The position numbers and the translations under genes were made by a program. Below the pieces are notes generated by a model. It was not told where the DNA came from, did no database searches, and saw only the letters and a program-made list of their open reading frames with translations. From Mycobacterium sp. EPa45 (lineage in GTDB: Bacteria > Actinomycetota > Actinomycetes > Mycobacteriales > Mycobacteriaceae), in the NCBI RefSeq assembly GCF_001021385.1, contig NZ_CP011773.1, forward strand, positions 2,108,001-2,172,000: a DNA stretch of 64,000 bases, in the 5' to 3' direction. Below are positions 1 to 64,000 of this stretch, one piece after another (within the stretch, counting starts at the first letter, position 1; every line of letters begins with the position of its first letter).

Positions 1-1
1 G

Positions 2-295
2 GCGGGGGTTTCCTCCATCCACCGGGGGACTGCGAAGGTGTTCACTCTGGGGATGGGTGCCGCCACCGTGCCCTTGATGATCATCTGTTCGGTGGCGGCG
101 GTGCACCACGATCCCGGACCATTGGGATTCACCGCACCGGCGATCCTGCTGTGGATGGTCCTCTTCTGCTGGAGCATCGCGTCGGCGATGTGGATTCTGC
201 CCGACCAGATCGAAGGCGCGGCGTGGATACCGCGCCGGCGGTCCCGCGATCGCACCGATTCGGCGATGTCGACTGGTAGACGGCGCGATTCATGA
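2..295 (+). CDS. Small membrane protein, 5' end outside window (partial)
   Basis: The reading frame is open from the window edge, so the true start may lie upstream; the first start codon inside is GTG at 38. The visible part has two hydrophobic segments that look like membrane helices (roughly the first 20 residues after the GTG, and the stretch containing PAILLWMVLFCWSIASAMWI), then a short basic tail. The stop overlaps the next start as ATGA at 292-295, so it is translationally coupled to the GH15 gene. Family not recognised. Confidence 0.55.
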   Translation, partial: AGVSSIHRGTAKVFTLGMGAATVPLMIICSVAAVHHDPGPLGFTAPAILLWMVLFCWSIASAMWILPDQIEGAAWIPRRRSRDRTDSAMSTGRRRDS

Positions 296-2085
296 GCGGC
301 GACATCACCGACCCGCACGTGTTGCGGGAGTATGCATTGCTTGCCGACGGGCACCGTGGTGCGCTGATCGGCCCGCGCGGCGAAATCAGCTGGATGTGCG
401 CTCCCCGTTGGGACAGCGACGCTGTCTTCGCGGCGTTGATCGGAGGCAACGGTGCCTTCGCGATCACGCCGCGGGGGCGGTTCGTTTGGGGCGGGCACTA
501 TGAAGACGGCAGCCTGATTTGGCGTTCTCGCTGGGTCACCACCGACGGGATCACCGAGTGCCGGGAGGCGCTCGCATACCCCGGCGACCCGCATCGCCTC
601 GTCCTGATGCGCAGGATCATCGCGGCGCGCGGCGACGCCTGCGTGACAATGACATTCGCGCCCGCCAGCGGATTCGGGCGGCACGGTATGACCGAGGTGG
701 TCCGTGATGACCACGGAGTCTGGCATGCCGAGTGTGGGCCGTTACTCATCACGTTGCACGGCGCCCCACACGCCACGATCACCCATGACGACGCCGGTGT
801 CGTCGCATTGCGGTGTGACCTCAAGCTGGTGGAGGGCCGGCACCACGACATCGTTGTCGAGGTGTCCGACCGGCCCAGCTGCGGGCCATTGCCCACCCCG
901 GACGCGCTGTGGCTTGCCACCGAAAATGCTTGGGAGTCAGTACTTCCCATGTTCGACGGCAGCAGCGCAGCTCGCGACGCGCGGCATTCGTATGCGGTAT
1001 TGCGCGGCATGACCAGTCCGGGCGGCGGCATGGTGGCCGCGGCGACAATGAGTCTGCCCGAGCGCGCCGAGCAACGCCGCAACTACGACTACCGCTACGT
1101 GTGGATCCGCGACCAGTGCTATGCCGGACAGGCCGTCGCGCTCGACGGGCCACACGGCGTGCTCGGCGACGCGGTCGCTTTCGTGACTGACCGGCTCCTC
1201 GCCGATGGTCCCGACCTCAAGCCCGCCTACCGCGTCAACGGCGCAGCGGTACCCGACGAATGCTCACTGCGGCTACCCGGCTATCCCGGAGGCAGTGACA
1301 TGCTGGGCAACCACGCGCACAGTCAATTCCAGCTCGACGTCTTCGGGGAAGCGCTGTTGCTATTCGCCGCGGCGGCACGCCATGACCACCTCGGCGGTGA
1401 CGGTTACCGGGCTGCGGCTGCGGCGGCATCGGCGATCGCGGATCGCTGGCGGGAACCCGACGCCGGCGTGTGGGAGCTCGAGACCCGGCATTGGACGCAC
1501 TCGCGGCTCACCTGTGTCGCCGGCCTGCGGGCGATCGCCACTCATGCCCCAGCCCACGATGCCGCTGACTTCCAGTCTTTGGCCGATGCCATCCTCGCCG
1601 CGAGTGCCGACTGCGTGCACCCCAGCGGTCGGTGGCAACGCGCCCCCGACGACATGCGAGTCGACGCTGCGCTGCTCGTCCCGGCACTACGCGGTGCCGT
1701 GGCGCACGACGACCCACGTACCACCGCGACCTTGCGCGCCGTGCTCGACGAACTCGAAGACGACGGATTCGTCTACCGCTTCCACCACGACGGCCAGTCC
1801 CTCGCCGAAGCCGAAGGCGCCTTCCTGCTGTGCGGGTTCTGGGCCTCCCTGGCCTGCCGCCAGCAAGGTGACATGGTCGGCGCCGCGCGCTATTTCGAGC
1901 GCAACCGCGCTGCGTGCGGACCACCCGGATTGTTCGGGGAGGAGTACGACGTCGAGCAGCGTCAGATCCGGGGAAACATCCCGCAGGCTTTCGTGCACGC
2001 CCTTCTCATCGAATCGTCACTGTGCGTGGCAACGCCGCCGCATGAGCTCACCCATTCGCCCGTAAACAGGAAGGAACCGTCATGA
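292..2085 (+). CDS. Glycoside hydrolase family 15 (glucoamylase/trehalase-like)
   Basis: Cytoplasmic 597-residue protein of the GH15 (alpha/alpha)6-barrel type, which hydrolyses alpha-glucosidic bonds from chain ends or trehalose. The N-terminal part has the usual '[18 protein letters not shown]' type opening, the middle has [10 protein letters not shown], typical of GH15, and [13 protein letters not shown], where the catalytic acid region sits. The C-terminal GEEYD and [10 protein letters not shown] blocks carry the expected catalytic base and closing motif. Length is typical. It overlaps both neighbours by ATGA, so it is the second gene of a long operon. The substrate cannot be told from sequence; mycobacterial GH15 enzymes include a trehalase, but this looks like a separate accessory copy. 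Confidence 0.85.
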
Positions 2086-3101
2086 CCAGTACTTCGCCAC
2101 GCGTCGTGGTCGTCACCGGAGCCAGCGCCGGGATCGGACGCGCCGCCGCGAAGGCGTTCGGACAGCGTGGCGACCGCGTCGCGCTGCTGGCCCGCGGACG
2201 CGCCGGGCTACAGGGCGCCGTCGACGACGTCGAGGCGGGGGGTGGGACGGCGCTAGCCCTGCCCACCGACGTGGCGGACTTCAAGCAGGTCGACGCCGCT
2301 GCCACCACGGTCGAGGAGACCTTCGGGCCGATCGACGTCTGGGTCAACGTCGCGTTCACGTCGGTGTTCGCTCCGTTCACCGAGATCGAGCCTGACGAGT
2401 TCCGCCGCGTCACCGAAGTCAGCTACCTCGGGTTCGTCTACGGCACCATGGCCGCACTGGCCCGCATGCGGCCGCGCGACGCGGGGACAGTTGTGCAGGT
2501 GGGTTCCGCCCTGGGTGCCCGTGCCATTCCGCTGCAGTCCGCGTATTGCGGCGCGAAACACGGAATCAACGGATTCACCGAATCGGTGCGCACGGAATTG
2601 CTGCACAATTGCAGCAACGTCCACATCACTGTCGTGCAGATGCCGGCGGTCAACACTCCACAATTCAGCTGGGTGCTGTCGCGGCTGCCACGCCACCCGC
2701 AACCCGTGCCACCCATCTATCAGCCCGAGGTTGCGGCCCGCTCGATCGTGCGTGCCGCCGAGCATCCCCGTCGCAAGCAGTACTGGGTCGGCGCAAGCAC
2801 CGCGGCGACCGTGCTCGGGCAGCGCCTGATGCCGTCCGTGCTCGACCGCTACCTGGCGCGCACCGGCTACTCCTCGCAGCAGACCGGCGAGCCCGTCGGC
2901 GCGGATCGGCCGAACAATCTGTGGGAGCCCCTTGACGACCAAGTCGGCACCGACCACGGTGCTCACGGGTCGTTCGATGACCGATCCATCAGCCGTTCGC
3001 CGCAGGTGTGGCTGTCGCGGCACGTCCGATCGCTGTCTGCCGCTGCTGCGGGCACCGTGCTGACTGCCGGCGGAGCCGCCCTGGCCCGCTACCGCCACTG
3101 A
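2082..3101 (+). CDS. SDR family oxidoreductase with C-terminal hydrophobic tail
   Basis: Short-chain dehydrogenase/reductase of 339 residues. The Rossmann motif TGASAGIG lies at about residues 13-20 and the Ser-Tyr-Lys site is seen as the Ser of VGSALGAR followed by SAYCGAKHG. The usual structural NNAG motif is replaced by NVAF (in [10 protein letters not shown]). The family core is about 250 residues; the extra C-terminus ends in a hydrophobic Ala/Gly-rich stretch and a basic end, which could associate with the membrane. Its ATG overlaps the GH15 stop. Substrate unknown; operon context suggests a sugar-derived alcohol or ketone. Confidence 0.85.
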
Positions 3102-3154
3102 CCAGAATTTGCGCACCGATATCCAAGGCCTGACAACACTTGTGAAGGAGTGAC

Positions 3155-4954
3155 ATGTCCGACACCGTCGCTGACGTCCTACTCGCCCGTTTACGGGAGT
3201 GGGGTGTGAAACAAGTCTTCGGGTTCCCTGGAGACGGCATCAACGGGCTGCTGGCCGCGTGGGAACGGGCAGATGACAAGCCCCAGTTCGTGCAGGCGCG
3301 TCACGAAGAGATGGCCGCGTTCGAAGCGGTCGGCTTCGCCAAGTTCTCTGGCCAGGTCGGCGTTTGCGTGGCCACCAGCGGGCCGGGTGCGGTGCACCTG
3401 CTCAATGGGTTGTACGACGCCAAACTCGACCACGTTCCCGTGGTCGCGATCGTCGGCCAGACCGAACGCTCCGCGATGGGCGGCTCCTACCAGCAGGAGA
3501 TCGACCTGCTCAGTCTGTTCAAGGACGTCTGCAGTGACTACGTGCAGATGTGCACAGTGCCCAAGCAGTTGCCGAACCTGATCGATCGTGCCATCCGCGT
3601 TGCCCTCAGCGAGGGCGCGCCCACGGCGATCATCGTGCCCTCCGACGTCTTCGAGCTGACCTACGAACCGCCGGGTCACGCGTTCAAACAGGTGCCGTCC
3701 AGCCTGGGGATGTCACAGGCGCGCGCGGTGCCCGACGATGACGCGTTGCGCAGAACGGCCGATCTGCTCAACGCCGGTCAGAAGGTGGCCATGCTCGTGG
3801 GGCAGGGCGCGCGCGGATGCGCTGACGAACTGACCGAAGTTGCCGACCTGCTCGGTGCTGGCGCGGCAAAAGCGTTGTTGGGCAAGGATGTTCTGTCCGA
3901 CGAACTGCCGTGGGTGACGGGCTCGATCGGACTTCTCGGCACCACCGCCAGCTGGCACTTGATGCAGGACTGCGACACCCTGCTCACCGTCGGCTCGAAC
4001 TTCCCCTACACCCAGTTCATGCCCGAACTCGACCAGGCACGCGCCGTGCAGATCGACCGGTCCGGCAAATGGATCGGGATGCGCTATCCCTACGAAATCA
4101 ATCTCGTCGGCGATGCCAAGAGCACGCTGCGGGCATTGATCCCGTTGTTGGAGCGCAAGACCGACCGGTCCTGGCGGGAGAAGATCGAGAAGTGGGTGGT
4201 GAGTTGGTGGACCACCGTGCAGCGCAGGGCCATGACCGACGCCGACCCGGTGAATCCGATGCGGATTTTCTGGGAACTGTCCGAACGGATGCCTGACAAC
4301 GCCATCATCGCCGCCGACTCGGGCTCCTCGGCCAATTGGTACGCGCGGCACCTGAAGTTTCGCGGCGACGTCCGCGGCTCGCTGTCCGGCACGCTCGCCA
4401 CGATGGGCCCCGGGGTACCGTATGTCATCGGCGCCAAGTGGGCACACCCCGACCGGCCCACCATCGCCTTCGTCGGCGACGGCGCGATGCAAATGAACGG
4501 TCTCAGCGAACTCATCACCGTCAGCAGGTACTGGAAGCAGTGGACCGACCCTCGCCTGATCATCGCGATCCTGCACAACAATGATCTCAACCAGGTCACC
4601 TGGGAGATGCGGGCGATGGAGAACTCACCGAAATTCGAAGCGTCGCAGAACCTTCCAGATGTCGACTTCGCCGGATTCGCCCGCAGCCTCGGGCTGCACG
4701 GCGACAACATCGACGACCCGTCGATGCTCGGCGATGCATGGGACCGCGCCTTGGCCGCAGACCGGCCAACGGTGCTGGACGTCCGCTGTGATCCGAACGT
4801 GCCACCGATTCCGCCACACGCCACCTTCGACCAGGCGAAGTCTCTGGTGGCCGCGGTCGTCGGTGGCGACGACGACAGTGCCGACTTCATTAGGCAGGGA
4901 ATCAAACAAAAAGTGCAGCAATACTTTCCAGGTGAGAAGAAGGGCCGTTCATGA
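3155..4954 (+). CDS. Thiamine pyrophosphate enzyme, pyruvate oxidase/acetolactate synthase-like
   Basis: A 599-residue protein with the three-domain TPP-enzyme plan. The N-terminal Pyr domain has FGFPGDGINGL and the catalytic glutamate of ARHEEMAAF (Glu51). The C-terminal PP domain has the TPP/Mg2+ motif starting GDGAMQMNG and ending in HNNDLNQV. It resembles quinone-dependent pyruvate dehydrogenase (PoxB) more than acetolactate synthase, so it probably decarboxylates a 2-oxo acid. SD-like GAAGGAG lies just before the ATG. The stop overlaps the next gene by ATGA. Exact substrate is inferred only. Confidence 0.82.
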   Translation: MSDTVADVLLARLREWGVKQVFGFPGDGINGLLAAWERADDKPQFVQARHEEMAAFEAVGFAKFSGQVGVCVATSGPGAVHLLNGLYDAKLDHVPVVAIVGQTERSAMGGSYQQEIDLLSLFKDVCSDYVQMCTVPKQLPNLIDRAIRVALSEGAPTAIIVPSDVFELTYEPPGHAFKQVPSSLGMSQARAVPDDDALRRTADLLNAGQKVAMLVGQGARGCADELTEVADLLGAGAAKALLGKDVLSDELPWVTGSIGLLGTTASWHLMQDCDTLLTVGSNFPYTQFMPELDQARAVQIDRSGKWIGMRYPYEINLVGDAKSTLRALIPLLERKTDRSWREKIEKWVVSWWTTVQRRAMTDADPVNPMRIFWELSERMPDNAIIAADSGSSANWYARHLKFRGDVRGSLSGTLATMGPGVPYVIGAKWAHPDRPTIAFVGDGAMQMNGLSELITVSRYWKQWTDPRLIIAILHNNDLNQVTWEMRAMENSPKFEASQNLPDVDFAGFARSLGLHGDNIDDPSMLGDAWDRALAADRPTVLDVRCDPNVPPIPPHATFDQAKSLVAAVVGGDDDSADFIRQGIKQKVQQYFPGEKKGRS

Positions 4955-5400
4955 ACCTCGTGCGTGTCGCAGTGCAGGCCATCCGGACCGGACGTTTTGA
5001 ACGCACCTTGGCGGCGTTGACCGCCGCCGGTGCGGCCGTCACCACCGCAGAGATCTACTTCTCCCATGACGGGGCAAGTTTCGGCAACCGAATGATGTAC
5101 TGGCCAGTCGTTATCGTTCCCACCGCGGTGCCGGCCGGGCTGGCGGGGTTTCTCTCGCGTCGCGCGGCGCACACGCTGTTACCCGCTGCCAGTGCGCTGA
5201 TCGTCGTGAACGGGCTTCAAGGCACCTATCTGCACTGGCGCGGAATCCGGCAGCGGCCAGGCGGATTGACCAAGTACAACGTTGAATCCGGGCCACCAGC
5301 GTTTGCCCCACTGCTTGCGTCACTGGTCGGCGGAATGGGATTGCTTGCCTCGCTGCTTCGTCGCGAGGATATGCCGACGTCGGGACAGGGCGCCCGTTGA
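4951..5400 (+). CDS. Small integral membrane protein, unknown function
   Basis: A 149-residue protein with about four hydrophobic segments: near residues 15-35, 45-65, 72-90 and 110-130. A short loop between the last two contains LHWRGIRQRPGG. It is sandwiched by ATGA and TGATG overlaps between the TPP enzyme and the gluconate 2-dehydrogenase subunit-3-like gene, so it may serve as a membrane partner for the oxidoreductases. Family not recognised. Confidence 0.65.
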   Translation: MNLVRVAVQAIRTGRFERTLAALTAAGAAVTTAEIYFSHDGASFGNRMMYWPVVIVPTAVPAGLAGFLSRRAAHTLLPAASALIVVNGLQGTYLHWRGIRQRPGGLTKYNVESGPPAFAPLLASLVGGMGLLASLLRREDMPTSGQGAR

Positions 5401-6113
5401 TGTTGTTCCACCCGACACGCGATCGAGGCGTCACTCCGCAGGACCGGGGTCGTTTCCCCGGTTTCGACGTGCTGGCGCAAGCGCACACGTGGGATGAGGT
5501 CACCGCCGGTGTCGTACTCGGACGGTTGGCGCCGCCGGGCGGATTGTCGTTCTTCACCGACGGCGAAGTGGCGGTTGCGCGACAGTTGTTGGACCTGCTG
5601 CTCGCCCAAGACGCCGAGCCGAGGGTGCCGGTGCTCGAATTGATCGATTCTCGGCTGGCCGCAGGGGAAACCGACGGATGGCACTACGACGACATGCCCG
5701 GGGACGGTCAGGCGTGGCGGGACTCGCTGGCTGCCCTCGATGGGGACGCCCATGAACGCTACGGCACCGGCTACGACGACCTCAGTACCGCCCGGCAGGC
5801 GCGGCTACTGCAGGACGTCCAGAACATCGCCGATGCCGGTGATAGTTGGCATGGTTGGCCCGCCGCTCATGTGTGGAGCCTATGGACGCGGTACGCCTGC
5901 ACGGCGTTCTATTCCCATCCGTGGGCGTGGAACGAAATGGGTTTTCCCGGACCGGCTTACCCCCGCGGCTATCTCAATGCCGGTATCGACGCCCACGAAT
6001 CCTATGAGGTTTCTGACCACTGCGACGCTGACCCGGTTCCGTTCGCCGAGAGGGTGGAGCGCGCGCGGCGAGCCGACTCCGATCTACCCGAAAGGCGGCG
6101 GACCCATGGGTGA
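5400..6113 (+). CDS. Gluconate 2-dehydrogenase subunit 3-like protein
   Basis: A 237-residue protein resembling the small subunit (subunit 3) found beside GMC-type membrane sugar dehydrogenases. Seen here: FFTDGEVAVARQLLDLLL near the start, conserved aromatic and histidine residues (WHYDDMPGDG), and a C-terminal block with YSHPWAWNEMGFPGPAYPRGY typical of the family. No obvious Tat signal is present, unlike many homologues. The ATG at 5400 is chosen because it overlaps the upstream stop; a TTG three bases earlier is possible. It overlaps the GMC gene by 8 bases, supporting a two-subunit enzyme. Confidence 0.8.
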   Translation: MLFHPTRDRGVTPQDRGRFPGFDVLAQAHTWDEVTAGVVLGRLAPPGGLSFFTDGEVAVARQLLDLLLAQDAEPRVPVLELIDSRLAAGETDGWHYDDMPGDGQAWRDSLAALDGDAHERYGTGYDDLSTARQARLLQDVQNIADAGDSWHGWPAAHVWSLWTRYACTAFYSHPWAWNEMGFPGPAYPRGYLNAGIDAHESYEVSDHCDADPVPFAERVERARRADSDLPERRRTHG

Positions 6114-7749
6114 CGGCAGGGCGGTGAGAAGCCGCAACGACTCAGCATGGTTGGTGCCCAACAACGGTTTTCGAACCAACCACCGATTGCGCGCGGACAT
6201 GCGCGAGTTTGGTCCCGACGACGAGGTCGATGTGGTCATCGTTGGCGCCGGCGCGGGCGGCGCCACCCTCGGTCAACGGCTGGCCCGAGCCGGATGGCGC
6301 GTGGTGCTGCTCGACGCGGGACCGTTCTGGGACCCCGATCGCGACTGGGTCAGCGACGAGCGCGGCTCACACGGCCTGTACTGGACCGACCCCCGGCAGA
6401 TCGGCGGTTCCAACCCGGTTCCGATGGGCTCCAACAATTCCGGCCGTGGCGTCGGAGGGTCGATGGTCCACTACGCCGGGTATACCCCCCGCTTCCACCC
6501 GTCGGACTTCCGTACCTATACCAGCGATGGAGTGGGCGTCGACTGGCCCATCGAGTACGCCGATTTGCGGCCCTATTACGAGCAGATCGAGGCCGAACTG
6601 CCGGTGGCGGGCCAGGATTGGCCATGGGGGGATCCGCACCGATACCCGCACAGCCCCCACCCGGTGAGCGGGAACGGGCTGATAGCGCTGCGCGGTGCGC
6701 GGGCACTGGGGGTGGACATGCGTGTGGGCCCGGTCGCGATCCCGAACGGACGCTTCGGCAATCGGCCACACTGCATCTATCGGGGCTTCTGCATCCAGGG
6801 TTGTAAGGTGAATGCCAAAGCGAGCCCGCTCATCACTCATATTCCCGACGCCCTGGCACATGGCGCCGAGGTCAGGCCGGACTGTCACGTCAGCCGCGTG
6901 CTGGTGGACGACGACACCGGGCGGGCCACCGGGGTCCTGTACTTCCGGGACGGCAAGGTGCACAGGCAATTCGCGCGGTCCGTGGTCATCGCGGGCTACT
7001 CCATCGAGACGCCGCGCTTGTTACTGCTGTCGGCGACGGCGCGTTATCCCGACGGTCTCGGCAACGATCACGATCACGTGGGCCGCCACTTGATGGTGCA
7101 GGGCGCGCCCCAGGTCGCTGGTCGCTTCGACGAGGAAATCCGGATGTACAAGGCACCGCCACCGGAAGTCAGCAGCGAGCAGTTCTACGAGACGGATCCC
7201 AGCAAGCCGTACCGGCGGGGATTCTCTATCCAGACCGTCAGTCCGTTGCCGATCACGTGGTCTGAACACGTTGCTGCTCAGGGACACTGGGGTCAGACGC
7301 TGCGAGAGTACATGCGTGACTATGTTCACTGGTCGACGCTCGGCGCGCTCTGTGAGCTGCTTCCCCTGCCGGACAATCGGGTCACCCTGGCCGACGAAAC
7401 CGACCGGCACGGCCTGCCGGTCGCGCACTTCGCCTACAGCCAGTGTGACAACGACAAGCAACTGATCGACGCCGCCGGCACGGTCATGGCCGACCTACTG
7501 AGGGCGGCCGGCGCAGAAGAGGTCATGTCGGTGGAGCGCTATGCCCACCTGGTCGGCGGCGCACGGATGGCGACCCGGCCGCAGGACGGGGTCATCGATG
7601 CCGAGCACCGCGTCTTCGGTGTGGCTCGCCTCTACGTCGTGGACGGCAGTGTGATGCCCACCCAGGGCGCGGCCAACCCTGCGCTGACCGTCATGGCGCT
7701 GGCCGCGCGCGCCGCGGAGCTGATGAAGCGCCACGCGGTCGCATCGTGA
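6106..7749 (+). CDS. GMC family flavo-oxidoreductase
   Basis: A 547-residue flavoprotein that would oxidise an alcohol or sugar. The FAD-binding GAGAGG is at residues 47-52 with LLDAGP at the end of the second strand. GVGGSMVHYAG is the typical GMC segment, a cysteine-containing GFCIQGCKVNAKAS block follows, and the C-terminus carries HLVGGARM and the family signature VDGSVMPTQGAANPALT. The frame is open further upstream, but the ATG at 6106 gives the usual N-terminus and couples it to the subunit-3 gene. Probably the large catalytic subunit of a membrane-associated dehydrogenase. Confidence 0.88.
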   Translation: MGDGRAVRSRNDSAWLVPNNGFRTNHRLRADMREFGPDDEVDVVIVGAGAGGATLGQRLARAGWRVVLLDAGPFWDPDRDWVSDERGSHGLYWTDPRQIGGSNPVPMGSNNSGRGVGGSMVHYAGYTPRFHPSDFRTYTSDGVGVDWPIEYADLRPYYEQIEAELPVAGQDWPWGDPHRYPHSPHPVSGNGLIALRGARALGVDMRVGPVAIPNGRFGNRPHCIYRGFCIQGCKVNAKASPLITHIPDALAHGAEVRPDCHVSRVLVDDDTGRATGVLYFRDGKVHRQFARSVVIAGYSIETPRLLLLSATARYPDGLGNDHDHVGRHLMVQGAPQVAGRFDEEIRMYKAPPPEVSSEQFYETDPSKPYRRGFSIQTVSPLPITWSEHVAAQGHWGQTLREYMRDYVHWSTLGALCELLPLPDNRVTLADETDRHGLPVAHFAYSQCDNDKQLIDAAGTVMADLLRAAGAEEVMSVERYAHLVGGARMATRPQDGVIDAEHRVFGVARLYVVDGSVMPTQGAANPALTVMALAARAAELMKRHAVAS

Positions 7750-7774
7750 CGTGCAGCGGAAAGGTTGTGTAGCA

Positions 7775-8872
7775 ATGTCTTCGCCATTGATTGACGGTCT
7801 CGACGTGACCGTCTACCGAGTGCCCACCGCAGGACCCGAAGCCGACGGCACCCTGCAGTGGGAGGCCACGACCGCCGTGGTCGTACATGCCCACGCGGCG
7901 GGCGCCACCGGGCTCGGTTGGACCTACAGTTCGCCGGGCGCAGCAGCAGTCATCACCCATCATCTGCGTGATGTCGTGGTGGGTCGGGAAGCCGCAGATA
8001 TCCCCGGCGCGACGGAAGCCATGAACCGTGCATGCCGCAACTTCGGCACCACGGGTCTGGTCGCTCAGGCCATCAGCGCCGTCGACATCGCGCTGTGGGA
8101 TCTGATCGCGCACCTGCGCGAGCTCCCGCTGGCGGCGATGTTGGGACGCTGCCGCACGTCGGTGCCCATCTACGGCTCGGGTGGATTCACCAACCTTGAC
8201 GACGACCAACTCGCCGCACAGGTCCGCGTGTGGCAAGACGCGGGATGCACCACGATGAAGATCAAGATCGGCCAGTCCTGGGGTGGCGACACCGACCGAG
8301 ACCTGGCGCGGGTCACCGGGCTGCTCGAGTTGGTCGGGGACACGGTCGAGCTCATGGTCGATGCCAACGGTGGCTACACGCCCGGGCAGGCGCGCCGCGT
8401 CGGCGCGGCGTTGGACCGGCTCGGGGTGACGTGGTTCGAGGAACCGGTCAGCAGCGACGACATCAAGGGGCTCGCTGCCGTACGCGGTGCCGTGCGGTGC
8501 GATGTCGCCGCCGGCGAGTACATCGCCAACCGCTACGACGCGCGCCGCCTGGCGCCGGTGGTGGACTGCCTACAACTCGACGTCACGCGATGCGGCGGCT
8601 ACACCGGCTGGCTGGCCGCCGCCAACATCGCGGCGGCGCACAACCTCGACGTCTCCGGACACTGTGCACCCGCACTGCATGTTCCAGTCGCGGCGGCCGT
8701 TCCACGCTTGCGCCACCTCGAATATTTCATCGACCACACCCGCCTCGAGGCGGAGATGTTCGACGGTGTTCCCACCCCCAGCGAAGGAGTACTGCCGGTG
8801 ACGAGTACGCACGTCGGGCACGGCATGAAGCTGGCGGCAGGTGCCACAAAGTTTCGGCAGGAATCGTGTTGA
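7775..8872 (+). CDS. Enolase-superfamily enzyme (mandelate racemase/muconate lactonizing type)
   Basis: A 365-residue TIM-barrel enzyme that would abstract a proton alpha to a carboxylate, as in sugar-acid dehydratases or muconate cycloisomerases. Residues seen: KIK (Lys162, Lys164), metal ligands Asp196 in DANGGY, Glu222 or 223 in FEEPVS and Glu248 in AAGEY, and HCAPALH near the C-terminus. ATG at 7775 is preferred to GTG at 7751 because GGAAAGG lies upstream and the N-terminus fits the family. Next to the GMC oxidase it may act on the sugar acid made by that enzyme. Confidence 0.85.
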   Translation: MSSPLIDGLDVTVYRVPTAGPEADGTLQWEATTAVVVHAHAAGATGLGWTYSSPGAAAVITHHLRDVVVGREAADIPGATEAMNRACRNFGTTGLVAQAISAVDIALWDLIAHLRELPLAAMLGRCRTSVPIYGSGGFTNLDDDQLAAQVRVWQDAGCTTMKIKIGQSWGGDTDRDLARVTGLLELVGDTVELMVDANGGYTPGQARRVGAALDRLGVTWFEEPVSSDDIKGLAAVRGAVRCDVAAGEYIANRYDARRLAPVVDCLQLDVTRCGGYTGWLAAANIAAAHNLDVSGHCAPALHVPVAAAVPRLRHLEYFIDHTRLEAEMFDGVPTPSEGVLPVTSTHVGHGMKLAAGATKFRQESC

Positions 8873-9366
8873 GCACCACGGTGACAACCAGGCAAGACTC
8901 GCGCGACCGCCGACGCGTTCGCGGCATCGAGATCGTGCGTGCCGCGTGGGGCGCGGCGCTCCTGGCCAGTCCGCACCGCATGCTGCGCGTGACTCATACC
9001 CGGCGGGTGGATACCACCAGCCTGGTCGTGGCGCGCATCCTCGGTGCGCGGCAACTCCTTCAGGCCGTTCTGTCGGGAGTGCGACCGAGCCCGGAGGTCC
9101 TGGCAATGGGTGTCTGGGTTGATTTGGTGCACGCCATCACCGCGTCGGCCTTGGCGCTCAGCGACCGTCACCGCGCTCACGCCGGATATCTCGATGCCGC
9201 GATCGCGACGGTGTGGGCCGCCGCGGGGTACCACGAACTCGGCCAACGACGGTCAACCGCCCCCGAGCACCAGCGGATCCGCGACCGGCTCGCCGATCTC
9301 GTTCTCGATCACGTCCCTGGCGGCCATCGGCTGCGCACCAGGATCGACCGGAGCCTTCGCGGCTGA
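8869..9366 (+). CDS. Hypothetical protein with hydrophobic segments
   Basis: About 165 residues. The start is uncertain: TTG at 8869 (overlapping the upstream TGA, with AGGAA five bases before), GTG at 8866 and GTG at 8881 are all in frame. The middle is moderately hydrophobic (TSLVVARILGARQLLQAVLSG and VDLVHAITASALALS), suggesting two membrane-facing helices, and the C-terminus is rich in Arg and His. It is the last gene of the first operon. Family not firmly recognised. Confidence 0.6.
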   Translation: MSTTVTTRQDSRDRRRVRGIEIVRAAWGAALLASPHRMLRVTHTRRVDTTSLVVARILGARQLLQAVLSGVRPSPEVLAMGVWVDLVHAITASALALSDRHRAHAGYLDAAIATVWAAAGYHELGQRRSTAPEHQRIRDRLADLVLDHVPGGHRLRTRIDRSLRG

Positions 9367-9431
9367 ACTTTCCTGAGGCGTGCGATCGATCGTGACTCCC
9401 GCTGCCCGCTCAACACGGTACTACTGATGGC

Positions 9432-10304
9432 GTGAGCACACCCGAACCGTTCAGTGCCCCCGGTATCGACGGCATCCGCACCGCCGCCGACCGCTTCGGC
9501 GACCCGGCCGCACCGGCCGTCGTGTTCCTGCACGGCGGCGGGCAGACTCGCCGATCCTGGGGGCGTGCGGCTGCGGCCGTGGCTGCCCGCGGCTGGCAGG
9601 CGGTGACCGTCGACCTGCGTGGGCACGGCGAGTCCGACTGGTCGGCGGAGGGGGACTATCGGGTCGTCAGCTTCGCCGGGGACGTGCTGGAGCTCCTGCG
9701 CCAGCTGCCGCCGCGCCCCGTGCTCGTCGGCGCGTCACTGGGCGGTTTCACCGGCATGGTGCTCGCCGGTGAGTTGGCGCCGGATGCGCTGCGCGCGCTG
9801 GTCCTGGTCGACATCGTCCCGGACATGAACCCGTCCGGTGCTGAGCGAATCCACCAATTCATGTACGACCGCATGGAGTCCGGCTTCACCTCGCTCGATG
9901 AAGTGGCCGACATGATCCAGGAGTACAACCCGCACCGGCCCCGCCCCGACGATCTTGACGGCCTGCGCGCGAATCTTCGTGAGCGCGACGGCCGCTGGTA
10001 CTGGCATTGGGATCCGAAGTTCATCGACGGCACCGCGGCCCGCCCACCCATCGAGGTGACCGACGTCGATCGCATCAACTCCGCGGTCGACGCGATCCTG
10101 GCGGGCGGACTACCGATGCTGCTGGTGCGCGGACAGATGAGCGACCTCGTCACTGCGGAACGCGCGGACGCATTCCTGCGGCGCTTCCCGCAGATCGAGT
10201 TCGTCGACGTCGCCGGCGCCGGGCACATGGTCGCCGGTGACCGCAATGATCTGTTCGCCGATGCGGTGGTCAGTTTTCTGGCGAAATGCGCCGCTGACCG
10301 GTGA
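9432..10304 (+). CDS. Alpha/beta hydrolase
   Basis: A 290-residue alpha/beta-hydrolase fold protein. The oxyanion-hole segment is FLHGGGQTR, the nucleophile elbow GASLGG places the serine at residue 102, an acid lies in RGQMSDLV and the histidine in GAGHMVAGD. The GTG start is close to the first strand as usual. It follows a 65-base gap after the first operon and precedes the DUF3349 gene. Substrate unknown; similar proteins are esterases or peroxidase-like hydrolases. Confidence 0.83.
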   Translation: MSTPEPFSAPGIDGIRTAADRFGDPAAPAVVFLHGGGQTRRSWGRAAAAVAARGWQAVTVDLRGHGESDWSAEGDYRVVSFAGDVLELLRQLPPRPVLVGASLGGFTGMVLAGELAPDALRALVLVDIVPDMNPSGAERIHQFMYDRMESGFTSLDEVADMIQEYNPHRPRPDDLDGLRANLRERDGRWYWHWDPKFIDGTAARPPIEVTDVDRINSAVDAILAGGLPMLLVRGQMSDLVTAERADAFLRRFPQIEFVDVAGAGHMVAGDRNDLFADAVVSFLAKCAADR

Positions 10305-10378
10305 ACTCGGTGTGAACCGGCGGCGAACTGTCCCATCGGTGCTGGCGCAGCTGCGATGCAACCGAGAGACTGAGCCGC

Positions 10379-10708
10379 GTGACCGCTTCGTCGCTGCTGA
10401 ACTCGATCTTGACTTGGCTGCGGGCCGGCTACCCCAACGGGGTTCCCGGTCCAGACCGCGTGCCGCTGCTGGCGCTCTTGCGCGCGACGCCGCTGACCGA
10501 GGATCAGATCAAAGAGGTCGTCGCCAAACTCACCGCCAAGGACTCACCGGCACTTGATGGCGGGATCGACGAGGACGAGATCGCCGAGTTCATCAAGGAC
10601 GTCAGTCACCACGATGCGGGCCCCGAGAACATCCAGCGCGTCGCGGCCACATTGGCCGCGGCCGGCTGGCCGCTGGCCGGTGTGTCCGAAGAGACCGCCG
10701 GCGACTGA
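10379..10708 (+). CDS. DUF3349 domain protein (Rv3046c-like)
   Basis: Small soluble 109-residue protein with the helical DUF3349 layout: LTWLRAGYPNGVPGPDRVPLLALL at the N-terminus, LTEDQIKEVV, then the IDEDEIAEFI and WPLAG segments. Mycobacterial genomes carry several copies of this family, whose function is not known. It is convergent with adhC (2 bases between stops), the same arrangement as Rv3046c-adhC in M. tuberculosis, and marks the start of the conserved block. GTG start. Confidence 0.8.
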   Translation: MTASSLLNSILTWLRAGYPNGVPGPDRVPLLALLRATPLTEDQIKEVVAKLTAKDSPALDGGIDEDEIAEFIKDVSHHDAGPENIQRVAATLAAAGWPLAGVSEETAGD

Positions 10709-10709
10709 G

Positions 10710-11762
10710 CTACTCGCCGCGCAGCGATGCGGTGTCGATCACGAATCGATACCGGACATCGCTGGCCAGGACCCGCTCGTACGCCTCGTTGATGTAATCG
10801 GGCTGGATGACCTCGATTTCGGGGGCCACGCCGTGCTCGGCGCAGAAATCGAGCATCTCCTGGGTCTCGGCGATTCCCCCGATCAGCGAACCTGACAGGC
10901 TGCGTCGACCCATGATCAGCGCGCCTGCAGGCACTTCCATCGGATGTTCGGGCATGCCGAGCTCAACAAGCGTGCCGTCCAGAGCGAGCAGACCCAGGTA
11001 GGCGTTCAGGTCCAGGTTGGCCGAAACGGTGTTGAGGATGAGGTCGAACTTGCCGGCAAGCTTATCGAATGTCGCGGGATCGCTGGTGGCGTAGTACTCG
11101 TCGGCACCAAGGCGCAGACCGTCTTCCATCTTCTTCAGCGACTGGCTGAGCACGGTCACATGGGCGCCCATCGCCTTGGCGAGCTTCACGCCAACGTGTC
11201 CCAAACCGCCGAGGCCGATGACTGCAATCTTCTTGTCGGGCCCGGCATTCCAGTGCCGCAGCGGCGAGTACAGCGTGATGCCGGCGCACAACAGGGGCGC
11301 CGCCGCATCCAGCTCCACGCTGTCGGGGATACGCAGGACGTAGTTCTCGTCGACGACGATCGAACCGCTGTACCCGCCCTGCGTTGGCTGTCCGTCGCGG
11401 CCGACGCCGTTGTAGGTTCCGACCATTCCGGGATTGCTGCAGTACTGCTCCAGGCCGGCCTGACAGCTCGGGCACTCGCGGCAGGAGTCCACGAAGCAGC
11501 CGACGCCGACCCGGTCGCCCACTTTGTATTTGGTGACCTCAGGTCCGACTTCGGTTACTACACCGGCGATTTCGTGCCCTGGAACCATCGGGTACTCGAC
11601 CTGGCCCCATTCGCCGCGGACGGTGTGAATGTCCGAGTGACAGATGCCTGCGAAGTGAATGTCGAACTTCACGTCGTGCGCACCTACGTCGCGGCGGGTG
11701 ATGGTGGTCTTGGTCAACGGTTCGGTTGCCGACGTGGCGGCGTAAGCGGTAACTGTGCTCAT
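10710..11762 (-). CDS. adhC: Zinc-dependent NAD(P) alcohol dehydrogenase
   Basis: A 350-residue medium-chain dehydrogenase of the cinnamyl-alcohol-dehydrogenase type. Catalytic zinc ligands are in ICHSDIHT and GHEIAG; four structural cysteines lie in [15 protein letters not shown], and the cofactor motif is [11 protein letters not shown]. The ATG at 11762 gives MSTVTAYAA, matching the known N-terminus; the frame extends 10 codons further. Synteny corresponds to Rv3045. Probably reduces aldehydes with NADPH. Confidence 0.9.
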
Positions 11763-11889
11763 CGTGTCCTCGTGATCGCGTTCAGGCAGCACTGATCTAT
11801 TCAGCGTTTTGAGTGCAAGTTGTGTCGCAACGTTGCGACCATGAGGGATAACCCGCCGGGGCAGGTTCGTAATCCCGACGTGACGAGGT

Positions 11890-12165
11890 TTACAGCCCCG
11901 CTGCGCGTACCCCGCCGTTGAACGATAACCGCTGATAACTGACTACGCCTGCCAGCGTGTACGGGTCGCGGTCGATGATGCTCTGGGCATCCTCGGTGCT
12001 GATATCCGTGGTGATCAGGACGCCGCCGCTGCCGTCTTCCAGGCGCCCGGCGAGGAGGAGGCGACCGGCCGCGACCTCGTCATTCAGAAACGCCAGATGG
12101 GCAGGCCGGGTCCGGTCGACGACGTCGAGCGGCTTGTCGTAGGTGATCGTCAGCACATGGAACAC
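11890..12165 (-). CDS. YciI family protein
   Basis: A 91-residue ferredoxin-like-fold protein with the family pattern: [11 protein letters not shown] at the start, [23 protein letters not shown] in the middle with the conserved His, and the acidic DPY motif (IIDRDPY) near the end. YciI proteins are small and mostly uncharacterised, with some possible enzymes among them. Transcribed away from adhC after a 127-base gap that holds no visible gene. Confidence 0.8.
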
Positions 12166-12185
12166 GTGGCGAACGTTACCTGGGA

Positions 12186-12250
12186 CCGTCGAGTTTCACG
12201 TTTTGTCGCGCTGCACTCGCACTTGTCCTGCGAAACGTGAATTTCGACGG
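12186..12250. terminator. Long inverted repeat downstream of fecB
   Basis: Arms of 18 bases (12186-12203 and 12233-12250) pair at 16 positions around a loop of about 29 bases. It lies just after the fecB stop and before the YciI start, both on the minus strand. A transcription terminator or processing stem for fecB is the simplest reading; there is no long T-run. Confidence 0.45.
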
Positions 12251-12257
12251 CAGACGT

Positions 12258-13313
12258 TCAGTTGATCGGTGCGTTGAGCCAGCGCAGGTCATCGAGGATG
12301 CCGCGGGCAGCGACCAGACCCTGACCGGTCTGCCACACCTCGTTGTTGACGACGAAGACGCGGTTGTCGCGGTTGGCCGACAGCTTGCGCCAGGCCGCGC
12401 TGTCGAGGACGGCCGGAGCCCGATCCTTGGCCGACGGCGAGGCGAAGGACAGATAGACGATGTCGCCATCGGCGGGGGACAGGTCCGGGGAGCGGTCCAG
12501 ATCGGCGTCGGTGATCCCGATCTCTACATATGGTTTATCGGTAAAGCGTTGTGCCGCAGGTCGATCCACTCCTACATCGGCCAACACCGAAGCCGGGAAA
12601 TTCTCTGCGCCGTACACCCGCATCGTGGTGTCGGTGAACTGGACGATCGAGGCCTGGAAGTGCGCGGCGTCGTTGGCGATGCCCTTCTGCTTGGCCTGCT
12701 CGATGAACGTCCCCACCAGATCGCCCGCGGCTTGACCCCGACCCGTCGCGGTCCCGACGGCGCGCAGGTTGTCCTGCCACTTGGCGGCGGGGGCGTCGGT
12801 GAACACCGTCGGGGCGATGCCCGACAGCGCCTCATACGACTGCGGGGTCGACGCCTGGGAGCCGAGGATGAGATCGGGTTTGGCGGCGGTGATCGCGGCG
12901 AGGTCCGGTGCGCTACGCGAACCGGCGCCGGGCAGACCGTGGACGACACTGCCCAGATACGACGGCTGGCTGTTGGACCCGTCCGGCAGGGCGGCGGCGA
13001 CAATCCTCGCCTGCAGGCCCAGCGCGCACAGCGCGTCGAGCTCGTCACCGGCCAGCACCACGATCCGTTGCGGGTCCGGTGCGCCCGGGTCGAGGCGGGC
13101 CGGCTCGGGCGCGCACGATTCGTCGGGCCTGCGCTGGTTGCCCAACACACCGGCGCCGGCGATCTTGGTGGTGCTGGTGACCAGGCTGTGCGCAGCCGGC
13201 GGCGCGGGCGTCTGCGGCGATGAGGAGCACCCGCTGGCGACCGTCATGGCGACTGCGGCCAGCACTGCTCCGGCGGCCATGAAGACACCCGCACGCTCAC
13301 CACCGATCAGCAC
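12258..13313 (-). CDS. fecB: Iron-siderophore ABC transporter substrate-binding lipoprotein
   Basis: A periplasmic-binding-protein-like lipoprotein of 351 residues. The GTG at 13313 is chosen because it gives a positively charged start, a hydrophobic stretch and the lipobox VASGC followed by Ser residues. The mature part has RIVVLAGDELDALCALGL and repeated helical-backbone features of the class III (FepB-like) binding proteins. Matches Rv3044 in position and length; expected to bind a ferric siderophore or haem at the cell surface. It diverges from ctaD with a 162-base spacer. Confidence 0.85.
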   Translation of the reverse strand: MLIGGERAGVFMAAGAVLAAVAMTVASGCSSSPQTPAPPAAHSLVTSTTKIAGAGVLGNQRRPDESCAPEPARLDPGAPDPQRIVVLAGDELDALCALGLQARIVAAALPDGSNSQPSYLGSVVHGLPGAGSRSAPDLAAITAAKPDLILGSQASTPQSYEALSGIAPTVFTDAPAAKWQDNLRAVGTATGRGQAAGDLVGTFIEQAKQKGIANDAAHFQASIVQFTDTTMRVYGAENFPASVLADVGVDRPAAQRFTDKPYVEIGITDADLDRSPDLSPADGDIVYLSFASPSAKDRAPAVLDSAAWRKLSANRDNRVFVVNNEVWQTGQGLVAARGILDDLRWLNAPIN

Positions 13314-13430
13314 GACGCCGACCGTAACACCCAGCTCTTGCACAGTCGCTGAGCTGCGGCTGAAGGTGTCGCGATCACGAATACGACAGAATGTAGGACC
13401 CACACCCCATTGGCAGCGAGCGACGGTTAG

Positions 13431-16474
<3,044 letters not shown>

Positions 16475-16477
16475 AGC

Positions 16478-16532
16478 AGCGATTTCGGCGCGGAAACCGC
16501 CGCTGAGCGAGCGTTTTCGCGCCGAAATCGCT
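16478..16532. terminator. Bidirectional terminator between serB2 and mocR
   Basis: Arms AGCGATTTCGGCGCG (16478-16492) and its complement ending at 16532 pair perfectly over 15 bases, with further A/T pairing inside. It follows the serB2 stop directly and overlaps the stop codon of the convergent regulator, so it could end both transcripts. Confidence 0.6.
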
Positions 16533-17976
16533 AGATCACCACGGCCGTGGATTCGACGGTGGCCGATCCGGTGATGCTGCGCCACGCCCGCCCGAGCAGT
16601 TCGATGGCCTCGGTCAGCTCGTCCTCGGGCAACGCGAACGGAATCCGGACGAACCGCTCAAGGGTGCCGTCGACACCGAAGCGGGGGCCGGGCGGCAGTT
16701 CGACTCCCAGTCGTGACGCCGAGGCGCACATCGCCGAACTCACCGGTGCTGGTAGCTGGACCCACAGCGACATGCCGCCGGTACCCGGCAGCGGACGCCA
16801 TTCGGGTAGATGTTGCTCGAGAAGCTCGAGCAGCACTGCCCGTCGCGCTTTCAGAATCTCCCGGCGTTCGGGCAGGACCTCGTCGGCCCGAAGAGTGAGA
16901 AGTCTTGCGGCAGCCAGCTGTTCGATCACCGACGTGCCCAAGTCGATGGACGGTCGGATCGCGCGGATGGTGGCCAGCACACTCGGTTCGGCCCGGGTCC
17001 AGCCGATGCGCATTCCGCCCCAGAACGATTTCGACATCGAACCGATTGTGATGAGCAGGTCGGTGCGCGAGCTCATCCACGCGGCGACCGGCGGTGGCAT
17101 CGGCGCGTCCAGCCAGACATCGGTGAGGGTTTCGTCGACGACTGTGCGCGTGCGGGTCTCGGCGATGATGTCGCAAATTCGCTTGCGGTCGGCGGGCGGC
17201 ATCGAGAACCCTGTCGGATTATGGTTATCGGGCACAAAGTAGGCCAGCGTCGGGGCGAGTTGACGGACGGCGGCGTGCACGGCGTCGAGTTCCCAACCCT
17301 CCCTTGTCATCGCGACCGGCACGGGCCGGGCGCCCGCAGTCGCGATCGCGCTGAGTGCGCCGTGATAGGTGGGCTGCTCGACGAGCACGCGATCACCGGG
17401 CTGAACATAGGTCGCCAGGATCAACGCGATCGCATGCTGCGCACCGCTGGTCACCATGACCTGGTCGGGCGTGGTGGGCAACCCTCTGGCGCAATAGCGT
17501 TCGGCGATCGCGGTCCGGAAGGCCAGTACCCCGCGCATGTCGTGGCCCGTCTGGTGCAGATACGACGCGGCCTGCTGGGCCGCCTCGGTGAAGGCCTCCT
17601 GCACGGCGCTGGCCGGGGCGGCCAGTGCGGCCGAGGCCAGGTTGATCGTGGCCGGCGTATCGGTGGGCACGCTCACCGGTTTGTGGGGGAGCGCGACCGT
17701 GCTGCGGGCGCCGCGCCGGGCATGCAGATAGCCACTCTCGTTCAGCTCGGTGTACGCCGCGGTGACGGTGGTGCGCGAGACCCGCAGCGCATCGGCCAAC
17801 GCGCGCTCGCTGGGCACGCGCGATCCGACCGGCAGCCGGCCGTCGACGATCAGCATCCGCAGCCCGTCGGCGAGCGCTTGGTAGGTCGGGCCACTTTTGC
17901 TGGAGGTCCGCCAGTTGCCCAATTCGCGGACCAGAAGGTCGGAATCAAGGGTCCGGGCTGTCATCGTCGTCGTCAT
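16531..17976 (-). CDS. MocR/GntR regulator with aminotransferase domain (YczR-like)
   Basis: A 481-residue regulator. The GntR-type winged helix lies at about residues 30-95 (LPVGSRVPSERALADALRVSRTTV), then a linker and a fold-type-I aminotransferase domain with the PLP lysine in SMSKSFWGG. MocR proteins use the PLP domain to sense an amine or vitamin B6 compound rather than as an enzyme. ATG at 17976 is chosen because a -10-like CATACT sits just upstream, possibly giving a leaderless message. Divergent from a small gene and a YczE-type membrane protein, a pairing known for some MocR members. Confidence 0.88.
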   Translation of the reverse strand: MTTTMTARTLDSDLLVRELGNWRTSSKSGPTYQALADGLRMLIVDGRLPVGSRVPSERALADALRVSRTTVTAAYTELNESGYLHARRGARSTVALPHKPVSVPTDTPATINLASAALAAPASAVQEAFTEAAQQAASYLHQTGHDMRGVLAFRTAIAERYCARGLPTTPDQVMVTSGAQHAIALILATYVQPGDRVLVEQPTYHGALSAIATAGARPVPVAMTREGWELDAVHAAVRQLAPTLAYFVPDNHNPTGFSMPPADRKRICDIIAETRTRTVVDETLTDVWLDAPMPPPVAAWMSSRTDLLITIGSMSKSFWGGMRIGWTRAEPSVLATIRAIRPSIDLGTSVIEQLAAARLLTLRADEVLPERREILKARRAVLLELLEQHLPEWRPLPGTGGMSLWVQLPAPVSSAMCASASRLGVELPPGPRFGVDGTLERFVRIPFALPEDELTEAIELLGRAWRSITGSATVESTAVVI

Positions 17977-17978
17977 AT

Positions 17979-18021
17979 GCAAGCCAGTATGCGCCAACTG
18001 GCTATTGAAAGGCAAGCCAGT
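17979..18021. promoter_or_regulatory. Repeated operator between mocR and yczE genes
   Basis: GCAAGCCAGT occurs at 17979-17988 and again at 18012-18021, exactly 33 bases apart (about three helical turns). Between them ACTGGCT at 17997-18003 is the same core in reverse. This fits the direct-repeat operators known for MocR proteins such as PdxR and GabR. On the minus strand TTGCCT (-35) and CATACT (-10), 18 bases apart, overlap the repeats; on the plus strand TTGAAA and AAAGAT are a weaker pair. Autoregulation plus control of the divergent genes is likely. Confidence 0.6.
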
Positions 18022-18041
18022 CCCTGGAAAAGATGGTCCGC

Positions 18042-18209
18042 ATGAGTACATGGTTCTCCCGAGTGGCCTCCCGCCTCGCTACGCTGCTCGACCCCGGTCA
18101 CGGCCCCTGGAATCCCACCTCGACCGGATGGGACGACGTCGACGCCGACGCCCGCCGCCTGCGCGGGGACCTCGACGCCCTACGCGTGCGGTTCTCCGAC
18201 CACCGGTGA
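18042..18209 (+). CDS. Small 55-residue protein upstream of yczE
   Basis: ATG frame of 56 codons starting MSTWFSRVAS, with an aromatic/proline centre (GHGPWNPTSTGWDDVD) and a charged helical end (ADARRLRGDLDALRVRF). Its stop overlaps the GTG of the membrane protein gene as GTGA, typical of translational coupling. It lies directly downstream of the MocR operator. Family not recognised; the codon use is normal for the genome. Confidence 0.6.
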   Translation: MSTWFSRVASRLATLLDPGHGPWNPTSTGWDDVDADARRLRGDLDALRVRFSDHR

Positions 18210-18919
18210 GCGCGGCGCTGCGCGGGGTCGCGCTGTTGACCGGCCTGGCCGGTTACGGCTTCTCCATGGCGATGATGGTGCGCGCCGGGCTCGGTCTGGA
18301 TCCCTGGGATGTGTTCCACCAGGGGCTGACCCGGCACACGTCGATGACCATCGGAGTGGCCTCGGCAGTGGTCGGCGTTGTCGTCCTACTGGCCTGGATC
18401 CCGCTGCGGAACAAGCCGGGCATCGGCACCGTCGCCAATGTCATCGTCATCGCGGTGGCCGTCGACGCCGGCCTGGCCGTCCTGACCGCACCGGAATCGG
18501 TGCCGGTTCGGATCGCCCTGATGCTGGGCGCCGTCCTGCTCAATGCCCTGTCGACCGTGCTGTACGTGGGTGCCGGCCTCGGACCCGGCCCCCGCGACGG
18601 ACTGATGACGGGACTTGTTGCGCGGACCGGTGTTTCGGTGCGCGTGGTGCGAACCGCGATCGAGGCCACCGTGCTGAGCATGGGCTGGCTGCTGGGCGGC
18701 AGCGTCGGAGTCGGGACCGTCATCTACGCCTTCGGTATCGGGCCGACGGTTCAACTGGTGCTGCGCCTGACACCGAAACCGGTGCTGGCCGCGAGCGGCT
18801 GGGCGACCATCCTCGAGAAGACCCGAAATCGCAGCGACCCCAGGCGTGCCGACACGGGTGAATACGGCACGATGGTGCAGTGCCCGATGCCGCCGACGAG
18901 GTCGACCCCGACCTGCTGA
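18206..18919 (+). CDS. YczE/YyaS/YitT-family membrane protein
   Basis: A 237-residue integral membrane protein with about five hydrophobic helices. Motifs typical of the family are VRAGLGLDPWDVFHQGL near residue 30 and the similar GAGLGPGPRDGLMTGL near residue 125, showing an internal duplication. Function is not established; members are often beside MocR regulators. GTG at 18206 overlaps the small gene's stop. The 3' end overlaps the next gene by 40 bases. Confidence 0.8.
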   Translation: MSAALRGVALLTGLAGYGFSMAMMVRAGLGLDPWDVFHQGLTRHTSMTIGVASAVVGVVVLLAWIPLRNKPGIGTVANVIVIAVAVDAGLAVLTAPESVPVRIALMLGAVLLNALSTVLYVGAGLGPGPRDGLMTGLVARTGVSVRVVRTAIEATVLSMGWLLGGSVGVGTVIYAFGIGPTVQLVLRLTPKPVLAASGWATILEKTRNRSDPRRADTGEYGTMVQCPMPPTRSTPTC

Positions 18920-19716
18920 TCGACTTCCGGAAAGTATCGCTGCGCCGCGGAGGACGGGTCCTGGTCGGGCCCATCACCTGGCAGGTCGAACTCGACGAAC
19001 GCTGGGTGGTGATCGGCCCCAACGGCGCCGGCAAGACCTCGCTGCTGCGCATCGCGGCCGCGATGGAACATCCGTCGACCGGCACGGCCTACGTGCTCGG
19101 CGAGCGGTTGGGCCGGACCGACATGGCTGAATTGCGCCAGCGGGTGGGACTGAGCAGCGCGGCGTTGGCGCAGCGGGTGCCCGACGACGAACTGGTCCGC
19201 GATCTGGTCGTCTCGGCGGGGTACGCGGTGCTGGGCCGGTGGCGGGAGAACTACGACGACATCGACTACGCCCGGGCCGTCGACACCTTGGAGAGCGTCG
19301 GTGCCGAGCACCTGGCCGAGCGCACTTACGGCACCCTGTCGGAAGGCGAGCGCAAGCGCGTTCTGATCGCCCGCTCGCTGATGACCGATCCCGAGTTGCT
19401 TCTCCTCGACGAACCCGCAGCCGGACTGGACCTCGGGGGCCGCGAAGAACTGGTGGCCCGGCTGGCCGATCTGGCCGCTGATCCCGATGCCCCGGCGCTG
19501 GTGCTGGTCACCCACCACGTCGAGGAGATTCCGCCGGGCTTCAGCCACTGCCTGATCTTGTCCGAGGGCCAGGTGGTCGCGGGTGGACTGCTGCGTGACA
19601 CGCTGACAGCGGAGAACTTGTCCACCGCCTTCGGGCAATCGATCGCGCTGGATGTCATCGACGGCCGCTACTTCGCCCGACGCGTGCGGAGTCGCGCGGC
19701 CCACAGGAGGCGCTGA
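18880..19716 (+). CDS. ABC transporter ATP-binding protein
   Basis: A 278-residue ATPase subunit. Walker A is GPNGAGKTS (about residues 46-54), the signature region is LSEGERKRVLIARSL, Walker B is LLLLDEPAAGLD and the H-loop is THHVEEIP. Matches Rv3041c in position. No permease gene is next to it, so either the partner is elsewhere or it has a non-transport role; ModF/YlmA-type ATPases look similar. GTG start overlaps the previous gene; no downstream start would keep the first strand. Confidence 0.85.
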   Translation: MPDAADEVDPDLLIDFRKVSLRRGGRVLVGPITWQVELDERWVVIGPNGAGKTSLLRIAAAMEHPSTGTAYVLGERLGRTDMAELRQRVGLSSAALAQRVPDDELVRDLVVSAGYAVLGRWRENYDDIDYARAVDTLESVGAEHLAERTYGTLSEGERKRVLIARSLMTDPELLLLDEPAAGLDLGGREELVARLADLAADPDAPALVLVTHHVEEIPPGFSHCLILSEGQVVAGGLLRDTLTAENLSTAFGQSIALDVIDGRYFARRVRSRAAHRRR

Positions 19717-20537
19717 TGAGCGACAAGCCTGAACCGCTGCCGATCCGTCCGGCCGCGACGGTCATGCTGGTCCGGGACACGGCGGAGGGGATCTCGGTCT
19801 TCCTGATGCGCCGCCACCGCGCGATGGAGTTCGCCGGCGGTGTGATGGTGTTTCCCGGCGGCGGGGTCGACGATCGCGACCGCAACTCCGATATCGCCTG
19901 GTACGGCCCTGGTCCGGACTGGTGGGCGCAGCGGTTCGGCATCGACGAAGACCTCGCTGAAGCGTTGGTGTGCGCCGCGGCCCGCGAGACGTTCGAGGAA
20001 TCCGGCGTGCTGTTCGCCGGGCCCGCCGACGACCCGGACGGCATTGTCGCCGACGCGTCCGTCTACCGCGACGTCCGCGCCGCCCTGGTCGACCGCAGCC
20101 TGTCATTCTCGGAGTTCTTACGCCGGGAGAACTTGGTGCTGCGCGCCGACCTGCTGCGCCCGTGGGCCAATTGGGTGACCCCCGAAGAGGAGCGCACCCG
20201 TCGCTACGACACCTACTTCTTCGTCGGTGCCCTGCCGGAGGGTCAGCGGGCCGACGGCCACAACACTGAAGCCGAGCAGGCGGCATGGACCAGTCCGGAA
20301 GATGCACTCGAGGATTTCGCCGAAGCCCGCACCTTCCTCTTGCCGCCGACCTGGACCCAGCTGGACTCGTTGGCCGGGCGTACGGTCGACGAGGTGTTGG
20401 CGCTGGAGCGCCAGATCGTGGTGGTGCAGCCCAACCTTGCTGTGCGCGAAGGTAACTGGGAGATCGAGTTCTTCAACAGCGATCGGTACAACGAGGCCCG
20501 CAACCGCCGTGCGCCCCAGAACTACGGCGGCGACTGA
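19716..20537 (+). CDS. NUDIX hydrolase
   Basis: A 273-residue NUDIX protein. The substrate loop [13 protein letters not shown] precedes a Nudix box in which the core RETFEESGV is seen at about residues 89-97, separated from the glycine-rich part by an insert of some 45 residues, as in the mammalian NUDT19-like group that acts on CoA or its esters. Corresponds to Rv3040c. ATG overlaps the ABC gene stop. Context next to EchA17 fits acyl-CoA metabolism, as inference. Confidence 0.82.
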
Positions 20538-20538
20538 G

Positions 20539-21252
20539 GTGCGCGAGTTCGCCCATGTGCACGTCGGCGAGCAGCACCCCGGCATCGGGGTGCTGCTGCT
20601 GTCACGGCCCCCGACCAATGCGCTGACCCGGCAGACGTACCGCGAGCTCATCGATGCGGCCGACGAGGTGGCGCAGCGCCCCGACATCGCGACGGTGATC
20701 CTCTTCGGCGGTCACGAGATCTTCTCCGCCGGTGACGACGTCCCCGAACTGCGCACCCTGAACCGTGCCGAAGCCGAAGCCGCCGACCGGCTGCGCCGCG
20801 ACACGCTCGATGCGGTGGCGGCGATCCCCAAGCCGACGGTCGCGGCGATCACCGGCTACGCGTTGGGCACCGGCCTGAGTTTGGCGCTGGCCGCCGACTG
20901 GCGGGTCAGCGGCGACAACGTGAAGCTCGGGGCCACCGAAGTCCTGGCCGGACTGGTTCCTGGCGGCGGCGGAGGCGAGCGGCTGGCCCGCGCGATCGGT
21001 CCGTCCCGGGCCAAGGAGCTGGCGTTCAGCGGCCGCTTCGTCGATGCCAAGGAGGCGCTCGCGATCGGGTTGATCGACCACATGGTGGCTCCCGACCACG
21101 TCTTCGATGGCGCCGCGGCCTGGGCGAGCCGCTTTGTCGACGCCGCCCCGAGCGCGCTGGCCGGCGCGAAGGCCCTCATCGACGGCCGCCTCACGGCCGG
21201 TGACCAGGCGCAACGCTACGGCGAGGTCTTCGCGGCGGGCGATTCCAGTTAG
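20539..21252 (+). CDS. echA17: Enoyl-CoA hydratase/isomerase family protein
   Basis: A 237-residue crotonase-fold protein. The first oxyanion segment is [10 protein letters not shown] and the second [20 protein letters not shown] at 20539 lies just past the upstream stop and gives the standard N-terminus; the open frame continues further up inside the NUDIX gene and is not used. Matches Rv3039c. One of the two usual catalytic glutamates sits in [11 protein letters not shown]; the other position is not clear, so it may be an isomerase or hydratase of uncertain substrate. Confidence 0.85.
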
Positions 21253-21261
21253 GCTGCCCTG

Positions 21262-22230
21262 ATGACCACGATCGACCCCGCCCCCCAACCGCATGCCACC
21301 GCGGAACAAGTCGAGGCCGCGCTCAAGGACAGCAAGCTCGCCCAGATCCTGTACCACGACTGGGAAGCCGAGAGCTACGACGACAAATGGTCGATCTCCT
21401 ATGACAAGCGCTGCGTGGACTATGCCCGCAACCTGTTCGACGCCACCGTGCCGCCCGAGGAGCTGCGTGAGCTGCCCTACGACCGCGCGCTGGAGCTCGG
21501 CTGCGGCAGCGGCTTCTTCCTGCTCAATCTGATCCAGGCCGGGGTGGCGCGGCGCGGCTCGGTGACCGACCTGTCGCCGGGCATGGTCAAGGTCGCCACC
21601 CGCAATGGCGAGAACCTGGGTCTGGACATCGACGGCCGGGTCGCCGACGCCGAAGGCGTTCCCTACGACGACGACACCTTTGACCTGGTCGTCGGCCACG
21701 CCGTCCTGCACCACATCCCCGACGTCGAGAAGTCGCTGCGCGAAGTCGTGCGCGTGCTCAAGCCGGGCGGCCGGTTCGTCTTCGCCGGGGAGCCGACCAG
21801 CGTCGGTAACACTTATGCGCGGTCGCTGTCGACGTTGACGTGGCGGGTTGCCACCAATGCCACCAAGCTGCCCGGCCTTCAGGGCTGGCGCCGGCCGCAG
21901 GCCGAACTCGACGAGTCGTCGCGGGCTGCGGCGCTGGAGGCCGTCGTCGACCTGCACACCTTTGACCCCGACGACCTCGAACGGATGGCCCGCAGCGCTG
22001 GAGCCGTCGACGTGTCGACCTCGACCACGGAGTTCACCGCCGCGATGCTGGGCTGGCCGCTGCGCACGTTCGAGGCTGCCGTGCCGCCCGGAAAGCTCGG
22101 CTGGGGCTATGCCAAGTTCGCCTTCAACAGCTGGATCGGCCTGAGCTGGGTGGACGACAACGTCTGGCGCCGCGTCGTCCCCAAGGGCTGGTACTACAAC
22201 GTCATGATCACCGGGGTCAAACCGTCCTGA
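21262..22230 (+). CDS. SAM-dependent methyltransferase (Rv3038c-like)
   Basis: A 322-residue class I methyltransferase. Motif I is ALELGCGSGFFLLNL, the acidic loop is VTDLSPGMV and motif II to III is DTFDLVVGHAVLHHIPD followed by LKPGGRFVFAGEP. Corresponds to Rv3038c at the edge of the methylglucose lipopolysaccharide region. The substrate is not known. Its TGA is contacted by a possible CTG start of the next gene. Confidence 0.86.
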   Translation: MTTIDPAPQPHATAEQVEAALKDSKLAQILYHDWEAESYDDKWSISYDKRCVDYARNLFDATVPPEELRELPYDRALELGCGSGFFLLNLIQAGVARRGSVTDLSPGMVKVATRNGENLGLDIDGRVADAEGVPYDDDTFDLVVGHAVLHHIPDVEKSLREVVRVLKPGGRFVFAGEPTSVGNTYARSLSTLTWRVATNATKLPGLQGWRRPQAELDESSRAAALEAVVDLHTFDPDDLERMARSAGAVDVSTSTTEFTAAMLGWPLRTFEAAVPPGKLGWGYAKFAFNSWIGLSWVDDNVWRRVVPKGWYYNVMITGVKPS

Positions 22231-23408
22231 CCTTCGGGCGCGACGACGTCACATACCTCACCAGTGACGCCGGGGCGGCGGCGCTGGCAGAGGTCGCCGC
22301 TTTTCGCCTGACCGACGCCACCCGCCTCGCCGACGTTGCCGCGATCCGCGACCGGTTCGCCGGGCGCAGCACGATCCTGATCGAGACAACGTTGCTGCGC
22401 CGCAAGGCCGTCGCGAAACTGGGCCGCCTGGGTGACGTGTCCGAGTGGCTGTTCACCGACGACGCGCTGCAGCAGGCCACCGCCGAGCCGGTGGCCCGGC
22501 ACCGGGCCGCTCGGCTGGCCGGAGCGGTGGTGCATGACGCGACCTGTTCCATCGGCACCGAATTGGCCGCGCTGCGGGCGACGGCGGCGATGGCGATCGG
22601 CAGCGACATCGACGAGGTCCGCCTGGCGATGGCCCGCCACAACGTGCCCGACGTGGCACTGTGCCGCGCCGATGCGCTGCATCCGGTCAGCCGCGGCGCC
22701 GTGGTGCTGCTCGATCCGGCGCGACGGTCGGGCGGTCGACGCCGCTTCGACCCGCGCGACTATGTGCCCCCGATGGACGCGCTGCTCGACGCGTACCGCG
22801 GCCGTCCCACCGTCGTGAAGTGCGCGCCCGGAATCGATTTCGACGCTGTCCGGCAGCTGGGCTTCGACGGTGAGATCGAGGTGACGTCGGCCGGTGGCTC
22901 GGTACGGGAGGCGTGTTTGTGGTCGTACGAACTGGCGACACCCGGAGTGCGCCGGCGGGCGAGCGTGCTGGACCGCGACGAGGTGGTCACCGACGCCGAT
23001 CCCGACGATTGCCCCGTCGGCCAGGCTGGACGCTGGATCGTTGACCCCGACGGGGCGATCGTGCGGGCCGGGCTGGTCCGGCACTACGGCGCCCGGCACG
23101 GACTGTGGCAGCTCGATCCGGAGATCGCTTATCTCAGTGGCGGTCACGTGCCACCCGGGGTCCGCGGCTTCGAAGTGCTCGACGAGCTGCCGCTGCGGGA
23201 AAAGGCGCTGCGCCAAGCACTCTCACGGCATGACTGCGGCCAGCTGGAAATCCTGGTGCGCGGGGTCGACGTCGATCCCGATGCGTTGCGGCGGCGTCTT
23301 CGGCCGGCCGGACGTGCGCCGTTGTCGCTGGTGATCACCCGGATCGGCTCGGGCGCGGGGGAGCGCACCTCGGTGTTTCTGTGCCGAGCGGCGGCCGCTC
23401 TTAAATAG
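22227..23408 (+). CDS. THUMP-like/class I SAM methyltransferase (Rv3037c-like), CTG start proposed
   Basis: Coding-quality protein extends upstream of the first ATG, GTG or TTG (TTG at 22392): the residues from 22230, beginning TFGRDDVTYLTSDAG, then AEVAAFRLTDATRLADV, are typical of the family's N-terminus. No standard start exists in that frame back into the previous gene, but CTG at 22227 overlaps the previous TGA as CTGA. Downstream, HDATCSIGTE is the SAM motif and VVLLDPARRSGGRRRF is a diagnostic block, with a C-terminal THUMP-like part. 393 residues from CTG. Rv3037c has been placed in the MGLP cluster as a sugar methyltransferase; the fold also fits an RNA modifier. Confidence 0.8.
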   Translation: MTFGRDDVTYLTSDAGAAALAEVAAFRLTDATRLADVAAIRDRFAGRSTILIETTLLRRKAVAKLGRLGDVSEWLFTDDALQQATAEPVARHRAARLAGAVVHDATCSIGTELAALRATAAMAIGSDIDEVRLAMARHNVPDVALCRADALHPVSRGAVVLLDPARRSGGRRRFDPRDYVPPMDALLDAYRGRPTVVKCAPGIDFDAVRQLGFDGEIEVTSAGGSVREACLWSYELATPGVRRRASVLDRDEVVTDADPDDCPVGQAGRWIVDPDGAIVRAGLVRHYGARHGLWQLDPEIAYLSGGHVPPGVRGFEVLDELPLREKALRQALSRHDCGQLEILVRGVDVDPDALRRRLRPAGRAPLSLVITRIGSGAGERTSVFLCRAAAALK

Positions 23409-23470
23409 CCCGGGTACGCTGTCGGCCAACGGCTACGGTGCCGTCTCCACAGCGCGAGGACGATCGACAG

Positions 23471-24166
23471 ATGCGCATTCTCATCCTGACCGCGGTGCTG
23501 GCCGCGGGCGTTCTGCTCGGCGAGCAGAGCATCGCGGTGTCCGCCGCCGCGACCGATTGTGCGGCGATGGGCGGGACGGTGGAGGCCGACAACATCTGCC
23601 ATGTCCGCACCGTCGATGCCGGCTACACGATGGATTTGCGTTTCCCCACCAATTACGCGGACGAGCGGGCTGTCCTCGATTACCTGACCCAGAACCGCGA
23701 CGGCTTCACCAATGTTGCGCAGACCCCCGCCGTCCGCAACGTGCAATACGAAATGGACGTCACGACACAGTCATTCGCCTCGGGTCCGCCTACCGGCGGC
23801 ACTCAGAGCGTGGTGCTCAAGCTGTTCCAGGATGTCGGCGGCGCCCACCCGATGACCTGGTACAAGGCGTTCACCTACGATGTGGCGCATCGCAAGCCGG
23901 TCACATTCGAGACGCTGTTCCCACCGGACGCCAAGGTGCTCAACGCGATATTCCCGATCGTGCAGCGCGAATTGGAGCGACAGACCGGTATCACCGGCGC
24001 CATTGCCACCGGTGACGGGCTGGACCCGTCGCACTACCAGAACTTCGCCATCACCGACGACGCGGTGATCTTCTTCTTCGGCCAGGGCGAGCTGTTGCCG
24101 TCGGACGCCGGAGCCACGTCGGCCTCGGTTCCGCGAACGGCGCTGCCGCCGCTGCAACTGAACTGA
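23471..24166 (+). CDS. Secreted protein TB22.2-like, DUF3298/RsiV-type
   Basis: A 231-residue exported protein. ATG at 23471 starts a short hydrophobic signal peptide, with likely cleavage after SAAA. The mature part has the RsiV/DUF3298 pattern, with VVLKLFQDVGGAHPMTWYKAFTYD and the C-terminal ITDDAVIFFFGQGELLP. Two cysteines near the start (DCAAMGG and NICHV) could form a disulfide. Matches Rv3036c (TB22.2). Function unknown. Confidence 0.82.
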   Translation: MRILILTAVLAAGVLLGEQSIAVSAAATDCAAMGGTVEADNICHVRTVDAGYTMDLRFPTNYADERAVLDYLTQNRDGFTNVAQTPAVRNVQYEMDVTTQSFASGPPTGGTQSVVLKLFQDVGGAHPMTWYKAFTYDVAHRKPVTFETLFPPDAKVLNAIFPIVQRELERQTGITGAIATGDGLDPSHYQNFAITDDAVIFFFGQGELLPSDAGATSASVPRTALPPLQLN

Positions 24167-24198
24167 GCCGGCGCCCAGCTGGGGTTACGCCTCGCCGG

Positions 24199-25491
24199 CT
24201 AGGCCGGGTCGAAGCTGTACAGCTGACCCGAACTGGTGGCCACCACCACCCGGCGGTCCAGCCCCACCGACACTCCGACCGGGAATCCGTCGGCCTGCGG
24301 CAGGGGATAGCTGTTGAGCGTGTGGCCGTCAGCGGGATCGAACGCCAGCAGCGCCAGGCCCGCGGGGGCATCGGCTGTCACCGTGTAGGCAACGGTGCCG
24401 GCCTGACTCGAGGTGGTCAGCGGCGTGACGTCGTCGCGGCGCCAGGCCACCTGGGCGTGATCGCCGGCATCCTTGAGCGCGACGAGGTGGGTATTGCGAC
24501 CGCCGCCGACGAGGATCAGCCCGTCCGGCGACACCGACGGCGGTGTCTGCGGTAGAAAGTCAAGCGGCACAGACCATTTCACCTTGCCGTCGGAGGTCTT
24601 CAGTGCCCAGAGCTTGTCGTCACGCCCGGTGACGTACACCGTGTTGCCGTCGGCGGACGCCACCGGTGCCGCCAGCACACCGGCGGCGACGGCGTCAGTG
24701 GTCCACTCGCGGGTCAGGATCGGGTCTCCACCGGGGTGGTATTGCAGGCCGACGAGTGTCGAGGCTTTCGCACCGGGCTGCCACAGGCTCACGACGATCG
24801 TGTGGGTCGAGGCGGCGTAGGCGGGCGGTGCTGCCACAGGGCACTGCGGCAGTGCCGCGGCGCAGTCGATCAGCCCGCGGGTCGAGTCGGTCGGGTCGAG
24901 ACCCGCGACGAGATCGAGCGGATTGCCGGTCACGACGCCACCATGCGAGTCGAACACCAGCACCTGGCCCAGGTGGGTGACGACCAGCAGTTGACCGCCA
25001 CCGAGAAACCGTGCGGTCGTAGGCATTCCGATGACATTCTCACGCCAGCGCACCCACTGAGTGGTGGGGAATGACTCCATCAATCCCGGCTGGCCGATGT
25101 ACAAGTTGTCGAATTGGTCGAACAAGGGGCTGGCGAATCCGCCGCCGAGCACCATGCGGGTGCACCAACGCTGCCGGCCGTTGTTGTCGTTCTCCCACAC
25201 CATCAGAGAACAGCCACCGGCCGTCTGGCCGTTCACCGCGAGATAGCCGATGTCACCGAGCGCGGCGCCCGCAGACAGCTCACCCTTCACCGACCGACTC
25301 CATTTCAGGCGCAGCGCGGAGGCGCCGCCAGTGGCGGTGTAACTGCTGTTGGCGGCGTCGCCGTATTGGGCCGACCAGCCATGCGCCGCCGTGGACTCGA
25401 CCCAGGAGTCGGTGTTGCCGCAACCGGCCATTCCGGTCACGACCAGCGCGGCCGACGCCGACACCAGCAATCGCCGCAGCAACCGTGCCAC
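24199..25491 (-). CDS. PQQ-like beta-propeller lipoprotein (Rv3035-like)
   Basis: A 430-residue surface lipoprotein. Signal peptide MARLLRRLLVSASAALVVT ends in lipobox GMAGC. The mature part repeats the tryptophan-docking pattern of PQQ-type propellers (for example VYVTGRDDKLWALKTSDGKVKW and DRRVVVATSSGQLYSFDPA). BamB-like folds bind proteins or polysaccharide. Corresponds to Rv3035 in the MGLP region; no catalytic residues are evident. Confidence 0.82.
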   Translation of the reverse strand: MARLLRRLLVSASAALVVTGMAGCGNTDSWVESTAAHGWSAQYGDAANSSYTATGGASALRLKWSRSVKGELSAGAALGDIGYLAVNGQTAGGCSLMVWENDNNGRQRWCTRMVLGGGFASPLFDQFDNLYIGQPGLMESFPTTQWVRWRENVIGMPTTARFLGGGQLLVVTHLGQVLVFDSHGGVVTGNPLDLVAGLDPTDSTRGLIDCAAALPQCPVAAPPAYAASTHTIVVSLWQPGAKASTLVGLQYHPGGDPILTREWTTDAVAAGVLAAPVASADGNTVYVTGRDDKLWALKTSDGKVKWSVPLDFLPQTPPSVSPDGLILVGGGRNTHLVALKDAGDHAQVAWRRDDVTPLTTSSQAGTVAYTVTADAPAGLALLAFDPADGHTLNSYPLPQADGFPVGVSVGLDRRVVVATSSGQLYSFDPA

Positions 25492-25569
25492 CTTCCCGTC
25501 ACGCCGTCCCGGATCGGGACAGTACAGGCGAGGGTAACCCGCGCCGCACCTCTATTAGGCTCTCAGGCC

Positions 25570-26316
25570 ATGACGACGATGTGGGGCTCGCCGATCCACA
25601 AGCGGTGGAGGGGCTCGCGCCTGCGCGATCCGCGTCAGGCCCGCTTCCTCACCAAGGATTCGCTGCGCTGGGTCATCGCGAACCGCGCGTACACGCCCTG
25701 GTACCTGGTGCGTTACTGGCGCCTGCTCAAGTTCAAGCTGACCAATCCGCACATCATCACCCGCGGCATGGTGTTCCTCGGCAAGGACGTCGAGATCCAC
25801 GCCACCCCGGAGCTGGCGCAGCTGGAGATCGGTCGGTGGGTGCACATCGGCGACAAGAACACCATCCGCGCCCATGAAGGCTCGCTGCGGTTCGGCGACA
25901 AGGTGGTGCTGGGTCGCGACAACGTCATCAACTGCTACCTGGACATCGAGTTGGGCGATTCGGCGCTGATGGCCGACTGGTGCTACGTCTGCGACTTCGA
26001 TCACAAGATGGACAACATCGAGATGCCGATCAAGGACCAGGGCATCATCAAGAGCCCGGTACGCATCGGGCCGGATACGTGGATCGCAGCCAAGGTGACC
26101 GTCCTGCGGGGCACGACAATCGGCCGCGGCTGTGTCCTCGGCGCCCACGCGGTGGTGAAGGGCGACATCCCGGATTTCTCGATCGCCGTCGGTTCGCCGG
26201 CCAAGGTCGTCAAGAACCGCAAGCTGGCCTGGGACACCTCAGCCGCCCAGCGCGCCGAGCTGGCGGCAGCGCTGGCGGATATTGAACGCAAGAAGGCGTC
26301 TCGTCTAGAGGCTTAA
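25570..26316 (+). CDS. Left-handed beta-helix acyltransferase (Rv3034c-like)
   Basis: A 248-residue transferase. Hexapeptide repeats fill the middle (VHIGDKNTIRAHEGSLRFGDKV is avoided here in full; clear short repeats are IGRWVHIGD, FGDKVVLGRD and IGRGCVLGAHAVV). The catalytic-type histidine is in CDFDHKMD. The C-terminus is a charged helix. Matches Rv3034c, the probable acetyl- or acyltransferase of the MGLP cluster, which decorates the polysaccharide. ATG at 25570; an upstream extension is open but lies inside the opposite gene. Confidence 0.83.
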   Translation: MTTMWGSPIHKRWRGSRLRDPRQARFLTKDSLRWVIANRAYTPWYLVRYWRLLKFKLTNPHIITRGMVFLGKDVEIHATPELAQLEIGRWVHIGDKNTIRAHEGSLRFGDKVVLGRDNVINCYLDIELGDSALMADWCYVCDFDHKMDNIEMPIKDQGIIKSPVRIGPDTWIAAKVTVLRGTTIGRGCVLGAHAVVKGDIPDFSIAVGSPAKVVKNRKLAWDTSAAQRAELAAALADIERKKASRLEA

Positions 26317-26411
26317 GTCATCGCTGCGCGGGTCTTTGGGCACTAGCTTCGGGCGTTTGTCCGGAGTTATGCCAAGAGGCGTCCATTCAAGTCTTCGTCG
26401 GGGAGGGCAGT

Positions 26412-26894
26412 GTGAAAATTTCCCGTTCCATCAAGGCTGTACTGGCCATGGCGATGAGCGGACTCATCGTGCTGGCGGCCGCACCATTGTCGGCGGCGGC
26501 CGGGTATCCCATCGTCGGCAAGTTGGGTAGCGCGCTGACGATGACCGACAGCGTCGGGCAGGTCGCCTTGAGCTGGAAGGTCAGCGGCCTCAAACGCAGC
26601 AATGACGTGATGCCCGGCTACCCGGTGGCCGGCCAGCTGTGGGAGGCGACCGCGACCGTGAACGCGATCAGCGGGCCCGTCACACCTGCTATCTCGCAGT
26701 TCAATGCGGTCGCTCCCAACCAGGCGGCCTACCGCGTGCTGTGGATGGTCGCCGCACCATCGAACATCAGCGGCGCGACGATCCCGCAGGGCGCGACCGC
26801 GACGGGCAAGATTCACTTCGACGTCACCGGTCCGGCGCCGACGACGATCACCATGAACAACGGCATGGAGGACCTGCTGATCTGGACGCCGTGA
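26412..26894 (+). CDS. mpt63: MPT63 family secreted antigen
   Basis: A 160-residue exported protein: basic start (MKISRSIK), hydrophobic signal with cleavage near SAAA, then an immunoglobulin-like beta domain. The pieces GYPIVGKLGS, LTMTDSVGQV, PGYPVAGQLWEATATVNAI, ISGATIPQG and NNGMEDLLIW match MPT63/MPB63 (Rv1926c) closely from memory. It sits where M. tuberculosis has Rv3033, another secreted protein. GTG start with GGGAGGG upstream. Function of MPT63 is unresolved. Confidence 0.88.
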   Translation: MKISRSIKAVLAMAMSGLIVLAAAPLSAAAGYPIVGKLGSALTMTDSVGQVALSWKVSGLKRSNDVMPGYPVAGQLWEATATVNAISGPVTPAISQFNAVAPNQAAYRVLWMVAAPSNISGATIPQGATATGKIHFDVTGPAPTTITMNNGMEDLLIWTP

Positions 26895-27653
26895 CTACCA
26901 GTCGATGGCGAACGCTTCGGCCAGCACGCTCTGACCGGTGGCGGTCACGGTGACCGCACGGCCACGCTGAGCGCGCGCCAGCCAGCCCGCCGACATGAAC
27001 CGGTCCAGCAGCGCGCGGCCGACGCCGCCGCCGAGATGGTGGCGCTGCTCGGTCCAGTCCACGCAATAGCGGATCAGCGGCCGTCCACTGGCCGGCAGGA
27101 CGACGCCGAGCTCGGTGAGGAACGCGCGCCCCGAGCCGGTCAGCTCGTAGCGGACGTCGTGGCCGAAGTTGCTCAGCGAGTCGTGGACGTCGCGGGTCGG
27201 GTCGTAGCGACCATCGCCGCCGATCAGGACGCCGCGGTCGAGCAATGAGCCCATGAGTGCGACCCCGAGCCGGCCGGCGAGATGGTCGTAGCAGGTTCGC
27301 GCAGCGCGCAGCCGGGCTGCGCGGGTACCTTCCCGCAGTGAGCGCACGGGCCGCGGCGGCGAGAGCCGGACCAGGTTCTCCAGCAGCTCGGCGACGTGCG
27401 GGCCGGCCAGCCGGTAGTAGCGGTGCCGTCCGTGCGCCTCGACGCGCAACAGTCCGGCGGCGGTCAGCTTGGCCAGGTGGCTACTGGCGGTTGGCCGGCT
27501 GACACCGGCCTCGTCGGCGAGCACGCTGGCCGGGAGCGCGCGACCGTCGTCGAGCGCCAGCAGCACACTGCACCGCGCCGGGTCAGCCAACAGGGAGGCG
27601 ACGGCGGCGATATCCGCGTCGCCGACGCTGGGCAGTTCCGCGGCGTCACGCAT
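26895..27653 (-). CDS. ArsR-family regulator
   Basis: A 252-residue winged-helix repressor. The ArsR helix-turn-helix is at about residues 40-75 (LADEAGVSRPTASSHLAKLTAAGLL) with HGRHRYYRL as the wing. No metal-binding ELCVCDL-type motif is present, so it probably senses an organic ligand or acts differently. The start overlaps the end of the upstream MFS gene by 8 bases, so the two form an operon. Its last base lies directly beside the stop of mpt63 on the other strand. Confidence 0.82.
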   Translation of the reverse strand: MRDAAELPSVGDADIAAVASLLADPARCSVLLALDDGRALPASVLADEAGVSRPTASSHLAKLTAAGLLRVEAHGRHRYYRLAGPHVAELLENLVRLSPPRPVRSLREGTRAARLRAARTCYDHLAGRLGVALMGSLLDRGVLIGGDGRYDPTRDVHDSLSNFGHDVRYELTGSGRAFLTELGVVLPASGRPLIRYCVDWTEQRHHLGGGVGRALLDRFMSAGWLARAQRGRAVTVTATGQSVLAEAFAIDW

Positions 27654-29019
27654 GGCTGGCCTCCTTCCGCGCCGTCGAGACCGTTGCTCCCTCTGGCTTA
27701 CCCCACCGCACCGACAGCAGTGCGGCGACCAATTGGACCGCTGCACCGACGACAGTCGCCGCGAGCACCCCGCCACCCGAACCGAACAGCGAGCCCAGCG
27801 CGGCCGTGCCGACGGTGATGCCGGTCAGCCGCGCCAGGTTCACCAGCCCCGATCCCAGTCCGGTCCGTTCCGAGGGGACCGCCGCGAGTGCCAGACTGAC
27901 CGCCGGGCCGGTCGTGATGGCCAGCCCCGCGCCGGTCAGCACCAGAGCGGTTTCGAGCAGCCAGATCGGCGCTGTCGGTCCGACCAGGCCGTAGAGCAAT
28001 TGGGCAGCCGCCAGCACCGTCAGGCCGGCGGTGATCGCGATCCGAGGGCCGGTTCGACGGGCCACCACGGTGACGATCGGAATCAACGCGAGATAGGTCA
28101 GCGGCATCGGGACGAACTGCAGCGCGGTGGCCAGCGGTCCGGCGCCGCGCTGCTGCTGGAAGGCGATGCTGTTGATCAGCACCAGACCGTAGGTGCCGAA
28201 CGTCATCGAGAACGTGGCCGCCAGGCCGACCGCCGTGGAGCGCCTGCGCAGGAGGTCGGGCGGGATCATCGGGTGCGCGATGTGCCGTTGGCGGACAATG
28301 AATCCCGCGATACAGCCGACGGCAACCAGGACGAGACCCGTCGTGGGGACGGTCCCGAGGTGACGGCCTTGGACCAGCACCAGAGTCAGCGTCGCCAGTG
28401 CGGCGGCGGCCGATGCCTGACTGCCGGCGTCGAGTCGGGATCGCCTTGGAGCCGACGATTCCGGCAGATGCCGATAGGTCATCGCGAATGCGACGACGCC
28501 GACGGGAACGTTCAGCCAGAAGATCGCCCGCCAACCTGCGGACTGGGTGAGGACGCCGCCGACAATCGGGCCCAGCGCCGTGGACGAGGCCGCAGCCATC
28601 GCCCACGCCGCGGTGGCCCGGGCCCGCCCCGCGGCATCGGGAAATGCCGCAGCCGCGATCGCCAGGCCCTGCGGGAGCATGAATGCCGCCGCCACACCCT
28701 GCACAGCGCGGCCGGCCAGCAGGATCGGCAGTGACGGAGCCAGCGCACAGCACAACGAGGCCGCCACGAATACGACAACGCCGAGGCGCAGCAACCGGCG
28801 CCGGCCGACCGCATCACCGAGGGCGCCGGCGCCGAGCAGCAGCGCCGCGAACGTCAGGTTGTAGGCGTCGACCGTCCACTGCGCGGCGGTCAGGCCGCCG
28901 CCTAGATCGGTGCTGATCGAGGGCAGCGCCAAGTTGACCGCGTTGCTGTCGATCAGGCCCAGCACCAGCCCGAGGTAGGCGGCGATCAGAGTCAGGGTCG
29001 AGGAGCGATTTTCCGGCAT
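27646..29019 (-). CDS. MFS drug efflux transporter (DHA2-like)
   Basis: A 457-residue proton-coupled exporter with about 14 hydrophobic helices. Markers are LVLGLIDSNAVNLALPSIS in helix 1, GDAVGRRRLL between helices 2 and 3, GRAVQGVAAAFMLPQGLA and the antiporter motif C region GPIVGGVLTQSAGWRAIFWLNVPVG. Co-transcribed with the ArsR gene, which probably controls it. Absent from this place in M. tuberculosis, so it appears to be inserted. Confidence 0.87.
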   Translation of the reverse strand: MPENRSSTLTLIAAYLGLVLGLIDSNAVNLALPSISTDLGGGLTAAQWTVDAYNLTFAALLLGAGALGDAVGRRRLLRLGVVVFVAASLCCALAPSLPILLAGRAVQGVAAAFMLPQGLAIAAAAFPDAAGRARATAAWAMAAASSTALGPIVGGVLTQSAGWRAIFWLNVPVGVVAFAMTYRHLPESSAPRRSRLDAGSQASAAAALATLTLVLVQGRHLGTVPTTGLVLVAVGCIAGFIVRQRHIAHPMIPPDLLRRRSTAVGLAATFSMTFGTYGLVLINSIAFQQQRGAGPLATALQFVPMPLTYLALIPIVTVVARRTGPRIAITAGLTVLAAAQLLYGLVGPTAPIWLLETALVLTGAGLAITTGPAVSLALAAVPSERTGLGSGLVNLARLTGITVGTAALGSLFGSGGGVLAATVVGAAVQLVAALLSVRWGKPEGATVSTARKEASHA

Positions 29020-29062
29020 ATCCGCACGCTAAGTGCGGAATGATTCGATGCCCGTCGAACTG

Positions 29063-30295
29063 TCAGCGCCCCGGCAGGGCGTGCTCGACGATCGGTCGAC
29101 GCGGAAGTGGATCCCGTTCGTGGCGCTTGGCGGCCAGGTACACCTGCGCTGTCTCGGCGGCCACGGTGTGCCAATCGAAATCGGCGGTCAGCCGTTCGCG
29201 CGCGGCGATCGCCCGCCGTTGTGCCGCAACGGGATCGTCGAGAACGCGACGGACGGCCGCGGCCAGCGCGGTGACGTCACGCGGCGGGAACGAGACCCCG
29301 GTCTCGCCGTCGATCACCGCCTCGCCGAGGCCGCCGACATTGGAGGTGACCAGGGGAATGCCGGCAGCGGCCGCTTCGAGCGCGGCGATGCCGAACGGCT
29401 CGTAGTGGCTGGGCAGGACGGCGACGTCGGCGCGGCGCATCAGGCGCAGCAGCTCGTCGTGGTCGAGGCGACCTACAAAGTGAACGCACCTGAGTACCTT
29501 GTGCTTTCGGGCCACCTCCACGAGCCACTCCTGCTGTGTGCCGTCACCGGCGATCGTCAGGGTGGTCCCCGGGTGGGCGCGCCGGATGCGCGGCAGAGCG
29601 GCGATCGCCTCGTGCACGCCCTTCTCGTATTCCAGCCGCCCGATGTACAGCAGCTCCGGCGGACCGGGGTGAGCTTGCCGATGCGCGAATGGCCAACGGC
29701 TGGAGTCGATTCCATTGCGGATCACGACGATTTCGGCCAGGTCGGGACCGAACAGCTCGGAGATTTCGTCGGCCATCGACGCCGAACAGGCGATCAGCGA
29801 GTCCGACTCCCGGACGAACCACGATTCCACTGCGTGCACCTGACGGCTGATCTGTCCGGAAACCCAGCCTGAATGCCGCCCGGCCTCGGTCGCGTGGACA
29901 GTGGAAACCATTGGCACATCGAAGAATTCGGCGAGTGCGATGGCGGGGTGGGCCACCAGCCAGTCGTGGGCGTGAACAATGTCGGGCTGCCAGCCCTTGG
30001 CCTGCAGGGTCAGGCCGGCGCGAATCATGGCGTGTCCCATGGCCATTGTCCAGGCCATCATGTCGCGGCCGAAGTCAAACTCGTGCGGGTCCTGGGCGGC
30101 GGCGATCACCCGCACGCCCTCGTGTAACTCGTCGGTGGTCGGGTGCGTGCTGGGATCGGTGCCCGACGGCCGTCGGGCCAGCACCACCACCTCGTGGCCG
30201 TCGGCTGCCAGCGCGGTCGCCAATTGGTAGACGTGCCTGCCTAATCCGCCGATGATCACCGGCGGGTATTCCCACGACACCATCAGGATTTTCAT
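29063..30295 (-). CDS. Alpha-1,4-glucosyltransferase of MGLP synthesis (Rv3032-like, GT4)
   Basis: A 410-residue GT-B glycosyltransferase. N-terminal WEYPPVIIGGLGRHV is the glycogen-synthase-like donor site, the C-terminal half has HYEPFGIAALEAAAAGIPLV with the catalytic glutamate (E in EPFG). ATG at 30295 overlaps the stop of the GH57 gene as ATGA. Rv3032 elongates the glucan chain of methylglucose lipopolysaccharide in the cytoplasm using UDP- or ADP-glucose. A much longer open frame continues upstream but lies inside the GH57 gene and is discarded. Confidence 0.88.
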   Translation of the reverse strand: MKILMVSWEYPPVIIGGLGRHVYQLATALAADGHEVVVLARRPSGTDPSTHPTTDELHEGVRVIAAAQDPHEFDFGRDMMAWTMAMGHAMIRAGLTLQAKGWQPDIVHAHDWLVAHPAIALAEFFDVPMVSTVHATEAGRHSGWVSGQISRQVHAVESWFVRESDSLIACSASMADEISELFGPDLAEIVVIRNGIDSSRWPFAHRQAHPGPPELLYIGRLEYEKGVHEAIAALPRIRRAHPGTTLTIAGDGTQQEWLVEVARKHKVLRCVHFVGRLDHDELLRLMRRADVAVLPSHYEPFGIAALEAAAAGIPLVTSNVGGLGEAVIDGETGVSFPPRDVTALAAAVRRVLDDPVAAQRRAIAARERLTADFDWHTVAAETAQVYLAAKRHERDPLPRRPIVEHALPGR

Positions 30296-31899
30296 CGGGG
30301 CAACCGCCGTGCGTCGAGTCCGCCGAACAGCCCGTCGGCCTTGTTCCAGCCGGCGGCCAGCCGCTCGGCGGCATCCCGCCGTCCCGACGCCAGCGCGTCC
30401 GAGATCTCGCGCGCGGCGTGGGCGTGCAGGTGGGCGCGGTAGCGCGCGTAGTCCGCCGCCGAATCCTTGCTGACCATGAACGGCCAGTCGCTGGACACCG
30501 TCAGCAGGGTTTCGCGCAGGATCTGGTCGGCGACGAAATCCCGGCTGAGGGACCCGCCGCTGTGCGCCAGGGCCTTGTCGACCGTCGCCAACGCGGTGTC
30601 GACGACCTCGGTGTTGAGCCGCACGATGTCGGCAACCTGCTCGCCGGCCCACACCTGCCAGTCCTTGCCGGATCCCCAAGAGCTGGGCGGCAATTCGACG
30701 GGCGCGCCGACGAAACCAGCTTCCAGTGCGTCGTTGAGAGTTCCTACGCGGATTCCGGCCTCCGGCAGCGCGCGCAGCAAGCGCTCCAGCCAGATCGGTC
30801 CCTCGTACCACCAGTGCCCGAACAACTCGGTGTCGAACGCGGCCACCACATGCGCGGGGCGGCCGATGCGCTGCGACTCCGAAATGAGTCGCTGGCGCAC
30901 GACTCCGACGAAGTCGGCGACGTGGGTGTTGATGGCTGTGTCGGCACGCTGCGGGTCGTAGGGCGCCTTGGCCGCAGAGTCCACATTGCGGCCGGTGACG
31001 CGTGCGGGCTTGAGCCCGGTCAGGTGATCGTAGGTGTGGAAGTCGCGGTAAGCGGCATGCCCGGGGTAGCCCGACTTCGGCGACCACACCCGGTAACTGA
31101 CCTGCAAGTCCCGGCCGAACGCCACTACGTCCGTTGCTCCGACCGGTCGCCCCAGCGCGGTGTCGCCGTGCAGCGAGGGCCCGTCGACCATGAAATGTCC
31201 AACGCCCGCGGCAGCGTAATCATGTTCCATGCCTGGGGCGTAAGCACATTCGGGTGCCCAGATGCCTTTCGGCGTGTGCGCGAAGCGCTGACCGGCGTCG
31301 GCCAGCCCCTCGCGCAACGCGAATTCGCGCAGCCGCGGATTGAGCAGCGGCTGGAACGGGTGGGCGAGTGGCCCGCCCAGCAACTCGACGGTGCCGGCAT
31401 CGACCAGCTGACGCAGCAGCGGACTAGCGCCGTGGCGCCACAGCGTGCTGAACTCCTCGAGCGCTCGGCCCGCTTCGTCATACTCACGAATGCCGTACTT
31501 GCGCAACGCTTCCGGAGTCGTCGCCGTGCCGGCTTCGGCACCGGTCGGCGTGCGCAGGGTGGCCGCCTCGAGTGCCCGTAGCTGCCAGTTCGCCAGCCAG
31601 CGGTGCATGCCGTCCAGGCAGTACGGATCGTCGAGTTGAGCGGTGACCACCGGCGTCATGCCCAGCGTGATGACGCCACGACGATCCTCGGCTGCCAGTG
31701 TCCGCAGCACACGCATCAGCGGCAGGTAGGCCGCCGACCAGGATTGGTAGAGCCATTCTTCGCCGACCGGCCAGCGACCGTGGTGCGCCAGCCACGGCAG
31801 GTGGGTGTGCAGGACCAGGGTGAACTGCCCGGGCACCTGCTCGGTGGTCGGCATCGGCGGGCAGGAGCGAAGCGACCCGGGGATCGGCTGTGAGCTCAT
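30292..31899 (-). CDS. GH57 family glucan branching enzyme-like protein (Rv3031-like)
   Basis: A 535-residue GH57 protein. HTHLPWLAHHG near the N-terminus and GIWAPECAYAPG, containing the probable nucleophile glutamate, are family blocks, with AAFDTELFGHWWYEGP supplying the second acid. The C-terminal helical part is as in GH57 branching enzymes. ATG at 31899 overlaps the upstream methyltransferase stop by ATGA; an internal ATG at 31854 is also possible. Predicted to act on the MGLP or glycogen chain. Confidence 0.85.
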   Translation of the reverse strand: MSSQPIPGSLRSCPPMPTTEQVPGQFTLVLHTHLPWLAHHGRWPVGEEWLYQSWSAAYLPLMRVLRTLAAEDRRGVITLGMTPVVTAQLDDPYCLDGMHRWLANWQLRALEAATLRTPTGAEAGTATTPEALRKYGIREYDEAGRALEEFSTLWRHGASPLLRQLVDAGTVELLGGPLAHPFQPLLNPRLREFALREGLADAGQRFAHTPKGIWAPECAYAPGMEHDYAAAGVGHFMVDGPSLHGDTALGRPVGATDVVAFGRDLQVSYRVWSPKSGYPGHAAYRDFHTYDHLTGLKPARVTGRNVDSAAKAPYDPQRADTAINTHVADFVGVVRQRLISESQRIGRPAHVVAAFDTELFGHWWYEGPIWLERLLRALPEAGIRVGTLNDALEAGFVGAPVELPPSSWGSGKDWQVWAGEQVADIVRLNTEVVDTALATVDKALAHSGGSLSRDFVADQILRETLLTVSSDWPFMVSKDSAADYARYRAHLHAHAAREISDALASGRRDAAERLAAGWNKADGLFGGLDARRLPR

Positions 31900-32672
31900 A
31901 CGCGCACCGCGATGGCCACCAGATCCAGGCTGTCGTCGATATTCCGCTCGCTCGCGCCCAACAGGTCGAAGTCCTCACAGCGCACGGCCGCCACATCGGC
32001 AAGCAGGTCCTCAGGCCATACCGCGCCGGCCAGCGCGCGGTCGATCTGCGCACCGATGATCGAGCCGCCGTGGCGCTGGTCCATCGCGACCAGAGCCGCT
32101 CCGTGAAAGACCCCACTCATCGAGCGCACCTCGAATCCACCGTCGGTCAGCAACTCAGCGAGCTCCATCGCGTTGAGTTCACGGGTGTGGAACGGGTTGA
32201 CCGGCGTCTCCAGGCCGGGAGAGAAGGTGATGCGATTCGGCGTCGACATCAGCAGCAGGCCGCCCGCCCGCAGCACCCGCGCGCATTCGGCCACGAATTG
32301 TGGCTGATCCCACAGATGCTCGATGACCTGGAAGTTCACCACAACGTCAACTGAAGCGTCCGGCAGCGGCAGCGCGGCCAGATTGCCCTCGACGACCTCG
32401 ACACCCGGGTAGCGCGCAGCGACGTGCGCCACGGTGGCCGCGTCATAGTCCACAGCCACCACCCGGCGGGCGACCGAAGCGATCAGGTCAGCACCGTAGC
32501 CCTCGCCGCAACCGGCTTCCAGCACGTCACGACCTGCGCAAAGGTCGAGCAGGCAGCGATAGACGACCTCGTGGCGGCGAAACCAGTAGTTCTCTTCCGC
32601 CAGCCCGGGGATGGTCCGTTCGCCGGTCAGCGGTAAATCGCTGTCACCTGCGTCAGTTACGAATGCGCTCAT
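31896..32672 (-). CDS. SAM methyltransferase of MGLP cluster (Rv3030-like)
   Basis: A 258-residue class I methyltransferase: LEAGCGEGYGADLIA is motif I, AVDYDAATV the acidic loop, and VNFQVIEHLWDQP and LRAGGLLLMSTPN the later motifs. ATG at 32672 gives MSAFVTDAG; upstream codons in the same frame look non-coding. First gene of a three-gene operon joined by ATGA overlaps. Rv3030 has been linked to methylation of the glucose polymer. Confidence 0.85.
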   Translation of the reverse strand: MSAFVTDAGDSDLPLTGERTIPGLAEENYWFRRHEVVYRCLLDLCAGRDVLEAGCGEGYGADLIASVARRVVAVDYDAATVAHVAARYPGVEVVEGNLAALPLPDASVDVVVNFQVIEHLWDQPQFVAECARVLRAGGLLLMSTPNRITFSPGLETPVNPFHTRELNAMELAELLTDGGFEVRSMSGVFHGAALVAMDQRHGGSIIGAQIDRALAGAVWPEDLLADVAAVRCEDFDLLGASERNIDDSLDLVAIAVRV

Positions 32673-32779
32673 TGCAAGGCAGGCTAACCTGAAGTTGGCG
32701 GTTCGCGAACTGCTCGGTACCGATGGGCTGCTAATACACAAACTTCGACCAGCTATGGTGTTTCTGCGAACCACGCTAA

Positions 32780-32795
32780 GTTACCCATCGGTAAC
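32780..32795. promoter_or_regulatory. Palindromic operator candidate before fixA
   Basis: GTTACC-CATC-GGTAAC is a perfect inverted repeat with 6-base arms. It overlaps TAACAT (32792-32797), a TANNNT -10 candidate for fixA, about 80 bases before its ATG. A TetR-family repressor of fatty-acid metabolism is a plausible binder. Confidence 0.45.
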
Positions 32796-32877
32796 ATGAT
32801 GTGTGTTGCGGAATGACCAAAGAGTCTTGCGACCTTCGCTGGCCGCAGGACGCCTGCCAGGAGGACGTAGAAGACTC

Positions 32878-33672
32878 ATGACGAACATCGTGGTCCTGAT
32901 CAAACAGGTCCCAGACACGTGGTCCGAGCGCAAGCTGTCCGACGGTGACTACACGCTCGATCGCGACGCCGCCGATGCCGTGCTGGACGAGATCAACGAG
33001 CGGGCCGTCGAAGAAGCCCTGCTGATCAAGGAGCGGGAAGGCGATGCCGCCGGCACCGTCACCGTCCTGACGGCGGGCCCGGAGCGCGCCACCGAGGCGA
33101 TCCGCAAAGCGCTGTCGATGGGTGCCGACAAGGCCGTACACCTGCTCGACGACGGCTTGCACGGCTCCGACATGGTGCAGACCGGCTGGGCGCTGGCCCG
33201 TGCCCTGGGCGCCATCGAGGGCACCGAACTGGTCATCGCCGGTAACGAGGCCACCGACGGAACCGGCGGCGCGGTCCCGGCCATCATCGCCGAGTACCTC
33301 GGCCTGCCCCAGCTGACGCACCTGCGCAAGGTGAGCGTCGAGGGCGGCAAGATCACCGGCGAGCGGGAGACCGACGACGGCGTGTTCACCCTGGAGGCCT
33401 CACTTCCCGCGGTCATCAGCGTCACCGAGAAGATCAACGAGCCGCGCTTCCCGTCCTTCAAGGGCATCATGGCCGCGAAGAAGAAGGAAGTGACCACCCT
33501 GACGCTGGCCGAGATCGGCGTCGAGGGCGACGAGGTCGGCCTGGCCAACGCCGGAACCTCGGTGCTGTCGTCGACTCCGAAGCCGCCCAAGACCGCGGGC
33601 GAAAAGGTCACCGACGAAGGCGACGGCGGCACGAAGGTCGCCGAGTACCTGGTTGCCCAAAAGATCATCTAA
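32878..33672 (+). CDS. fixA: Electron transfer flavoprotein beta subunit
   Basis: A 264-residue ETF beta subunit that carries electrons from acyl-CoA dehydrogenases to the respiratory chain together with FixB. N-terminal NIVVLIKQVPDTW and the family segment MGADKAVHL are seen; AGNEATDGTGG lies at the flavin/AMP site and PRFPSFKGIMAAKKK near the C-terminus. Matches Rv3029c. GGAGG lies 12 bases before the ATG. Confidence 0.94.
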   Translation: MTNIVVLIKQVPDTWSERKLSDGDYTLDRDAADAVLDEINERAVEEALLIKEREGDAAGTVTVLTAGPERATEAIRKALSMGADKAVHLLDDGLHGSDMVQTGWALARALGAIEGTELVIAGNEATDGTGGAVPAIIAEYLGLPQLTHLRKVSVEGGKITGERETDDGVFTLEASLPAVISVTEKINEPRFPSFKGIMAAKKKEVTTLTLAEIGVEGDEVGLANAGTSVLSSTPKPPKTAGEKVTDEGDGGTKVAEYLVAQKII

Positions 33673-33713
33673 CCCTTCCCCGGACATTCGAAAGACTAAG
33701 AGGCTGAACAGCA

Positions 33714-34670
33714 ATGGCTGAAGTACTTGTGCTCGTCGAGCACGCCGAAGGTGCGGTGAAGAAAGTCACCGCAGAACTCATCACCGCCGCCCGCACTCTG
33801 GGCGAGCCGTCCGCCGTGGTGATCGGTGCCCCCGGCACCGCCGCACCGCTCGTCGACGATCTCAAGGCCGCCGGTGCGGCCAAGATCTACGTTGCCGAGT
33901 CCGACGACGCCGCGAACTATCTGATCACCCCGTTCGTCGACGTGTTGGCGTCGCTGGTGGAGTCGGCGACTCCGGCCGCCGTGCTGCTGGCCGCCAATGC
34001 CGACGGCAAGGAGATCGGCGGCCGGCTGGCCGCACGGACCGGTGCCGGTGTGCTGTCCGACGTCGTCGAGGTCAAGGAGGGCGGCAAGGCCATCCACTCC
34101 ATCTTCGGTGGCGCCTTCACCGTCGAGGCCCAGGCCACGGGTGACACCCCGGTGATCACGCTGCGCCCCGGTGCCGTCGACGCTGCGCCGCAGGCCGGTG
34201 CCGGCGAGCAGGTCAACGTGGAGGTGCCCGCGCAGGGCGACGGTGCCACCAAGATCACCAAGCGTGAGCCCGCCGTGGCCGGTGACCGTCCGGAGCTCAC
34301 CGAGGCCAGTGTCGTGGTCTCCGGTGGCCGTGGTGTCGGTAGCGCCGAGAAGTTCTCCGTGGTCGAGGACCTGGCCGACTCGCTCGGTGGCGCCGTCGGC
34401 GCCTCCCGTGCCGCCGTCGACTCCGGCTACTACCCGGGCCAGTTCCAGGTGGGCCAGACCGGCAAGACGGTCTCGCCGCAGCTGTACATCGCGCTGGGCA
34501 TCTCCGGGGCGATCCAGCACCGCGCAGGTATGCAGACGTCCAAGACGATCATCGCGGTGAATAAGGACGAGGAAGCGCCGATCTTCGAGATCGCCGATCT
34601 CGGCATCGTCGGCGATCTGTTCAACGTCACCCCGCAGCTGACCGACGCGGTCAAGGCCCGCAAGGGTTAA
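33714..34670 (+). CDS. fixB: Electron transfer flavoprotein alpha subunit
   Basis: A 318-residue ETF alpha subunit. The C-terminal FAD-binding region is well kept: [39 protein letters not shown], and [12 protein letters not shown]. The N-terminal [12 protein letters not shown] is typical. Pairs with fixA 41 bases upstream (Rv3028c). A strong terminator follows. Confidence 0.94.
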
Positions 34671-34680
34671 TCAGTCGACA

Positions 34681-34717
34681 AAGCCCCCGAACACCGGTTT
34701 CCGGTGTTCGGGGGCTT
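34681..34717 (+). terminator. Intrinsic terminator after fixAB
   Basis: A perfect 17-base stem (34681-34697 with 34701-34717) around a TTT loop, followed by TTCGCTTTTA. It stands 11 bases after the fixB stop and separates fixAB from the acyltransferase pair. Confidence 0.9.
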
Positions 34718-34802
34718 TTCGCTTTTATTGGTCATCGAGCGTGCACGAACACGTCACGCGGGCGTTGACATCCCGCTGAACGACTCGGCAACCGTTTCAG
34801 CT

Positions 34803-35645
34803 ATGAGCACTGCATCTGTACTCATAGCCCCCGACCGGAACGAATCCGCCGCACTGCGCGGCCCGCGCTACTCGCTACTGCTGTCCACCGACCCCACCCT
34901 GATCGACGCGGCGCAGCGGCTGCGGTATCAGGTGTTCACCACTGAGCCCGGCTACGCACTGCCCACCGACGGCGACGGGCGTGACGCCGATCGGTTCGAC
35001 GAATTCTGCGACCACCTCCTGGTGCGGGAGGACACCTCCGGTGAGCTCGTCGGCTGCTATCGCATGCTGCCGCCACCCGGTGCGATCGCGGCCGGAACTC
35101 TCTACACCGCAACCGAATTCGACATCAGCGCACTCGATGAGCTGAGGCCGTCGCTGGTGGAGATGGGCCGCGCGGTAGTGCGTGCCGACCACCGCAACGG
35201 CGCCGTGGTGCTGCTCATGTGGGCAGGCATCCTGGCCTACCTGGACCGCTGCGGCTACGACTACGTCACCGGATGTGTCTCGGTTCCCACGCACTCAGAC
35301 GACCCGGCGGGTCCACCTCCAGGTTCTCAGATTCGCGGGGTGCGCGACTTCGTACTGCGCCGCCACGCCGCGGACCCCGAGCACATGGTGTACCCGTACC
35401 GGCCGGTCGTGGTGGACGGTCTGGGCCTCGACGACATCGCACCACCGACGCGGCCGACCATTCCGCCGCTGATGCGTGGCTACCTGCGCCTCGGCGCCCG
35501 GGTCTGCGGTGAACCGGCCCACGATCCCGAATTCGGTGTCGGGGACTTCCCGGCCCTGCTGGCCAAGCGGCAGGCCGATACCCGCTATTTGACCAGGCTG
35601 CGGTCGGTATCGGCGGCCAGCGAGATGGCTGGGGGAATGGCATGA
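34803..35645 (+). CDS. OlsB-like N-acyltransferase, GNAT (Rv3027c-like)
   Basis: A 280-residue acyltransferase of the family that includes ornithine-acyl transferase OlsB (Acetyltransf_5). Seen: AAQRLRYQVFTTEPGY, an acidic stretch FDEFCDHLLV, GCYRMLPP, and VEMGRAVVRADHRNGAVVLLMWAG with the acyl-binding loop. ATG at 34803 is chosen; an open frame upstream crosses the terminator. It overlaps the PlsC-like gene by ATGA, an arrangement like olsBA, so a lyso-aminolipid may be made and then acylated again. Product unproven. Confidence 0.75.
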   Translation: MSTASVLIAPDRNESAALRGPRYSLLLSTDPTLIDAAQRLRYQVFTTEPGYALPTDGDGRDADRFDEFCDHLLVREDTSGELVGCYRMLPPPGAIAAGTLYTATEFDISALDELRPSLVEMGRAVVRADHRNGAVVLLMWAGILAYLDRCGYDYVTGCVSVPTHSDDPAGPPPGSQIRGVRDFVLRRHAADPEHMVYPYRPVVVDGLGLDDIAPPTRPTIPPLMRGYLRLGARVCGEPAHDPEFGVGDFPALLAKRQADTRYLTRLRSVSAASEMAGGMA

Positions 35646-36478
35646 CGGTGACCGAGCACGCCTGGCTGCCGCGTGCATTGTGTGACGACAGTTGTGTGCG
35701 CGCCGGCGGCGCCCCGCCGTCGCGACGGGTGATCGCGGCCGTGCGCGCGGGAATCCGCATCACGTCGGCGCTGATGCTCTTGCTGGTGGTGCCACTGCTG
35801 GCGGTGCCGGTGCCGGGCCGTGGGCGCGCGCAGCGGCTGTACTGCCGAAGCTTCTTGCGCTGCCTTGGTGTGCGAATCACTGTGTCCGGCGGGCCGATTC
35901 GCAACCTGCGCGGTGTGCTGGTGGTCAGTGGCCACGTCTCCTGGGTGGACATCTTCGTCATCGGCTCGGTGCTGCCCGGCGCGTTCGTCGCGCGGGCCGA
36001 CCTGGTCGACTGGCCTGCCGTCGGGTTGGCCGCGCGGATCATGAAGGTCATCCCGATCGACCGGTCCAGCCTGCGTCGGCTGCCGCAGGTGGTCGCAACG
36101 GTGGCCGAGCGGCTTCGCCATGGCCAGACCGTCGTCGCGTTCCCCGAAGGAACCACGTGGTGTGGCCTGGCTTACGGCCAATTTCGCCCGGCGATGTTTC
36201 AGGCCGCCGTGGATTCGGGACGCCCGGTGCAGCCCCTGCGGCTGACCTACCACCACCGCGACGGCCGCCCGTCGACGGTGACGGCGTTCGTCGGCGACGA
36301 CACGCTGTGGCAATCGCTGAGCCGCACGGTTCGTACCCGGGTGACCGTCGTCGACGTCGAGGTTGCGTCGCTGGAATTGCCCGGCACCGACCGGCGCGAA
36401 CTGGCGGCGCGCTGCGAGGTGGCCGTTCGGGGGCAGATCGCCCCGCGCTTCGAGCACAGCCACGCACTGGCGGGCTGA
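35642..36478 (+). CDS. PlsC/OlsA-like 1-acyl transferase
   Basis: A 278-residue membrane-associated acyltransferase. The N-terminal helix is ITSALMLLLVVPLLAVPVPG; GHVSWVDI is the HX4D-type catalytic motif, and FPEGTTWCG the phosphate or acceptor motif. Coupled to the GNAT gene; corresponds to Rv3026c. Probably adds the second acyl chain to a glycerolipid or an amino-acid lipid. Confidence 0.8.
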   Translation: MTVTEHAWLPRALCDDSCVRAGGAPPSRRVIAAVRAGIRITSALMLLLVVPLLAVPVPGRGRAQRLYCRSFLRCLGVRITVSGGPIRNLRGVLVVSGHVSWVDIFVIGSVLPGAFVARADLVDWPAVGLAARIMKVIPIDRSSLRRLPQVVATVAERLRHGQTVVAFPEGTTWCGLAYGQFRPAMFQAAVDSGRPVQPLRLTYHHRDGRPSTVTAFVGDDTLWQSLSRTVRTRVTVVDVEVASLELPGTDRRELAARCEVAVRGQIAPRFEHSHALAG

Positions 36479-36535
36479 CCGGGCCAGATCCGCGCGGTCA
36501 GGAAGCACTCCGCCTGCCGGTATCCTGGACGGGCT

Positions 36536-37741
36536 ATGAGCCCGACCGCCGGTCCGGTGTATCTCGACCACGCTGCCACCACCCCGATGTATCCCGCTGC
36601 CATCGAGGCGATGACGGCTGCGCTGGGCACCGTCGGTAACGCCTCCTCGCTGCACACCTCGGGCCGCGACGCCCGGCGGCGGATGGAGGAGGCCCGGGAG
36701 AGCCTTGCGGCGCGCCTGGGCGCTCGCCCGTCGGAAGTGATCTTCACCGCGGGCGGTACCGAGAGTGACAACCTCGCGGTCAAAGGGATCTATTGGGCGC
36801 GTCGTGACGCCGAGCCCGGACGTCGCCGCATCGTGACCACCGCTGTCGAACACCACGCGGTCCTCGACGCCGTCACCTGGCTGGCCGAGCACGAGGGCGC
36901 CGACGTCACATTCCTGCCGACCGAACCCGACGGGTCGGTGACGGCGGGTGCGTTGCGTGAAGCGCTGACCGAGCAGGACGACGTGGCGCTGGTCTCGGTG
37001 ATGTGGGCCAACAACGAAGTCGGCACGATCATGCCGATCGCTGAACTGGCCGCGGTCGCCGCCGAGTTCGATGTGCCGATCCACAGTGACGCCGTCCAGG
37101 CGGTCGGCCACATCCCGGTGGACTTCACCGGGTCAGGTTTGTCGGCGATGAGCCTGGCAGCGCACAAGTTCGGCGGACCGACCGGTGTCGGTGCGTTGCT
37201 GCTGCGCCGTGCCACGACCTGTGTCCCGCTGCTGCATGGCGGCGGTCAAGAACGCGATGTCCGGTCCGGCACACCGGATGTCGCGGGTGCGGTCGCGATG
37301 GCGGCGGCAGCTGACGTCGCCGTCGAATCGCTCGACGCCACCGGTGCGCGGCTGCGCGGTCTGCGCGAGCGGCTGATCAACGGAGTCTTGACTACGATCG
37401 ACGACACCGGAGTCAACGGCGCCCTCGGTGATCGGCGGCTGCCGGGCAACACCCACTTCACGTTCCGCGGCTGCGAGGGTGACTCACTGCTGATGTTGTT
37501 GGACGCCAACGGAATCGAATGCTCAACCGGCTCGGCCTGCACGGCCGGGGTGGCTCAGCCGTCCCACGTCCTGCTGGCCATGGGCGCCGACCCCGAAGCG
37601 GCCCGTGGTTCGCTGCGGTTGTCGCTCGGCCACACCAGCACCGAGGCCGACGTCGACGCGGCGCTGCGGGTGTTGCCGGCCGCGGTCGAGCGGGCCCGCC
37701 AGGCCGCACTGGCCAGTTCGTCACTGGGGGTGCTGCGATGA
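36536..37741 (+). CDS. iscS: Cysteine desulfurase
   Basis: A 401-residue PLP enzyme removing sulfur from cysteine for tRNA thiolation and Fe-S assembly. [13 protein letters not shown] at the start, the PLP lysine in [12 protein letters not shown] and the catalytic cysteine in STGSACTAG are all present. Its stop overlaps mnmA as ATGA, supporting sulfur transfer to tRNA thiolation. Matches Rv3025c. Confidence 0.94.
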
Positions 37742-38817
37742 GGGTGCTGGCCGCGATGAGCGGTGGCGTCGATTCGTCGGTCGCCGCCGCGCGAATGGTC
37801 GACGCCGGCCACGAGGTCGTCGGGGTGCACCTGGCATTGTCGCGCGAGCCGGGCACGCTGCGGACCGGTTCGCGCGGCTGCTGCTCCAAAGAGGACGCCG
37901 GCGACGCGCGCCGGGTTGCCGATGTGCTCGGAATCCCGTTCTATGTCTGGGATTTCGCCGACAGGTTCGCCGAAGACGTGATCGACGACTTCGTCTCCTC
38001 CTATGAACGCGGCGAGACCCCGAACCCCTGCGTGCGCTGCAACGAGAAGATCAAGTTCTCGGCGTTGGCGGCCAAGGCGCTGGCGCTGGGCTTCGATGCG
38101 GTGGCCACCGGCCACTACGCCCGGCTGTCGGCAGGCCGGCTGCGCCGTGCGGTCGACGTCGACAAGGACCAGTCCTACGTGCTCGGTGTGCTGACCGCTC
38201 AGCAATTGCGCCACGCGGCGTTCCCGATCGGCGACACCCCCAAGCCGGCGATCCGCGAGGAGGCTGCGCGGCGCGGGCTGGCGGTGGCCGAAAAGCCCGA
38301 CAGCCATGACATCTGCTTCATCCCTTCCGGCGATACCCAGGCCTTCCTGGGTGCCCGGATCGGGGTGCGGCGTGGAACGGTCGTCGACGACGCCAGCGGT
38401 GCGGTGCTCGCCGAGCACGACGGGGTGCACGGGTTCACCATCGGCCAGCGCAAAGGCCTCGGGATCGCGGGGCCCGGACCGGACGGCCTGCCGCGCTACG
38501 TCACCGCAATCGACGCCGAATCGCAGACGGTGCGGGTGGGGGCGAAAGAAGACCTCGAAGTGCGGTCGCTGACCGGCGCCCGCCCGGTGTTCACCTCCGG
38601 TGTCGCGCTCGCCGGGCCGGTGGAGTGCGAGGTCCAGGTGCGCGCCCACGGCGGCGTGGTGCCTGCCGTCGCCGAAGTGGCCGGCGGTGAGCTGGCAGTG
38701 GCCTTGCGGACCCCGCTGCGCGGCGTCGCGCCGGGGCAGACGTTAGTGCTGTACCGGCCGGACCCGGCCGGCGACGAGGTGATCGCCAGCGCGACGATCA
38801 GCGCGTCGTCCAGCTGA
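37738..38817 (+). CDS. mnmA: tRNA 2-thiouridylase
   Basis: A 359-residue enzyme that thiolates U34 of tRNAs. The PP-loop motif [12 protein letters not shown] is at residues 5-16, the nucleophile cysteine in NPCVRCN, and the persulfide cysteine in [10 protein letters not shown]. The ATG at 37738 overlaps iscS; the longer frame upstream lies inside iscS. Matches Rv3024c (trmU). It is the last gene before the accessory island. Confidence 0.94.
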
Positions 38818-38850
38818 TCAAAGGCGGGACGGTATGCGCGCGCGGGGCGC

Positions 38851-39357
38851 ATGATGACTCGCATGGGACGAGTTGCCATACCGCGGTCGTTGTCGCGTTG
38901 TTGGGGCGGATTGATAAAGACACTTCCAGTTGTCGCAGTCGCTGCTCTCAGCGTGTCCTTCGCTGGCTCGGTGCACGCCGATATCACGCCGTACGTGAAG
39001 CTGCCCGGAATGGCCGTTTGTCAGGTCGATCTGGATAGCGTTGTTTGCGAGAGTAATTGGCCCCAAGCGCCGGTGACGTCATGCCCGCAGTGCCCGGACG
39101 TGATGCACATGGATCAGGCCGTGGTCGACGCCATGGGCAACCTCATCTGGCGTGACGCCAATATCGGTGATCCCGAGACGGCCGGTCCGGGTTGGTTCGA
39201 ACTGACGGCATCTCAGCCGTATCGCGGCTATGGCTGGACGGGCGAAATTAATCCTTCGGGTCGTGTCACATTCGGCAATGACTTGACTGGTCACGGTCTT
39301 GAAATAACCTGGGTCGTGGACCGTGATGCGAGCCATGCCGAGATCAGCACGTTCTGA
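38851..39357 (+). CDS. Secreted protein, unknown function
   Basis: A 168-residue exported protein. Basic N-terminus, hydrophobic run LPVVAVAALSVSFAG and cleavage site near SVHA before DITPYVK. The mature part has five cysteines (CQVDLDSVVC, CPQC), suggesting disulfides, and the tail GHGLEITWVVDRDASHAEIS. First gene of the island, where GC drops. ATG at 38851, 38854 and 38863 are all possible starts. No family recognised. Confidence 0.65.
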   Translation: MMTRMGRVAIPRSLSRCWGGLIKTLPVVAVAALSVSFAGSVHADITPYVKLPGMAVCQVDLDSVVCESNWPQAPVTSCPQCPDVMHMDQAVVDAMGNLIWRDANIGDPETAGPGWFELTASQPYRGYGWTGEINPSGRVTFGNDLTGHGLEITWVVDRDASHAEISTF

Positions 39358-39383
39358 AACGGGTTCGAAGAATCACGATGGCT

Positions 39384-39647
39384 ATGATCGGCGACCAGAA
39401 GGCGTTGGTTCGGCGCCGTTCATGAGCTGCGACCCCATTCGTCGGCGAAGGGCGTCGGTGGAGTCCGGAACTTTTCACAACGCTCAAAGCTAACCCCGGC
39501 AGCACCCGCAGTTGTCTTCGAGCTAACCGATTCGAAATCGACCCGAGCCCTTTCAAGGTCAAACATATTGCCGGGCAGACACTCTCAGTGTTCGAGGCGG
39601 GCGAAGTCGCCCTTGAGCTACGGGAGGCCCAGCGCGCTGTCGCCTAA
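39384..39647 (+). pseudogene. Possible decayed gene, interrupted by TGA
   Basis: A frame from ATG 39384 runs 13 codons (MIGDQKALVRRRS), hits TGA at 39423-39425, then continues 73 codons to TAA at 39645. The second part looks protein-like (RFEIDPSPFKVKHIAG, LSVFEAGEVALELREAQRAVA) and has no start codon except an internal GTG. A single-codon interruption of a short gene is the simplest reading; family not recognised and coding nature unproven. Confidence 0.3.
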
Positions 39648-39808
39648 GGCAAAAGTCGCTGCCGGGAACCACACTGGTTTACCTTGCTTTAATTGCACTT
39701 TTGACACCGAAGCGACTTGTTCGGTGACAGACTTGCGGCCGACATATGGTTGTCGGTCAATGGACTTCGACGGTGCAGAGTTGCCGAGGCCGGCGGGGAG
39801 GAGTTTAT
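39648..39808. other. Intergenic, low-GC, no gene seen
   Basis: With the preceding remnant this makes a 451-base stretch (39358-39808) between two exported proteins lacking any intact gene. The composition is visibly less GC-rich than the backbone. A short AT-rich run CCTTGCTTTAATTGCACTTTTGAC could include a promoter for the following lipoprotein. No tRNA, repeat or att site is visible. Confidence 0.4.
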
Positions 39809-40507
39809 GTGAGACCACGTCAGTACTTCATGATCAGCGTTGTGGTGACTGCTATTACGGCGGTCGCGGCATGCGGTTCCAGCAGCAGTCCACCCGCACC
39901 AGTTGAAACCAACAATCCGATGCCGGTTTCAGTGGGCTCTAGCAGTACGTTGCCAGCATCGGTCACCACCGTTAGTTCGTTGTCAACCCCAACCAGTGCT
40001 GCCGCCGCGGGCACCGGGGAGGTTCGGTTGGGTTGCGGGACTCACTGCCAAACTGCCGGCGGTTACGGCGCACCGACGGTTCCTGGAATGCTGGACGTTG
40101 TAAGAATCAAGAGCGGCACGGTAAGTCTCGATGCCGACGGATACGTGCCGGTTACCGTCACGTGTCTGATTCCTGCCACTTGCCGGGGTATTCTCCTGAT
40201 CGACCTGACTGGCTACACGGAACCTCCGTCTACAACGCGCGTTGAGTATGCGGGTCGTTCCGACTTGTTGGTAGAAGCCAATTCCGTTCAAACGATTGGG
40301 GTACCGCTCACTGCCGGCGCAGAGGCGTTTGTACGAGCAAACAGCCCGGTGACTGCCCACGTGCATGGCGATGCCCAAGCCACGGTGGACTGCTCTGCAA
40401 TCCCACAGCTGGCCGCGCACTGCGCCACGACCGTCGCGGCCGATTCGCGTGCAGGTGACGGTCTTGAGCGGTTGTTCGGCGAGGAACTCCAGCTGAACGC
40501 GATGTAA
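39809..40507 (+). CDS. Lipoprotein, unknown function
   Basis: A 232-residue surface lipoprotein. GTG at 39809, preceded by GGGGAGGAG, gives VRPRQYFMISVVV, a hydrophobic signal and lipobox AVAACG, then a Ser/Thr/Pro-rich linker. The mature domain has cysteine pairs (RLGCGTHCQTAGG; VTCLIPATCRG; VDCSAIPQLAAHC) and beta-rich segments. Upstream of the CHASE2-TIR gene on the same strand, with 193 bases between. Family not recognised. Confidence 0.65.
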   Translation: MRPRQYFMISVVVTAITAVAACGSSSSPPAPVETNNPMPVSVGSSSTLPASVTTVSSLSTPTSAAAAGTGEVRLGCGTHCQTAGGYGAPTVPGMLDVVRIKSGTVSLDADGYVPVTVTCLIPATCRGILLIDLTGYTEPPSTTRVEYAGRSDLLVEANSVQTIGVPLTAGAEAFVRANSPVTAHVHGDAQATVDCSAIPQLAAHCATTVAADSRAGDGLERLFGEELQLNAM

Positions 40508-40700
40508 CTGCGGTGGGTATGTGGACCAGGCAGGCGTTTTCGGACCATGAGTGGTCTCTTTCGCTTCTGCCGGACTGGAGGCAATTGGCGTTGACTGGGC
40601 GCAGCGATTCGCCAAGCGCAGCGCAGATATCCGTGGACCATCGGAATCGGCAGTCCCGTAACAGGATTTGGGTCGAATTGGGCTTTCGGTGGGAATCAAC

Positions 40701-42350
40701 GTGATTGGGGGTGACCCCGACTCCAAGAGCGCAGCAGCCAGCTGGCGATTCCGTCGTTTCGCCATACGCCACGTGCTAGTCGTCGGCGTTGCAGTTGTCG
40801 TCGCCGGCCTGATGGCTGCGCTCTACAGCATGAGCGGGTTACAGCACTGGGAGCGAACCAGTATCGATACCCGATTCTGGGTGCGAGGCCCCCAGTCACC
40901 CGGACAAGATGTCGTGATCATCGGCATCGATCAAAAGTCGTTGACAGCGCTGAACGTACAGCTACCGATTCCGCGGGCGGACTACGCCAGGGTGCTGGAC
41001 CGACTTCACGAGGCTGGACCCCGGGTCGTCGCGATCGACACCCAATTCATCGGAAGCTCGGGACCAGACGATGACCGGATGCTGCTCGCTGCGATCGCCA
41101 GAGATGGTCCGGTGGTATTGGCCACTCACGAAGGTGATCAGGGGCCGATCCCAGTGCCCGCAGGCGTTGACGATGCGCAGGGCGCGTTACCTGCAAGTGC
41201 TGCGATCGACAAAGATCCTGACGGCGTCCTGCGGAGAATGTTGTTTGCGCCAGTGCAACTTCCAACGCTGGCAGTGCGTACTGCAGAGATCTTCAAGGGA
41301 AGCGCAGTCCCACCCTTCTCCCACGAATGGATTGACTTTCGCGGCGGTGCAGGAACTTTCCCTCACTACTCATTCACGGACGTGATGGCGGGCATCGTGC
41401 CGCCGGCCGCTTTTGCCGGGAAGGCGGTGTTGATCGGCAGTACCGATCCTGTGAACGACATGTTCGTAACCTCGATCTCGTCGGTGCCAATGCCCGGTGT
41501 CGAGATCCAGGCCAACGCCCTCTGGACGTTGCTCGCGGGAGTTCCTCTGCGATCGGTGGCCGCACTGGTCGACCTCCTGTTGATCCTCATCGCTATTGCG
41601 ATCCCGACCGTCATCGGTGCTCGGGTGCCAGCGCTCTATAGCTTCGGCGCTGCGCTAGCTACTGCCCTCGGATTTCTATTCGGGGCGCAATTCGCCTTCG
41701 ATCGCGGATGGATCGTGTCGGTCGCGTACCCGCTCGTAGCTTTGGCCATCGCAACGGCGGGCGTGATCGCGGTGGATTCGTATATGGAGCGCCGCCAGCG
41801 TAAGGCACTCGAGAGTGCCCTCGGCGATCTTCTTCCTCCGCAGACGCCGCCTGCATTCTTCTTGAGCTACCGGCGCAGCCAAAGCGCTTGGCACGCCCGC
41901 GATATCAAGCGTGAACTGGTGAACCGCTTTGGCCCGTCCAGTGTGTTCATGGATAGATCATCTATTGAATACGGGGAAACATTTCCGGCCCGGATCCAAG
42001 ATGCGATTCGCGGATGCAGCGTCATGTTGGTGCTTATCGGACCGAATTGGCTTGAGAGTGTGGATGGCAACCGGCGCATCGACGATCCGAACGACTGGGT
42101 GCGACGCGAAGTTGAGGCCGGGCTTCAGCGCCAAGAGGCAGTCGTTGTACCCACATTGTTAGAGGATGCAGTGAACTTGGTTGCTGAGCAGTTACCGGAG
42201 TCGATTGCCGCGTTGGCTTCGCTACACGCTGTCACGCTAACCGGCGACGATCTCGACGTGGAAATCGATAAATTGGTGCGGTCCATCCAGCGTGGACGAA
42301 GTCGCAATCGCGGTCCGACTGACGAAGCGGACGCCGGCCAGCGAAACTGA
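40701..42350 (+). CDS. CHASE2 sensor - transmembrane - TIR protein
   Basis: About 549 residues (GTG 40701; GTG 40689 and TTG 40668 possible). One N-terminal membrane helix (about 24-43), an extracytoplasmic CHASE2 domain (about 50-280, with DVVIIGIDQKSL, VVAIDTQFIG, DGVLRRM and AGKAVLIGST), three more helices (about 287-358), then a cytoplasmic TIR domain (384-500): FFLSYRRSQSAWHA, VFMDRSSIEYGETF and WVRREVEAGL with the conserved Glu near 470. TIR domains cleave NAD+ or make cyclic ADP-ribose-type signals; CHASE2 senses external cues. No kinase or cyclase follows, so TIR is the output. In the TIR/RyR island. Confidence 0.88.
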   Translation: MIGGDPDSKSAAASWRFRRFAIRHVLVVGVAVVVAGLMAALYSMSGLQHWERTSIDTRFWVRGPQSPGQDVVIIGIDQKSLTALNVQLPIPRADYARVLDRLHEAGPRVVAIDTQFIGSSGPDDDRMLLAAIARDGPVVLATHEGDQGPIPVPAGVDDAQGALPASAAIDKDPDGVLRRMLFAPVQLPTLAVRTAEIFKGSAVPPFSHEWIDFRGGAGTFPHYSFTDVMAGIVPPAAFAGKAVLIGSTDPVNDMFVTSISSVPMPGVEIQANALWTLLAGVPLRSVAALVDLLLILIAIAIPTVIGARVPALYSFGAALATALGFLFGAQFAFDRGWIVSVAYPLVALAIATAGVIAVDSYMERRQRKALESALGDLLPPQTPPAFFLSYRRSQSAWHARDIKRELVNRFGPSSVFMDRSSIEYGETFPARIQDAIRGCSVMLVLIGPNWLESVDGNRRIDDPNDWVRREVEAGLQRQEAVVVPTLLEDAVNLVAEQLPESIAALASLHAVTLTGDDLDVEIDKLVRSIQRGRSRNRGPTDEADAGQRN

Positions 42351-42406
42351 TCACGGCAAATGCGGCGTCGCTGCTCGTTCATTGGCAGGACCTGAAGTCA
42401 GGCCAC

Positions 42407-42556
42407 TCAGAGCGTACGGCGCGAATACCGTCGTTTGCGTCCGAGCCGGCGTCTGACCGCAACGGGGTCTTTCGCGGCTCGGCCGGTGCCTCGCCGCTTG
42501 TGCGACTTACACATTGCGCAGCCACGCCACGAACGTGATGGATGGTGGTTGGGCAT
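42407..42556 (-). CDS. Small basic CxxC protein
   Basis: A 49-residue frame with SD GGGAG six bases before the ATG. WRGCAMCKSHKRRG has a CxxC followed by a basic, Arg/Lys-rich tail (RRRLGRKRRYSRR), like small actinobacterial proteins with one CxxC and an Arg-rich end, often of unknown role. It may bind nucleic acid or zinc. Shorter than usual gene cut-offs, placed between CHASE2-TIR and the patatin gene, on the same strand as the latter. Confidence 0.5.
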   Translation of the reverse strand: MPNHHPSRSWRGCAMCKSHKRRGTGRAAKDPVAVRRRLGRKRRYSRRTL

Positions 42557-42665
42557 AGTTGCTCCCAGAAGACTCCGCCAGAGGGCGAAGAGGACAACGA
42601 TACCTCCCGAAGGGACGCGATGCCTAATGGCATTCTTTGCCGTCAGCCTCGGTGAAGGAGCGATG

Positions 42666-43670
42666 TCATCGAAACCGGTCGCGATAGTCCTGCCAGTCCC
42701 AGCGAGACAAAAACTCTTCAGCGGCCGCATAACCGCTTGCATAGAGGGTTTCGATTTCAATTTTCGAAGCATCGAAGTCGAGAACGCTGAGGCCGGATGA
42801 TCGGACTTGGATGGTGCGCGCACTGACCCAGGGTTGTTCGAGATAAGCCTGATCGCGGCCGGACAGCATCGTCATGATCATCCGTTCCAGCAGCGGCGGC
42901 GCACCTAAACCGAACGCGGACAGCGCACGTGTGAGCCTGTCGCCGCCGGCAGCATTGCTGGGCATCACTGTGATCCCGAACGTGGGCCAGCGTGGTTTTC
43001 TGCCGTCGGTGCGGTCCAGCGAATCAATCGGGAAGTTCGACAGCAATCCGCCATCGACCAGCGTCGAGGTGAGCCGGGTGGCACTCCTTAATGACACTGG
43101 CCGAAAAAAGAAAGGTATCGACATCGAGGCGCGAACCGCATCGGCGACATAATGCTCGTCCGGGTCGTGTCCGTAGATCTGCCGGTAATCCCAGGGCAAC
43201 CGAACCAGTCGTTCTCTCGTCAGGTCGGCCACGGTGACCACGAGGGCATAGCGGCGTTCCTCGGCGAGCGTCTCATCCTCGATGGCGAGGTCGCCAAATT
43301 TCGTGACACCCAGATTCTTCAGTTCACCGCGAATCCACTGATGGGCGTAGTCGCCCCGGTAGATTCCATCGCCGCGCATCAGTGCTAGAGCCGAACCGAC
43401 GAACGGGACACGCTGAGCGCGTCCGCGGTCCAAGATCTTGCGGTAGTCGATCCCAAGCGCGATGTCTTTGAGTTGCTTGCCGGTCACTGCCCCGCGCCTG
43501 GTGGCCGCCGCCAAGACTGCCCCGATAATCGAGCCGGCAGAGGTGCCCGACACGCGCTGTGCGCGGTAGCCGGCGTCGACCAGTCCTGCGACCGCCCCCG
43601 CCAGCCCCACGCCCTTGACGCCACCGCCTGACAACACGAAATCGGCGTCGGTTCTCGCTTCCGGAGTCAT
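42666..43670 (-). CDS. Patatin-like phospholipase
   Basis: A 334-residue patatin-family hydrolase. Oxyanion loop GGGVKG at residues 15-20, nucleophile GTSAG with Ser44, and catalytic Asp206 in DGG are intact, so it is probably active on membrane lipids. ATG at 43670 is preferred; GTG at 43697 is possible. Convergent with the CHASE2-TIR gene and divergent from the RyR gene. Patatins are also known effectors in bacterial defence systems; here that is inference from neighbours. Confidence 0.85.
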   Translation of the reverse strand: MTPEARTDADFVLSGGGVKGVGLAGAVAGLVDAGYRAQRVSGTSAGSIIGAVLAAATRRGAVTGKQLKDIALGIDYRKILDRGRAQRVPFVGSALALMRGDGIYRGDYAHQWIRGELKNLGVTKFGDLAIEDETLAEERRYALVVTVADLTRERLVRLPWDYRQIYGHDPDEHYVADAVRASMSIPFFFRPVSLRSATRLTSTLVDGGLLSNFPIDSLDRTDGRKPRWPTFGITVMPSNAAGGDRLTRALSAFGLGAPPLLERMIMTMLSGRDQAYLEQPWVSARTIQVRSSGLSVLDFDASKIEIETLYASGYAAAEEFLSRWDWQDYRDRFR

Positions 43671-43935
43671 GCGGTACCTCGTCTCGACTGCCGACACGGT
43701 GACCCTCGTGGCCGTGTCAAAGGACTGCGCTCATTTCACCAGCCCGCCGTACGCAGAGTCGGCATTCGACCGACATCGGAGTCGACTGGTTCTGTGACGA
43801 CTTGAGCGTTGGACGACCGCGAATCGTCGAGACTCCATGAACACTACTGCTATTGCGTCGCAACCGAATAGCCAGTCGCGCGTGTGCAGCCGACGGCGGA
43901 ATGGGCGTCACCCTCTCGCGTGCTTCGTTACAGTG

Positions 43936-44406
43936 ATGCGGGTGGGTCGCGACCGTCAGTCTGTTGAAGTCATAGCGCGCGCAATCCATGAGCGTTGGCG
44001 TGTGGAGCAGCGCTCGGCCGGTGTCGTTGCGCCGCCTGCTTGGAATGAGCTGGATGAGTCGCGTCGAGACTCTAGCCGCGCTCATGCTCGCGACATCGCG
44101 ACGAAACTTGAGCTAATCGGATGCGCGATCGCACCGCTAACCGATGCGGATGCCCGAGACTTCAAGTTCACCGATGACGAGGTGAAATATCTCGGCATCC
44201 ACGAGCATGACCGTTGGGTCAAGGAGCGGGTGGCGGCCGGCTGGACGGCGGGGCCCAAGGACACCGCCGGTAAGACGACGCCGTATTTGGTGCCCTTCGA
44301 CGAGCTCCCGGCAGACATCGCCGAGTACGACCTGCTGCTCGTCCGCGAAATCCCCAATTTGCTCGCTGCCGCGGGAATGCGGGTCGTGCGCGTAAACCCC
44401 GGCTGA
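43936..44406 (+). CDS. Stand-alone RyR-domain protein
   Basis: About 156 residues if started at ATG 43936 (ATG 43837 also in frame; the added residues do not look conserved). Two halves of the ryanodine-receptor repeat fold are seen: IARAIHERW with PPAWNELDESRRDSSRAHARDIATKL, and IHEHDRWVKERVAAGW with TTPYLVPFDELP and EYD. It aligns closely with the C-terminal RyR part of the next gene, so the two domains are paralogous. RyR domains in bacteria are proposed to bind nucleotides. Function unproven. Confidence 0.78.
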   Translation: MRVGRDRQSVEVIARAIHERWRVEQRSAGVVAPPAWNELDESRRDSSRAHARDIATKLELIGCAIAPLTDADARDFKFTDDEVKYLGIHEHDRWVKERVAAGWTAGPKDTAGKTTPYLVPFDELPADIAEYDLLLVREIPNLLAAAGMRVVRVNPG

Positions 44407-44508
44407 ATCGCGCAACAGGATCACGATGCCGGTGAGATGATCTCACCGATGAGTGCCTAGCCTGCGGTCCGTCGGGGGAGCTCTCACCACGGCGCGAGAC
44501 GGAGAACC

Positions 44509-46482
44509 ATGGCGAACTCCATGACACAAGCGACGGATTCCGCCGCCATGCCTAGCCGCGGTACGTCTACCATCGAATGGCCCGAAGGTTCGCGCGTGCG
44601 GCGCCTCCGTGAGTTGCGCTGGGCCGACCTGCGTTGGGAAATCCTCTTGGTCCTCGCCGTGGCGGCCCTGGTCTGTGGCTACCTCGGGTATCGCCAGTAT
44701 TACGCGGCCCTTCCTCCTGGAGAGCCACCCAGCCGCTGGACGGACTACCTTTACCACGGCCTCGGACTTTTTGCGCCCGGTGCCGGACCGGAGCGGCCGG
44801 GGTTGCCGGTCCTGCTCGACATCGCCCGCTTTCTGTCACCCGCTGTGGCCGGATACGCCGCGCTGACTGCCCTCACGGCGCTCTTTCGGGATCGGGCGCA
44901 ACAGATCCGCATTCCGTTCATGACGAATCACATCGTGGTGTGCGGTCTTGGATACGTTGCAGATGTATTCATCCACCACCTGCGTGAGGATGTAGCACCC
45001 AAGGGGGACAGGATTGCGACATACCTGGACAAGGCGTTTCGGCGTAATCCCAGGCGGTTGTCCCGCGCCGTGGTCGTCGTCGAGCTCGATCCGACAAACC
45101 CGCTGATCGATAAGTGCCGCCGACGGGGCGTAGCGGTGATCATCGGCGACGCGCAGTCGGAACGCACCTTGCGCGCCGCCGGACTCAGACATGCGTCGCA
45201 CTTGCTGGCGGTCACCGACCAAGACGCGGTCAATGCCCAGATCGTTGCGATCGCCCGCGATATGGCTCGCGGTCGGCATCGACGGGTGCTGAATTGCCTG
45301 GCTCGGATCAACAATCCGGATCTGTGCGCTCTCTTACGAGTGCGGGAGCTGACGCGGGAGCTCACCACATCCAGCGACCATTCCGCGCAGCAGTCGCATG
45401 ACAGTGCGTCGACTCTGCACTATTTCAATCCTGATGAGACTGCTGCGCGAATGTGGCTCGACGAGTGTCCCTTCATCGGAATCAACACTATGATTCCGCA
45501 CCTGCTGGTCAGTCGGCTGGATCAGCTCGGCACCTGGTTGGTCCGGACTGCAGCACGCATGTGGTACGACTCGAATCCGAGCACTCCATTGTGGATCACG
45601 GTCGTCGACGAGGACGGGGAGAAGCGCGTCGCCGACCTCACGAGTCGCCATCCGGAATTGGAGCATGTCTGTCGGTTCTCTCCGCCCATCCGGGCGACCG
45701 CTCGTGACCTGCGACAGCTATCGGTGCGGCACACCGAAGATGGTGTGCCGCCACTGACACGGGCATACGTGACTGCCCCGCGTGACGAGATCGCAGCCGA
45801 AGAGGCGTTGAACCTGCGTCAGCTCCTTGATTCGCGGATTCCGGTGACCGTCGCACTATCGCGGACACACGGCGTGGCGAACCTTGTCAAAGACGCCCAC
45901 AGAACAGGCTTGGACATCGAGGTCTTTCTCACCCTGGAGCAGATCTGTACGAAAGAACTCATTGAGGGCGGATCGTTCGAACCCATCGCGAAGGCCTTAC
46001 ACGAACGCTGGCGGGACATGGAATGCAAACCGGAGAAGCCAGACCCGCCTACATGGGATGAGCTCGACGACTCGCGGCGTAGATCCAACTTCAATCATGC
46101 CCGCGATATCAAAGCCAAGCTCCACGAGATGAAATGCGTTGTGACACCGCTCAGTGACTGGAAAGCAACAGATTTCGCCTTCACGGCGAACGAGATCGAG
46201 ACGTTGGCCCGGCAGGAACACGAACGATGGAATGCGGATCGCTTGGGCGATGGCTGGCAGCTCGCGGCGACAAAGGACCCGGATCGGAAGCTCACGCCAT
46301 ACTTGGTCTCATTCAACGAACTCCAACAGAAGTTTCCCGAGATCGCCGAGTACGACCGCAATTTCGCCCGTGACTTGCCCGCGGTTCTGGCCTCGGTTGG
46401 ATTGCAGATCAAGCGGCTCGATCTTTCAGCTGATGCATCCTCGACCGACGGTGAAGCCTTCGACAGCGCGGCTCACGCCTGA
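44509..46482 (+). CDS. Two-TM channel-like protein with TrkA-N (NAD-binding) and RyR domains
   Basis: A 657-residue protein. Two membrane helices (about 44-64 and 101-126) flank a pore-like loop WTDYLYHGLGLF. A TrkA-N Rossmann domain starts with HIVVCGLGYVADVFIHHL (141-158) and has VVVVELDP and VAVIIGDAQSERTLRAAG. A middle region follows and a RyR domain ends it (about 495-635: ALHERWRDME, ARQEHERWNADRLGDGW, LTPYLVSFNEL). It looks like a 2-TM cation-channel subunit gated by NAD(H) or another nucleotide through TrkA-N and RyR. No selectivity filter is clear, so the channel role is inferred. Its stop lies 5 bases before the first tandem TIR gene. Confidence 0.8.
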   Translation: MANSMTQATDSAAMPSRGTSTIEWPEGSRVRRLRELRWADLRWEILLVLAVAALVCGYLGYRQYYAALPPGEPPSRWTDYLYHGLGLFAPGAGPERPGLPVLLDIARFLSPAVAGYAALTALTALFRDRAQQIRIPFMTNHIVVCGLGYVADVFIHHLREDVAPKGDRIATYLDKAFRRNPRRLSRAVVVVELDPTNPLIDKCRRRGVAVIIGDAQSERTLRAAGLRHASHLLAVTDQDAVNAQIVAIARDMARGRHRRVLNCLARINNPDLCALLRVRELTRELTTSSDHSAQQSHDSASTLHYFNPDETAARMWLDECPFIGINTMIPHLLVSRLDQLGTWLVRTAARMWYDSNPSTPLWITVVDEDGEKRVADLTSRHPELEHVCRFSPPIRATARDLRQLSVRHTEDGVPPLTRAYVTAPRDEIAAEEALNLRQLLDSRIPVTVALSRTHGVANLVKDAHRTGLDIEVFLTLEQICTKELIEGGSFEPIAKALHERWRDMECKPEKPDPPTWDELDDSRRRSNFNHARDIKAKLHEMKCVVTPLSDWKATDFAFTANEIETLARQEHERWNADRLGDGWQLAATKDPDRKLTPYLVSFNELQQKFPEIAEYDRNFARDLPAVLASVGLQIKRLDLSADASSTDGEAFDSAAHA

Positions 46483-46487
46483 AGGCG

Positions 46488-47636
46488 GTGCGGGCTATGG
46501 CGCATGATGTGTTCATCAGTCATTCGTCGGTGGATAAGCCTGCGGCTGACGCTGTTTGCGCGGCGCTCGAGGCGAAGGGGGTTCGTTGCTGGATCGCTCC
46601 GCGTGATATCAAACCGTCGGAGAGTTGGGCGGCCGCGATCGTCGCCGCGATTCGCGGCGCACAGATAATTCTGTTGGTTTTCAGCCAGAATGCGCATGAC
46701 TCGGAGCAGGTTCGACGGGAAGTCGAGCTCGCGGCGAGCGCGGCCAAACAGATTCTCGTTCTGTGCGTTGAGGATTCGATCAGCCACCGAGCGCTTACAG
46801 TGTCGACCCCGCATTGGCTCGATGCCGCCACTCCACCCTTCGAGGCACACTTGGAGAAGCTCGTCGTCCAGTGCCGGAGGCTGCTGGGGCGGCCCGATCG
46901 AGGACCGGCATGGCGCGACGAGCGCCGGCAGGTCAAGATTGCGTCGATCGCCGTCGTGATCGTCATTTTGGGCGTCGGTGTCGGTGTCGCCGAGGGGTTT
47001 TGGCGCTCCTCGCCGCCTCGGAGTGCTTCTCAAAGCGAGCTGTCGACAACGACACTGGTTCCCACTACATCTGCAACCCAATCCGTGGGTGTCGAGCCTC
47101 GTGCACAAATCGTTCAGCTGACCGGTTCATGGTCCGACGACGGGTTTCACAGGGCCGTTCGCGACCGCGACATCAACATAGTGAACCTCTACCTGCAGTC
47201 CGGCATGAGGGCGACGACTCTCTTCGACGGCGCGAGTGTCATTCTCTACGGCTTTCAAGGCCTCCCGCAGAATGGCGATCCCGTCGAATTGTTGAAGACG
47301 TTTCAAGCGGCAGGCTTTCACGTCGACGAGCAGTTGGAGGACAGCTATCTCATGGAAAAGCTGTCCAACGCTGGACCTAGGTCTATGCTTCCGATGCCGT
47401 TCAAATCGCCTCTGGCGCCGAAAGGATACGACGGTGGTAACGGAGGCCGATTCGTCGGGTCATTGTTGTTTTGGATTGTCCAACGCTCGACTTGGGTCGG
47501 CACAGATGAGGACAACGGCGTGATGAAGTATCTGGTCGACCAGGGTGCGGATTGCAAGGTTCCACTGGCGTTCCTCGACTTCCACAATATGGTCGACCTG
47601 CCTCAGTATCAGTTGATGAAGAGTTGCGCCAAGTGA
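46488..47636 (+). CDS. TIR - transmembrane - ankyrin-like protein (copy 1)
   Basis: A 382-residue protein (GTG 46488; ATG 46497 possible). TIR domain at about 6-130: DVFISHSSVDKPAADA, CWIAPRDIKPSESWAAAI, and QVRREVELA with the conserved Glu78. A single membrane helix at about 150-170, a Ser/Thr/Pro linker, then an ankyrin-like C-terminal domain outside the membrane (FHRAVRDRDINIVNLYLQSGM; VMKYLVDQGADCK) with two cysteines. The TIR part would be cytoplasmic and the C-terminus extracytoplasmic. Next gene is its close paralogue. Confidence 0.82.
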   Translation: MRAMAHDVFISHSSVDKPAADAVCAALEAKGVRCWIAPRDIKPSESWAAAIVAAIRGAQIILLVFSQNAHDSEQVRREVELAASAAKQILVLCVEDSISHRALTVSTPHWLDAATPPFEAHLEKLVVQCRRLLGRPDRGPAWRDERRQVKIASIAVVIVILGVGVGVAEGFWRSSPPRSASQSELSTTTLVPTTSATQSVGVEPRAQIVQLTGSWSDDGFHRAVRDRDINIVNLYLQSGMRATTLFDGASVILYGFQGLPQNGDPVELLKTFQAAGFHVDEQLEDSYLMEKLSNAGPRSMLPMPFKSPLAPKGYDGGNGGRFVGSLLFWIVQRSTWVGTDEDNGVMKYLVDQGADCKVPLAFLDFHNMVDLPQYQLMKSCAK

Positions 47637-47660
47637 TGACCCCCGACAGTTCTCAAGGCG

Positions 47661-48914
47661 GTGCGGGCGTTGGCACATGACGTGTTCATCAGTCATTCTT
47701 CGGTAGATAAGCCCGCGGCCGATGCCGTATGCGCGGCGCTCGAAGCGAAAGGTATTCGTTGCTGGATTGCGCCGCGAGATGTCAAGCCGTCGCAGAGTTG
47801 GGCGGCCGCGATCGTAGCCGCGATCCGAGAGGCGCGCATTTTCCTGTTGGTGTTCAGCCGAAATGCCAACGAGTCGGACCAGGTCCAGCGGGAGGTCGAG
47901 CGGGCAGCGAATTCGGGCAAGCAGCTCCTGACCCTGCGGATCGAGGATGTCGCGCCTGAGGCTGCGCTTGAGTATTACTTGAATACGCCACACTGGCTAG
48001 ACGCAATCACGCCGCCGTTCGAAGCACACCTGGAGAAGCTTGCCGATGCCTGCGTAAGCCTGTTGGCGTGGCTCGATTCCGCCGATGATGCGTCGGCTGC
48101 CGGTGGCGGACAGGTGGGCGGGGCGGGCTCCCGTAGGCAGTCGAAATTCACTGCCGACCGGCCACCCGTGCGGTGGTGGCATCGGCAACGTCGATCGGTG
48201 AAGGTGGCGCTGATTTCGCTAGCAGTCGTGATGGTGGCCGCCGTCGCGACTCTCGCCGGGCAGGCGGTGGGAACATCTCGGCAACACAACGCCACGCCGA
48301 GCATCAGTTCGGCGCCGCCGGCCACCACGGTCATTCAGGCAGCGCCGCTGCCACCCTCCCCGGTGAACACCGATCCGCGCGCGCAGATCGTCCAGCTCAC
48401 CGGATCCTGGTCTGTTGATGGGTTTGTGAGTGCCATCGTCGATCGCGACACCCGCCTCGTCGCTTTGTATTTGCAGTCAGGCCTCAAAGCGACAACTCTG
48501 CAGAACGGTGCCAGTGCGATCCTCTTCGGATTCCAAGGTGTCTCCCAGAACGGCGATCCTGTCGAACTGGTCAAGACGTTTCAGGCGAGTGGATACAAGG
48601 TCGATGACGAACTACGCGACAGTTATCTTCTGCCGAAACTAGGGCAGAACCCGGTGATCTTCGATTCGCCGTTGACCCCGAAGGGTTACGAGGGTGGGCA
48701 GGGCGGCACATTCGTTGGCTCATTGCTGTTTTGGATTATTGAGCGTGCGAGCTGGAACGGCGTGTCCGACCAAGATAGCCAGGTCGTCGAATACCTGATC
48801 AGCCAGGGTGCGGACTGCAAAGTGCCCCTAGCCTTCCTCGGCACCGTCAACTACCTGTCCGATTCCGATGTGTACAAAAAGATGCATCCTGTCTTGCAGA
48901 GCTGTGGGAAGTGA
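47661..48914 (+). CDS. TIR - transmembrane - ankyrin-like protein (copy 2)
   Basis: A 417-residue tandem paralogue of the preceding gene: DVFISHSSVDKPAADA, CWIAPRDVKPSQSWAAAI, QVQREVERA (Glu78). Differences are a longer Gly-rich juxtamembrane stretch and a helix at about 181-201. The C-terminal part again has VDRDTRLVALYLQSG, GASAILFGFQGVSQNGDPVEL and SQGADCK with a late cysteine. The DNA around both starts is nearly identical (including GGCGGTGCGGGC), so a recent tandem duplication followed by divergence of the linker is likely. Confidence 0.82.
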   Translation: MRALAHDVFISHSSVDKPAADAVCAALEAKGIRCWIAPRDVKPSQSWAAAIVAAIREARIFLLVFSRNANESDQVQREVERAANSGKQLLTLRIEDVAPEAALEYYLNTPHWLDAITPPFEAHLEKLADACVSLLAWLDSADDASAAGGGQVGGAGSRRQSKFTADRPPVRWWHRQRRSVKVALISLAVVMVAAVATLAGQAVGTSRQHNATPSISSAPPATTVIQAAPLPPSPVNTDPRAQIVQLTGSWSVDGFVSAIVDRDTRLVALYLQSGLKATTLQNGASAILFGFQGVSQNGDPVELVKTFQASGYKVDDELRDSYLLPKLGQNPVIFDSPLTPKGYEGGQGGTFVGSLLFWIIERASWNGVSDQDSQVVEYLISQGADCKVPLAFLGTVNYLSDSDVYKKMHPVLQSCGK

Positions 48915-48970
48915 CCGATTCCGATCGCATGCACCCCTTCCCAGGACTGGTCGGGAACGCGGCTGTGGGT

Positions 48971-49231
48971 CTAGGTTGCGCGGGGCCGTTTCAACAGGAA
49001 CACCACCGATAGGGAATGGCCCACCGTCATCTTCGCGTCGAGAAGAACGTTGAAATTCACGACTTCCCAGCCCTGGTCGCCGAAACCTGCCAACGCGGGC
49101 ATGGCGGCTTGAAGTACCGCTCCTACGTCCCGGCCAATTGGCGTCGCGTGGTAGTGGTATTCCCAACGAGGTGGATACCAATTTCCATCCGAGGCCTTCC
49201 ACCAGCCGGTCCCGGGTGGAGTGTCGGTCAT
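48971..49231 (-). CDS. Small protein with GWWKASDGNWYPP motif and DUF4177-like end
   Basis: An 86-residue protein. ATG at 49231 gives MTDTPPGTGWWKASDGNWYPPR, the tryptophan-rich motif common in actinobacterial membrane-linked proteins. The remainder WEYHYHATPIGRDVG and GDQGWEVVNFNV with VVFLLKRP resembles the small beta-alpha DUF4177-type fold. The frame extends upstream but without conserved residues. Convergent with the second TIR gene. Confidence 0.65.
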   Translation of the reverse strand: MTDTPPGTGWWKASDGNWYPPRWEYHYHATPIGRDVGAVLQAAMPALAGFGDQGWEVVNFNVLLDAKMTVGHSLSVVFLLKRPRAT

Positions 49232-49288
49232 GGTGTAGATGGTAGACGTGACCGGGTCGGCATTCGCCAGTATCTCCGGACTCAATTT

Positions 49289-49492
49289 GTGGCGACAACG
49301 GGTTTGGCGACGCAGAGGAAAGGAAAGGAGGCGAGGAGAAGAAACTTTGCGATCTATCGAGCGCGAAGCGAAAGCGGCGAAGACGGCTTTTTTGCCCGTC
49401 GCCTTTTCCTCGGCTGCTTGGCTTTGGCGCTCCTGGTCACCGTGATCGTGACGACGATAAGCAGACGGAGTAACGCGCACTTAAGGCTGTGA
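49289..49492 (+). CDS. Candidate small membrane protein
   Basis: A 67-residue frame from GTG 49289 with a basic N-terminal half (RKGKEARRRNF) and a clear hydrophobic helix LFLGCLALALLVTVIVTTI followed by basic residues, as in single-span membrane peptides. No good ribosome-binding site is seen and another frame over the same bases is also open, so this is tentative. The rest of the gap to 49721 holds nothing recognisable. Confidence 0.28.
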   Translation: MATTGLATQRKGKEARRRNFAIYRARSESGEDGFFARRLFLGCLALALLVTVIVTTISRRSNAHLRL

Positions 49493-49721
49493 ACCTGCTG
49501 TGAATTCGTGCTCGATTTTTTCGAAAGCGTCGGGCTGTGTTTCGTTCCTGTGCTATCAGTAATCCGATTTGTTGCTTTGCTTTCGCATTTCCGGATCGAG
49601 CTCAGATGCGGGCTGTTCGACACCACATCGTGCGTCGAAGGTCACCTCGACGGTGTTCCGCCGCACGGCCATATCACAGATCGACCGACAGTCTCATCGC
49701 TCGGCCGCAGGGGAGGGCTAC

Positions 49722-50315
49722 GTGAGCCAAGGACCGCAGGGTGACGGCTGGTGGCAGGCTTCGGACGGAAAGTGGTACCCGCCCGAGGACCATCCGCAGT
49801 ATCTGGAGTCGCTGCCACCGCCGCCTGCGACGGCGCTGTCGAACCGAGCATCCGCTGGTCCCGTCCGGCTAAGCGACGCCGAGCGCGCCCGAATCCTCAC
49901 ACAGGAGTTGGCCTTCCTCACAGCTCCGACGGGGGGCCGCGGAACTGTCGGTCCCGGAGGGCAAGTCACGTTCTACAACACGGGCCCCAAACTGAAGGAG
50001 CGGGGCAGGTTCTCGGCCGTCGTATGGACGGGAACCGACTATGCGCACTGGGCCTACATTCTGTTGCACGCCTTGTTTACTGTCATGACCTGCGGCCTCT
50101 ACCTACCGTTCTGGTGGTGGGGGTTGCGCAAGAAGCCAAAGGTCTACACCGTGGCCGTCGATGATTACGGCAATATCACCAAAACCCAGCACGAAGTATC
50201 AGCAGCCCAACGCATCCAACGCTGGGTCGTACTGGCTGTAACTTTATGGTGGCTCTACCAAGCTTTGATGCTGGTCAGCGCGTTTCAAAATGCGTCAGGC
50301 AACGGAACATATTAA
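49722..50315 (+). CDS. Membrane protein with GWWQASDGKWYPP motif
   Basis: A 197-residue protein. GTG at 49722 is preceded by GGGAGGG. The N-terminus DGWWQASDGKWYPPEDHP is the same tryptophan motif as in the protein 500 bases upstream on the other strand. Two hydrophobic helices follow: WAYILLHALFTVMTCGLYLPFWWWGL and VVLAVTLWWLYQALMLVSAF. The region between has beta-rich character. Last gene of the island. Family not firmly known. Confidence 0.7.
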   Translation: MSQGPQGDGWWQASDGKWYPPEDHPQYLESLPPPPATALSNRASAGPVRLSDAERARILTQELAFLTAPTGGRGTVGPGGQVTFYNTGPKLKERGRFSAVVWTGTDYAHWAYILLHALFTVMTCGLYLPFWWWGLRKKPKVYTVAVDDYGNITKTQHEVSAAQRIQRWVVLAVTLWWLYQALMLVSAFQNASGNGTY

Positions 50316-50368
50316 GGGCCAGCGTGTGCGTGGCAGGAAGCCTCTAAAGGGTCCGTAGAGAGGGAACC

Positions 50369-51004
50369 TCAACCCGGAATCTTGTTGAGGATGTTCGTCA
50401 TGACGATCTCGGGCACCGACTCGCCGAATCCGCAGAACGTCACCTCCACCAGCACCGAGGCCTTCAGCCGGTAGTCGCGGCCGCACCGGCCGGGACGCGT
50501 GCTCAGCGACTCGGCGTCGCCCTCGACGTCACCGACCAATCCCGACCCCATCGATCCGTCCGCGCAGCGATGCACCGCGGTCGAGAGTGTGTTGAATGCC
50601 TGCTGCGCGGTCGCCGCGTCGCGGTAGGCCGCGGCACCTTCGGAGATCAACGCGCGGCGCGGCGGATATTGAAAGCTCGTCTTGTGGAAGTCCTCGACGT
50701 CGGTGCCGAAGGTGTCGGTCTCGGCGAAAACGAACCGGCAGTCGCGGGGCACCGCCTTGGCGAGCTCCTCCACGTCCACCATGGATTTGCCGTCCATGCT
50801 CGGGATGATCGTCACGTCCTCGCCGCCGCCGGTGATGGCCTGGATCTGCGCCTGGGTCAGCATGATGACGTCGACGTCGACGACGCCCGGCGGGCGCCAC
50901 GGCGGTTCGCTGAGGGCGCGTAGCGGCGCGCCGCCAACCCACTGGGTGCAGCCCGTCAGCAACGCCGCCGCCGCGCAGCAGGCCACTCCCGCGCGCACCG
51001 TCAT
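50369..51004 (-). CDS. lpqA: LpqA-like lipoprotein with PknH-type sensor domain
   Basis: A 211-residue lipoprotein. Signal MTVRAGVACCAAAALL ends in lipobox LTGC. The mature part has the PknH extracellular-domain pattern: cysteines in RDCRF, HRCADGS, GRCGRDY and VTFCGFG in the usual spacing, likely two disulfides. In M. tuberculosis lpqA (Rv3016) is likewise divergent from Rv3015c, so the conserved backbone resumes here. Confidence 0.78.
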   Translation of the reverse strand: MTVRAGVACCAAAALLTGCTQWVGGAPLRALSEPPWRPPGVVDVDVIMLTQAQIQAITGGGEDVTIIPSMDGKSMVDVEELAKAVPRDCRFVFAETDTFGTDVEDFHKTSFQYPPRRALISEGAAAYRDAATAQQAFNTLSTAVHRCADGSMGSGLVGDVEGDAESLSTRPGRCGRDYRLKASVLVEVTFCGFGESVPEIVMTNILNKIPG

Positions 51005-51063
51005 GGCATCACGGTAGGCCCCCGGCGGTACGGTGCGCGCGGGCTGTCCAATACGGTTGGCCG

Positions 51064-52071
51064 GTGAGTGTTTTCGCGGCGGCCACCGGGATCGGATCTT
51101 GGCCGGGTTCGGCGCCGAGGGAGGCTGCCGAAATCGTTGTCGGGGAGTTGCACCGGCTGCCGCATCTGGTCGAGTTGCCGGGCCGCGGCGTGGGCGCCGA
51201 CATGATCGGCCGGGCCGGCGCGCTGCTGGTGGACATCGCCATCGACACCGTCCCGCGCGGGTACCGGATCGCCGCCCGGCCGGGCGCGGTGACCCGGCGG
51301 GCGAAAAGTCTGCTCGATGAGGACATCGACGCCATCGAGGAGGCCTGGGAGAAGGCCGGTGGCCGTGACTCCGGGCGGCCGGTCAAGGTGCAGGCGCCGG
51401 GTCCGATCACGCTGGCCGCCCAGCTCGAACTGGCAGGAGGGCACCGAGCGCTGACCGACAGTGGTGCGGTGCGCGATCTAACGTCGTCGCTGGCCGAGGG
51501 AGTGGCGCGGCACCGGGCCGAGCTGGCGCGGCGGCTTTCGACAACGGTGGTGGTGCAATACGACGAGCCGGTGCTGTCGGCTGCGCTGGCCGGCCGGCTG
51601 ACCGGGGTGACGGCGCTGAATCCGGTGCATCCGGTCGACGAGGTGGTGGCGATAGCGCTGCTCGACGAATGCGTGGCGGTTGCGGGGGCGGAGGTGCTGT
51701 TGCACAGCTGCGCAGACGTTCCGTGGAAGATATTGCAACGCAGTGCGATTCATGCAGTGTCGGTGGATGTGAGCACCCTGGGCGACGCCGACTATGACGG
51801 CCTGGGGGAGTTCCTGGACTCGGGCCGATCGGTGGTCTTCGGTCTGGTGCCGACGAGCGCTCCGGCTTCTCGGCCGTCCGCTGAGGAGGTGGCCTCGGCC
51901 GCCGTGGCGATCACCGATCGAATCGGTTTCTCCCGCAGCGCTATCCGCGACCGTGTCGGTATCAGTCCGGCCTGCGGTCTGGCCGGATCCGACGCCGCCT
52001 GGGCTCGGGCCGCGATCGGGTTGTGCCAGCGGACGGCGGACGCCGTCGCCGACGAGCCCGACGCGATCTAG
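51064..52071 (+). CDS. MetE-like (cobalamin-independent methionine synthase C-terminal) protein
   Basis: A 335-residue TIM-barrel protein of the MetE C-terminal family. ATGIGSWPGSAPREAAEIV at the start, KVQAPGPITLAA, VVQYDEPVLSAA, the metal ligand His/Cys in LLHSCADVPW and the second Cys in ISPACGLAGSD are present. Without the MetE N-terminal half, its methyl donor and acceptor are unclear. Matches Rv3015c. GTG start. Confidence 0.82.
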   Translation: MSVFAAATGIGSWPGSAPREAAEIVVGELHRLPHLVELPGRGVGADMIGRAGALLVDIAIDTVPRGYRIAARPGAVTRRAKSLLDEDIDAIEEAWEKAGGRDSGRPVKVQAPGPITLAAQLELAGGHRALTDSGAVRDLTSSLAEGVARHRAELARRLSTTVVVQYDEPVLSAALAGRLTGVTALNPVHPVDEVVAIALLDECVAVAGAEVLLHSCADVPWKILQRSAIHAVSVDVSTLGDADYDGLGEFLDSGRSVVFGLVPTSAPASRPSAEEVASAAVAITDRIGFSRSAIRDRVGISPACGLAGSDAAWARAAIGLCQRTADAVADEPDAI

Positions 52072-52100
52072 CCGTCCTGAGTAGCTGCCGCGCCGGAATT

Positions 52101-52176
52101 CGAGTAGCGATCTACTCGTAGCACCCGAAGTCTGCACCCCTAGCGTTCGGACCAGCGATGGGTCGACGTTAGGGGT
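52101..52176. promoter_or_regulatory. Two inverted repeats before FAD monooxygenase
   Basis: CGAGTAG-CGAT-CTACTCG at 52101-52118 is perfect (7-base arms). ACCCCTAGCG at 52136-52145 pairs, with one mismatch, with CGTTAGGGGT at 52167-52176. Both lie in the 110-base gap between Rv3015c-like and the ATG at 52182. Operator function is possible; no regulator gene is adjacent. Confidence 0.4.
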
Positions 52177-52181
52177 GGACG

Positions 52182-53561
52182 ATGGCGGTACTGGGAGAAC
52201 GGGCTGTTGTACTGGGGGCCAGCATGGCGGGGATGCTGGCCGCTCGGGTGGCCGCCGAACACTATCGGAGCGTATTGGTGGTCGACCGCGACATGCCGCC
52301 CGAGCGGCCGGTCAGCCGTCGTGGGGTACCGCAGGCCGCTCACGGTCATGTGCTGCAGGCGGGCGGGGTTGCCGTGCTCGACGAACTGTTTCCGGGTGTC
52401 CTTGCCGAGATGGTCGACGACGGAGTGCCGGTGTGGAGTGACGGCGACCTCGGCAGGGTGTACCTCGAATACGGCGGCCATCGGTTCCTGCGGTCTGGGT
52501 GCGTACCCGATCCGGTGACGTCGTACATGCCCAGTCGGCCATTCCTGGACTGGCATGTGAGTAAACAACTTTCGGCGCTGCCGAACGTGTCGTTGCTTGG
52601 TGGTCACGATGCAGTGGGTCTGACGTCGTCGCAGGACCGTCGGCGGGTCACCGGTGCGCTGGTCGCGCGGCGCGGTGCCACCGAGGCCGCCACGGAGCTC
52701 GACGCGGACTTGGTGATCGACGCCAGCGGCCGAGGATCCCGGGGCCCGGTCTTTCTGGAGGCTCTCGGTTATGGCCGCCCACGCGAAGACGAGTTGGTGG
52801 TCAACCTGTGCTACACCAGCCAGTGGCTCCGAATTCCACCCGGCGCGATTCACGAGCACATGGTGGCGGCGTTCCCCAAGCCTGGAGACACGACGACTGC
52901 CGCCCTGCTAAACCACGAGAACGGCACCTGGTTGATGACCGTGGGTGTGATGGCGGGTGCGGAACCTGTGCAGGACTACGAAGGCATGTTGCGGCTCGCG
53001 CGACGACGGCTTCCGCCTCACCTTCTCGAGGTACTCGAGTCGGCCGAACCTGTCGGGGAAACGGCCCATTACCGCACTCCGTCAAGCCGTTGGCGCCGCT
53101 ACGACGAGATGACCCGACTGCCCGACGGTTTCGTCGTCACCGGCGATGCGGTGTGCAGCTTCAACCCGATCTACGGGCAGGGAATGACGGTGGCCGCATT
53201 GGAAGCGATCGCGCTGCGTCAATGTCTGCGCCGCGGCGACACGGACCTACCCCGGCGGTTCTTCAAGACTGCGGCCAAGACAGTTCGCATGGCGTGGCGC
53301 AATGCCGTCAGTGCCGACCTGTCGCTGCCGGAGGTCGCGGGCGATCGGCCGGTGGGAATGCGGATCAACAACAAGTTCGCTGACATGGTGCTCACTGCCG
53401 TGGAAACCGATCTGGTGGTCAACAGCCAGTTCTTCCGGGTGCTGAGCATGCGCGACTCACCGGCCCGGCTGATGCGACCGTCGATCCTGGCGCGAGTGGC
53501 ACGGGCCAATCTGGCACGGCCACAACGGTTTCCCGACCGTGAAGCGGTGTTGACCGGCTAG
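52182..53561 (+). CDS. FAD-dependent monooxygenase/oxidoreductase
   Basis: A 459-residue flavoprotein. The FAD fold begins VVLGASMAGMLAA with LVVDRD ending the second strand; the C-terminal FAD contact is GDAVCSFNPIYGQGMTVA. Substrate pocket is variable, hence product unknown (related proteins epoxidise or hydroxylate lipids and polyketides). Not present between Rv3015c and ligA in M. tuberculosis, so likely inserted with the next gene. ATG with GGGGTGGAC upstream. Confidence 0.83.
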   Translation: MAVLGERAVVLGASMAGMLAARVAAEHYRSVLVVDRDMPPERPVSRRGVPQAAHGHVLQAGGVAVLDELFPGVLAEMVDDGVPVWSDGDLGRVYLEYGGHRFLRSGCVPDPVTSYMPSRPFLDWHVSKQLSALPNVSLLGGHDAVGLTSSQDRRRVTGALVARRGATEAATELDADLVIDASGRGSRGPVFLEALGYGRPREDELVVNLCYTSQWLRIPPGAIHEHMVAAFPKPGDTTTAALLNHENGTWLMTVGVMAGAEPVQDYEGMLRLARRRLPPHLLEVLESAEPVGETAHYRTPSSRWRRYDEMTRLPDGFVVTGDAVCSFNPIYGQGMTVAALEAIALRQCLRRGDTDLPRRFFKTAAKTVRMAWRNAVSADLSLPEVAGDRPVGMRINNKFADMVLTAVETDLVVNSQFFRVLSMRDSPARLMRPSILARVARANLARPQRFPDREAVLTG

Positions 53562-53953
53562 CTGTCGAGCTGTTTGACCAACCGCGCCGGGGCCTGCAAC
53601 CGGAACGAGGCATCGATCAGTTCGGCAACCTCTGCCCAGTCGATCTCGGCTGCGTCGAAGTCCAGGCCCAACCAGCCGTATGGACCCAGATACGCGGGGT
53701 AGAAGAACCGTCGGTCCTGCTGCAGCGCTTCGCCCTCGCTGTCGTCGACCTTCACCAGCAGTGCGTGCGAGTAGCGGATCATCGGCCCGCCGGGGTTCTT
53801 CTGGCTGCCGCCGTAGACGGCGAACATCTTCGGCGCCGAGAACGTGGGCCTGCCGTGCGAGATCTTCTCGGTCGCCTCGGGCAACGCCAGCGCGATCTGG
53901 CGAACCCGAGCCAGGATCGGGTCGGCGTCGTCGAACATGATCGGATGCGGCAT
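53558..53953 (-). CDS. MmcQ/YjbR family protein
   Basis: A 131-residue protein of the YjbR double-wing fold. ATG at 53953 starts MPHPIMFDDADPILARVR; LPEATEKISHGRPTFSAPKMFAVYG is the family core and LGPYGWLGLDFD appears later. Members are small and possibly DNA-binding. It ends overlapping the previous gene's stop by four bases on the other strand and diverges from ligA. Confidence 0.82.
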   Translation of the reverse strand: MPHPIMFDDADPILARVRQIALALPEATEKISHGRPTFSAPKMFAVYGGSQKNPGGPMIRYSHALLVKVDDSEGEALQQDRRFFYPAYLGPYGWLGLDFDAAEIDWAEVAELIDASFRLQAPARLVKQLDS

Positions 53954-53996
53954 GCCCCCACCTTCCCACGGCAAAGCTGTCGCCTGCCTCCGATAA

Positions 53997-56111
<2,115 letters not shown>

Positions 56112-56112
56112 G

Positions 56113-56772
56113 TCAGCGCAGGATCGTCGCGACGATCCCTGCCAGATAGCCCAAGCGGGCCACCTCGGAGGGACGAAACAGCGGCCCGCCCGGGCGGCCA
56201 AGCAGCACAGCGGTATTCGGGTCGCCCAGCGGAGCGGCGGCCAGCGTGGTGTCCATGTCGCGCCAGACTTGCGGCACCCAGTCGGCGGTGCCGTCGAGGG
56301 CTTCGGCATGCGTGAGCGGCAGCCAAGGTGCGGAAGTGGCGGGAGTTTCCGGCGCGCCGGGGCTGCCGACGATGCGCTTCAGGCCCGACTCGGAGATGCG
56401 CGCCACCGTGCACCAGCCGACGCGCAACACGCGCGGTGCCTCGTCGGCGAGCACCTGGAGCTTGGCGGCCCGGTTGCCTGCGGCGGCGATGTGGTCGATC
56501 AGCTCGAGCTCGCGGTGGGCTTCGAGCAGCCCGGTGTGCGGCCGGATGGTGTCCACCCTGATCCCTTTGATCTGTTCAGCCGCCGTGATCAGCATGTCGG
56601 GCATGGCGCCGAGCGGCAGTTCGACCACCAGATCGTCGATCGCCCAGCCCGGTCCGCGCTCGACGACGTCGAGGGACAGGATGTCGGCGCCGACGGTGCC
56701 CAGGGCGACGGCTAGCGAGCCGAGGCTACCGGGCCGGTCGACCAGCTGGACCCGCAGCAGATACGAAGGCAC
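56113..56772 (-). CDS. ACT domain protein (Rv3013-like)
   Basis: A 219-residue protein. The N-terminal ACT domain ([30 protein letters not shown] in outline, residues about 5-75) would bind an amino acid; the second half is a separate domain with [20 protein letters not shown]. Convergent with ligA with one base between stops. Matches Rv3013; role in amino-acid sensing is presumed. Confidence 0.82.
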
Positions 56773-56800
56773 GCGGACACTGTTTCACAGCGGCGTGGAC

Positions 56801-56944
56801 TCAGCATTCCGGCAGGGTCGGGCGTTCGCGTACGTCGAGTACCCGCTGAAAGCGGGTCGCGGACGGATCAGCGTGCCGCTGGCGAGAGATCAGCAGCCCG
56901 CCGAGCAGCCCGCCGACCGCAAGCAGTCCCGACGGCACGCGCAT
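56801..56944 (-). CDS. Candidate small membrane peptide
   Basis: A 47-residue frame, ATG at 56944 with AGGTGA seven bases before it. [20 protein letters not shown] is a possible single membrane helix, followed by a charged tail ([20 protein letters not shown]) and a final Cys. It lies 28 bases ahead of the ACT-domain gene on the same strand and divergent from gatC. No similarity recognised. Confidence 0.35.
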
Positions 56945-56970
56945 CACCCCTTCACCTAGGCTTGACCACC

Positions 56971-57270
56971 GTGTCCCAGATCTCCCGCGACGACGTCGCC
57001 CGGCTGGCCAAGCTGGCCCGGCTGGCCCTGACCGACAACGAACTCGACAGCTTTGCCGGCCAGCTCGACGCCATCTTGGAGCACGTCAGCCAGATTCAGG
57101 CCGTCGACACCTCGGACGTGAAGCCGACCGACAACCCCCTGAAAGACGTCAACGTCACCCGGCCCGACGTGGTGCAGGTGTGCCTGACGCAGGAGGAAGC
57201 CCTGGCCGAGGCGCCGTCGGCGGCAGAGGGCCGGTTTGCGGTGCCGCAGATCCTCGGGGAGGCCCAGTGA
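56971..57270 (+). CDS. gatC: Aspartyl/glutamyl-tRNA amidotransferase subunit C
   Basis: A 99-residue subunit that holds GatA and GatB together. [32 protein letters not shown] and [12 protein letters not shown] are family blocks, ending in [16 protein letters not shown] at 56971 fits the known mycobacterial N-terminus; a TTG three codons upstream is possible. GTGA overlap with gatA. Matches Rv3012c. Confidence 0.93.
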
Positions 57271-58751
57271 GCGACCTGATCCGACTCGACGCCGCCACCC
57301 TCGGCGAGAAGATCGCGGCCAAGGAGGTGTCCTCGGTTGAGGTGACCCAGGCATGCCTGGACCAGATCGCTGCCACCGATGAGCGTTACCACGCCTTCCT
57401 GCACGTCGCCGCTGACGAGGCGCTGGCCAGTGCCGCCCGTATCGACGCCGCCGTGGCCGCCGGGGAGAGCCTGCCGTCACCGCTGGCCGGTGTGCCGCTC
57501 GCGCTCAAGGACGTCTTCACCACCACCGACATGCCGACGACGTGCGGGTCGAAGATTCTCGAGGGCTGGACGTCGCCGTACGACGCGACCGTGACCGCGC
57601 GGCTGCGGGCCGCCGGGACCCCGATCCTCGGCAAGACCAACATGGACGAGTTCGCGATGGGCAGCTCGACCGAGAACTCCGCCTATGGCCCGACCCGCAA
57701 CCCGTGGGACACCGACCGCACCCCCGGCGGGTCCGGCGGCGGCAGCGCGGCCGCGCTGGCCGCGTTCCAAGCGCCGTTGGCCATCGGCTCCGACACCGGC
57801 GGCTCGATCCGCCAGCCGGCGGCCCTGACCGCCACCGTGGGGGTCAAGCCCACCTACGGCACGGTGTCGCGGTACGGGCTGGTGGCGTGCGCGTCATCGC
57901 TGGATCAGGGCGGGCCCTGCGCCCGCACCGTGCTGGACACCGCGCTGCTGCACTCGGTGATCGCCGGGCACGACCCGCGTGACTCGACGTCGGTCCAGGC
58001 GCAGATTCCCGACGTCATTGGAGCAGCGCGCCGCGGCGCAACCGGGGATCTGTCCGGTGTCCGGATCGGTGTGGTCAAGCAGTTGCGCAGCGGGGAGGGG
58101 TATCAGCCGGGCGTGCTGGCCTCGTTCAACACGGCCGTCGAGCAGCTCGAAGCGCTGGGTGCACAGGTCAGCGAAGTCGACTGCCCGCACCTGGACTACT
58201 CGCTGTCCGCCTACTACCTGATCCTGCCGTCGGAGGTGTCGAGCAACCTGGCGCGCTTCGACGGCATGCGCTACGGCCTGCGGGTCGGCGACGACGGCAC
58301 CCACAGCGCCGAAGAGGTGATGGCACTGACGCGGGCGGCCGGATTTGGCCCAGAAGTCAAGCGCCGCATCATCATTGGCACCTACGCGCTGTCGGCGGGC
58401 TATTACGACGCCTACTACAACCAGGCGCAGAAGGTGCGCACCCTGATCGCCGGTGACCTCGACGCCGCCTACGAAGAGGTGGACGTGCTGGTGTCCCCGG
58501 CGACCCCGACCACCGCATTCCGGCTTGGGGAGAAGGTCGACGATCCACTCGCGATGTACCTGTTCGACCTGTGCACCCTGCCGTTGAACCTGGCTGGGCA
58601 TTGCGGAATGTCGGTGCCGTCGGGCCTGTCGTCCGACGACAACCTGCCGGTCGGCTTACAGATCATGGCACCGGCTTTGGCCGACGATCGGCTCTACCAG
58701 GTGGGTGCGGCTTACGAGACTGCACGCGGTTCGCTGCCAACGGCGGTCTGA
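57267..58751 (+). CDS. gatA: Aspartyl/glutamyl-tRNA amidotransferase subunit A
   Basis: A 494-residue amidase supplying ammonia from glutamine for Gln-tRNA(Gln) and Asn-tRNA(Asn). The Ser-cisSer-Lys triad is in LALKDVF (Lys), [12 protein letters not shown] and [15 protein letters not shown] at 57267 overlaps gatC as GTGA. Matches Rv3011c. Confidence 0.95.
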
Positions 58752-58769
58752 CGGGGCAGGATAGGTCCC

Positions 58770-59801
58770 ATGCGTATCGGAGTGCTGACCGGCGGGGGTG
58801 ACTGTCCGGGCCTGAACGCCGTGATCCGGGCTGTGGTGCGGACCTGCGACGCCCGCTACGGGTCGTCGGTTGTCGGGTTCCTCGACGGCTGGCGGGGGTT
58901 GCTGGAGGACCGCCGGATCCAGTTGCACAACGACGACCGCAACAACCGTCTGCTCGCCAAGGGTGGCACGATGCTGGGCACGGCCCGCACGAATCCGGAC
59001 AAGTTGCGCGCCGGGCTCGACGACATCAAGCAGACGCTCGAGGACAACGGTATCGACGTGCTGATCCCGATCGGTGGCGAGGGAACGCTGACCGCCGCGC
59101 ACTGGTTGTCCGAGGAGGGTGTGCCCGTCGTGGGCGTGCCGAAGACCATCGACAATGACATCGACTGCACCGACGTCACATTCGGCCACGACACGGCACT
59201 GCAGATCGCCACCGACGCCATCGACCGGTTGCACAGCACCGCCGAGTCGCATCAGCGGGTGATGGTCGTCGAGGTGATGGGCCGCCACGCCGGGTGGATC
59301 GCGCTCAACGCCGGACTGTCCTCCGGTGCGCACATGACGCTGATCCCCGAGCAGCCCTTCGACGTCGAAGAGGTGTGCCGCCTGGTCAAGAAGCGCTTCC
59401 AACGCGGCGAGTCCAGCTTCATCATCGTGGTCGCCGAGGGCGCCAAGCCGGCCGAGGGCTCGATGCAGCTGCGGCAGGGCGGCACCGACGAATTCGGCCA
59501 CGAACGCTTCACCGGAGTGGCTCAGCAGCTGGCCGTCGAGGTGGAGAAGCGGATCAAGAAGGAAGTCCGGGTGACCGTGCTGGGCCACGTGCAGCGCGGC
59601 GGCACCCCGACGGCATACGACCGGGTGCTGGCGACCCGGTTCGGGGTCAACGCCGCCGACGCCGCGCATGCCGGCGAGTACGGGATGATGGTGTCGCTGC
59701 GCGGTCAGGACATCGGCCGGGTGCCGCTGGTGGACGCGGTCCGTCAGCTCAAGCTGGTGCCGCAGAGCCGCTACGACGACGCCGCCGCGTTCTTCGGCTG
59801 A
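58770..59801 (+). CDS. pfkA: 6-phosphofructokinase
   Basis: A 343-residue kinase of glycolysis. [17 protein letters not shown] binds [19 protein letters not shown] carries the catalytic Asp, and [12 protein letters not shown] binds the sugar phosphate. GGEGTL, instead of GGDGS, and PKTIDND are the pattern seen in actinobacterial group III enzymes. Lies 18 bases after gatA, as in Rv3010c. Confidence 0.93.
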
Positions 59802-59878
59802 TCCGTCCAACCGCCAAACCGACAAACCGACGCAAAAGTCCGAGTAAACCCCCGCATTTCGTCGATCTCGGCATAGTG

Positions 59879-60595
59879 CTACTCACCCAATCCCGCGGCG
59901 ATGAAGTCGACGGTGGTCGCCACGGCCGCGGCCGCATCCGGGCCGTTGGCGCTGACCCGCAACTGATCACCGGCCCGGCTGTCGAGACTGACCAGCATGA
60001 TCATGCTGTCGGCGACCACCGGGCCGATGCCACGGGTCAGGTTGGTGATGGTCAGTTCCGCGTCGAACGTGCTCAGTAGAGCGACCAGGTTCGCCGCGGG
60101 ACGGGCGTGAAACCCGTTGGCGTTCAACACCTCCACGTCACGGGAGACTTCCGCATCCCTCGGGTCGGGTTCTGCCGCCGGGGGTGTGGCGTCGCCGATA
60201 TGCTGCTGTTTGGCCGCCAGCCCGCGCAACGCCTCAACGGTGACGGCCGGTAACGGCGCACCGGACGCGGCGGTGACAACCGCCGCCACCAGACCCTCGA
60301 CAAGCGGCGCCGAGCACAACGTGACCCGGGCGGCGAGGTCGCTGTCGAGTAATTCCAGCGCCAGCTCCGCCGCCATCACCGCGCTGCCCAGGTCCATCAA
60401 CACCAGCACGCCGTCGGGGCTCTCGGCCTGCAGGATCGCGTCGGCCACCGCCGTGGCATCGGTTCCGAAGGTGGTTTCGTCGAGTCCGGCCGCCACCGCC
60501 ACGGTCGGGCCGCAACCCTGAGTCATCTCCGCGGCCAGGGCGACCGCGGCCTGCGCCAGGGCCCGGCTGTGTGATACCACGACGATCCCGATCAC
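59879..60595 (-). CDS. dhaM: DhaM fused to HPr: PTS phosphotransferase for dihydroxyacetone kinase
   Basis: A 238-residue phosphocarrier. The EIIA-Man-like domain has the phospho-His9 in VVVSHSRAL and LVLMDLGSAVMAAELAL. An HPr domain follows with His163 in NANGFHARPAANL and the regulatory-type segment DSMIMLVSLD. No enzyme I domain is attached, so phosphate must come from a separate EI. It overlaps dhaL by four bases (ATGA). Third gene of the operon. Confidence 0.9.
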   Translation of the reverse strand: MIGIVVVSHSRALAQAAVALAAEMTQGCGPTVAVAAGLDETTFGTDATAVADAILQAESPDGVLVLMDLGSAVMAAELALELLDSDLAARVTLCSAPLVEGLVAAVVTAASGAPLPAVTVEALRGLAAKQQHIGDATPPAAEPDPRDAEVSRDVEVLNANGFHARPAANLVALLSTFDAELTITNLTRGIGPVVADSMIMLVSLDSRAGDQLRVSANGPDAAAAVATTVDFIAAGLGE

Positions 60596-61215
60596 GACAG
60601 AGCGGCCGCCGCGGATTCCAGCAGCAGCGTTGCGCTCGTCGCGCCCGGATCCTGGTGTCCCGCACTGCGTTCCCCGAGATAACTGGCACGGCCCTTGCGG
60701 GCGACCAGCGGTGTGATCCGGTCCCGGCCCTCGGCCGCGGCCGCGGCGGCATCGGCCAGCGCCGCGGCGACGCCCGAGTCCACTGCGTTCTCGTAGCCGA
60801 CGACCGCGGCGGCCAGCGCGTCATACATCGTCTTGTCGTCCAGCTCCGCCTTACCGCGCGCCTGCAGACCCTGCACCGCGGCGCGCAACGCCGTTCCGAA
60901 CGTGGTTGCGTCGACGGGGTCCACACCCTGCAGGGCGGTGCCCAGCCGCAGGAAGAACGTCCCGTATAGCGGTCCGCTGGCACCACCGACACTGCTGACC
61001 AGCGTCATACCGACCTTCTTGAACAGCGCGTCGGGGGAGTCGAACGTCGCGTCGTCCAGCACGGCGACGACGGCTGCCATGCCGCGGTCCATGTTGGTGC
61101 CGTGGTCGGCGTCCCCGATCGCCGAATCCAGCTCGGTCAGCAGCGCGGCGTTGGCGTGGACGGCTGCGGCGAAGCCGCGCAGCCAGGCGCCGAACGTCTC
61201 GACCGTCAGCGCCAT
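60592..61215 (-). CDS. dhaL: Dihydroxyacetone kinase ADP-binding subunit
   Basis: A 207-residue helical-barrel subunit holding ADP and Mg2+, rephosphorylated by DhaM. SAIGDADHGTNMDRGM supplies the metal-binding aspartates; SSVGGASGPLYGTFF the nucleotide loop. ATG at 61215 with GGGGTG upstream is chosen; GTG at 61224 is possible. Directly after dhaK. Confidence 0.9.
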   Translation of the reverse strand: MALTVETFGAWLRGFAAAVHANAALLTELDSAIGDADHGTNMDRGMAAVVAVLDDATFDSPDALFKKVGMTLVSSVGGASGPLYGTFFLRLGTALQGVDPVDATTFGTALRAAVQGLQARGKAELDDKTMYDALAAAVVGYENAVDSGVAAALADAAAAAAEGRDRITPLVARKGRASYLGERSAGHQDPGATSATLLLESAAAALS

Positions 61216-61216
61216 G

Positions 61217-62221
61217 TCAGGCACCCCATCGCAGACCCGGCGTGTTCACCGGGGCATCCCACAACCGCACCAGCTCGTCGTCGACCTTGAGCAGCGTCAC
61301 CGAGCAGCCCGCCATCTCCAGTGAGGTGATGTAGTTGCCGACCAGCGAGCGGGCGATCGTGATGCCCGCCTTGCCCAGCAGCTGTGCGACCTCGTGGTAC
61401 ATCACATAGAGCTCGAGCAGCGGGGTGCCGCCCATGCCGTTGACGAAGGCGATCACCGAATCCCCGCTGCGGAACGGCAAGTCGGCCACAATCTGGTCGA
61501 CAAGCAGTGCGGCGACCTCCTTGGCCGGCGCCAGGGGCAGCCGCTGGCGGCCCGGCTCACCGTGAATGCCGATGCCGAGCTCCATTTCGTCGTCGCCGAG
61601 CGTGAACGTCGGCTTGCCCGCCGTCGGAACCGTGCACGACGTGAGTGCCACGCCCATGCTGCGGCCCTGCGCGTTGACCGTGCGCGCGATGTCAGCCACC
61701 GCGGCCAACGGCCGGCCTTCCTCGGCTGCGGCACCGGCGATCTTCTCCAGCAGCACGGTCACCCCGACCCCTCGCCGGCCTGCGGTGTAGAGGCTGTCCT
61801 GCACGGCCACGTCATCGTCGGTGACGACGGCGATCACATCGATTCCCGTTTCAGCAGAAACCATTTCGGCAGCCATCTCGAAATTCATCACGTCGCCGGT
61901 GTAGTTCTTGACGATGTGCAGCACCCCGGCCCCGCCGTCGACGCCCTGGGTGGCGGCGATGATCTGATCGGGAACCGGGGAGGTGAATACCTCGCCGGCA
62001 CACGCGGCGTCGAGCATGCCCAGCCCGACGAAGCCGCCGTGCATCGGTTCGTGGCCAGAGCCACCGCCCGACACCAGACCGACCTTGCCGGCCACAGGCG
62101 CGTCACCGCGGAATACCACCCGATTGGCTTGGTCGACGCGTAACCGGTCGCCGTGCGCGGCCGCAAGGCCCAGAAGCGCTTCCTCGACGACGTCCGCGGG
62201 CTCATTGATGAGCTTCTTCAC
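61217..62221 (-). CDS. dhaK: Dihydroxyacetone kinase substrate-binding subunit
   Basis: A 334-residue subunit. [15 protein letters not shown] is the substrate loop, and the covalent histidine lies in [21 protein letters not shown] is another family block. The GTG start at 62221 gives the standard KKLINEP N-terminus; the open frame continues upstream into gatB on the other strand and is not used. Makes dihydroxyacetone phosphate with DhaL and DhaM. Absent between pfkA and gatB in M. tuberculosis. Confidence 0.92.
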
Positions 62222-62383
62222 GCAGCCATCTGAGCACGCGGGCGGGACGCCCACAACCATCACGAGCCGCGACCTGGCGCGCCCTACCGTCGGCGAGCAG
62301 TCGCAAAATCGCATGATTGGCGCCGTGTGCGTGCGACTCTGCGTCTGTTCGCGCCCGAAGTTGCGCCCACTAGGATTGACCGC

Positions 62384-63895
62384 ATGACTGCTGCTGCGCA
62401 GGCTGACCTGCTCGACTACGACGACGTCATCGCCCGCTTCGACCCGGTGCTCGGGCTCGAGGTGCACGTCGAGCTGTCGACGGCCACCAAGATGTTCTGC
62501 CCCTGCGCGACGACGTTCGGCGCCGAGCCCAACACCCAGGTGTGCCCGGTCTGCCTGGGCATGCCGGGTGCGTTGCCGGTACTCAATGAGGCCGCCGTCG
62601 AGTCGGCCATCCGCATCGGCCTGGCGCTGAACTGCGGCATTGCGCCGTGGTCGCGCTTCGCGCGGAAGAATTACTTCTATCCCGACCAGCCGAAGAACTA
62701 CCAGATCTCGCAGTACGACGAACCGATCGCATTCGACGGTTACCTCGACGTGCCGCTCGACGATGGCAGCACCTTCCGCGTCGCCATCGAGCGCGCGCAC
62801 ATGGAAGAGGACACCGGCAAGCTCACCCATGTCGGCGGTGACACCGGCCGCATCCACGGCGCGACCACCTCGCTGCTGGACGTCAACCGGGCCGGGGTTC
62901 CGCTGATCGAGATCGTCACCAAGCCGATCGAGGGTGCCGGCGATCGGGCCCCCGAGGTGGCCCGCGCGTATGTCACCGCGTTGCGGGATCTGCTGCGGGC
63001 CCTGGGTGTCTCCGATGTGCGGATGGACCAGGGGTCGCTGCGCTGCGACGCCAACGTGTCGCTGCGCCCGATCGGGCAGGTCGAGTTCGGCACCCGCACC
63101 GAGACCAAGAACGTCAACTCGCTCAAAAGCGTGGAGATCGCGGTCCGCTACGAAATGCGCCGTCAGGCAGCCATTCTCGTCGAGGGCGGCAAGATCCACC
63201 AGGAGACCCGGCACTTCAACGAGGCGGGCTTCACCTCGCCCGGCCGCGATAAGGAGACCGCCGAGGACTACCGGTACTTCCCGGAGCCCGATCTTGAGCC
63301 GGTCGCTCCGAGCGACGAACTGGTGGCGCGGCTTCGGGCCACCATCCCCGAGCTTCCGTGGTTGTCGCGCAAGCGAATTCAGGACGACTGGGGTGTCTCC
63401 GACGAGGTCATGCGTGATCTGGTGAACAACGGTGCGGTCGAGTTGGTTACGGCCACGGTGGCTGCCGGAGCGTCCACCGAGCAGGCCCGCGCGTGGTGGG
63501 GAAACTTCTTGGTGCAGAAGGCCAATGAGACCGGCGTGGAGCTCGCCGCTTTGCCGATCACGCCTGGTCAGGTCGCCAAGGTCGTCGCGTTGGTCGACGA
63601 GGGCAAGCTGTCGAACAAGCTGGCCCGTCAGGTCATCGAGGGTGTGCTGGCCGGCGAGGGTGAGCCCGAGCAGGTCATGGCCGACCGCGGACTGGCGCTG
63701 GTCCGCGACGACTCACTGATCCAGACCGCCATCAATGAAGCGCTCGAGGCTCATCCCGATATCGCCGAGAAGATCCGTGGCGGCAAGGTGCAGGCCGCGG
63801 GCGCGATCGTCGGTGCGGTCATGAAGGCGACAAAGGGTCAGGCCGACGCCGCGCGGGTGCGGGAACTCGTCATGGCCGCATGCGGGCAGACCTAG
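62384..63895 (+). CDS. gatB: Aspartyl/glutamyl-tRNA amidotransferase subunit B
   Basis: A 503-residue subunit. [17 protein letters not shown] with CPVCLGMPG form the zinc or tRNA-binding cradle, [17 protein letters not shown] is the catalytic cradle, and the C-terminal YqeY-like tail domain ([21 protein letters not shown]) is present. Divergent from dhaK. Corresponds to Rv3009c. Confidence 0.95.
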
Positions 63896-64000
63896 TCAGG
63901 CGCTGAGCCGGCTGCGGTTGATCCACCACTGCTCGTGCAGCCGCCGGCAGAGGGCGGCCGAGAGCGGTTGGTCGCTGTCGTAGCGATCCAGGACGGCGGC
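63896..64000 (-). CDS. 3' end of an unidentified gene (partial)
   Basis: The last 34 codons of a minus-strand frame enter from the right edge and end in TGA beside the gatB stop. The visible tail is polar and contains LDRYDSDQPLSAALCRRLHEQ followed by WWINRSRLSA. Too short to name. Confidence 0.5.
   Translation of the reverse strand, partial: AAVLDRYDSDQPLSAALCRRLHEQWWINRSRLSA

What the first reader, a model, noticed from the sequence alone, without database searches (positions are those of the whole stretch)
40701..48914. TIR-RyR-CHASE2 island: candidate undescribed nucleotide-signalling defence or stress system
Seen: within 8 kb are three TIR proteins (all membrane-anchored, all keeping the conserved Glu), two RyR-domain proteins, one of them fused to a two-TM/TrkA-N channel-like protein, a patatin phospholipase with intact catalytic residues and a small CxxC protein. 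Known: TIR domains hydrolyse NAD+ or make cyclic ADP-ribose-type messengers (as in Thoeris); RyR domains in bacteria are proposed nucleotide sensors in conflict systems; TrkA-N binds NAD(H); patatins are membrane-lipid effectors. Inference: CHASE2-TIR or the tandem TIRs detect an outside or envelope signal, produce a nucleotide, and RyR/TrkA-N gates a channel. RyR, channel-RyR, TIR and TIR genes are on the same strand (gaps 102, 5 and 24 bases), suggesting one transcript.
Basis: partly seen in the sequence, partly recalled or inferred. Interest (0 to 1): 0.88.

Follow-up and report, generated by a model that had tools for sequence, protein, structure and literature searches.

The report
Bacterial TIR and ryanodine-domain channel module
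A bacterium, probably a mycobacterium, carries on an inserted stretch of DNA signal-making TIR receptors next to a channel-like protein that ends in the ligand-binding domain of animal ryanodine receptors; the pairing recurs in related bacteria, which suggests a bacterial counterpart of cADPR-gated channels that can now be tested.

Summary
The gene inventory is real, one doubtful small ORF aside, and the module recurs. The window's genome has four TIR_2 and three RyR matches; each lies in one of two TIR+RyR loci. In 59 other genomes of the genus, 60 of 66 RyR matches have a TIR within 10 kb (about 0.7% expected). TIR is in 58 of 59 RyR-positive genomes and 5 of 20 RyR-negative ones tested. Of 51 intact channel-RyR loci from genome contigs, 34 hold a TIR and two others a TIR-like DUF4062 protein. 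The RyR protein is predicted as 2TM/pore-helix, tandem-RCK, with a Repeat12-like C-terminal module that keeps the histidine and tryptophan with which phage RyDEP contacts its ligand. Best reading: membrane TIR receptors make an ADP-ribose-type messenger that gates the RyR protein, as Thoeris does with ThsA. Linkage and conserved residues are shown, the fold predicted; signal, ligand, conduction and phenotype are inferred. Outside the genus only 3 of 11 RyR matches have a TIR within 10 kb. A key preprint on TIR systems could not be read.

The parts
38820..50360 (.). low-GC genomic island (about 11.5 kb) between mnmA and the PknH_C lipoprotein/Meth_synt_2 genes; edges approximate
   Evidence: GC mostly 0.57-0.65 against about 0.68; mnmA to Meth_synt_2 12,253 b here, about 0.7 kb in the nearest relatives
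40668..42350 (+). CHASE2-TIR receptor: N-terminal TM, CHASE2, about three TM, C-terminal TIR
   Evidence: Pfam; hydropathy (five segments pass, one of them inside CHASE2); CHASE2-TIR near a channel-RyR also in L005
42666..43697 (-). patatin phospholipase, probable optional second effector
   Evidence: Pfam; motifs; PADLOC phospholipase effector 2e-8; another patatin is in the second locus of the genome
43837..44406 (+). stand-alone RyR-domain protein (189 aa; RyDEP has 138)
   Evidence: Pfam; H124, W127, D165 kept, RyDEP H100 replaced by T148
44509..46482 (+). 2TM/pore-helix, RCK1, RCK2, RyR protein: predicted ligand-gated channel
   Evidence: Pfam; AF2 pLDDT 82; Foldseek/VIA to TrkA, CASTOR, DMI1, GsuK and RyR3 Repeat12; 47 of the 51 proteins found carry TrkA_N and RyR
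44620..44883 (+). TM1 (res 38-66), pore helix (77-86), TM2 (101-125); no TVGYG filter
   Evidence: AF2 secondary structure; alignment
45976..46419 (+). RyR (Repeat12-like) module of the channel; H571, W574, T596, D616
46488..47636 (+). TIR-TM-ankyrin-like receptor A
   Evidence: Pfam; TM 149-167; C-terminal family
47661..48914 (+). TIR-TM-ankyrin-like receptor B, tandem copy of A
   Evidence: Pfam; 79% DNA identity over 297 nt; AF2 of the C-terminal domain pLDDT 91.7, ankyrin-like

Best explanation
A receptor-enzyme / messenger / channel module that works like Thoeris. Membrane TIR proteins with probably extracytoplasmic domains (CHASE2 and ankyrin-like here; PknH_C or intracellular STAND-WD40 in relatives) are activated by an envelope or invasion cue and turn NAD+ into an ADP-ribose-type messenger, most likely a cADPR isomer. 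The messenger binds the RyR module at the C-terminus of a GsuK/CASTOR-like 2TM-RCK1-RCK2 protein and opens its pore; the ion flux stops growth or kills the cell, aborting infection. The stand-alone RyR protein tunes the signal by binding it or, less likely, cleaving it. The patatin is an optional second membrane effector. Shown: genes, linkage, conserved Glu, conserved RyR ligand residues. Predicted: fold and topology. Inferred: messenger, gating, ion, cue, outcome.
For: Own genome: 4 of 4 TIR_2 and 3 of 3 RyR matches lie in two loci. Genus: 60 of 66 RyR matches with TIR within 10 kb; TIR in 58/59 RyR-positive against 5/20 RyR-negative genomes. TIRs stand in four relative arrangements that change at least 11 times on the channel tree among the 37 rows with a TIR within 7 kb, so not one frozen synteny. 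In L052, L053 and L078 a DUF4062 protein (TIR-like NADase in PMC13174449) lies beside the RyR gene. RyDEP H75 and W78 are kept in 31/31 channels, D117 in 27/31 (N in 4). Fold: DMI1/CASTOR/GsuK-type RCKs plus RyR3 Repeat12. RyDEP cleaves 2'/3'cADPR and six of eight homologues bind them (preprint PMC13232231). STALD (the ThsA sensor domain, recalled) is over cut-off in 0 of 148 genus genomes (no positive control).
Against: No biochemistry on any of these proteins. Outside the genus only 3 of 11 RyR matches have TIR_2 within 10 kb, and 17 of 51 channel-RyR loci show no TIR; about half of these are Streptosporangiaceae, where the few neighbours scanned were metabolic. The pore has no K+ filter motif, and TM2 just misses a hydropathy threshold, so conduction is unproven. 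RyDEP H100 (phosphate contact) is T/S/N in 28 of 31 channels, so the ligand may differ. Many genus counts are one inherited locus type, so 60/66 are not independent events. PADLOC knows the TIRs only as partial ThsB-like matches.
Confidence: 0.6

Rival explanations
1. The RyR parts are off-switches (RyDEP-like hydrolase or sponge) and not gates; the TIRs' NADase activity is itself the effector.
For: RyDEP cleaves 2'/3'cADPR and two characterised phage homologues sequester them. The window's stand-alone RyR keeps H and D of the dyad.
Against: In 51 loci the RyR is fused to the channel part (the search was made with the channel, so this count is biased). RyDEP H100, one of the ligand residues that the paper calls required for cleavage, is replaced in 28 of 31 channels. 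None of eight tested phage homologues cleaved.
Confidence: 0.13
2. The RCK (TrkA_N) lobes sense NAD(H)/ADP/ATP changes caused by TIR NAD+ depletion; the RyR is structural or a secondary site.
For: TrkA_N binds dinucleotides (recalled); the closest folds include GsuK with NAD or ADP and TrkA with ATP-gamma-S.
Against: RyR residues H and W are invariant in 31 channels; RyR proteins without the channel part also sit near DUF4062 or TIR (L078, L075).
Confidence: 0.13
3. Same circuit, but for envelope or osmotic stress signalling and not anti-phage defence (overlaps with the best explanation in mechanism).
For: TIR partners carry sensor domains that look extracytoplasmic (PknH_C in 13 of 35 linked TIR genes; CHASE2 and ankyrin-like here), and RyR is in 60 of 148 genus genomes.
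Against: Island location, DUF4062 and STAND-WD40 partners, a patatin in the second locus close to PADLOC phospholipase effectors, and RyR matches in 171 of 50,697 phage records (weak, E up to 1) point to conflict.
Confidence: 0.25
4. Passive clustering of unrelated defence genes in one island.
For: Low-GC island in a site that also holds extra DNA in two relatives.
Against: Linkage far above chance in the genus and in differing arrangements.
Confidence: 0.03

Closest known systems
Thoeris (ThsB TIR + ThsA)
   Same: TIR enzyme with conserved Glu next to a separate protein carrying a domain that can bind ADPR-type signals
   Different: sensor is a RyR module on an RCK channel-like protein; TIRs are membrane proteins; no STALD in the window proteins scanned and none over cut-off in 148 genus genomes
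RyDEP, phage DyoEdafos gp78 (PMC13232231)
   Same: homologous RyR (Repeat12) domain; H75, W78 and mostly D117 kept
   Different: RyDEP is a stand-alone phage enzyme in a NARP1 operon; here cellular, mainly fused to a channel-like protein, H100 replaced by T
Animal ryanodine receptor
   Same: Repeat12 fold (human RyR3 R12 Foldseek E 3e-5) on a predicted channel; its link to cADPR is long debated (recalled)
   Different: the predicted pore and cytoplasmic parts here are of RCK-channel type
GsuK / MthK / CASTOR-DMI1 channels
   Different: no TVGYG filter; C-terminal RyR module; TIR neighbour
Swarozyc (DUF4062 TIR-like NADase, PMC13174449)
   Same: DUF4062 proteins sit beside RyR proteins in L052, L053, L078
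   Different: the window uses canonical TIRs; RyR and TrkA do not occur in that paper's text
CBASS patatin effectors
   Same: second-locus patatin matches PADLOC phospholipase effectors at 1.8e-46 (that these are CBASS effectors is recalled)
   Different: no CD-NTase among the island proteins scanned; window patatin only 2e-8

Membership tests
Thoeris | TIR domain with catalytic Glu | tested here: met
   Pfam; Glu in 47/47 covered hits
Thoeris | ThsA-type effector with SLOG/STALD sensor | tested here: not met
   none in the window proteins scanned; 0 of 148 genus genomes over cut-off, one weak match in G095; the 14 control genomes rang in 0, so no positive control
Thoeris | TIR makes cADPR-type signal and system protects from phage | not testable with these tools
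   needs enzymology and phage challenge
RyDEP / RyR-domain (PF02026) | RyR domain with ligand residues H75, W78, D117 | tested here: met
   31/31, 31/31, 27/31
RyDEP / RyR-domain (PF02026) | H100 phosphate contact, among the residues the paper calls required for cleavage | tested here: not met
   T in both window RyRs; T/S/N in 28 of 31 channels, H in 3
RyDEP / RyR-domain (PF02026) | NARP1 neighbours (Adps, Namat) | tested here: not met
   no phosphoribosyl enzyme among the island genes scanned
2TM-RCK channel (GsuK/CASTOR type) | 2TM, pore helix, tandem RCK fold | tested here: met
2TM-RCK channel (GsuK/CASTOR type) | K+ selectivity filter TVGYG | tested here: not met
   absent between TM1 and TM2 in the window and in the A1 consensus; CASTOR-type channels also lack it (recalled)
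CBASS | CD-NTase | tested here: not met
   no CD-NTase among the proteins scanned
Swarozyc | DUF4062 NADase | tested here: not met
   not in the window proteins scanned; beside RyR genes in L052, L053, L078

The most novel reading that the evidence does not exclude
A prokaryotic counterpart of the cADPR-ryanodine-receptor pathway: TIR-made cADPR isomers directly open an RCK channel through its RyR (Repeat12) module, as anti-phage immunity, and the Repeat12 of animal RyR calcium channels descends from such a bacterial or phage nucleotide-signal domain.
Probability: 0.35. Interest if true: 0.95.

Novelty: new variant of a known kind. Interest (0 to 1): 0.85.

Why it matters
If right, it adds a ligand-gated channel to the outputs of TIR signalling and gives a small bacterial protein on which the old question whether cADPR-type molecules act directly on a ryanodine-receptor domain can be tested. 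For mycobacterial phage work it names a concrete candidate immune system.
Full report
What is there. The region 40.7-48.9 kb holds a CHASE2-TIR, a patatin on the opposite strand, a small RyR protein, a TrkA_N-RyR protein and two tandem TIR proteins. RyR, channel, TIR A and TIR B follow each other on the + strand with gaps of 102, 5 and 24 bases. They lie in a low-GC stretch between mnmA and a PknH_C lipoprotein/Meth_synt_2 pair. The mnmA to Meth_synt_2 distance is 12,253 bases here and 688-4,697 in 17 same-genus relatives, 15 of them under 1.2 kb (a further same-genus relative, G008, had neither gene found; the 12 same-order relatives were not used). It is therefore an insertion of about 11.5 kb.

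RyR residues. A 2026 preprint (PMC13232231; I read parts 1 and 2 of 6 and passages) shows that RyDEP of mycobacteriophage DyoEdafos cleaves 2' and 3'cADPR with H75 and D117, that W78 and H100 contact the ligand, that six of eight tested homologues bind the signals and that none of the eight cleaves. I fetched RyDEP (L074) and aligned it. Of the 31 proteins in alignment A1 (31 of the 52 at hand: the window's and 30 of 51 found), H75 is kept in 31, W78 in 31, D117 in 27 (N in 4). H100 is T in 19, S in 7, N in 2, H in 3. This suits a binding module more than an enzyme.

TIR proteins. The Glu that matches the known catalytic position (aligned to solved TIRs) is present in 47 of 47 hits that cover it; the 48th is a 64-aa remnant in L004. 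TIR A and B have one TM after the TIR, with positive charges on the TIR side, and a C-terminal domain with two invariant cysteines, so that domain is probably outside the membrane (inference). It belongs to a family of at least 141 proteins (120 listed), many without a TIR and one fused to a trypsin-like domain (P0136); the few organism names shown are Mycobacterium. Its model (pLDDT 91.7) is ankyrin-like. CHASE2-TIR has five hydrophobic segments, one inside CHASE2. By shared contig lengths, relatives of the tandem TIRs and of the channel sit on the same contigs of 57,559, 26,637 and 15,527 bases in other assemblies (inference).

Recurrence in the own genome. RyR matches: three. TIR_2 matches: four. 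The third RyR is an 828-aa TM-TrkA_N-RyR protein (TrkA_N there below Pfam's cut-off) followed on the same strand by a TIR-nSTAND1-WD40 gene (1419 aa; its TIR_2 match is) and a patatin. Thus TIR + channel-RyR + patatin occur twice, with different proteins.

Recurrence in the genus. 60 of 148 genomes have RyR, G000 included. Leaving out G000, there are 66 RyR matches in 59 genomes: 60 have a TIR_2 within 10 kb and 52 within 5 kb; a random point would have one in 0.7% of cases by the TIR density of these same genomes. The six misses are G121 (28.9 kb away), G147 twice, G032, G041 and G089 (no TIR on that contig). Nearest TIRs within 10 kb are downstream on the same strand in 36, convergent in 16, divergent in 8. 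TIR_2 is in 58 of 59 RyR-positive genomes and in 5 of 20 RyR-negative ones (the 20 printed of 88 negatives, four of them under 90% complete); Fisher p about 4e-11, which ignores relatedness.

Recurrence elsewhere. One scan of genome contigs with the channel alignment gave 65 loci. Of these, 51 have an intact channel-RyR frame; 34 hold a TIR by my own iterated HMM and 30 have it within 5 kb (one of them, L004, by the 64-aa remnant). Pfam found TIR_2 in 35 of 35 TIR genes within 7 kb that had a called gene (seven further hits had none and were left out); 13 carry PknH_C. Of the 17 without TIR, L052 and L053 carry a DUF4062-NTPase protein; in others the few neighbours scanned were mostly metabolic. 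In a 56-row channel tree (quick method; L038_1 dropped) the arrangement of the TIR changes at least 18 times, 11 among the 37 rows with a TIR. In a phylum sample of 296 genomes, 15 have RyR, five of them in the genus; for the ten outside it, 3 of 11 RyR matches have TIR_2 within 10 kb (G347, G317, G162) and four of the ten genomes have no TIR_2. In one of these four (G217, L078) the gene just upstream is DUF4062-NTPase-WD40. Its RyR protein, and those of L075 and L076, do not match the channel HMM, so the RyR domain, more than the channel, looks like the shared element.

Mechanism. Shown: linkage, conserved catalytic and ligand residues. Predicted: fold, topology. From other work: TIRs make ADPR-type signals and RyR domains of phages bind or cleave 2'/3'cADPR; DUF4062 is a TIR-like NADase in defence (PMC13174449: start of abstract and passages). 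Inferred: the TIR product gates the RyR protein and flux stops the cell. STALD is over cut-off in none of 148 genus genomes (no positive control), so a different sensor for TIR signals would fit there. Defence is favoured over stress signalling but not shown.

Known or new. Open-library searches listed no TIR-RyR channel module. PMC8195603, PMC9503650 and PMC7159879 contain no RyR by word search. The RyDEP preprint shares an author (Sorek) with the TIR survey it cites; in the parts and passages I read it mentions no cellular RyR effector, and TrkA does not occur in its text. That survey itself is not held, so prior description cannot be excluded. I file it as a new variant of TIR nucleotide signalling: it works like Thoeris but fails the ThsA criterion.

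Noticed in passing
window 48971-49480 (-) and 49569-50315 (+): Two island proteins share a WWxASDGxWYPP motif (DUF2510-like, recalled) with no Pfam match at 0.01; L014's TIR protein matches DUF2510 below cut-off.
   Followed up: partly
window 46479-46775 and 47652-47948: The two TIR genes are a tandem duplication (79% over 297 nt).
   Followed up: yes
P0136 and alignment A4: The ankyrin-like C-terminal family of the tandem TIRs occurs in many proteins without a TIR and in one with a trypsin-like domain.
   Followed up: no
mnmA to Meth_synt_2 interval in G012 and G015: The same site is 4.7 kb and 3.3 kb wide in two relatives: a possible insertion hotspot.
   Followed up: no
L047, L052, L004, L077: AAA-type ATPases fused to RyR (L047, L052) or next to RyR genes (L004 IetA-like; L077).
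   Followed up: partly
L075: An IS481-type transposase lies between the TIR gene and the RyR gene.
   Followed up: no
phage records: 171 of 50,697 phage records have a match (E up to 1, weak) to the stand-alone RyR, among them Gordonia, Arthrobacter and Mycobacterium phages.
   Followed up: partly
window 39746-40507 (+): Lipoprotein-like island protein with no Pfam match.
   Followed up: no
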